A stretch of DNA of 34,755 bases. Source: Blastocatellia bacterium. GTDB lineage: Bacteria; Acidobacteriota; Blastocatellia; HR10; J050. The stretch covers positions 102,567 to 137,321 of the forward strand of contig JANWZE010000031.1 of assembly GCA_025054955.1 (NCBI GenBank). The letters run 5' to 3'. The notes beneath the pieces are model-generated. The model was not told where the DNA came from. It was given only the letters and a program-made list of their open reading frames with translations, and did not search any database. A program made the translations under genes and the position numbers. This document shows positions 1 to 34,755 of the stretch, piece by piece (the stretch's first letter is position 1; every line of letters begins with the position of its first letter).

Positions 1-138
1 GCAACGCTCAAGTGGTAGGCGCTTGAAGCTAAGCGCCGACGTGCGATGGCGGTTGATGACGATCCATGAGCTGTTGCTCATGCTATGAGCGACATTGAAG
101 CCCGGTCCTGTAACAACCACTTTTGAGGAGGAGTATAC

Positions 139-1887
139 ATGAAGCATCGTGTGATGACGCGAACGATGAAGCTGGCCATGATGGCTTTTGTATTGACGGT
201 CGTTCTTGTTGGTGTTGCGCATTCAAATTCTACTGGGCCTGTAACGGGGCGCAGTGGCATACCGGCTGGAGGCGGGTTTCCGGCAGAACTGACGTGTAAC
301 TCGGCAGGTTGTCATGACGGGCGACCGCTGAACCCTGACACGCAGGGCCGCGTTACACTCGCAGGCGTGCCCGATAATTACATTCCCGGCCGGCGATACA
401 CACTCCAGTTGAGTGTTACTCATCCTGACCCATCCCGGCGCCGTTGGGGCTTCCAGTTGTCCGTGATCTCGGCCACGACATTCACGCAAGCAGGGGCCTT
501 GGTGGTGACTGACGCAGCAAATACGTCCATTCGCGTCGCAGCTAATCGCCAGTATCTAGGACACACCCTTCGCGGGACGAACCTTGGCCAAATAGGTGGG
601 AGAACGTGGACCTTTGATTGGGTTGCGCCAGCCACTAATGTTGGCGATGTCAATTTCTACGGTTCAGGCAATGCAGCCAACGGCGACGGGACGAACTTGG
701 GAGACTTTATCTACAATCCGACGCCCAATCCCGTGGCCACGGCAAAAGGGCAATTCAGCTTTGTCAACATTGGCGGTTCGGCCAACGTAGCGCCGACAAG
801 AAGAGGCATTGCGACGGGTGATTATGACAAGGATGGCGATGACGATCTGTTTCTGGCGGACGCCTACGCGCTCTATCGCAATAATGGGAATGGGACGTTC
901 ACCAACGTATCGCCGGCGGCTGGCCTCGCTGCCGGCGATGCCCTGGGCCAAGCTGCTGCATGGGGTGACGTGGATGGCGATGGCGATGTAGACCTGTATG
1001 TCGTCAATGCTGGATCAGACCGGCTGTATCGAAACAACGGGAACGGCACATTTACCGATGTATCCGCTGATGCTGGGATCAGCGATGAAGCAGTCGGCTA
1101 TGCAGCCGCCTGGGTTGATGTCAACGGCGACGGCCAGCTTGATTTATATGTGGTCAACGACGGTCAAGACGCGCTCTACATCAATCAGATGGGCATGTTG
1201 AGCAAAAGCAGCCCAGCCATGAATGGAACGGCAGAATCGGCCAACGGACGAGGGATTGCTGTCGGCGATTACAATAACGATCGCCGACCTGACCTGTTCG
1301 TTGCCAATGAGGGCGAATCGGCGCTCTATCGAAACAATGGAGCTGGCCTGTTCACAAATGTGACAGCGATGGTTGGCATTCAAGCACTGAACGCTCGCGC
1401 GGCGACGTGGCTCGATTACGATGGCGACGGCGATCAGGACCTGTTCGTGGTCACAGCGACAACTGATGCATTGTATCGCAACAACGGTGATGGGTCGTTC
1501 ACAGACGTGACAGTGGCTGCCGGCCTGATGGACATGGCTGCGGGCATAGCCGTGGCTGTGGCCGATTACGACCGCGATAATGATGCTGACCTCTTCGTCG
1601 CCAATGATGGTCAGGACTTTCTTTATCGCAACAACGGCAACGGCACATTCAACGAGGTTGCACCATTCTCCGGGATGACGGATATGGCTGCGGGCGGCGC
1701 GGCAGCGTGGTTGGATGTCACAGGCGATGGCCTTGCTGATTTATTCGTCGGCCGGGCTGAGGGAAGCAATTTCCTATATCGGAATCCCGGTCGCTCAGGG
1801 CCACCACCATCATCGTCGCCATCCGATGAATCGTTTGCGTCGCGCCTGGCTCGACTGGTCAAAAACTGGCTCGGTGAGCGGGGATGA
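139..1887 (+). CDS. Secreted choice-of-anchor V / FG-GAP (VCBS) repeat protein
   Basis: 582 residues. The ATG follows a strong ribosome site (GAGGAGGAG, about 5 nt upstream). An N-terminal signal peptide (basic start, hydrophobic core about 11-28, likely cleavage near AHS) marks export. Residues about 35-200 resemble the choice-of-anchor V (Reeler-like) domain and hold a CNSAGCH motif (Cys53, Cys58, His59), which also fits a CX4CH haem-attachment pattern. From about residue 220 to 560 there are about seven FG-GAP/VCBS units with calcium-loop signatures such as DVDGDGD and DYDGDGD followed by LYRNNGNGTF; these normally form an integrin-like beta-propeller. The last 20 residues are basic and amphipathic, with no recognised sorting tail. 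The partner or ligand is unknown. The gene stands alone: a dispersed repeat begins 2 nt after its stop codon. Confidence 0.85.
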   Translation: MKHRVMTRTMKLAMMAFVLTVVLVGVAHSNSTGPVTGRSGIPAGGGFPAELTCNSAGCHDGRPLNPDTQGRVTLAGVPDNYIPGRRYTLQLSVTHPDPSRRRWGFQLSVISATTFTQAGALVVTDAANTSIRVAANRQYLGHTLRGTNLGQIGGRTWTFDWVAPATNVGDVNFYGSGNAANGDGTNLGDFIYNPTPNPVATAKGQFSFVNIGGSANVAPTRRGIATGDYDKDGDDDLFLADAYALYRNNGNGTFTNVSPAAGLAAGDALGQAAAWGDVDGDGDVDLYVVNAGSDRLYRNNGNGTFTDVSADAGISDEAVGYAAAWVDVNGDGQLDLYVVNDGQDALYINQMGMLSKSSPAMNGTAESANGRGIAVGDYNNDRRPDLFVANEGESALYRNNGAGLFTNVTAMVGIQALNARAATWLDYDGDGDQDLFVVTATTDALYRNNGDGSFTDVTVAAGLMDMAAGIAVAVADYDRDNDADLFVANDGQDFLYRNNGNGTFNEVAPFSGMTDMAAGGAAAWLDVTGDGLADLFVGRAEGSNFLYRNPGRSGPPPSSSPSDESFASRLARLVKNWLGERG

Positions 1888-1889
1888 TA

Positions 1890-2112
1890 GAGGGTAGCCA
1901 GACCTGAAACGTCTGGGTCGGACGCCATCCCCAATTCCCAGGGCACGTCGGAGAGGCGCCAGCAGTTCTCCCATGGGTCGTGCGTGCAACTGAAACACTC
2001 ACCGCGAACGCCCATGTCTTGGCGCATCTGCAACGCGCTACGATTGGTTGATCGGCTGTTCCAGACGTTGCACGTCTGGCTACCTTCTGTTTGCGCCTCC
2101 GGCGCAAGCTGA
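1890..2112 (-). repeat. Dispersed intergenic repeat A, copy 1
   Basis: About 223 bp that matches, on the opposite strand, the block at 16283-16509; I estimate roughly 80% identity by eye. It includes the inverted motif CAGACGTGCAACGTCTG near its 2100 side and the phrase GTAGCCAGAC near both ends. It starts right after the stop of the upstream gene. The rest of the gap, 2113-2349, shows no gene that I can support. Confidence 0.8.
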
Positions 2113-2349
2113 GTTTGGACTTTTTCCGAAGAATTGCTCATGTGTGAGGCACGCCACGGAAAATGGTTATTTTTTAGAGGAGAGGAGGAGGGGATCATCA
2201 CACAGTCATCGGCTGTCCGGCGCTGATTCAGGTGAAGTGGCCAATCCACGATCCGCTTCAACACACAGCGCCGCCAACACGCTGCGCCCGGTATAATCCG
2301 CTGCACCAGCTCAAACAACTGTTGATGGCCGGTCGTGTGGGTGGTGGAT

Positions 2350-3072
2350 TCAGTCAAACGGCGCGAGTTGCTGATCGAACGTCTCTTTCAACTGGATGGC
2401 GGCAAAGTGACCAACCCTGCTGCTGACCAGTTGAAATAGGCCCGACATGAACCGGTTGAATTCGATCATTCGCTGCCGCACTGCCGCGTGCGTTTCTGCT
2501 GATTGACACAAGGCGTGTAGGTCCCAGTCAGACTGGCATTGTTGCGTCGCCTCGCGCAGCAGTGCGCCCGTTTGTTCTTTGCCCAATGATGCTTCCAAGC
2601 CCGCGCGCACGACGCCGTCGAAAGCGCCGTACACAGCTCTCAAGAGTTCTTGATGGGTCTTTTCTGCGTGCTGGCGTTCTTCAAACACCTCATATCCGCC
2701 TTTCTCAGCCAGGATGGCTCGCACGTAATGAATCAGGCGGTCGTAACCGAGTCCTTTGCCGATGAACATGTCAGCGCCAGCAGCAAAACCCTGCATGATG
2801 TCGCCGATTCGTGTTCGACCAGTGAACAAGATGATAGGAATTTGCTGAGTGGAAGCTGATTTCTTCAGTTGCTCACACACCTTCAAGCCATCCATGTCCG
2901 GCATGACCAAATCCAGCACGATCACGTCTGGGTTATTCAAAGACGCTTGAGTCAATCCCTCAGACCCGCTCAGTGCTGTCAGTGTGAGGATGTTGAACTT
3001 GGAAAACGCTCTGGCCAAGGAGCGACACTGAATCTCGGAGTTGTCTATGACCATGATGATTCTCGACCCCAT
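2350..3072 (-). CDS. Response regulator with receiver domain and unrecognised C-terminal domain
   Basis: 240 residues from the ATG at 3072, chosen because GGAGG lies 4 nt upstream and the CheY fold starts at once; a longer reading frame from 3174 adds 34 residues with no domain. Receiver domain about 4-122: Asp10 (acidic pocket, with Asn11 in place of the usual second acid), phosphoacceptor Asp54 in VLDLVMPDMDG, Thr84 and Lys106. The remaining 118 residues are mostly helical, rich in Gln, Glu and Ala, and match no output domain I know (not HTH, GGDEF, HD-GYP or kinase). Phosphorylation would likely change protein contacts rather than DNA binding. No histidine kinase is nearby. The giant receptor gene lies upstream on the same strand but is separated by a terminator. 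Confidence 0.85.
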   Translation of the reverse strand: MGSRIIMVIDNSEIQCRSLARAFSKFNILTLTALSGSEGLTQASLNNPDVIVLDLVMPDMDGLKVCEQLKKSASTQQIPIILFTGRTRIGDIMQGFAAGADMFIGKGLGYDRLIHYVRAILAEKGGYEVFEERQHAEKTHQELLRAVYGAFDGVVRAGLEASLGKEQTGALLREATQQCQSDWDLHALCQSAETHAAVRQRMIEFNRFMSGLFQLVSSRVGHFAAIQLKETFDQQLAPFD

Positions 3073-3427
3073 AGCGCCTCCGTTCGATATGAATTTGCTG
3101 AAGCAAACTAACGCAATGCGTTCATGTGGTAGCGTGACCATCCACATACTGCGGCCAATGGCGAGCTTGGCCAATGCGGTTTATTTGCAGGCAAATTGCG
3201 TGCCACACCCTGGAAGGAACAGCGTTGCTCTGGCCGAGGATTACAATCGTAGGCACATCAAACGATTAACATCACCCACCGACAGAAGATGCTAGCACAC
3301 GGCGCGATGGGGTTGATTCACCGCTCTGCTTATCTTGAGGACACTTGTTTCATTTTTGAGACAAAAAGGCGGGCTATGACCGGAGCCATAGCCCGCTTTC
3401 AGCCGTCTTGACGAGCCTTCAATCGAA
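3073..3427. other. Gene-free spacer between receptor gene and response regulator
   Basis: 355 bp between two minus-strand genes. It holds the receptor's terminator at its right side; the remainder (about 3073-3360) should carry the promoter of the response regulator, but I see no convincing -35/-10 pair. No coding frame is supported. Confidence 0.6.
3362..3398 (-). terminator. Rho-independent terminator of the giant receptor gene
   Basis: Read on the minus strand, a perfect 10-bp GC-rich stem (GCGGGCTATG / CATAGCCCGC, arms 3387-3396 and 3369-3378) with an 8-nt loop is followed closely by a run of five T (3363-3367). It lies about 30 nt after the receptor's stop codon. Confidence 0.92.
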
Positions 3428-6400
3428 TTAGAATTCGTATCGGAAGGCAAACTGCATCACGCGCGGCGAGCCTTGGATGCCGACGAAATTGCCGAAGTTC
3501 GGCGCTGGATTGCCGATATGCGGATCAATATCCAGTCCCAAGCCGACGCGCGTCACCAGCAGATCGCCTAGTCGCTGCGTGTTGCTGACATTGAAAACTT
3601 CCCAGCGGAATTGCAGCGTGTGATTTTCGCTCCACGGCATGGTGAACGATTTGCCGAGCCCTGCGTCCAACGTGACGTATCCGGGCAACCGAAGCACATT
3701 GCGGTCGCCTGTTTCGCCCGGATAGGCGTTGCGGAAACTGCGGTAGGCGAAGACGGGGTCCTTAAACAAGTTTGGCGCAGGGCCGCTCTTTGTTGGCGAG
3801 GACTTAATCGGCCGATTTCTCACGCCGTTGCTTTGAACGTTCCAGTTGGTCGCCCATTGCTGAGCATCGAACGGGGTCTGCGCCGGCAATCCTGAATTCC
3901 AGCGAAAGATGCCGCTCAGTTGCCAGCCGCCAAGCAGCGCATCCGCCGCGCGCGACATGCCGCCGAGATATTTTCGGCCACGCCCGATAGGAATTTGCCA
4001 CAAGGCATTCGCGTTGATGATGTGGCGAATGTCGAAATCCGATTCGGCGCGGTTGGCTTCCGGTTGCAGCGGATTGAGAATGAACGCCGAGCCGTAAGCG
4101 CCGCTGGTTTGTAATCCAGAAGCGTTATCCATGGACTTCGAGAGCGTGTAATTCAGATCGAATGAGAGTTGGTTGCCAAGCCGTTGGCGCACGGTCAGCG
4201 TGCCAGCATGGTAATCTGAATCGGCGATCGTGCTGAATGTGGCCAGAGCAGCATACTGCGGATGGAAGTAGATGTTACGCCCGAGCACAGAACGATCATC
4301 TATGAGCAGTTGAATGAACGTCCAATCCAAGATGTCAAGTCCGTTGACGCGGTCGCGAGCTACCAGCCGATACACCGTTTGCGTCGGCGTCAGTTGAACG
4401 CCACCGACAACGCGCGTGAAGCCGGGGAATAAGTTTTCAAAATAGGGAATCCGCGGCACCGCGGTCAACGGCGTGTTCTGCTCGCGGTAGTTGGCCAGCA
4501 AGCCAGCCGCCGTGTACCAGTCCATGCCGGAACGCGGATCAACCAGGTTGTTCAGCGCCATAATATCGCGCGTGGCCAGCAAATCGCGGCCCAACCGGCC
4601 CACATAAGACAGCTCGAGGAAGAAGCCGCCAGGCAGTTGGCGTCCGTATGAAACGCTCCAACTGTAGTTGCGCGGCGAGCGGATCGTGTCATCCAGAGAA
4701 GACTCGATCCGTTGATCCTCGTCGGCCGGTGTCATCAATGGGAAAGTCAAGCGGCTGGGCACGCGAATGCCCGGCAACGAGCGAACATCCTGCCCGAAGC
4801 TGGTAAACAGCGGCCCCGGCCGATCCGTGACGTTATAGGTATTCGCCGCAATCACCTGAGACGACGAAAATCCAAGCGTGTTGTTCAAGTCGAATTGCAC
4901 AGCCAGTTGCTGACCAATGTAATCGTTCGTGATTGAAAAACCGCCGCGGAACACCGACGCATTGTCGCCGCCGAGCAACTTGCGCCAGAAGCCGCCACTG
5001 GGATTGGGCGACCACGCAAGAGCCACGCGCGGTTGATAGTTGTTGGTATCCCAATTGTAGTAACCGGGCCGACGATTCTTTGGCCCTGCCAGATCAACAG
5101 TAATCAAATCATTCACGGGAATGCCGCGCGCCGCATTGACCTTACGCGCTTCGAAGAATTCGCCCAGACTCGTCGTTGGCTTCACCTGAAATCCGGTTGC
5201 TTCATAGACGGGCCGACTCAGCGAATAGCGCAATCCCCATGTTAACGTCAGTGTCGGATGCAGCTTCCACGTGTCCATGAAGTACCAATCGTACTCTTCG
5301 GTGGCGAATTTACGAGCATTGCCCGCGCCAACACGCCGCAGACTGCCATCGCGGTTGAAGTTGAAATTGGCTTGGTACTGAGAATACCGACCAATCAGCG
5401 CGCATACAGCATTGCGCACCGGCGCGGTAAATCCAGGGGCAATGTTGGTGAATGGTTGGCTCAGCACGGCGCCGGACAGATCATAGAACGATGGATTGGC
5501 AATGGCCGAATCGAAAGCCGTGGCGAAACTGATCCGATTGTTCCGAATCGCCCGGATGTTGGTGCCGAACTGGAAATTGTGACTCCCCTTCAGCCATGAC
5601 ATGTCGTTGACGATGTTGTGAACCGGCGTTGTGCGGCTCAGTCCCCGACTGAAGATGCGCGGGGAGAAAACGAACCGGAAGAAAATTTGATTTTCCGCTG
5701 AATCACCCTGATTGGTAAACGCCTCGCGGGTCAATCCGTAGCGGAACGTATTGACCAGCGCATTGCTAATCGTCCACGTATGTCCCACAGCCACGCCCCA
5801 TGGATGGTTCCAGAAGTTCGGCGCCGGCGTGTCAGGGAACTGAGGAACGCGCCCGATGGTGTCCTGTTGGTAGTTCGCCCGCAAAAACAGCAGGTGCCGG
5901 CCATCTTCCGTGAGATTGAAATCGAGCCGGGCGATATTGGTGTTCCAGCGTAACGGCGTCGCCGCATTGAAGCGATAACCGCCCGTGTTGAAGCCGTCGC
6001 CTTCCGTATTGTCATTGACCGGATAGCGACGGGCTGCCTCAGCCAAGGCCGCAATCGCCACCGGATTCATGCGAACATCGGGGAAGAGCCGATTCAGCTC
6101 GTCTGTGCTCAGTTGGCTGATCCCGCCGGCCGAATTCGGATAGATCAGTTGCCCGCGACCCAAGCTTGCTCGCGGCACAACACGGACGACACTTTGCTGA
6201 CTGGAGTCCCGTCGGCCTTCGTATGTGTAGAAGAAGAAGGCGCGGTTCTTCTTGATCGGTCCGCTAATGGAGCCGCCAAACAAATTGCGCAACAACGCCG
6301 GTCGCTCCACGCCGCTTCGGTTGTTGAAGAAGTCATTAGCTGTCGTCACCGTATTGCGATGAAACCAATAGAGTGATCCATGAAACTCGTTCGAGCCGCT

Positions 6401-7141
6401 CTTCGTGATCAGTGAGACCTGCGCTCCGGCTGACCGTCCCTGATTGGCATTAGGATTGATCGTGGTGACGCGAAACTCCTGCACGGAATCGGGCGTCACG
6501 CGCAACACGCTGGAAAACGCTTCACCGGTGATTGGATCAAGGCCGGTTTGCTGCTCATTCACATCCACGCCATCGAGCGTCACATTGGCTTGATCGGCGC
6601 GTGAGCCGGTGACGTAGCCATCGGACGTCACGCCCGGTTGCAGGCTCAACAACTGAACGACGTTGCGCGATTCCAACGGCAATTGCGTAATCTGCCGAGC
6701 CTCGAAGTTGTTCCCGATGGTGGCATCCTGTGTGTTCACGAGCAACTCGCTCGCGCCGGCTGACACAGTGACCGACTCAGTCACGGCGCCCACTTCCAAC
6801 CTGACGTCCACAGTGACCGCTTTATCAACCAGCGCAGCAACGCCCGTGACAACGGCTTTTCTGAATCCGGAGGCCTCAACCTCAATTTGATATGTGCCCG
6901 GTGGAATCCCACTGAAGACGTATCCGCCGTCTTGATTAGACGTCTGCGTGCGGATGAAGCTCTTGGCTTCATTGGCTAACGACACGGTCGCGCCGGCGAC
7001 AGCATTGCCCTGCGGGTCCTCGATTGTCCCACGCACAGTCGCTGTGCCAATTTGGGCCATCGCTCCCCCGCCGATCAGTCCCAAGATGCATAGTAAAAGA
7101 AAGCATCGAACCAAATTCCAACACAACTGATGCTGAAGCAT
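3428..7141 (-). CDS. Oar-like TonB-dependent receptor, carboxypeptidase-regulatory-like domain plus beta-barrel
   Basis: 1237 residues from the ATG at 7141, preferred over the upstream ATG at 7171 because AAAGGAGG lies about 4 nt before it and the protein then begins with a normal signal peptide ending GGAMA-Q. Residues about 31-115 form an Ig-like carboxypeptidase-regulatory domain ([28 protein letters not shown]). A plug-like region follows (about 120-250, with [19 protein letters not shown] and [10 protein letters not shown]). The remaining 980 residues are a long outer-membrane barrel ending FAFRYEF; the terminal Phe fits recognition by the BAM complex. Acidobacterial relatives are called Oar-like or TonB-dependent receptors; the ligand cannot be deduced, though large peptides or polysaccharides are common guesses. 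I see no clear TonB box. It is monocistronic, with a terminator downstream. Confidence 0.93.
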
Positions 7142-7543
7142 ATAACCTCCTTTTGATAGTTGATGACTCATCTGCCATGCATGAGCAAATCCTGTGCCGC
7201 CAATTGCTCCTTTCAGACGATGATTGACAGGCCAGAGCTTAGAGCAGATAAATTCATCTCGTCAAGCAGTCCGCATCCATATTTCTGTATATTCATCCAA
7301 AAATGTGGATACGCCGCCCGCTTCACGAGAGCGGTTGTGAATGAGTTTACCCTGGCGCACGTTTCCAGCGCGCATAGCCCGCAAGATATAGGCCCAGCTA
7401 AAGGCAACTGAAGATCGCTCTAAGCGATGACACGAACGGCTCATGCCCATCGAAGCAGACGAATCAATTGACATCTATCACCGCTCTGATTACTATGCGG
7501 GTCGTCAGTCACAAAAGTCAGAATAGTCATTGGGAGAAATAAT
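7142..7543. other. Divergent intergenic region between receptor and Roadblock genes
   Basis: About 400 bp separating two divergently transcribed genes. It contains a good plus-strand promoter near 7468-7496. For the minus-strand receptor only a weak candidate is visible (TTGACG at 7260-7265 read on the minus strand, with TAAGCT about 18 nt further). No coding frame is supported. Confidence 0.6.
7468..7496 (+). promoter_or_regulatory. Sigma-70-type promoter for the Roadblock gene
   Basis: TTGACA at 7468-7473, a 17-nt spacer, then TACTAT at 7491-7496. This is one mismatch from the full consensus at optimal spacing, about 47 nt before the ATG at 7544. Confidence 0.65.
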
Positions 7544-7921
7544 ATGCAATTGACGGACGTGGGTAAGCTACAGCAAGCGCTTCAAGAGGCGCGCGGCACA
7601 ATCCCCGGTGTCGAAGCCGCGGCTGTTGTCAGTAATGAGGGCTTAACGATTGCTAGCTCGCTCCCGCCGCAATATGAAGAAGACCGTGTTGTGGCGATGA
7701 CAGCTACCATGCTGGATGTTGGCCAGCGCAGCAGCCGTGAGTTGGGACTGGGTGAGCTGGATCAAGTTTATGTGCGTGGCAGCAACGGGTACGTGGTTGT
7801 CGTGCCAGCAGGAACGGAAGCGATGCTCGCGGCCATCTTGAACAAAGACGCCAAACTGGGGCTCGTCTTTTTGAATTTGAAACGGTTCGCCGACCAGGTC
7901 GCCAGTGCGCTTGGCGGCTGA
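7544..7921 (+). CDS. Roadblock/LC7 domain protein (MglB-type)
   Basis: 125 residues, the usual length of a single Roadblock/LC7 domain. It opens with a helix (LQQALQEARGTIPGVEAAAVVSNEGLTI, shown here by its ends only), then a strand and an Asn-Glu-Gly turn, and ends with the helix typical of the fold. In bacteria such proteins dimerise and can act as GTPase-activating partners of small Ras-like GTPases (MglA/MglB), often in polarity or motility. No MglA-type GTPase is in this window, so the partner is unknown. The ATG is preceded by GGGAGA with good spacing. The next gene starts 73 nt after the stop and may or may not be co-transcribed. Confidence 0.88.
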   Translation: MQLTDVGKLQQALQEARGTIPGVEAAAVVSNEGLTIASSLPPQYEEDRVVAMTATMLDVGQRSSRELGLGELDQVYVRGSNGYVVVVPAGTEAMLAAILNKDAKLGLVFLNLKRFADQVASALGG

Positions 7922-7994
7922 TGCCATCGGCGGGTCAGCATGAGACGGCAGTATTAAAGCCATTTTGTGCGGTTCGCGTCCTGCTGAGTCATTT

Positions 7995-8678
7995 ATGCTT
8001 CTGGATTTCATGCCACTCGAATTTGAACGACTCAGCCCGCGCGCGCAACGCGCCCGCGCACGCCAATTTCACCGCCGGATGAAAACGCGGCGCACGGTGC
8101 GCCAGTTCTCTGACGAACCGGTCCCCCTCGATCTCATCCGACAGGCCATCGAAACAGCCGGCACGGCTCCTTCTGGAGCCAATCAACAGCCGTGGCGATT
8201 TATCGTTGTAGCCAATCCCGAAGTGAAACGGCAAATCCGCCTGGCAGCCGAGCGAGAAGAGCGCGAAAATTATGAACGGCGATTCCCTCAACAATGGAAA
8301 GATGAATTGAAGCAGTTCGGCACTGACTGGCATAAAGAATTTCTCGAAGTCGCCCCCTATCTAATCGTGGTCTTTCGCATTGACTATGAAGAGTGCCCGA
8401 CAGCGTTACCGGACGGCACAGCCGGCCATAAAAAACACTATTACGTGATGGAATCGGTCGGCATTGCCGTCGGCTTCCTACTGGCTGCGCTTCATCAAGC
8501 CGGGCTGGCCACACTGACGCACACGCCCAATCCGATGGGGTTCCTCAATCAGATTTTGCAGCGCCCGAAAAACGAGAAGCCTTACCTGCTGATCCCGGTT
8601 GGGTATCCAGCGCCCGAAGCCAAGGTGCCCAACCTCAAGAAAAAATCGCTGGATGAAATCCTGCAGATCGTTGAGTAG
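7995..8678 (+). CDS. Iodotyrosine deiodinase-like flavin reductase (nitroreductase superfamily)
   Basis: 227 residues from the ATG at 7995; a TTG at 7965 in frame would add ten residues and ATG 8010 would remove five, and none has a strong ribosome site. The fold is FMN-dependent nitroreductase (RRTVRQF at 32-38, APSGANQQPW at 58-67). The match goes beyond the superfamily: compared from memory with human iodotyrosine deiodinase, the lid that closes over the substrate is kept, with Glu89 and Tyr93 (spacing E-x3-Y), Trp101 and Lys114 (21 residues after Tyr), corresponding to human Glu157, Tyr161, Trp169 and Lys182. The C-terminal HYY, LLAAL, LLPVGYP-like and VP-LK-K blocks also agree. It probably reductively dehalogenates halotyrosines, using reduced FMN in the cytoplasm. 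The physiological substrate is not known and no neighbour suggests one. Confidence 0.87.
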   Translation: MLLDFMPLEFERLSPRAQRARARQFHRRMKTRRTVRQFSDEPVPLDLIRQAIETAGTAPSGANQQPWRFIVVANPEVKRQIRLAAEREERENYERRFPQQWKDELKQFGTDWHKEFLEVAPYLIVVFRIDYEECPTALPDGTAGHKKHYYVMESVGIAVGFLLAALHQAGLATLTHTPNPMGFLNQILQRPKNEKPYLLIPVGYPAPEAKVPNLKKKSLDEILQIVE

Positions 8679-9293
8679 CCATTGGCGTAGCGTTGCGTGG
8701 TGAAAAGATTCACTCGTGCGATGCTCCGTGCACAAACGGCTGTGGGCATGCTCGCCCAACAAGAAAGATTCACGTGACAAGCGACTGAGAAGGCAATCGG
8801 CCGCCGCAGAGCCACCCAAGCGTGTTGGCCAAGCCGTGAGAATCATCGCAAGTGAGATGTTGCCGAATCAAACCACACATGGTTGGAACAATCGCGATGC
8901 AGCGCGGGCACGGCCCAGCCTCCGAAGTGCTTCATGGTAGCCGCTTAGAGAGACAACAGGCGCACGCTGCGTCTTGGTATTGTGTGGCCTGACTGAGAGC
9001 AATTTTCAATTGCATTTAGCCTGGTTGCCCCGCATCTTGCGAGCTAGCACGCTGGAAGCGAGCGCTCCCAGCATAAATTCATTCGCAAACCGCTCTAGGA
9101 GCGCCCGCTCTGGTGTGCCTGTTGAGCTCGCCGGATGCAGGCGCTCCCCAGTTTTCATCTGTCCTGGCCAGCTTGGGCTTCATAGGCGCTTCCAGGTTAT
9201 AGGCAATGAAAACCGCTTAGGGGATAACCGGTCATCCCATTTGCCTATGCGTGGCAGTTCATCCACATGTGCGGTAATGAATGAGCGGCCACA
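8679..9293. other. Gene-free region with dispersed-repeat remnants
   Basis: 615 bp between two converging genes. The right half (about 9030-9220) holds repeat C and related pieces with GAGCGCCCGC and GGCGCTCCC arms. The left part (8679-9030) shows nothing I can name. Reading frames that cross this stretch look like antisense shadows. Confidence 0.6.
9049..9097 (+). repeat. Dispersed repeat C, copy 1
   Basis: About 49 bp that lines up with 16604-16651: both start ACGCTGGA, continue through a gCGCTsCCAG block and end in ATTCGCAAACCGCTCTA. Just after it come GAGCGCCCGC (9099 on) and GGCGCTCCCC (about 9142), the same companions that surround the second copy. A variant of the AAACCGCT tail recurs near 9211. 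Confidence 0.7.
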
Positions 9294-10817
9294 TCACTGC
9301 CCTTTGGCCCTAGGGCCTACGAACTCATCGGCGCCGATGTCAAAACCAGCTCCGAAGGGGCGCCGGTCGCCGTCCACATCATCGGTCACGCCGGCATTCA
9401 CGCCTGCGTCTATGGCGGCTGAACCAGCTTGCAGATGGTGCGTGGCATCCAGCCGAGGATCGCCACGTAGCGGATTGACGGCCTCGAAGATTGGCATGCC
9501 GGCTTCAGCAGCGTGCAATACGCCGACGCGATTGGTCAGCGTGTTGATGTGCCGGATGCGGACCTCGCCGCTGACCTGATGCCCGACGAACGCGCTGCCA
9601 GCCGAGTCAATCAGCGTGTTGGTGAGCGTTGCTCTAGTCGGAGCTCCGCCCAGACGTAGCGCACTCAGCGCTGGTTGGGCAGCCCATGTTAGGTGAGCCA
9701 GGCGCAGCTCCATTTCACCAGAGAGGACATCAACATTGAACACTGCGCCAAAATCTCCAGGACTGAGCAGCGTGTTGGATGCTAACACAACGTTGGTCAT
9801 CTGTACGCTCGCTGCGCTGGTTCCTTGTTTAATCAAGCTAATAGCTGCGCCCTGACTGCGCGCCTGGTTCTGTCGCATGATCACGCGGTTCAGACGCAAG
9901 GCCGTTCCCTCGAACGTCAATCGGGCTTCCAGCGCACCGCCATCATCGCTCACCCTGTTGCCGGTGAAAGTCGAGTTCTCAATGGAGATTCCCTCATCCG
10001 GTTGGAAGATAGCCAACCCGCCGCCGTAGCTAGCAGCTTGATTCCTCTCAAAGCGACTATTGACGATGGCGACGCTGCTGCCGAAAACAATATTCAGTCC
10101 GCCCCCCGAACCACCGGAGCTTGGTGCTTGGTTGTCAGTGAAGGTCGTGTTTTCCACCCGACTGCCACCGATGAGCTCCCACAAATAGGCCCCGCCGCCG
10201 TCGCTAAAGATGCGCGTGCGACTGGCAATGTTGTTAGTGATCGTGCAGTCGCGTAGATGCAGCCTCACTCGAAAGGCAAACAACCCACCGCCGCAATCGC
10301 TACCGGTGCGCGAGCAGACCAAGCGGGCGACGCCGGGCGGATTGCCCAGTCCGCTATAGTCCCCATTGGTGATGGTGAAGCCGGCCACTGTTACCGTCTG
10401 GGTCCCATTACCCACAATCGAGATGCCGCGCCCTTGACGCTGCGCATCTATCACAGTGGGATTCTGCGTCGGGTTGGGTTGCGTCCAGTTGGTCGTGCTG
10501 TAGCCGCCTTGCAAAGTCAGGCTCTTCGTGATGAGCACAACCTGCCTGAAGCTGTTGCCACCGACCGTCGCCGTGGCCACTCCCGTGTAGGTTCCCGCGG
10601 CCACGCGAATCTCGTCGCCTTCGGCAGCCGCGTTCACAGCCGCTTGAATCGTGCTGAAGCAGGGAGATTGTCCACCGCAGGTTGGGTCTGTGGCCGAAAC
10701 GTACAAAACCCCAGGATGAGCGCCCGTCGCAGAGACACGCCAGGCCTCCACTGGCATGAACGCCAATCCTAGTGCGAATCCTGAGAGAGTCATGATCAGC
10801 CAGTGATTACCCTTCAT
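9294..10817 (-). CDS. Exported right-handed beta-helix protein with choice-of-anchor Q C-terminus
   Basis: 507 residues; AAAAGGAGG lies 4-5 nt before the ATG. A signal peptide is present (hydrophobic 7-22, cleavage probably after VEA). Residues about 35-120 are the entry cap typical of polymorphic-outer-membrane-like proteins (STIQAAVNAAAEGDEIRVAAGTY). From about 120 to 400 there are repeated short strands and Asn ladders (ITNGD, TITNN, NSTFTGNRVSDDGGALEA) that form a parallel beta-helix. The end (SAAIDAGVNAG, DVDGDRRPFGAGFDIGADEF) is the choice-of-anchor Q signature. Its start lies 36 nt after the stop of the metallo-hydrolase gene on the same strand, so the two may be co-transcribed. Such proteins are secreted or surface bound; enzymatic activity cannot be claimed. 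Confidence 0.87.
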   Translation of the reverse strand: MKGNHWLIMTLSGFALGLAFMPVEAWRVSATGAHPGVLYVSATDPTCGGQSPCFSTIQAAVNAAAEGDEIRVAAGTYTGVATATVGGNSFRQVVLITKSLTLQGGYSTTNWTQPNPTQNPTVIDAQRQGRGISIVGNGTQTVTVAGFTITNGDYSGLGNPPGVARLVCSRTGSDCGGGLFAFRVRLHLRDCTITNNIASRTRIFSDGGGAYLWELIGGSRVENTTFTDNQAPSSGGSGGGLNIVFGSSVAIVNSRFERNQAASYGGGLAIFQPDEGISIENSTFTGNRVSDDGGALEARLTFEGTALRLNRVIMRQNQARSQGAAISLIKQGTSAASVQMTNVVLASNTLLSPGDFGAVFNVDVLSGEMELRLAHLTWAAQPALSALRLGGAPTRATLTNTLIDSAGSAFVGHQVSGEVRIRHINTLTNRVGVLHAAEAGMPIFEAVNPLRGDPRLDATHHLQAGSAAIDAGVNAGVTDDVDGDRRPFGAGFDIGADEFVGPRAKGQ

Positions 10818-10853
10818 CGCTCCTCCTTTTCTTGTTGGTTTGCCCGACGTGAG

Positions 10854-11615
10854 CTAGATATCGAGGCTCAATCCGTCATAGGCAATGATCACCGAGCCGG
10901 GGAATATTTTAGCAATCTCTGTTTTCACGTCCAGCGCATCCAGCTCCGGATACAAATGCGTCGCCACCAACCGCGCAACCTTGGCGCGTCGGGCCAACTG
11001 GGCTACTTCAGGGATGGACATGTGTCTGACGTCCGCGCGCGGCTTGGCGAACGAACACTCGGCGATGAGCAGGTCCAAGTGGTGAAAGAACTCGGCCAGG
11101 TCATCAGCATAAGCCGTATCGCCCGTGTAGCCGACGCTCGTGCCGCGTTCGTCTACGCGCACAGCGAGGCTTTCGCTGGTGTGTGGCGTCTTGTGCAAGC
11201 GCATCCAGTGGCCAGGCAGCAGAACATATTCACGCCCCGGCTCCACGTCTTCAATTTCAACGGGGAATCGGAGCGTCAGTAATTCGTAGCCAACGGCTTC
11301 TTCCCACATCTTGAGCAGACGCGCCGTGCCGACGGGGCCCATGATGCGCAACGGTGCAGTGCGTTGCTCGACACCTGGACTATGCTTGAGCGCAAACAGC
11401 AAGGCAGGCAATTCGGCGATGTGGTCAAGATGAAAGTGAGTCAAAAACACGTGTGTGATGTTGACCCAATCAAGTCCGTAGCGCGGCATGGCGTGCAGCA
11501 CGCCGGCGCCGCAATCCAGCAGCAGCCGCAGCTCATCCGTTTGCACCCAAAACCCGGCTGAATTGCGCGCCCGGTGCGGCACGCTCGTACCCGAACCTAA
11601 CACCACGATTCTCAT
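10854..11615 (-). CDS. Metallo-beta-lactamase-fold hydrolase, RNase Z-like branch
   Basis: 253 residues from the ATG at 11615, chosen because GAGG precedes it and the fold begins directly with MRIVVLGSGTSVP; a TTG-started extension to 11660 has no support. The zinc motif THFHLDH is present (His60, His62, Asp64, His65), with a later His in HTPHTSESL, the metal-bridging Asp in GYTGDTAY and a final His in ATHLYPE. The GSGTSVP opening, the ARNSAGFWV segment and the HTSESLAVRV block are typical of the RNase Z/arylsulfatase-like subgroup. It lacks the long exosite arm of true tRNase Z as far as I can see, so the substrate (a tRNA 3' end, a cyclic phosphate or a small ester) is open. No signal peptide: cytoplasmic. 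The beta-helix gene follows after 36 nt. Confidence 0.87.
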   Translation of the reverse strand: MRIVVLGSGTSVPHRARNSAGFWVQTDELRLLLDCGAGVLHAMPRYGLDWVNITHVFLTHFHLDHIAELPALLFALKHSPGVEQRTAPLRIMGPVGTARLLKMWEEAVGYELLTLRFPVEIEDVEPGREYVLLPGHWMRLHKTPHTSESLAVRVDERGTSVGYTGDTAYADDLAEFFHHLDLLIAECSFAKPRADVRHMSIPEVAQLARRAKVARLVATHLYPELDALDVKTEIAKIFPGSVIIAYDGLSLDI

Positions 11616-11690
11616 ATCCTCGTCGGCGATGATTGTGCCTAATCGGGAAACTGATGGCAAGCAGTCAGCTCGAATGAATAGAGGGTTTTC

Positions 11691-11730
11691 TGCTCAAAAG
11701 ACGCTCCGGCTCAGAAAAAATTTTTTGTTT
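11691..11730. repeat. 40-bp A/T-centred motif, copy 1
   Basis: Starts TGCTCAA and, 18 nt later, contains a 20-bp stretch built on the palindrome AAAAAATTTTTT that is identical to 12839-12858. It lies about 75-115 nt upstream of the metallo-hydrolase start on the minus strand. It could be a regulatory site or a dispersed repeat. Confidence 0.65.
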
Positions 11731-11910
11731 TCGGCGTCATGGCGAGTGCGCAGAACATAAGCCACGTTCATGAAGCCAAGAAGCATGGTAGGAACTGAAC
11801 CGACTGAGCGCGAATCTGCGATCGTTAGTCGGCATTTGGTATGAGCTTGCTACTGAAGCAATTTCATAGACTCTTGAGCACGTGGCACAGGCGTTCCCGC
11901 CGGTGCTCTA

Positions 11911-11952
11911 TTTTCATGCTTTGTGGCGTGCGCGGAGAATAAGGGCGATTCC
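11911..11952 (+). repeat. Dispersed repeat B, degenerate copy
   Basis: Reads TTTTCATGCTTTGTGGCGTG then CGCGGAGAATAAGGGCGATTCC, a diverged form of the unit seen at 16652-16698 and 16753-16833. It is preceded by GCGTTCCCGCCGGTGCT, the phrase also found at 16966-16982. Confidence 0.65.
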
Positions 11953-11978
11953 TCGGAAAATGATTACGGAGGGCAGCC

Positions 11979-12038
11979 ATGGAAAAGGCTCTTTGTGAGC
12001 TCTGTGACGGCGTTAGCTTCATTCATGCCTCGCCTTAA
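11979..12038 (+). CDS. Possible 19-residue small ORF (doubtful)
   Basis: ATG to TAA, 20 codons, with a GGAGGG ribosome site 5 nt upstream, which is unusually good for a chance frame. The peptide has an LCELCDG stretch (a CxxC pair) and no transmembrane segment. It sits in a repeat-bearing intergenic region and no homologue comes to mind, so it may well be noise. Confidence 0.18.
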   Translation: MEKALCELCDGVSFIHASP

Positions 12039-12090
12039 AATAGGTTTGTAGTCAGGCGATGCGTCGCCCTCTAATGCGCGATCAATGGCC

Positions 12091-12705
12091 CTACGCCGAA
12101 CGTTTCATCGAGCGTGGCATGCTGTTGCATTGCGAGTTGCCTAAAACAACCTTATTGCGCGTACACTTCAGCTTCCTTCTGAGCCGGCAAGCGCGGGTGT
12201 AGGAGGTTGCTGAAGAAAGACCACTGACGCTTAGCCTGCTCTGCCGCTCAGCGTGCTCAGCTAGAAGCAGCGAAAGGCACTGCTGCTCATCGGGACTGAG
12301 TCTTTGCCAGAGCCAGTGCATCACCAACTCGAATACTTTGGTCTCGTAAATCACATCCGGCCGTGACCTGTCTCCATCAGCGATTGAGAACTCGGCTTCA
12401 GATAATGGACTGAAGAGCTGCTGCGCGCGCGTGGTTCGGCGAATGTGATCACCAACCTTATGGTGGATCGTATGGCATAACCAACCTGAGAATTGGTGAG
12501 CCGGCAGGTGCTTCAATTTCTGTACAATGGTGAGGAGCACTTCTTGGGCGACATCTTCGGCATCTGCCTTGTTGCTGATGCGGCAGTTCACATAGTGGCA
12601 CACTACATGAGCCACCTCGCTCCAGAACAGCTCTATGGCTTGGGCGTCCCCCGTGCGGGCGGCTTCCAGGAGCAACTGTAAGTCTAGCCGTCCTCCTCGC
12701 GCCAT
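12091..12705 (-). CDS. ECF-type RNA polymerase sigma factor, divergent region 4
   Basis: 204 residues from the ATG at 12705, chosen for the GGGAGGAAGGGA ribosome site just upstream; the frame runs back to 12801 without added domains. Residues about 14-95 fit sigma region 2 (AARTGDAQAIELFW, then ADAEDVAQEVLLTIVQKL and FSGWLCHTIHHKVGDHIRR). Residues about 134-182 fit region 4 (LSPDEQQCLSLLLAEH, then TSYTRACRLRRKLK), but the helix that normally reads like EIAxxLG is replaced by ERQSRLSVSGL, so promoter reading may differ or be weakened. The last 22 residues are a basic tail. No anti-sigma factor is adjacent. The exported three-gene operon starts about 490 bp away in the opposite direction. Confidence 0.82.
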   Translation of the reverse strand: MARGGRLDLQLLLEAARTGDAQAIELFWSEVAHVVCHYVNCRISNKADAEDVAQEVLLTIVQKLKHLPAHQFSGWLCHTIHHKVGDHIRRTTRAQQLFSPLSEAEFSIADGDRSRPDVIYETKVFELVMHWLWQRLSPDEQQCLSLLLAEHAERQSRLSVSGLSSATSYTRACRLRRKLKCTRNKVVLGNSQCNSMPRSMKRSA

Positions 12706-13190
12706 ATCATCCCTTCCTCCCAAGCTGTCACTGTGGCAGCTTTGATCTGTGGTTTTCTCTTTTCCGGTGCCCGGACTTGCACCGACCGTAATAACCGCCA
12801 TAAATAAAAGACGGATTTTTTGCTCAATAATCCTTCAAGCTCAGAAAAAATTTTTTGTGTAAGATTTTTGCGTCTCGAGCAATAAATAAAGGTGGAGGGG
12901 AAAGAGCCCCTCAATCCTTAACGGGCATCAGGGTAGAGCAGACGCTGGAGGTGTTACATCGCGTGTTTAAGACCAACTCCACCACGGGCCGATTAGGGCG
13001 GAAGATGCGCCGAAAGAAGGTGACGGAGAACCACAGTTTACCGGTGCTCCATGAATCCCATTGTCCTCAGAGGGAAGCCTCCACAAAAGGCGTATTGAGG
13101 TCCGGAGGTGTGGTGTAGTTGAGACGAGGGTTCGCACACAACTGCGGAACTCTTTTGCGTTTAACTCTAACTTTGCTTGAAGGAGGAAAG
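12706..13190. other. Divergent intergenic region between sigma factor and exported operon
   Basis: 485 bp. It contains the second copy of the A/T-centred motif (12821-12860). From 12860 to 13180 I find no gene, no clear promoter pair and no repeat seen elsewhere. A plus-strand frame at 12855-13118 has no ribosome site and no recognisable product. The operon's first gene is preceded by a strong AGGAGGA site. Confidence 0.55.
12821..12860. repeat. 40-bp A/T-centred motif, copy 2
   Basis: TGCTCAA at 12821, then the 20-bp AAAAAATTTTTT-centred stretch at 12839-12858, identical to copy 1 and at the same 18-nt distance. It is upstream of the sigma-factor gene, as copy 1 is upstream of the metallo-hydrolase gene, in the same orientation. 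Confidence 0.65.
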
Positions 13191-14039
13191 ATGATGATAC
13201 AGAAACTACGCTTGCATGAGATACTCATCGCGTTTGTGATTTGCGCGTTTCTTATCAGTTCCTTACCCTTAGAGACCACGTCGGCTGGGATTGACGATGG
13301 CAACCCTAGAGAAGTGGGAGTTGAGTGGGTCAATAGCTACGGCGGCTGCGCCGGTAATCTAGGCAATTGCGATGATGATGCCGTCGGCTTCTATAATCGC
13401 CTGCGCTCAGCCGGCTGGACGGGCAATTTCAACTGGGGGGATAGTAACGCCTGGGAGGAAGACTTCAAGAAGGTCGCGCTCGGCGGCACTGACGCGACCT
13501 TTATTGACACGGTGGACTTCGCCTACTCCTGCGGTCATGGCTGGGAGTACGGGATGGTTTACAATAGTAGTAGTGGCACGCGAGACGACTGCTATCTTGA
13601 GTTCGCTCCCTGGAAGGCACGGGAGCCGCAGTGGGGCGATCTCGATCTGGATTGGATCGTCCTGGATCACTGCCTGACACTGGCTTACAACAACGGCGAG
13701 GTCTTCTCGAAGATGCATCCCTCCTGGAGTGACAATTCGCAGAATGTCATGAGTGGAGTTCACATGATCCTGGGATTCGATACGATCGCCTACGACACGG
13801 GCGTGCGAGGACCCTACTTCGCCAGCTTGCTGGTGGGAGATTATTTCTGGCTCTTCTGGAGACAACTCAAGATTCGGGAGGCCTGGTACTACGCCACCAT
13901 CTGGTCGGAGCCCTCAACGACCCGAGGCGCTTATTTGGGCCAAGGGACTACCAGTGAGGATTTCCTGCCGGGCATCGGTGGACAGGGACCCGATCCCGCC
14001 GTGAATGCGCCTCTCTATTACTCCAGGTGGACAAACTAG
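13191..14039 (+). CDS. Exported DUF6345-type protein, putative caspase-like (clan CD) peptidase
   Basis: 282 residues from the ATG at 13191, which follows AGGAGGA; a frame extending to 13119 lacks a ribosome site. Signal peptide about 1-33. The mature start (EVGVEWVNSYGGC, then NCDDDAVGFYNRL and GWTGNFNWG) is what I recall of the DUF6345 family. Two motifs stand out. His116 is in YSCGHG, after a hydrophobic strand. Cys161 is at the end of a second strand (DWIVLDHC). This His-Gly / strand-Cys order and spacing is the catalytic layout of clan CD peptidases (caspases, gingipains, legumain). Later blocks (GVHMILGFDTIAYDT, REAWYYATI) are also family-like. Peptidase activity is an inference. It is the first gene of a three-gene operon; the next, 17 nt on, looks like a propeptide-type protein. 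Confidence 0.78.
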   Translation: MMIQKLRLHEILIAFVICAFLISSLPLETTSAGIDDGNPREVGVEWVNSYGGCAGNLGNCDDDAVGFYNRLRSAGWTGNFNWGDSNAWEEDFKKVALGGTDATFIDTVDFAYSCGHGWEYGMVYNSSSGTRDDCYLEFAPWKAREPQWGDLDLDWIVLDHCLTLAYNNGEVFSKMHPSWSDNSQNVMSGVHMILGFDTIAYDTGVRGPYFASLLVGDYFWLFWRQLKIREAWYYATIWSEPSTTRGAYLGQGTTSEDFLPGIGGQGPDPAVNAPLYYSRWTN

Positions 14040-14056
14040 GCAAGGAGGAAACGACA

Positions 14057-15040
14057 ATGGCAAAAGCAACTAGAATATTACTGCTCACGGTCATGTTAAC
14101 GGGAATCAGCTTTGCCCTCATCCATGCTGGCACACCCGCTGCACAGGGCGGCCCGCCAGAATTTGTGCTGGAAACCACGAGGCCCAGCGTTGGTCGGAAG
14201 GTGAAGATGTATAAGACCAGGACGGTGAATGCGGCGGCCGAGGCCACCCGATTGCGAGCCAGCATGGGGCTGAGAGGTCAAGTGCGGTCGGCCAACCAAG
14301 GCGTCAGCATCAATGATGGGGATAGAATCCTTGGCGTTTTCGAAGGCAGCGGCGCTGTCGTCTTTGCGGATCGCGGAAAGCTCTTCAGCACGGTCGCAGG
14401 ACAAAGTTTGCCCAACCGTGGCCAGGCTATGAATATCGCTCGCGATTTCTTCAGCAGGCATGGGCTGTTGCCAAAAGAAGCTCAAATTCTCGATGTGTCC
14501 GAAACGCGAACCGCCACCGTGACTGGCCCGAATGCCACTCCCTCGGAGGTGGTCAATAACCTCGTTGTCCATTTCAACTTCAAGATTGAGGGCCAAGAAG
14601 TCGTTGGCCCAGGAGCTAAAATGTCCGTCACTATTGGAGCCAATGGAGAGGTCATCGGCGCCTATCGAGCCTGGAGAGACATCGAGTCAGAGGTGGAGGT
14701 GGACGCTGGCACACCCGATAGAGCACTGAGTAAATTCATTGAGATCAGCCGGGCGAGTCCGCCCAACCTGTTCAAGACGGCGACGCTGAAACCGGTCAAC
14801 AAGGTCAGGATTCGACATTTTCAGGTGGGATACATGCTCGCCCCTGGACCGGAAGGCTCCCGAAACACCCTCGAACCCGTGTACGTCTTCCGAGGGAAAC
14901 TGGAGGGTCACCGTGAGCCGGACGAAGTTCAAGGTAATAGAAGCAAAGGCGCCATTGATGACTTTGAATTCTGGCTGCCGGTGGAAGCACGAGCCCTGGA
15001 AGCCGTGTCTGTGAAAAATCCTCAGCCACCTATGAGGTAA
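14057..15040 (+). CDS. Exported PepSY/propeptide-like protein
   Basis: 327 residues; the ATG follows AAGGAGGAAA, and a frame from 14027 overlapping the previous gene is less likely. Signal peptide about 1-29. Residues about 85-135 (a hydrophobic strand, then NRGQAMNIARDFFSRHGLLP) and 165-210 (NLVVHFNFKIEGQEVVGPG, MSVTIGANGEVIGAYRAW) have the strand-helix-strand layout of FTP/PepSY propeptide domains, which keep secreted proteases inactive or help them fold. The third part (about 215-327) repeats the style (ALSKFIEI, PVYVFRGKLEG). There is no catalytic motif. It directly follows the putative peptidase, so I infer an inhibitor, chaperone or separate propeptide acting in trans. The family assignment rests on pattern only. 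Confidence 0.6.
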   Translation: MAKATRILLLTVMLTGISFALIHAGTPAAQGGPPEFVLETTRPSVGRKVKMYKTRTVNAAAEATRLRASMGLRGQVRSANQGVSINDGDRILGVFEGSGAVVFADRGKLFSTVAGQSLPNRGQAMNIARDFFSRHGLLPKEAQILDVSETRTATVTGPNATPSEVVNNLVVHFNFKIEGQEVVGPGAKMSVTIGANGEVIGAYRAWRDIESEVEVDAGTPDRALSKFIEISRASPPNLFKTATLKPVNKVRIRHFQVGYMLAPGPEGSRNTLEPVYVFRGKLEGHREPDEVQGNRSKGAIDDFEFWLPVEARALEAVSVKNPQPPMR

Positions 15041-15102
15041 GCCGTTTATCGAACAACTCCCCACCGTGGAGATCAACCTCATGGTGGAAAGTTGGATGAC
15101 TT

Positions 15103-16182
15103 ATGGTACATAGGAAAGCCTCGGTCGTGATTCTCCTGCCTCTGCTGCTTGCTGGGGGAGGATTCCTTCTCTCTCTTCCATGCTCAGCCACGAGCGACAT
15201 TGTTTGGAAGGCGCGAGACAGCCCGCATCTCATCAGGCAAGACTTCACGGTGCGAAGCGGGGATAGACTGACCATAGAGCCAGGCAGTGTTGTGATGGCA
15301 GCGGCAGGGGCGGGGCTCATCGTCGAGGGAGTATTGAGGGCCCATCGGGTGACGTTCACCGCCCTCGCCGGTGAGTGGAAAGGCATCGTCTTGAAGAATC
15401 CAGACAACAAAGAGAGATCATTGATCAAGCACTGTTTGATTGAAAAAGCGCAGACCGCGATACTGATCACGAGTTCTTCTCCGGATGTCATCAACAACAC
15501 TATAAGAAAAAATCAATATGGCCTCATCACCGAGAGGACAGGAGCCTCGCCCAACATCGTCAATAACCTCATTACCGAGAATCAACACATCGGCGTCGGC
15601 TGTTTTCCTAATTCGCTGGCGCATGTGACCGGTAACACGATCACAAAAAATCGCGCTGGTGTCAAAATGGGGTGGTCCTCATCGCTCATTGCTCGGAACA
15701 ACATCATGGACAACGAGCTGGGCATTGACATGAACTTCTCTTCTCCTCACGTCGTTGAGAATGCCATAACGAACAATTCGATTGCCATACAGAGCCAGCA
15801 AGAGTCAGCGCCTCTTGTCTTGGAGAACGTCATCCTCAGCAATGGAGTGAACCTGAGGAACACAGATCTCAACATCACGGTTGTCGCGCAATATAATTGG
15901 TGGGGGACAACCGATCAAGCGCAAATTACCCGAACCCTGGAGGGTAAAATCCTTATCTTGCCTTTTCTCAGCCAGCCTCCAGAGTGGTTTAACCCCGGTC
16001 CTGGTCTTCGAGAAGCCAACAAGATCAACAGGCGATCCAAGAAGTCATATCGAAGATCAGGGCCAGCGGCCGATCAATCACGGTTTAGAGACCGCGCTTA
16101 TATGAGTTGGCTAGACGGATGGCATAAATTCTGGCACCGCCAGCCCCAGAGGGCCACAGGTAATAGCCTAGGGCAGAGCTGA
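15103..16182 (+). CDS. Exported NosD-like right-handed beta-helix protein
   Basis: 359 residues with a signal peptide (VVILLPLLLAGGGFLLSLP, cleavage near CSA). Residues about 45-90 form the cap typical of these proteins (DRLTIEPGSVVMAAAGAGLIVEG). Then come about eight turns with Asn ladders (DVINNTIRKNQYG, NIVNNLITENQHIG, HVTGNTITKNRAG, NIMDNELGIDM), as in NosD/parallel beta-helix proteins, and a NWWG motif near 267 that commonly closes such helices. The last 60 residues are basic and low in structure. The ribosome site is weak (GGTGGAAAG about 14 nt upstream). It lies 62 nt after the propeptide-like gene and is probably the third gene of that operon. Copper or sugar binding cannot be claimed. 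Confidence 0.8.
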   Translation: MVHRKASVVILLPLLLAGGGFLLSLPCSATSDIVWKARDSPHLIRQDFTVRSGDRLTIEPGSVVMAAAGAGLIVEGVLRAHRVTFTALAGEWKGIVLKNPDNKERSLIKHCLIEKAQTAILITSSSPDVINNTIRKNQYGLITERTGASPNIVNNLITENQHIGVGCFPNSLAHVTGNTITKNRAGVKMGWSSSLIARNNIMDNELGIDMNFSSPHVVENAITNNSIAIQSQQESAPLVLENVILSNGVNLRNTDLNITVVAQYNWWGTTDQAQITRTLEGKILILPFLSQPPEWFNPGPGLREANKINRRSKKSYRRSGPAADQSRFRDRAYMSWLDGWHKFWHRQPQRATGNSLGQS

Positions 16183-16282
16183 CAGCCGCCCTGCGAACCA
16201 CGCCCCCAAAGTGAGTGAGCCCCGGCAGCGGTGGGTGACCACGTTGCTACATGTGTAACGTTTGGAACGGAAGACGTCCAAG

Positions 16283-16509
16283 GTCAGCTTGCGCCGGAGG
16301 CGCGAACAGCAGGTAGCCAGATGTGCAACGTCTGGAACAGCAGACCAAACAATCGTGGCGCGTTGGAGACGCGCCAAGAGATGGGTGTTCGCGGCGAGCG
16401 GTTCACTTGCATGAGCGACCCCATGGGAGCACTGCTGGCGCCTCCCCAAGGCGCCTTGGGGATTGGGGGATGATGTCTGCCCCAGACGTTTCACGTCGGG
16501 CTACCCTCT
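16283..16509 (+). repeat. Dispersed intergenic repeat A, copy 2
   Basis: About 227 bp, inverted relative to 1890-2112. Shared landmarks in order: TCAGCTTGCGCCGGAGGCGC, GGTAGCCAGA, GTGCAACGTCTGGAACAGC, GCGCCAAGA-ATGGG-GTTCGCGG, ACCCATGGGAG, CTGCTGGCGCCTC, GGGATTGGGG, CCCAGACGTTTCA and GGCTACCCTCT. The spurious proteins read through both copies are also alike, simply because the DNA is. Confidence 0.8.
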
Positions 16510-16549
16510 GGCGGCGTCTAACGACGCCGCGTCCCGAGATCGCTCCTGT

Positions 16550-16651
16550 ATAGCGGTTTTCAAATGCCTTTACCCGGGGAGCGCCCGCCTTGCGGGCTAA
16601 TGGACGCTGGAGTGTGCGCTGCCAGGGTAGATTGATTCGCAAACCGCTCTA
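16550..16651. repeat. Repeat C with flanking inverted arms, copy 2
   Basis: Begins TATAGCGGTTTTCAAATG and ends GATTCGCAAACCGCTCTA: the two ends are imperfect inverted repeats. Inside are GGGAGCGCCCGC and, at 16604-16651, the segment matching 9049-9097. The terminal inverted arms suggest a small non-autonomous element or a structured RNA-like unit. Confidence 0.65.
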
Positions 16652-16698
16652 AAAATTTCATGGTTCGTGGCGAGCGCGGAGCTGATGGGCGATTCCTG
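16652..16698 (+). repeat. Dispersed repeat B, copy adjacent to repeat C
   Basis: TTTCATGGTTCGTGGCGAGC then GCGGAGCTGATGGGCGATTCC. The core is identical to the copy at 16803-16833. Confidence 0.75.
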
Positions 16699-16752
16699 AC
16701 TTTATCTTGGAGTGCGCCGGCAGAGCGAAGCGGCGACGGCGCTTTCTCCTTC

Positions 16753-16833
16753 GAAAAATAGCCCACGAAACCCACGAACCTCACCAAAGAATTGTATTTC
16801 GTTCGTGGCGAGCGCGGAGCTGATGGGCGATTC
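16753..16833 (+). repeat. Dispersed repeat B, long copy
   Basis: Starts GAAAAATAGCCCACGAAAC, continues CCACGAACCTCACCAAAGAA and TTGTATTTCGTTCGTGG, and ends with the GAGCTGATGGGCGATTCC core. The same order is found, inverted, at 27836-27942. Confidence 0.8.
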
Positions 16834-16842
16834 CTGTGAAAA

Positions 16843-16983
16843 TCGCTGGGAGCACGCGCCTGCGGGGCGTGCCCGCTTCAGCCCACTTGCACGCGGGCGC
16901 TCCCAAGTTTTCGTGCTTCGTGGCGTGCAATTGCCTAGGGACGATTCCTTGAGGATGTGGCGCAGGCGTTCCCGCCGGTGCTA
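16843..16983 (+). repeat. GC-rich stem plus degenerate repeat B
   Basis: GGGAGCACGCGCC near 16848 and GCGGGCGCTCCC near 16893-16904 bracket GGGGCGTGCCCGC. A weakened repeat B follows (TTTTCGTGCTTCGTGGCGTGC, ACGATTCC), then GCAGGCGTTCCCGCCGGTGC, which also occurs next to the copy near 11887-11907. Confidence 0.6.
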
Positions 16984-16994
16984 CACGAGGGAAT

Positions 16995-17765
16995 TTACTC
17001 CAGCACCAACACGTGCAGTTGCTTGGGTCCGTGCACGCCGAGCGTCAACGTCAACTCAATGTCTGCCGTGCGGCTGGGGCCTGTGATGAAAATCACATCG
17101 CTGCTGGACGGTGGGCGTTCGCTCTGCAGGATGAATTCAGCCACGCCGGGCAAAAGTTGATCAGCTTTGATGATCGCCAGATGAACCGGCGGCAGCAGCG
17201 AGACGAGTCGGCCTTCTGCCTTTCCAGTTCGCAACACTAACGTGCCGCTTTCGGCCAAGCCCGCATCAGCGCCAGTGATGCCGATGTCCGCTGTCATCAA
17301 TTGACGCTTGTATTGATCCAGTCCATCGGATTGTCCTTCTGGAGGCAGCGAGATGATCTCGGCGCCCTCTTCGATCAGGAGGGCTTCTACCGCTAATGAA
17401 TTGAGTATCGGCGCTGCCGAAAGGGCAACGCGCTGCACGTGATGACGCCGGACGACATCCCTGATGTACGCCTGAGCTTCGTCAGCATTCCGGGCGACGA
17501 GCACGTCCGCGCCCAGCATCGTCAGTTCATCGGCAAACCGGCGCAGCAAAGCTTCTCGGTCATTGTGCGATGACGATGATTGAAGGCCCTGAGCGGCCTC
17601 AGCATCTACTCCACAGATGCTTTTTGCTGCCGAGAATGCGGATAACGATGATTGAAGGCCCTGCGCAGCCTCAGCATCATGTGCGCTCGTCGAGGCACTC
17701 CGTCGAGCAGCCGCCAAGTGCTCGCACACCGATTGTAAAATTCCCTGCTTATCTCCATCACTCAT
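16995..17765 (-). CDS. lutC: Lactate utilization protein LutC (LUD domain)
   Basis: 256 residues. Residues about 70-256 are a LUD domain: LALSAAP-type strand (VQRVALSAAPILNS), ADIGITGADAGLAESGTLVLRTG and the family-defining end FITGPSRTADIELTL then GVHGPKQLHVLVLE. In the LutABC system this small subunit works with LutA and LutB to oxidise L-lactate to pyruvate in the cytoplasm. The N-terminal helix (about 1-22) is separated from the LUD core by a Ser/Ala-rich linker that contains two copies of DAEAAQGLQSS, encoded by an in-frame 72-nt repeat not expected in the family. GTGAGGA precedes the ATG. The gene is last in the operon, 105 bp after lutB, and that gap carries degenerate tandem repeats. 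Confidence 0.9.
   Translation of the reverse strand: MSDGDKQGILQSVCEHLAAARRSASTSAHDAEAAQGLQSSLSAFSAAKSICGVDAEAAQGLQSSSSHNDREALLRRFADELTMLGADVLVARNADEAQAYIRDVVRRHHVQRVALSAAPILNSLAVEALLIEEGAEIISLPPEGQSDGLDQYKRQLMTADIGITGADAGLAESGTLVLRTGKAEGRLVSLLPPVHLAIIKADQLLPGVAEFILQSERPPSSSDVIFITGPSRTADIELTLTLGVHGPKQLHVLVLE
17573..17678 (-). repeat. In-frame direct repeat in the lutC linker
   Basis: Two 34-bp copies (17573-17606 and 17645-17678) with 2 mismatches and a 72-bp period, exactly 24 codons. Each contains the inverted motif CTGAGGC-GC-CAG. Both encode DAEAAQGLQSS. Confidence 0.85.
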
Positions 17766-17801
17766 AAATCATCCTCACCGCATGGTTCGCTGCTCACCGA
17801 C

Positions 17802-17884
17802 GACGAATCACGAACCCCGAATCACGACCCACGAACCCCGAATCACGACCCACGAATCATGAATCACAGATCACGAATCACGCA
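17802..17884. repeat. Degenerate short tandem repeat between lutC and lutB
   Basis: Alternating CGAATCACGA and CCCACGAACC phrases, with a nearly exact 21-bp period at about 17812-17855, decaying to AATCATGAATCACAGATCACG. The array runs over the 3' end of lutB. Confidence 0.75.
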
Positions 17885-19301
17885 CTCCGGCTTCCCACCG
17901 CTCTCGAAACGAATGCGACGCCAGTGGCGGCAAGTCTCTATGTTTGGTCCATTGGGAGAACGGGTAGAGGGGCGCCCGCTGAATCGTTCCGTCGGCGACA
18001 AAAAATTTCTGTATCCAGCGAGCCAAGATCGTAGCCAGCCGATACCGCCTCTCACTCCGCATCGCGAACGCCCATACGGCCATTGCCGTGCGTTCTGACC
18101 AGGGCGGGCGAATCTGTTGGGCTGTAGGATTTTCCTTCACCTGATGTCGAAGCGCCAGCAGCAGCTTAGGGAAGTCAATGCGCACCGGACAGGCATCGCG
18201 ACACGCGCCGCACAGTGATGAAGCAAACGGCAGCTCGCTCGCTCGACGCAAGCTCAGCAACTGAGGCGTCACGATCGCGCCAATTGGCCCGGAGTAGACC
18301 CATCCGTAGGCGTGGCCGCCGACCTTGCGATAGACCGGGCAGACGTTCAAACAAGCTCCACAATGAATACAGTAGAGGGCGCGGCGCAGCTCCGGGTCTC
18401 GCAGCATCGCCGAACGCCCATTGTCTACGATCACGACATGCAGCTCATCCGGGCCATCTGGCTCATGGGGCCGGCGTGGGCCGGTGATGAATGAGACGTA
18501 GGCCGACATTTTCTGACCGGTGGCGCTGCGCGGCAACAATCGCATGAAGACGGCCAAATCGGCAAATCGTGGGATGACCTTCTCCAGACCCATAATGGCC
18601 ACGTGAACCCGCGGCAACGAGGTGCTCAGTCGAATATTGCCTTCATTTTCTACCAGCACAATTGTGCCTGTCTCGGCCACCGCAAAGTTGACGCCGGAAA
18701 TGCCCATGCCTGCTTGATAGAATTTTTCTCGCAGCGTGCGCCGCGCCGTGCGCGTTAGCTCTTCGATGTCATCGGTCAGCGGGATATGGAGTTTTTCGGT
18801 GAATAATTCCGCCACCTGCTGCTTGCTCTTGTGAATCGCCGGCGCGATGATGTGCGATGGCGGTTCGTGGGCGAGCTGGATGATGTATTCACCCAGGTCC
18901 GTTTCCACTGGCGTCACGCCGGCTCGCTCCAACGCCTCGTTCAGTTCAATCTCTTCGGCCATCATGGACTTGCCTTTGACGGCCAACGTCACGCCGCGCT
19001 GCTTGGCCAGATGCACCACGTAGCGGCACGCTGCTTCAGCGTCGCGCGCCCAATAGACGTGTCCGCCCAATGCCACGACGCGTTCAGCAAACTGCTCCAA
19101 GTAGACATCCAATTGCTCAATCGTCTGTTTTTTGATTTGCTCGGCTTGCTCGCGCAGCCGCTCCCAATCCGGCGTGTGCGCCGCCGCCATTTGGCGTACT
19201 AGCATGAATTTGATCGTCGCGTTCTGGAGCGCGGCCTGCAACTGCCGATTGGCCAGCGCCACGCGCGTGTTTTCCTCGAATCGCTCGGTCGTGATCTGCA
19301 T
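17871..19301 (-). CDS. lutB: Lactate utilization iron-sulfur protein LutB
   Basis: 476 residues, the normal LutB length. Residues about 60-290 form a LUD domain (LAVKGKSMMAEEIELNEAL, GISGVNFAVAETGTIVLVENEG, HVAIMGLEKVIP, FITGPRRP). A two-cluster ferredoxin region follows: Cys311, 314, 317, 321 (CIHCGACLNVCP) and Cys364, 367, 371 (LCGACRDACP). It is the electron-transfer core of LutABC, which oxidises L-lactate without a flavin dehydrogenase. The ATG has GGGGGA upstream. The end of the preceding lutA and this start lie in a 61-bp tandem duplication, which leaves about 60 bp between genes whose ancestral junction seems to have overlapped as TGATG. The duplicated 3' side of the gene overlaps a short tandem repeat at its stop. 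Confidence 0.95.
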   Translation of the reverse strand: MQITTERFEENTRVALANRQLQAALQNATIKFMLVRQMAAAHTPDWERLREQAEQIKKQTIEQLDVYLEQFAERVVALGGHVYWARDAEAACRYVVHLAKQRGVTLAVKGKSMMAEEIELNEALERAGVTPVETDLGEYIIQLAHEPPSHIIAPAIHKSKQQVAELFTEKLHIPLTDDIEELTRTARRTLREKFYQAGMGISGVNFAVAETGTIVLVENEGNIRLSTSLPRVHVAIMGLEKVIPRFADLAVFMRLLPRSATGQKMSAYVSFITGPRRPHEPDGPDELHVVIVDNGRSAMLRDPELRRALYCIHCGACLNVCPVYRKVGGHAYGWVYSGPIGAIVTPQLLSLRRASELPFASSLCGACRDACPVRIDFPKLLLALRHQVKENPTAQQIRPPWSERTAMAVWAFAMRSERRYRLATILARWIQKFFVADGTIQRAPLYPFSQWTKHRDLPPLASHSFRERWEAGVRDS

Positions 19302-19408
19302 CAGTCCCCCATTGCTAACAGTTCAGCAAGGTGCATGAGCTTGATGCGGCCGTGATCTGCATCACTCCCCCATTGCCAACAGTTCAGCAAGGTGCATGGG
19401 CTTGATGC
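19287..19408 (-). repeat. 61-bp tandem duplication at the lutA/lutB junction
   Basis: Copies 19287-19347 and 19348-19408 differ at four positions. Each carries the last codons of lutA, its stop and the ATG plus first codons of lutB, fused as TGATG. Only the upstream copy ends the real lutA and only the downstream copy starts the full lutB. Confidence 0.93.
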
Positions 19409-20084
19409 TGAGGCCGCGCCGGCTCAACACGCCGGCAAGCTGCATCAGACAACTGCTGTCACTGGCGACCACCACGTCGGCGTTGGTGCGCTTGATGCCT
19501 TCAATTTTATCGTGCGCCATCGCGCCGGACACATCGGCCAGTTTCACCGAAAACGTTCCGCCAAAACCACAGCATTGATCAGCGTTGTCCATCTCGACAA
19601 ACTCAATATCGCGCACCGCCCGAATGAGCCGTCGTGGCTCATCCTTGATCCGCAGTTCTCTGAGCAGGTGGCAGGCATCATGATAGGTGACCCGACCGTG
19701 ATACCGAGCGCCCACATCTTCGACGCCCAGCACATTGACGAGGAAGTCCGACAGCTCGTAAACCCGCGCCCCCACCTCACGGGCTTGGCGGGTCAGCGTC
19801 GGATCGTCTTTGAACAGCTCGCCGTAGTAGTGCTTGACCATGCTCACGCAGGAACCGGACGGAGCCACAATGTAGTCAGCCTCGGCAAAGATGTTCAAGA
19901 ACCGCTTCGCCAACTCGTGCGCATACTGCCGATAGCCGGTGTTGAAAGCCGGTTGGCCACAGCAGGTTTGTCGCGGATCGAACGTCACTGTCACACCCAG
20001 TCGGCGCAGCACCTTGACCATGCTCTCGCCCACCGAAGGAAAGAAACTGTCAACCAAGCAGGTGATGAACAACGACACACGCAT
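19362..20084 (-). CDS. lutA: Lactate utilization protein LutA (CCG-domain iron-sulfur protein)
   Basis: 240 residues, the usual length. It has the two CCG-type cysteine modules: TCLVDSFFP then TCCGQPAFNTG near residues 9-50, SGSCVSM near 78, and DACHLLRELRI then DQCCGFGGTFSVK in the second half, with DSSC near 215. The module is shared with succinate/heterodisulfide-type reductases and binds Fe-S. In LutABC it probably passes electrons from lactate oxidation to a membrane carrier. No lactate permease or GntR-type regulator is in this window. An alpha/beta hydrolase gene lies 99 bp upstream on the same strand. The ribosome site (GGGAGAGG, about 12 nt upstream) is only fair. Confidence 0.94.
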   Translation of the reverse strand: MRVSLFITCLVDSFFPSVGESMVKVLRRLGVTVTFDPRQTCCGQPAFNTGYRQYAHELAKRFLNIFAEADYIVAPSGSCVSMVKHYYGELFKDDPTLTRQAREVGARVYELSDFLVNVLGVEDVGARYHGRVTYHDACHLLRELRIKDEPRRLIRAVRDIEFVEMDNADQCCGFGGTFSVKLADVSGAMAHDKIEGIKRTNADVVVASDSSCLMQLAGVLSRRGLSIKPMHLAELLAMGE

Positions 20085-20183
20085 CCTGTTTATGAGCCTC
20101 TCCCAATGGCGCAGCGCAGGCGCCAGATGAACGACACCGGATGTTTGGCTGATTCAAGCGTCATCGGTGTTCAAAGCAAAAAC

Positions 20184-21620
20184 CTATTGTATTTTAGATT
20201 CTAAAAATGCCAACGAGTCCGGCAGCGCCTCACGCACGATCATTAAATGTTCGCACGGCGCATATTCCTTGTATTGAAAACAGCATGGTTCGAGCCGATT
20301 GAAGGCATCGCGGGTATTACGGACAGTGGCGCGCAGCAATGCGAGCTCCTGAGCGCCGACGGCCAAGAAGACTGGTTTGTCTTTCAACGGCGCCAGTGAG
20401 GCATCGCTGCCCGCTGCATACACGGCGATGCCGGCAAACGCTGTAGGATTTTGCAATGCGGCGGCGAATGTTTGAAATCCGCCCATCGAATGGCCGATCA
20501 GCAGCACGCGGCTGCGGTCAACATTGAGATGAGCATAGGCCAGCTCCAGCGCCGCCCACACATGATCCAATTGGCTACCGGCGCGTGGAGCCAGCACGTA
20601 CCAGCCTCGAGTGGCAGCTTCCGTAAGCACACGACCGAGTCCGTACCCTTCAAAGAAAAGATGTTCGTTGCCACCAGCGCCGTGCAGCGCAATGACCAGT
20701 GGACGCGGTCCCGACAGCATCGTAGCCGGCACAAAAAGCCGGAAGTAGTGGATCGTATCGTTCACGCGCGCGCTGACCCAGTGGTCGCCGGGTTGATTCT
20801 GCCACCATCGTCCGCCTTGCTGCCATTGAGCCACAGCATGCTCAGCCTGCGCCAGCAAGCGGCCAATCGGGTAATTGGTCTCTGGCGTGGCGCCGGCCAA
20901 GGTCTCTGACACAATCTGTAACCAGTGGCGCACCGACTGCCATTCAAAATCAGCGACCTGCTTCTGAAATGAAGCGAGCTGCGCTTCCAGTGACCGCAGC
21001 CGAGCTGCCGCGTGCGGCACGAGGCTCAACGGCTCGCGCCATTGCCGATGAACAGTTGCGCCTTCGACGATGTGCAATTCAATCTCGTACTCACCTTGCC
21101 CAAGACCACCAGTGGGCATGGTGAAGTCGGCTGGCACATTCAACGGCGCGATGACGCCCGTCGCCACGACGCGATCCTGCTGAAGCAGTGACCACCTTGC
21201 TTCCAGTGGTTGCCTTGCACGTGGCGTTGAATAAGCGGTGTGAAGCGTCCAGCGCGGTATCGCTTCTTGCGTTGGGTCAAGCAGGCGCGGACCGCGAATC
21301 ACGAGCGCGTCGGCCAGTTGTCGCTCCGGCGATGGCGTGCCCTCTTGTTCGAGTCTGAAAATAGCTTGCGCGACCGAGCTGCACGTCTCGGCAAAACGAT
21401 TGCGGAAAAAATTGGTGACCGCCTGTGTGATCGTTGGCACAGCCCGCGCGCGGGCTTCTTCGGAGTCTCTGGCTCGCTCCCATGCCGCATCCAATGCGAT
21501 CAACTTCACAGCCAAGTCACGCCGCGTGGCGTCAGTGGTTTGGGCGACAGCGACGCTGCTCAAGCAGAACAAAATCACAACGGCACGAATGATAGATTGA
21601 GCAAATCCGGTGTGTCTCAT
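20184..21620 (-). CDS. Exported alpha/beta hydrolase (esterase/peptidase-like) with large N-terminal domain
   Basis: 478 residues. A signal peptide ends at VAVAQ-T (about 26). Residues 30-270 are an uncommon helix-rich and beta-rich region that I do not recognise. Residues about 275-478 are an alpha/beta hydrolase: oxyanion segment PLVIALHGAGG, nucleophile elbow GHSMGG with Ser378, and the likely catalytic His458 in CEHLMIV. The acid is unclear: the usual Asp site reads VGAQELAL, so Glu425 may serve. The layout resembles secreted PHB-depolymerase or prolyl-oligopeptidase-type esterases. AGGAG precedes the ATG and a good promoter lies just upstream. It is the first gene before lutABC on this strand; whether it has any link to lactate is unknown. 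Confidence 0.82.
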   Translation of the reverse strand: MRHTGFAQSIIRAVVILFCLSSVAVAQTTDATRRDLAVKLIALDAAWERARDSEEARARAVPTITQAVTNFFRNRFAETCSSVAQAIFRLEQEGTPSPERQLADALVIRGPRLLDPTQEAIPRWTLHTAYSTPRARQPLEARWSLLQQDRVVATGVIAPLNVPADFTMPTGGLGQGEYEIELHIVEGATVHRQWREPLSLVPHAAARLRSLEAQLASFQKQVADFEWQSVRHWLQIVSETLAGATPETNYPIGRLLAQAEHAVAQWQQGGRWWQNQPGDHWVSARVNDTIHYFRLFVPATMLSGPRPLVIALHGAGGNEHLFFEGYGLGRVLTEAATRGWYVLAPRAGSQLDHVWAALELAYAHLNVDRSRVLLIGHSMGGFQTFAAALQNPTAFAGIAVYAAGSDASLAPLKDKPVFLAVGAQELALLRATVRNTRDAFNRLEPCCFQYKEYAPCEHLMIVREALPDSLAFLESKIQ

Positions 21621-21655
21621 AGTGACTCCTGGTGGTTCATTGATTTGAAGGCGGC

Positions 21656-21684
21656 ATTGTAAAGCGTTGCAGTGAATCTATCAA
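21656..21684 (-). promoter_or_regulatory. Sigma-70-type promoter of the hydrolase (and possibly lut) transcription unit
   Basis: On the minus strand, TTGATA (21684-21679), a 17-nt spacer and TACAAT (21661-21656): one mismatch in each box. The start of transcription would be about 28 nt before the ATG at 21620. Confidence 0.6.
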
Positions 21685-22258
21685 CATTGAGCTTGAGAAG
21701 CGTAGGAATTTAGTTGGTCAGTTTCAGCGCCACGGGGCTGCGTGTTGCTCACTGATTCTTGCTCGAGCTTGCCATGCGGTTTGGCTCACGACGATTCGCG
21801 GAGCAGGCACGGCTCAACACGTTGCGCCGGGGTTGAGTTGTTAAGTCGCTGGCTCGACGCTCCAACTTTTCCACGTTTTCGATTGACATTTTGAATGAGT
21901 GCTTTATAATGAGGGCAGCCCGGAAGATAATTCAGGATGTTTATAAGCGTGTTCGGCTCGTATCCAAATAACAATGCACATAAGTTAACAGGCTCCTTTT
22001 CTCTTGGAGTCGTGACCCGAACTCGTGTTGTGTCGGTGGAGAGAACTGATTGCCATCATACGCCTCGACAGTGCGTTGAATCGCCTCTATTTTGTAATCA
22101 CCTTGCGCCTGTGAGTACGCGTTCGTCATAACTGCATCCAGCCCGGGACGTTTCGAGTATCATCGGTTTCGCAGCGCAGATTCTCAGCGCAGAAACCGAC
22201 AGTGGTTACATTCAAAGCTGCGTCAGCCGCTTTGAATGAGAGGAGAACGGAGGATGTC
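21685..22258. other. Long intergenic leader of the propeller/mosaic gene array
   Basis: About 570 bp. It holds a perfect consensus promoter (21883-21910) and then about 340 nt of untranslated leader before the ATG at 22259. In the leader, CGGTTTC (22164-22170) and GAAACCG (22192-22198) can pair, with two direct copies of CAGCGCAGA between. A 64-codon frame at 21937-22131 has only a weak ribosome site. A short hairpin (CTCAAC / GTTGAG, 21812-21837) lies before the promoter. Confidence 0.55.
21883..21910 (+). promoter_or_regulatory. Perfect-consensus sigma-70-type promoter
   Basis: TTGACA at 21883-21888, a 16-nt spacer, TATAAT at 21905-21910: all twelve positions match. It faces the propeller gene at 22259, with a predicted start near 21917. 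Confidence 0.7.
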
Positions 22259-23353
22259 ATGAAGAATAGGGCTTCGCGTTACACAGTGGCGAGCATTCCG
22301 ATGCTTTGCCTCGCTTCACTTCTGGTGCTGATTATCATTGGGCTTGGTGGTGGGACGCTGCCGACGGTGAGCAGCGCGCCACTTCAGGCCGGCCGATTCC
22401 TGTATGCCGCCAATAAGGACTCCAGGAATATCTCCATGATGCGCATTTTGGCGACCGGTGTACCCGTTTCGTTGGGCGCACCCATCAACGCTGGGCAAAA
22501 GCCGCATGCGTTGGTCCTGCATCCGAGCGGCCAATTTTTGTTTGTCGCTGATGAGCAAGCTGGCACGATTAATACATTTCGCGTGAATACGATCACCGGT
22601 GTGTTGTCGTCAGCCGGCTCTTATGCTGCGGGCAAACAGCCAATGGGTGTCATCGTCAATCCCAACGGCCAGTATCTGTATGCGAGCAATCACGGCAGCG
22701 ACAATATCTCGATGTTCCGCATCAACACGGCGACGGGAGGATTGATTCCGATGGGCTCGGTCTCTGCCGGCAAACAGCCGTTGGGTCTGGCTATTCATCC
22801 ATCGGGCCGGTTTGGTTTGGTGGCGAATAAAGGATCGAATAACCTCACTGGTTTTCGGATCAATCCGAGCACAGGGATTCTGACGCCGTATGGGAATCCG
22901 ATCCCTGTGGGGGTCAATCCGACGTCGGTGGCTATTTCACCGTCTGGCACAATCGCAGTGGTGACAAACCAGCAATCCAACACCTTGTCGGTGTTCGCCG
23001 TATCGCCCTCGACACAGACGCTGACACCGATTGGCCCGCCTGTGCCGGTTGGCAATGGCCCGACATCGGTGACGTTGACGCCATCGGGCACGGCTCTCGT
23101 GGCCAATCAAAATTCGAATGATGTGACGGTGATCAGCGTCTCGCCTGGCGGCATCGCGCCGATTGGCTCCGTGCCGGTTGGCGGCAGTGGGCCGGTGTCG
23201 GTCTCGGTTGATCCAGGCGGCGGATTTGCTTACGTGGCGAATCAGAATTCGAATAACGTGAGCGTGATCTCGGTGTCGCCATTCGGCCAACCGATGTTTG
23301 TTGGGTCCGTGCCAGTTGGTTCGACGCCATCGTCGGTCATCGTCGCGCCCTGA
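22259..23353 (+). CDS. Exported YVTN/lactonase-like seven-bladed beta-propeller protein
   Basis: 364 residues from the ATG at 22259, chosen for the GGAGG just upstream; a GTG-started frame from 22202 adds 19 polar residues before the signal peptide. Hydrophobic export signal about 13-33. The rest is one propeller with a blade every 40-45 residues: LYAANKDSRNISMMRI, LFVADEQAGTINTFRV, LYASNHGSDNISMFRI, GLVANKGSNNLTGFRI and AYVANQNSNNVSVISV, each followed by a GxxPxxV turn. This is the YncE/6-phosphogluconolactonase-like family, but in exported copies catalysis is usually not shown, and ligand binding is more likely. It heads the array and is a paralogue of the gene at 30500. Confidence 0.85.
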   Translation: MKNRASRYTVASIPMLCLASLLVLIIIGLGGGTLPTVSSAPLQAGRFLYAANKDSRNISMMRILATGVPVSLGAPINAGQKPHALVLHPSGQFLFVADEQAGTINTFRVNTITGVLSSAGSYAAGKQPMGVIVNPNGQYLYASNHGSDNISMFRINTATGGLIPMGSVSAGKQPLGLAIHPSGRFGLVANKGSNNLTGFRINPSTGILTPYGNPIPVGVNPTSVAISPSGTIAVVTNQQSNTLSVFAVSPSTQTLTPIGPPVPVGNGPTSVTLTPSGTALVANQNSNDVTVISVSPGGIAPIGSVPVGGSGPVSVSVDPGGGFAYVANQNSNNVSVISVSPFGQPMFVGSVPVGSTPSSVIVAP

Positions 23354-23514
23354 GCAGCGCCCAATGAGTTTGCAGATCGGATTGGAGCGATTGATTCAGC
23401 ATCGGTCTATTGTCGGCGATCCATCCGGAATCCTCTTTTTACTGATACCATCATTCAAGGTGCGGCTTCGGTAAGCCCGGCCGAACCGCCAGAGTCTTTG
23501 AAGGAGAAAAGGTC

Positions 23515-26500
23515 ATGAAGCAAGTTCATATTCGGGCATTCAGCCTCTTACTAACTTTGTTCCTCAGTATTCCACTGGGCCTCTTCGCTTACGCTGACAG
23601 GAGCGACCTGTCAGGAGAAGCGACCGTCTCTGCCGATTCTTCATTCGATGTTCCTTATAGCGTGGCTCAGCACGGCGAAACTGAAACCATCACCGCGACC
23701 CTCCAGGGCGAATCGCTTGATGAAGCTGATACTCCCTTTCAAGCAAGCACCGAGTTGAGCGTGGATGATGGTTCGTTTGAAACGGCGCTCGGATTGAATC
23801 AACCCGGCACAATCTACCTGATCAACCGATTGCGTCCACCCAGCTATCCGGCCACGCTCGTGCAACTGCGCATTCCGTTTCGCACCAACGATAACTTGAC
23901 GGTTGGCTCATCCATTACGCTGTTGGTCGGCACAAACCCTGACGGCGATGCCGACATTGATGGGACGTCGTTTCAGCAGTTCAGTGGCACAATCCAAAGT
24001 CTCGGCCAGTTCAACCTCTACAATACACCGGCTGTGACGATCAATGCCGGCGATTTCGTCGTTGGCTTTCGCATGACGATTCCGGCAAACGTCTTCCCCG
24101 GCGCGCTGGACACGTCATCGCCGTCGCGTCGGTCGTATGCTTCGACCAACGGGGTGAATTTCACGCTCGTGGATGACATCAACAATAACGTGCCGGATGG
24201 TGATCTTGGTATTCGAGCGATTGTCAATTTGCAAACGTCGTCTGCGCAAACGGGCGCGTTGCTGGCTTCTTACGTTTCCAACAACGATACCGGGACCGGC
24301 GATCTGACTACCATCCGCGACCTCACAACCGGTCAGTTGGGCACTACCATCTTGACCCAAGGCAACAATGCCGAAGTAGTGGTCGCGCCCAATGGCCAAT
24401 ATGCGCTGGCGCTGCCCACTGGCAATGGCGATTCGGTCTCAATCATCACCGGATTAAATCAACCTAATCCGGTAGAGAGTCGTGTCTTGCCCATCGGCAA
24501 TACGCCGAATGCAGCAGCCATCACACCCGACAGCAGCACCGCGATTGTATTCAATGCGTTCACCAATCCGGTGTCGTACCGCATCATCAGCAATTTGCCC
24601 TTTAATCCATCTGTATCGCCACTGTTCACCATTCCCAATACAGTCACCGGAAACAATTCGGGCGTCGAAGATGTGGCGTTGTCGCCATCGGGTGATACGG
24701 CAATCGTTTCGCTGTTTGACGATGATGAGGTCGCCATCATTGACGGCATTCGCAGCGGATCGCCGTTTGTCCGAGGCCGCGTGGACGTCAGAGATGGACC
24801 GAATGGCGTGGCATTTGGTCCTGATGGCAACACCGCCTTCGTCGCCTGTTCGCTCGACGACAGTATTTGCGTCGTTTCCGGCTTGCGGCAGGGCGTTCAA
24901 CCGTTCTTTGTTCGCCGCATCCGCGATAATGTTCGCGATACGCCGCAGGCCATCGCGCTCGTGCCGGGACGCTCGCGGATCATCGTGACCAACACCGGCG
25001 ATAATAGCGTGTCCATTTTCAGGATCGTGGGCAATGGCGATGATTTGCAGCATGTCCAGAGACTCTCGGTAGGTTCTGCGCCCGCCGGCTTAGATGTATC
25101 TCAGGATGGCAGCGCGGCGCTAGTGGCCAATGCCAATAGCCGGACTGTCTCCGTGCTACGCGGCATTGATACATCAAGCCCTTATGTCGCTGCCACGCTG
25201 GGCGGTTCGTCACCATGGGATACGGCTGTGTTTGCTGAACGCTCTATTGCGTTCGTGAGTGGCGTCACCGGCACAGGTGGCGGGATTCTGGATGTTTCAA
25301 CGACCTCGTTGACATTCAATACTCAGGTCGGCGATACCACGCCTCCTTCGCAACAGTTCCTCGTGCGTAACACAGGCAACAGCGCGTTCTCATACTCGAT
25401 CAGCAACAACAATCCAAGCCTGGTCACGCTCTCGCCCGATAGCGGCTTCCTGCAACCCGGTCAGTCCAACGTCATCACTGTGTTTGTCACGCCGCCAACA
25501 TCTGCTGGGACGCGGCAAGCGGTGTTGACGGTGAGCGCGCCGGGGGCGCAGAACAGCCCGCGAACGGTGACAGTGATAGTGAACACGACAGGGGCGCCGG
25601 CCATTTTGGATGTTTCGCCCACATCGTTGACGTTCAACACGCAAGTTGGTGGTGGGAATCCGCCAGCGCAGAGCTTTTTGGTGAGAAACATTGGCAGCGG
25701 ATCGTTCACCTACTCGATCAGCAACAGCGATCCGAGTTTGGTTAGTTTCTCGCCGAGCAGTGGGACAGTGTTTGGCGGACAATCGCAAACGGTGACGGTG
25801 TTTGTGAGCAATCCGAATCAGGCTGGGACGCGGCAAGCGGTGTTGACGGTGAGCGCGCCGGGTGCGCAGAACAGTCCGCGGACAGTGACAGTGATAGTGA
25901 ACACGACAGGGGCGCCGGCCATTTTGGATGTTTCGCCCACATCGTTGACGTTCAACACGCAGGTCGGAGACACGACGCCGGTCTCGCAAACGTTCTTGGT
26001 GAGGAACATCGGCAGCGGGTCATTTTTCTATAGCATCAGCAATAGCAATCCGGGATTGGTTTCGATCTCGCCTGATAGCGGAACCGTATTTGGCGGACAG
26101 CAACAAACTGTGACTGTCTTTGTCACGCCGCCGACCACAGCGGGCACGCGCCAGGCGACCTTGACGATCAACGCGCCGGGGGCGCAGAATAGCCCGCGCA
26201 CTGTGATTGTGACGGTCAATACAACTTCTGCGCCGGCTGTTTTGAATGTATTCCCCAGCTCGTTGACATTTGTGGCGGTTGTCGGTCAGGGGAATCCGCC
26301 GCCGCAGCCGATTACGGTGCAAAACACCGGCGGCGGCTCGCTGACATTCACCATCACCACGAGTGGCGCGCCTGTGAGCGTGGCGGAATCGAGTGGGACG
26401 TTGCTGGCCGGTCAGTCACGGTCGGTGCCTGTCTCGGTGATCAACCCGAACACGCCGGGCACGACCACGTCGCAACTGATCGTCAGCGCGCCGGGCGCGC

Positions 26501-27642
26501 AGAACAGTCCGTTTATTGTCAACATCACGATCATCACCAATCCTGGTGGCGGCATTGATCCCAACGAACCGAACAACAATCCGCAATCGGCCACGTTGTT
26601 GAATGTGCCATCATCGGGTCAATCGCTCTCGATCACCGGCGCCGGCACGCCTGATGATCTGGGCACGAATTTGATTCAGCTCATTCAGGAGTGCGGCAAC
26701 GATGGATTGATTCAAGATTGGTTCCGCTTGAACGTCTTCCAGCGCGATGCCTTCCGCTTCACGCTGAGTTCACCGACGTCGAGCGCGGATTTCGATCTGT
26801 ATCTCTTCCAGGAGGTCAACAATCCGGCCACGTTCCCTGATGGCGTGCAATTGATGAGCAGTTCGACGCTCGCTGCTGGCCAGCAAGATGTGATTGGCTC
26901 GCGCGTGTTGGAGCCGGGCACCTACTTCCTCGGCGTGCGGCGCGTGCGTCGCAATGATAGCAGCGACTTCCAATCGGCTAATTACACGCTCACCGTCGCG
27001 CGCAGTCAGTCACCGGAGCTGCACGTCATTGAGGATGTCGCTTGTGTTGGCTTCCGCGTGGATGACGACTCAACGAATAATTACTACGTCGTCAACCGCG
27101 TGCGGCCGACCAGTTATCCGGCGCGGCTGGAGGCGATCTCGGCGCTCTTCTTCCCGCATGAGGGGCGACCGTCGCCCAGTGGCCGAACCGTGCGCATGAT
27201 TGCGTTTATTGATCCCAGCGGCAGTGGCACGCCTCCAGCGAATCCGTCGCTGGTGGTGAACCAACTGCTGACGATCAGTCTGCCGGGCGATGGTCGAGGT
27301 CGGTTCAATACGCTCAATCTCGGCAGCAGCGGCCCGGTGATCAATTCAGGTGATTTTTACGTCGGCTACATTGTGGACACGAATAACGGCATCTTCCCCG
27401 ATGCTGGTCGCGTGCTCAATCAGAGCCTGCGCTCATTCGTTTCTACAAACAACGGACAGACGTACCAAATTCTCAACATCGAGGATCCGAGCACCGGGCG
27501 ATTGTTCAACGTGGCCATCCGCGCGACGGTGAATACGCGCCCGTTTGGCAAAGCATCAGCGGAAGCGCCAAGCGAGCTTTCTGGTCGTGATGGCATTGAA
27601 GCGGCTTTGCCGCGAAACCTCTCGGTGAATGTGCAGCAGTAA
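23515..27642 (+). CDS. Giant exported mosaic protein: terminal domain, propeller, four BACON-like repeats, PPC-like domain, terminal domain
   Basis: 1375 residues; GAAGGAGAAAAG precedes the ATG and a signal peptide spans about 1-27. Order of parts: (1) beta-sandwich about 80-239 (VDDGSFETALG, NRLRPPSYPATL, GDFVVGF, RRSYASTNG, LGIRAIVN); (2) YVTN-type propeller about 245-575; (3) four Ig-like BACON-type repeats starting near 591, 697, 803 and 909 (SPTSLTFNTQVG, TFLVRNIGSGSF, APGAQNSPRTV); (4) PPC-like domain about 1016-1162 (DPNEPNNNPQSA, DWFRLNVFQRDAFRFTL, DLYLFQEV, LEPGTYFLGV); (5) about 1168-1339, a second version of part 1 (NRVRPTSYPARL, GDFYVGYI, LRSFVSTNN). No anchor or sorting tail is seen. 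Probably a surface or matrix protein; the ligand is unknown. Confidence 0.85.
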   Translation: MKQVHIRAFSLLLTLFLSIPLGLFAYADRSDLSGEATVSADSSFDVPYSVAQHGETETITATLQGESLDEADTPFQASTELSVDDGSFETALGLNQPGTIYLINRLRPPSYPATLVQLRIPFRTNDNLTVGSSITLLVGTNPDGDADIDGTSFQQFSGTIQSLGQFNLYNTPAVTINAGDFVVGFRMTIPANVFPGALDTSSPSRRSYASTNGVNFTLVDDINNNVPDGDLGIRAIVNLQTSSAQTGALLASYVSNNDTGTGDLTTIRDLTTGQLGTTILTQGNNAEVVVAPNGQYALALPTGNGDSVSIITGLNQPNPVESRVLPIGNTPNAAAITPDSSTAIVFNAFTNPVSYRIISNLPFNPSVSPLFTIPNTVTGNNSGVEDVALSPSGDTAIVSLFDDDEVAIIDGIRSGSPFVRGRVDVRDGPNGVAFGPDGNTAFVACSLDDSICVVSGLRQGVQPFFVRRIRDNVRDTPQAIALVPGRSRIIVTNTGDNSVSIFRIVGNGDDLQHVQRLSVGSAPAGLDVSQDGSAALVANANSRTVSVLRGIDTSSPYVAATLGGSSPWDTAVFAERSIAFVSGVTGTGGGILDVSTTSLTFNTQVGDTTPPSQQFLVRNTGNSAFSYSISNNNPSLVTLSPDSGFLQPGQSNVITVFVTPPTSAGTRQAVLTVSAPGAQNSPRTVTVIVNTTGAPAILDVSPTSLTFNTQVGGGNPPAQSFLVRNIGSGSFTYSISNSDPSLVSFSPSSGTVFGGQSQTVTVFVSNPNQAGTRQAVLTVSAPGAQNSPRTVTVIVNTTGAPAILDVSPTSLTFNTQVGDTTPVSQTFLVRNIGSGSFFYSISNSNPGLVSISPDSGTVFGGQQQTVTVFVTPPTTAGTRQATLTINAPGAQNSPRTVIVTVNTTSAPAVLNVFPSSLTFVAVVGQGNPPPQPITVQNTGGGSLTFTITTSGAPVSVAESSGTLLAGQSRSVPVSVINPNTPGTTTSQLIVSAPGAQNSPFIVNITIITNPGGGIDPNEPNNNPQSATLLNVPSSGQSLSITGAGTPDDLGTNLIQLIQECGNDGLIQDWFRLNVFQRDAFRFTLSSPTSSADFDLYLFQEVNNPATFPDGVQLMSSSTLAAGQQDVIGSRVLEPGTYFLGVRRVRRNDSSDFQSANYTLTVARSQSPELHVIEDVACVGFRVDDDSTNNYYVVNRVRPTSYPARLEAISALFFPHEGRPSPSGRTVRMIAFIDPSGSGTPPANPSLVVNQLLTISLPGDGRGRFNTLNLGSSGPVINSGDFYVGYIVDTNNGIFPDAGRVLNQSLRSFVSTNNGQTYQILNIEDPSTGRLFNVAIRATVNTRPFGKASAEAPSELSGRDGIEAALPRNLSVNVQQ
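25504..25964 (+). repeat. Near-identical 143-bp internal direct repeat (BACON-like units)
   Basis: 25504-25646 and 25822-25964 differ at only 5 positions, with a 318-bp period; the remaining parts of these repeat units are clearly less alike. This patchwork fits recent gene conversion or unequal crossing-over within the gene. Confidence 0.88.
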
Positions 27643-27648
27643 TCACGT

Positions 27649-27696
27649 ATGGGCGTGTGGGCGGACGAGCCAGTAGCGTTCCATCCACACGCCCAT
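27649..27696. terminator. Hairpin after the 1375-residue mosaic gene
   Basis: ATGGGCGTGTGG (27649-27660) pairs perfectly with CCACACGCCCAT (27685-27696) over a 24-nt loop, 6 nt after the stop codon. There is no T-run, so it may be a Rho-type, RNA-protecting or repeat structure rather than an intrinsic terminator. Confidence 0.45.
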
Positions 27697-27835
27697 GCAC
27701 GGGGTCAAGGTCGGTGGGCGTGTGACGGAGGACACTTCGTGCATGCGCCCACACGTCCGGTCTTGTGAGAAATAGCCCATGCGCAGAAGCACGCGACGGA
27801 GCAAGAAAACGGGATTCGTCGGTGGCGTTCGTATG

Positions 27836-27942
27836 TCTCGTGGGCTCTTTTTAAGGGAATCGCCCATGAGCTCCGCGCTCACCACGAACGATGAAAATAC
27901 AATTCTTTCGTGAGGTTCGTGTGTTTCGTGGGCTCTTTTTAT
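27836..27942 (-). repeat. Dispersed repeat B, long inverted copy
   Basis: On the minus strand it gives CCCACGAAACACACGAACC, TCACGAAAGAATTGTATTTT, TCGTTCGTGGTGAGCGCGG, AGCTCATGGGCGATTCCC, matching 16753-16833 in order. It is bounded by two direct copies of TCGTGGGCTCTTTTTA (27838-27853 and 27927-27942). Confidence 0.8.
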
Positions 27943-27956
27943 AGGGAGGAACAAAC

Positions 27957-30320
27957 ATGAAGAAGAACCGACCAGTAAACTGCATCCTGACGCTGGTCGT
28001 TGGGGCTTGCTTAGGCTTGTCAAGTTTGACAGGGCATCTCGTCAATGGGTTGAGCACGTCGGCTGCTTCACCGCAAACGGAGAAATATGCTGTGGCAGCC
28101 AACGCGATCACTGCCGTGGCTGATGAGTCGGACACGCCCGCTCAATTCACGGAGTTATTTGTTGATGACGGCACATACGAAACGGCGCTAGGCGCAAATC
28201 AGCCAGCGACGCTCTCCTTTGTCAATCGGCTGCAACCGCCCAGTTATCCGGCGACGCTCTCGCAACTGCGCATCTTCTTTCGCATTGGCGATAACCTGAC
28301 ACAGGGGGCTGCAATCACATTGCTGACCGGCGCCAATCCCGACGGTGATGCCAACATTGATAACACACCGTTTACGCAAACGCCGGCCACCATCGGCGCG
28401 CTCGGCCAATTTAATAGCTACAACGTGCCGGCGCTGACGATCAACTCTGGCGATTTCGTCGTTGGATTCCGCATTACTATTGCGGCCAACGTGTTCCCCG
28501 GCGCATTGGATACAACGCCGCCGTCCAATCGCCGATCTTACGTGTCTACCAATGGTATCAATTTCACTATCGTGGATGACATCGGTGGCGGAGTTCCCGC
28601 TGGAGATTTCGGTATTCGCGCCATCGTCAATTTTCAACAACCCAGCTTGAGCGTCTCGCCCACCACGCTCACGTTCAATGTGACGGCTGGCGGCCCGCCG
28701 CAATCGCAGAATTTCACCGTCCAGAATGTGGGCAGCGGTAGCATGAACTTCACCGTCTCGAGCAGCGACACCAGCTTAGCGACCGTCTCCCCGACGGCCG
28801 GAACATTAACGGCACTACAATCAACCGTCATCACGGTGTTTGTCATTCCGCCCAGTCAACCCGGCACACGACAGGCGTTGATCACAGTGAGCGCCCCGGG
28901 CGCGCAAAACAGCCCGCAGACAGTGACCGTGATCGTCAACGCGAGCGGTCCGCCAGGGATTCTGAACGTGTCACCTACATCGCTCGTGTTCAACACGTTT
29001 GTTGGCGATACAACGCCGCCATCGCAATCGGTGACAGTGCAAAACACCGGCGGCAGCGCGTTCACCTATCTGGTGAGCACGAATGACGCGAGCTTGATCA
29101 GCTTCACACCCACGATGGGCACGCTGGCTGCTGGTCAATCCAGTACGCTGACCATTTTTGTGACGCCGCCGGGCGTGGCCGGCACACGTCAGGCCACGGT
29201 CACGATCAACGCGCCGGGCGCGCAAAACAGCCCGCAGAACGTCAACGTGACCGTGCAAACGCAGTTGGCCATCGTGAACGAGAGCGAGCCCAACAATGAT
29301 CCGCCAGCGGCCAATCTGTTGCCGGTGCCGGGGCGAGGTCAGACGTTAACCGTGAATGGAAATGCGCGACCGGGTGATGCCGGATCGGATACTAACCAGA
29401 TTGATAACGAATGCATGCGTGATGATCTGGTACATGATTGGTTCCGATTGAATGTGGCGCAGCGTGACAATTTCCAATTCACATTGAATTTTGGCCAAGC
29501 TGACGTGGACTACAACCTCTACCTGTTCCAGCAATCGAATGATCTGACGCTGTTCCCTGAAGGCGTGCAGTTGCTGGCAGCGGCTACAACCGACACGGGG
29601 CAATCGGAAGTGATCGGCCCGCGCGTGTTGGAAGCAGGCGTCTATTTCATCGGCGTCTCGCGTGTGCGGCGCGGCCTGTTCGATGTGCAACGGGTGGATT
29701 ACAGCTTGCGCATTTCACGCGGCTTGTCGCGCGAGTTGCATGTCATCGAGGATGTGGCTTGTGTTGGCCGGCTGATTGATGTGGCGGGCAGCGTGTTTGT
29801 CGTCAATCGCGTGCAGCCGACGGCCTATCCGGCGCGGCTGGAAGAGATCAGCATCTTCTTGGCGCAGCATCCGGGGCGACCCTCGCCCAGTGGCCGACCG
29901 GTTCGGATCATTGCCTTCGTTGATCCGGCTGGCGGCAACACGCCGCCGGTCAATCCGCCGTTGGTCGTTGATCGGACGATTCTGGCCAGCGTCCCCGCCA
30001 ATCAGGGTGTCTTCAACACGCTCACGCTGGGCAGTGGCGGCCCGGTGATTAACTCCGGTGTGTTTTATGTCGGCTTTGTCGCTGACCCGGCCAACGGGAT
30101 TTATCCGGATGGCGGCCGCGCGCTCAATCCGGCCATTCGCTCGTTCCTGTCGTTCAACGGTCAGACGTACCAACTTTCTACAATCCAGGATGGAGCAGGA
30201 CGATTCTTCAACGTCGGCATTCGACCTGTGATCAATACGCGCCCGTTCGGCAAGACGAGCGAACCGGTTGAACAAGAGAAGCTGGAAAGGATTCGCCCGC
30301 GAGTCGTTCCAATTGAGTAA
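27957..30320 (+). CDS. Exported mosaic protein without propeller: terminal domain, two BACON-like repeats, PPC-like domain, terminal domain
   Basis: 787 residues; AGGAGGAACAAAC precedes the ATG. Signal peptide about 1-35. Parts: terminal-type beta-sandwich about 64-228 (FVDDGTYETALG, NRLQPPSYPATL, GDFVVGFRI, RRSYVSTNG, FGIRAIVN); two BACON-type Ig-like repeats about 231-330 and 334-436 (SPTTLTFNVT, SPTSLVFNTFVG, APGAQNSPQTV); PPC-like about 441-588 (NESEPNNDPPAANLL, HDWFRLNVAQRDNFQFTL, YNLYLFQQ); C-terminal version of the sandwich about 591-762 (ELHVIEDVACVG, NRVQPTAYPARL, FYVGFV, IRSFLSFNG), ending NTRPFGK like its neighbour. Compared with the 1375-residue paralogue it has lost, or never gained, the propeller and two Ig-like repeats. 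Function unknown. Confidence 0.85.
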   Translation: MKKNRPVNCILTLVVGACLGLSSLTGHLVNGLSTSAASPQTEKYAVAANAITAVADESDTPAQFTELFVDDGTYETALGANQPATLSFVNRLQPPSYPATLSQLRIFFRIGDNLTQGAAITLLTGANPDGDANIDNTPFTQTPATIGALGQFNSYNVPALTINSGDFVVGFRITIAANVFPGALDTTPPSNRRSYVSTNGINFTIVDDIGGGVPAGDFGIRAIVNFQQPSLSVSPTTLTFNVTAGGPPQSQNFTVQNVGSGSMNFTVSSSDTSLATVSPTAGTLTALQSTVITVFVIPPSQPGTRQALITVSAPGAQNSPQTVTVIVNASGPPGILNVSPTSLVFNTFVGDTTPPSQSVTVQNTGGSAFTYLVSTNDASLISFTPTMGTLAAGQSSTLTIFVTPPGVAGTRQATVTINAPGAQNSPQNVNVTVQTQLAIVNESEPNNDPPAANLLPVPGRGQTLTVNGNARPGDAGSDTNQIDNECMRDDLVHDWFRLNVAQRDNFQFTLNFGQADVDYNLYLFQQSNDLTLFPEGVQLLAAATTDTGQSEVIGPRVLEAGVYFIGVSRVRRGLFDVQRVDYSLRISRGLSRELHVIEDVACVGRLIDVAGSVFVVNRVQPTAYPARLEEISIFLAQHPGRPSPSGRPVRIIAFVDPAGGNTPPVNPPLVVDRTILASVPANQGVFNTLTLGSGGPVINSGVFYVGFVADPANGIYPDGGRALNPAIRSFLSFNGQTYQLSTIQDGAGRFFNVGIRPVINTRPFGKTSEPVEQEKLERIRPRVVPIE

Positions 30321-30499
30321 ACGCAGCAGACCGAGACCCAGGGCCCCTTGACAAAATTTCAGTCTTGAGTTTTGGGTCTTGAGTCTCGGTTGTTCTTGAT
30401 TTATTCTTATGCACCCGCACTGAGCTGATGTTGATTGAGGGGGGAGTGACAGTGGTGACTTCAATGGGTATCAGTTCAGGCACTCACTAGGAGGACGTT

Positions 30500-31651
30500 A
30501 TGAAGCAATCGGTCATCTCACGTAATCGGTTTCTCATCATTCTCGGATGTTTCTTGCTTGTTGGGTTGACGGTGCTTGGTGGAAGCTACAGTGCACCGCC
30601 GCCACCACCGCCAGCTCAACTGACGCCTGACGGTCAATTCGCTTTCGTGAGCAACAATGGCTCGTCAGATGTCTCCATCTATACGGTCAACAGCAACGGG
30701 TCTTTGCAACCGGCTGGAACTGTACCTGCCGGCTCTGGACCACAGGGCATTGCCGTCGGACCGGCGATGCAGCCGTCGCCTTATGCCATCAGCGGCCAGC
30801 CGGTTTATGTGGTCAATGAGAACAACAACTCGGTGGGCATCTACACCGTCAACCCGTCATCTGGTCAACTGACGCCGGTCGGCACAGTGGATACAGGCGG
30901 CAATCCGCAAGCCGTGGCCATTGATAACAGCGGGCACATGGCTATTGTGGCCAATACGGGATCGAATACGGCGACGGTCTACGCCGTCAGCCCAACCAAT
31001 GGGAATTTGACGCCGATGCAGACCGTGCCGACAGGGCAAAATCCTACGGCTGTGACCATCAATGACATGAATAATCAAGTCTATGTCGCCAATAGCGGCT
31101 CGAGCAACATCAGCGTCTATAGCATGGACATGAGCAGCGGCACGGTCAATCCGGTTGGCACGGTGAGCATGCCGCCGGGCGCTGGCCCGCCTAGCTCCAT
31201 TGATGTGCTGCCCAGCGGAAATGTGGCCGTGGCGACCAGTCCCTCGACAAACAACATGAGCGTGTTTCTGGTTCCACAGAATCCGGCCGTTCCGCTGATT
31301 CCACTGGCTGCTATACCAGCGGGCAATGGTCCGACCTCGATTGACATCGGTCCAGACGGCGTGGCCGCCGTGACGCTCACAGGCGGATCAGGAAAACAAC
31401 CACTGGGATTGGTGGCGCTCTTCCAGATTTCACGGACAGGAACCGTGACACCGCGTGGCATCGCTCTGACTCAAGGGAGCGGCCCGGCCGGCGTGGCATT
31501 TGATCCGAAAGGATTTTTCCACGTGACCAACAGCCAGTCCAATACAATTTCGTCGTTTGCCGTGATGCCCGGCAGTGGCGCAATGTTTCTGGGAACAAGA
31601 CCGACGGGCCGGTCGCCTAAGGGCGTTGCCTTGGCCCTTCGTCGCAACTAG
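30500..31651 (+). CDS. Exported YVTN/lactonase-like beta-propeller protein, second copy
   Basis: 383 residues; GGAGGACGTT precedes the ATG. Signal peptide with hydrophobic core about 11-27, then a proline run (PPPPPP). The remainder is a propeller with blade ends FAFVSNNGSSDVSIYTV, VYVVNENNNSVGIYTV, AIVANTGSNTATVYAV, VYVANSGSSNISVYSM and FHVTNSQSNTISSFAV, separated by PVGTV-GxxP turns. It is the same family as the protein at 22259 but clearly diverged. It sits between two mosaic genes, so the order propeller-mosaic seems to be repeated. The upstream gap (30321-30499) has only imperfect GAGACCCA/TGGGTCTTGAG repeats that could form a weak hairpin. Confidence 0.84.
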   Translation: MKQSVISRNRFLIILGCFLLVGLTVLGGSYSAPPPPPPAQLTPDGQFAFVSNNGSSDVSIYTVNSNGSLQPAGTVPAGSGPQGIAVGPAMQPSPYAISGQPVYVVNENNNSVGIYTVNPSSGQLTPVGTVDTGGNPQAVAIDNSGHMAIVANTGSNTATVYAVSPTNGNLTPMQTVPTGQNPTAVTINDMNNQVYVANSGSSNISVYSMDMSSGTVNPVGTVSMPPGAGPPSSIDVLPSGNVAVATSPSTNNMSVFLVPQNPAVPLIPLAAIPAGNGPTSIDIGPDGVAAVTLTGGSGKQPLGLVALFQISRTGTVTPRGIALTQGSGPAGVAFDPKGFFHVTNSQSNTISSFAVMPGSGAMFLGTRPTGRSPKGVALALRRN

Positions 31652-31660
31652 CATTGGATC

Positions 31661-31724
31661 AGTTTTTGGATTGCTTCAGCTCAATCGAGCAGCGAGCTGG
31701 CAATCCAAAAACTCGTGATCACGA
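31661..31724. terminator. Long hairpin plus palindrome after the second propeller gene
   Basis: AGTTTTTGGATTGC (31661-31674) pairs perfectly with GCAATCCAAAAACT (31700-31713), and inside it CAGCTC pairs with GAGCTG, giving about 20 bp of stem, 10 nt after the stop codon. The perfect 12-bp palindrome TCGTGATCACGA (31713-31724) follows at once. There is no T-run on the plus strand, so intrinsic termination is only possible, not shown. Confidence 0.5.
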
Positions 31725-31807
31725 TGGAAAACGAAAGTTCTCGTGCGGGCGCTAGTGGCCCGAGTCGCCTGCACGGACATGAACAAATCTCAGGAGGAGA
31801 CAAGATC

Positions 31808-34755
31808 GTGAAGCACATTCGTACTCATCAAGCACTCGGTTATTTCCTTGCCATTATCATAGGAATTCCGTTAGGGCTATTCACACTAGGACAACCAGGC
31901 ATGACGCAGCGGCTGGCAGCCCACGCCGATTCATTACAACAAGAGATCGCCGTTGATGACTCGGGCGTGGTCGAATATGACGATCAATTGTCGGTCGCTG
32001 ATGGTGAGCTGGATGCGGTTGCCAGCGTTGCTCAAACCACGGAGCTGAGCGTGGACGACGGCTCGTTTGAAACATCGCTGGGATTGAACAGCCCCGGAAC
32101 AACCTACTTCGTCAATCGGCTGCGACCGCCGAGCTATCCGGCTACGTTGTCGCAGATCAGAATCTTTTGGCGGTCCGCGCAAGGCATCTCGGTCAACCTG
32201 CCGGTGACGTTGCTTGTTGGCACCAATCCTGACGGTGACGAAAACATCAACGGAACTACGTTTCAGCAAACCAACGCCACGATTCAATCGCTCGGTTCGT
32301 TCAACAACTATTCGGTGCCGAGCGTGACCATCAACTCTGGCGATTTCGTTGTAGGATTTCGCGTGCAGTTTAATTCGCCAACGTTCGCCGGCGCTACCGA
32401 TACCAGCCCAACATCGAACCGCCGGTCCTATTTCTCCACTGATCCTGCCGGCGCGACGTTCACCTTGACCGAAACCATTCCCAATATCGGCGGCGGCAAT
32501 CTGGGCATTCGCGCCATCGTCACCGTGCAACAACAACCGAGCGGCGGCGTGGACGCCCTTGTTGCTTCCTACATTGATCCGAATCGCGGCGACAACGGCA
32601 CGGGTGATCTAACCAGCATCTTGAATATCGCCACGACGCCAACAATCGGCAGCAGCATCGCCACACAAGGCAATAATGCCGAAGTCGTCATCGCGCCGAA
32701 CGGTCAATACGCCATCGCCTATCCCACCGGCGCGGGTGATTCAGTCACGATCATTAACAATTTGCAATCGAATCCGGCACAAGGCCAGACGATTCAAACC
32801 GGCAACACGCCCAATGCCGTTGTGATCACACCCGACAGCAGCACTGCCATTGTGTTCAATGCGTTGAGTTCGCCGGTCACCTATCGCATCATCCAAGGTT
32901 TGCCCAGTTCACCGGCCGTATCAGGAACGTTTTCCATCACAGGCGCGAATAACACGGTGGCTGAAGATGCCGCTATCTCGCCAGCCGGCACGACTGTGCT
33001 CGTCTCACTATTCAATTCAAATCGGGTGGTCATCCTCGGCGGTTTTCCTGGCGCGCCCACATTGCGCGGCACGATTGACACCGATCAAGGACCCAATGGC
33101 ATCGCGTTCACACCCGATGGCAATACGGCATTTGTGGCGAACACGCTTGGCAACAGTATTGAGGTCATCTCCGGGTTGTTGCCCGGTAATGTCCCATTCG
33201 GCGCAAACCGCGTGTTCACCGGCGTCGGCCCCAATCCGCAGGCGATCGCTTTAACACCTGACGGAACCAAGGCGCTGGTGACAAACACGGGCGGCAATAC
33301 CGTCTCGGTTTTTCAGGTCAGCGGCACGAATTTGACCTTATTGCAAAACCTGACCGTCGGTCAATCGCCTGCTGGATTGTCCATCTCATCCGACGGGCAG
33401 ATCGCGCTCGTGGCCAATGCCGGCAGCAACACGGTTTCAGTCATTCGCGGATTGAATACGCCAAATCCGTTTGTCGCCCAAACACTCGGACCGGCGCAAT
33501 CCTTGGATACGGCTACATTCGCCGAGCGCTCCGTTGCGTTAGTTCCAAGTGGCGCGCCGCCGCCACAAGCGCCGGATTTCGTCGTGGAAAACCTGAGCAT
33601 CAGTCCAACCAGCGCAGCGCCCGGAGCTAACGTCACAGTTAATTTCACCATTCGCAATCAGGGGAATGCGACAGCCGGCAGCGCTACCCACACCATTGTG
33701 CTGTCACCGGACAACAACATCACCACTGGCGATCAATTGTTATTGAGCGTAGCGACGCCGGCACTGGCGGCAGGCGCGGCGCAGGCATTTTCGCAGACAG
33801 TGACGATTCCTGGGAGCGCGGCAGCCGGGACGCAGTTCATCGGTGTGATCGCGGATGCGCCGAACGCGGTGGCCGAATCGAACGAAGGGAACAACACGGC
33901 AGCGACGCCGATCACGATTGTGGCGCTGCAACCTGATCTGATCGTGCAGAACCTCAGTGTGAGTCCGACGACGGCCAACGCTGGATCGAACGTGACGGTG
34001 AGTTTCACGATTCGGAATCAGGGCAGTGCGTCGGCAGCTTCGACGAGTCACAACATCGTGTTGTCGGTGGATAACGTGATCACCGGTGCTGATCAGGTGT
34101 TGTTGAGTGTGGCGACGCCTGTGCTGGCGGCTGGTGCGCAGCAAGCGTTCACGCAGGTGGTGACGATTCCTGCTGGAGCGGCAGCGGGGACGCAGTTCAT
34201 CGGTGTGATCGCGGATGCGCCGAACACAGTGACAGAGTCCGACGAAGGGAACAACACGGCTGCGACGCCGATCACGATTGTGGCGCTGCAACCTGATCTG
34301 ATTGTGCAGAACCTCAGTGTGAGTCCGACGACGGTGAGTGCTGGGTCGAGCGTGACGGTGAGTTTCACGATTCGGAATCAGGGCAGTGCGTCGGCGGCTT
34401 CGACGAGTCACAACATCGTGTTGTCGGTGGATAACGTGATCACCGGCGCTGATCAGGTGTTGTTGAGTGTGGCGACGCCTGTGCTGGCGGCTGGTGCGCA
34501 GCAAGCGTTCACGCAGGTGGTGACGATTCCTGCTGGAGCGACAGCGGGGACGCAGTTCATCGGTGTGATCGCGGATGCGCCGAACGCGGTGGCCGAATCG
34601 AACGAAGGGAACAACACGGCAGCAACGCCGATCACGATTGTGGCGGCGCAGCCCGATCTGATCGTGCAGAACCTCAGTGTAAGTCCGACGACGATGACTG
34701 CTGGGTCGAACGTGACGGTGAGTTTCACGATTCGGAATCAGGGCAGTGCGTCGGC
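31808..34755 (+). CDS. Exported mosaic protein, partial: terminal domain, propeller, CARDB repeats (runs off the window)
   Basis: At least 982 codons, open to the window end. The start is a GTG at 31808 behind AGGAGGAGACAAG; the frame is in line with the signal peptide (YFLAIIIGIPLGLFTLG), which closely resembles that of the 1375-residue paralogue. Parts: beta-sandwich about 80-240 (VDDGSFETSLG, NRLRPPSYPATL, GDFVVGFRV, RRSYFSTD, LGIRAIV); YVTN-type propeller about 248-575 that is alignable to the one in 23515-27642 (TQGNNAEVV-APNGQYA, PDSSTAIVFNA, FAERS); then CARDB Ig-like repeats of 120 residues from about 589 (PDLIVQNLSVSPTT, FTIRNQGSASA, GTQFIGVIADAPN, ESNEGNNTAATPI). Here CARDB takes the place of BACON repeats. 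The C-terminal part lies outside. Confidence 0.85.
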   Translation, partial: MKHIRTHQALGYFLAIIIGIPLGLFTLGQPGMTQRLAAHADSLQQEIAVDDSGVVEYDDQLSVADGELDAVASVAQTTELSVDDGSFETSLGLNSPGTTYFVNRLRPPSYPATLSQIRIFWRSAQGISVNLPVTLLVGTNPDGDENINGTTFQQTNATIQSLGSFNNYSVPSVTINSGDFVVGFRVQFNSPTFAGATDTSPTSNRRSYFSTDPAGATFTLTETIPNIGGGNLGIRAIVTVQQQPSGGVDALVASYIDPNRGDNGTGDLTSILNIATTPTIGSSIATQGNNAEVVIAPNGQYAIAYPTGAGDSVTIINNLQSNPAQGQTIQTGNTPNAVVITPDSSTAIVFNALSSPVTYRIIQGLPSSPAVSGTFSITGANNTVAEDAAISPAGTTVLVSLFNSNRVVILGGFPGAPTLRGTIDTDQGPNGIAFTPDGNTAFVANTLGNSIEVISGLLPGNVPFGANRVFTGVGPNPQAIALTPDGTKALVTNTGGNTVSVFQVSGTNLTLLQNLTVGQSPAGLSISSDGQIALVANAGSNTVSVIRGLNTPNPFVAQTLGPAQSLDTATFAERSVALVPSGAPPPQAPDFVVENLSISPTSAAPGANVTVNFTIRNQGNATAGSATHTIVLSPDNNITTGDQLLLSVATPALAAGAAQAFSQTVTIPGSAAAGTQFIGVIADAPNAVAESNEGNNTAATPITIVALQPDLIVQNLSVSPTTANAGSNVTVSFTIRNQGSASAASTSHNIVLSVDNVITGADQVLLSVATPVLAAGAQQAFTQVVTIPAGAAAGTQFIGVIADAPNTVTESDEGNNTAATPITIVALQPDLIVQNLSVSPTTVSAGSSVTVSFTIRNQGSASAASTSHNIVLSVDNVITGADQVLLSVATPVLAAGAQQAFTQVVTIPAGATAGTQFIGVIADAPNAVAESNEGNNTAATPITIVAAQPDLIVQNLSVSPTTMTAGSNVTVSFTIRNQGSAS
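33572..34755 (+). repeat. 360-bp tandem DNA repeats encoding CARDB units
   Basis: Units start at 33572, 33932, 34292 and 34652 (the last is cut off). The second and third are almost identical at the DNA level; the first is clearly more diverged in its front half and then joins the common sequence near 33820. This suggests recent tandem expansion. Confidence 0.92.

Follow-up and report, generated by a model that had tools for sequence, protein, structure and literature searches.

Introduction

The FTP propeptides of secreted peptidases are known both for inhibition and for their part in folding, and proteins with the PepSY/YycI fold also have roles besides the inhibition of peptidases. PepSY domains have been summarised as inhibitors or regulators that act either within the same chain or in trans, with YycI named as a PepSY protein and YpeB, which acts on SleB, representing an example of a PepSY protein that regulates a partner (PMC4282423). 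Among the peptidases of clan CD, in which core strands 3 and 4 carry the catalytic dyad at their ends, gingipain R has an N-terminal prodomain that inhibits (PMC4357240). The Pfam family DUF6345 (PF19872) has no function assigned to it by Pfam. The literature that we searched, beyond whose reach most subscription journals lay, contained no mention of DUF6345 or report of a catalytic activity for any of its members, no pairing of PepSY with a caspase-like enzyme in the relevant sense, and no prior description of the module considered below.

In this study, we analysed a window of 34,755 nucleotides, the whole stretch of DNA under consideration here, in which a DUF6345 gene is followed on the same strand by a gene for a propeptide-like protein. 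The reading that we favour, at a probability of roughly 60%, is that the former encodes an exported cysteine peptidase which the product of the latter keeps latent, or assists in folding, in trans, a proposal modelled on the gingipain prodomains and on the FTP/PepSY propeptides of metallopeptidases.

The locus

The features of the locus are as follows:

13180 to 13190, + strand: ribosome-binding site of the DUF6345 gene, recognised from its sequence
13191 to 14039, + strand: DUF6345 gene (protein 1), 282 residues, with an N-terminal signal-like helix at residues 8–22 and a predicted caspase-type domain at about residues 41–281
14057 to 15040, + strand: partner gene (protein 2), 327 residues, probably exported, linked to DUF6345 and FTP/PepSY-propeptide-like by profile homology
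15103 to 16182, + strand: beta-helix gene (protein 3), 359 residues, with a Pfam NosD/Beta_helix match

The three open reading frames had been described in an earlier note on this DNA as an exported operon, and their positions, their common + strand and the spacing of 17 nt from the stop codon of protein 1 to protein 2 all agreed with that description; 62 nt separate the stop codon of protein 2 from protein 3. Strong ribosome-binding sites precede the DUF6345 gene (GGAGGAAAG-ATG) and the partner gene (GGAGGAAACGACA-ATG), and each of the three proteins begins with a signal-peptide-like segment. The host genome contains one DUF6345 gene and one clear partner gene, the only other partner match being weak (E 0.02).

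Several other features of the window were recorded. A sigma-70-type gene (12091–12801, - strand), which has a Pfam match to region 2 and none to region 4, is divergent from the DUF6345 gene and 390 nt from its start. Two inverted copies of a 154-nt sequence, 86% alike and with 14 kb between them, occupy positions 1975–2128 and 16268–16421, the second of these being just past the beta-helix gene. Long repeats of 318 and 360 nt stand in tandem at 25477–26206 and 33731–34755, within or near genes for large exported proteins. Rfam had no matches across the window.

Protein 1 has a predicted caspase-type fold and a conserved His/Cys dyad

The assignment of protein 1 to DUF6345 that had been made from the sequence alone was borne out by Pfam, as protein 1 scored 173 bits (E 8e-51), with the cut-off at 26.9, and matched positions 1–218 of the 221 in the profile. 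It is thus a full-length member of PF19872, to which our analyses add a partner and a predicted caspase-type fold. DUF6345 was the only one of these families to pass its Pfam cut-off, those for C14, C25, C13 and CHAT not being passed by protein 1, and among 50 DUF6345 members there were weak matches to Peptidase_C25 in seven (best E 0.018) and to C14 in two (best E 0.025). Profile–profile alignment to CHAT with hhalign placed His116 and Cys161 on the His and Cys of CHAT, with a score that is weak alone (2%, E 0.023). A plain sequence search of the PDB identified no relatives of protein 1 or protein 2; a PDB search with the protein 1 profile matched repetitive designed 'Pizza' proteins, which we judged to be chance.

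An AlphaFold2 model of protein 1, based on 50 aligned relatives, had a caspase-type alpha/beta fold with a mean pLDDT of 86.9 and a pTM of 0.84. Foldseek searches with this model returned a CHAT peptidase as the top match (E 3.5e-6) followed by caspases (E 1.5e-4), and comparisons with VIA gave Z scores of 14.4 for CHAT, 14.2 for metacaspase-4, 13.6 for caspase-7 and 13.1 for gingipain RgpB. In the model, strand 110–114 leads to His116 and strand 155–159 to Cys161, with two short strands between, so that each residue is predicted to lie at the C-terminal end of its strand, the two strands being consecutive in the core, as in clan CD. The caspase-type core and the adjacent placement of the pair that had been anticipated from the sequence are therefore both present in the predicted fold.

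The residue numbers that had been proposed for the dyad proved correct, and among 60 distinct relatives Cys161 was conserved in 59 of 59, His116 in 57 of 58, Gly117 in 54 of 58 and Asp106 in 53 of 58. Since the dyad is near-invariant across phyla while most other columns are variable, selection for it is implied. Protein 1 is probably an exported clan-CD-type cysteine peptidase that uses His116 and Cys161.

Protein 1 nevertheless differs from the described peptidases that it most resembles. It shares with gingipain R (C25) a caspase-type core, the His/Cys pair and probable export, but the DUF6345 family matches the C25 profile only weakly, and the DUF6345 partner, unlike the gingipain prodomain, has its sequence affinity with FTP propeptides and is often encoded by a separate gene. 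CHAT and the caspases and metacaspases (C14) are its best fold matches and their His and Cys positions align with its own, whereas protein 1 has no Pfam match to either family, has a signal-peptide-like start and has no SAVED or TPR partner.

The partner is homologous to FTP propeptides

Protein 2 had no Pfam or NCBIfam matches, scoring below the gathering thresholds of both FTP (PF07504) and PepSY (PF03413), and weak FTP matches were found in four of 49 of its relatives (best E 0.021). At the profile–profile level, homology was evident: the partner family aligned over 64 columns, at the FTP motif, to the FTP propeptides of M4/M36-type metallopeptidases (hhalign 92%, E 5.8e-7), the negative controls having E values of 0.36 and 0.55. 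Searching the PDB with the protein 2 profile produced chance matches only, such as TolQ. Of the weak matches to the partner profile, L081 is a sugar-dehydrogenase-like protein that we took as chance, and L080 lies in the N-terminal part of a protein bearing a zinc-metallopeptidase motif.

The fold of the partner was read from L009, a natural DUF6345/partner fusion from the same phylum, and is assigned to protein 2 by homology. The model of the fusion had a pLDDT of 77 and a pTM of 0.61, with a relative placement of the two domains that is not reliable. Its DUF6345 half again matched CHAT, gingipain (Z 13.6), legumain and caspases, and its partner domain matched YycH (E 5.8e-5) and YycI (E 1e-4) in Foldseek, with VIA Z scores of 14.0 for 5coz and 11.2 for YycH. 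Together, the FTP alignment and the YycH/YycI-type fold of the homologous domain back the earlier description of protein 2 as propeptide-like.

As with the peptidase, the resemblance to described systems is partial. The partner shares the FTP motif with the propeptides of M4/M36 metallopeptidases, but the putative peptidase beside it is cysteine-type-like and differs in fold, and the partner has a downstream gene to itself at 28 of the 57 directly classified loci. It resembles the WalK kinase regulators YycH and YycI in the predicted fold of the L009 domain, and YpeB, which acts on SleB, as a PepSY-type protein with a partner in trans (PMC4282423), yet the gene to which it is linked is neither a kinase nor a cortex-lytic enzyme. 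No linkage to walK/walR was found: the linked gene is DUF6345, at 62 of 64 loci, and no WalK-type gene lies beside the pair in the window.

DUF6345 and its partner are linked across bacterial phyla

DUF6345 genes were sought in samples of five phyla, comprising 396, 350, 284, 111 and 128 genomes, of which 9, 20, 13, 8 and 3, respectively, were positive, and in named contigs. Using a partner profile seeded with protein 2 alone, we found the partner domain at 62 of the 64 resulting loci, either fused upstream or downstream of DUF6345 or encoded by a same-strand downstream gene, although the inclusion of near-copies and overlapping views (L026-L039, L049/L050, L061/L070 and L067/L069) means that there are fewer independent cases than loci. 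Direct classification with the profile placed the partner in the DUF6345 protein or in an adjacent open reading frame at 57 loci. The remainder included L046, in which the partner is located one gene further on, and L051 and L052, in which a diverged partner is directly downstream (hhalign 83%, E 9e-6); L041 and L053, whose DUF6345 matches are weak, have a partner too. One of the two loci without a partner is at a contig end (L040) and the other is below the DUF6345 cut-off (L054). All loci from L060 to L073, which were fetched after the profile had been built and represent an independent test, were partner-positive. The profile had no matches in 204 kb of control DNA, and its six strong matches in 199 genomes of the phylum were all at DUF6345 genes.

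In 28 of the 57 directly classified loci the partner is a separate gene, always downstream on the same strand, while 24 have N-terminal and five have C-terminal fusions. The earlier suggestions that the second domain would be found fused or adjacent to DUF6345 elsewhere, and that a long N-terminal region of other family members is split off here, are both borne out by these counts. A tree built from 58 DUF6345 domains, many of whose deep forks are unsure, has the architecture switching at least 10 times, a sign of recurrent fusion and fission. At two loci of one genome (L155 and L069), a tandem pair of DUF6345 genes precedes a single gene that encodes two partner domains, and a fused form is present on one Deinococcus plasmid. 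Searches of IMG/VR and of defence and phage libraries found nothing.

Some of these loci have additional features. At L155, the two-partner gene is at 3121–5292 (minus strand) and the DUF6345 genes at 5213–6016 and 6020–6829, and the two-copy partner ends in a stretch that by eye is dockerin-like (DWNGDGAVDLSDV). At L087 (3614–7294, minus strand), a 1227-residue protein with DUF6345 at its end, adjoining a partner gene, also has CUB and phosphatase N-terminal-like (fibronectin-type) domains. On an Armatimonadetes contig, the gene after the partner (L002, 7813–8613) combines the N-terminal domain of copper amine oxidases with a weak PepSY match.

A simple hydrophobicity count identified signal-like N-termini in 21 of 28 split partners, 19 of 24 N-terminal fusions and 21 of 28 split DUF6345 proteins, relative to a background of 10% of random stretches. 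These N-terminal sequences support the export of most proteins in all three groups. Export of DUF6345 proteins may not be universal, as the frames read for those of L004 and L007 lacked a signal-like N-terminus.

Alternative interpretations

Four other interpretations were weighed against that of a peptidase with a trans-acting propeptide. The most serious, although unlikely, is that protein 1 is a peptidase of clan CD fold and that protein 2, rather than inhibiting it, is a folding chaperone, scaffold or cell-wall or sensor adaptor in a standing complex similar to YycH-YycI-WalK. The closest folds of the partner, YycH and YycI, are indeed regulators of a histidine kinase, the fused partner remains in one chain and is often joined to DUF6345 via an Ig-like or SprB-like spacer, and the two-copy partner of L155 has an apparent dockerin at its end; the homology of the partner in sequence, however, is to FTP propeptides, known for inhibition and folding, and its commonest fused form is N-terminal and hence zymogen-like. 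We consider it distinctly improbable that protein 1 is instead a clan-CD-fold transpeptidase or ligase, comparable to GPI transamidase or the asparaginyl ligases, to which protein 2 presents or sorts surface substrates. Clan CD does include ligases, and legumain-type ligases and the catalytic subunit of GPI transamidase were among the structural matches, but the weak Pfam matches of the family are to C25 and C14 rather than C13, and the surroundings of 29 DUF6345 loci showed no neighbour family that recurs widely. Slightly less probable again is a caspase-fold pseudo-enzyme whose pair with protein 2 is a structural or binding complex: an Asp in place of His116 in the relative L063 speaks for it, whereas the near-invariance of both dyad residues across phyla, amid mostly variable columns, argues against it.

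The remaining interpretation, that the three genes form one unit with the beta-helix protein as its scaffold or substrate, had been raised in the earlier note and appears improbable, if a little less so than a ligase. The identity of protein 3 as a beta-helix protein, probably exported, was upheld by its Pfam match (NosD/right-handed beta-helix). Its signal-peptide-like start, the shared strand and the 62-nt gap speak for a single unit. Against this, no beta-helix homologue was present near the 29 other DUF6345 loci, most of which were viewed with several kb on each side, and in four other genomes genes of the FGE-sulfatase type (PF03781), with signal-like N-termini, directly adjoin the DUF6345/partner pair (L084, 4140–4886 and 2076–2816; L153, 4201–4992; L156, 3887–4720; L157, 3923–4957). 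The third gene is therefore variable, with the FGE-sulfatase-type gene a possible alternative third component. The operon layout thus stood, and the beta-helix gene is probably co-transcribed with the pair, but its membership in the functional unit is weaker than had been claimed, a role as scaffold or substrate was not supported by the other loci, and it does not belong to the conserved part of the module. Its product would be a local passenger or, possibly, a substrate.

Implications

In the interpretation that we favour, that of a peptidase with a propeptide-like partner in trans, protein 1 would be a caspase/gingipain-type (clan CD) cysteine peptidase acting via His116 and Cys161, and protein 2, exported from the next gene, would bind it outside the cytoplasmic membrane. 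The partner would aid the folding of protein 1 and maintain its latency until the partner is removed or digested, and in fused relatives this would take place within a single chain. Whether this extends to a previously undescribed protease module, exported and shared across phyla, that pairs a caspase-fold cysteine peptidase with a YycI/FTP-type regulator maintaining its latency and that switches freely between one chain, in either order, and two genes, is in our estimation an even bet. As split and fused forms both occur in nature, inhibition could be tested directly on a pair of purified proteins.

Our analyses provide DUF6345, which is present in many bacterial phyla and has no assigned function, with a predicted fold, a probable pair of catalytic residues and a near-obligate partner. 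They suggest that the control exerted by regulators of the FTP/PepSY type, as known for metallopeptidases, extends to caspase-like peptidases that act outside the cell. If this is true, one pro-domain principle would serve both metallopeptidases and caspase-like peptidases.
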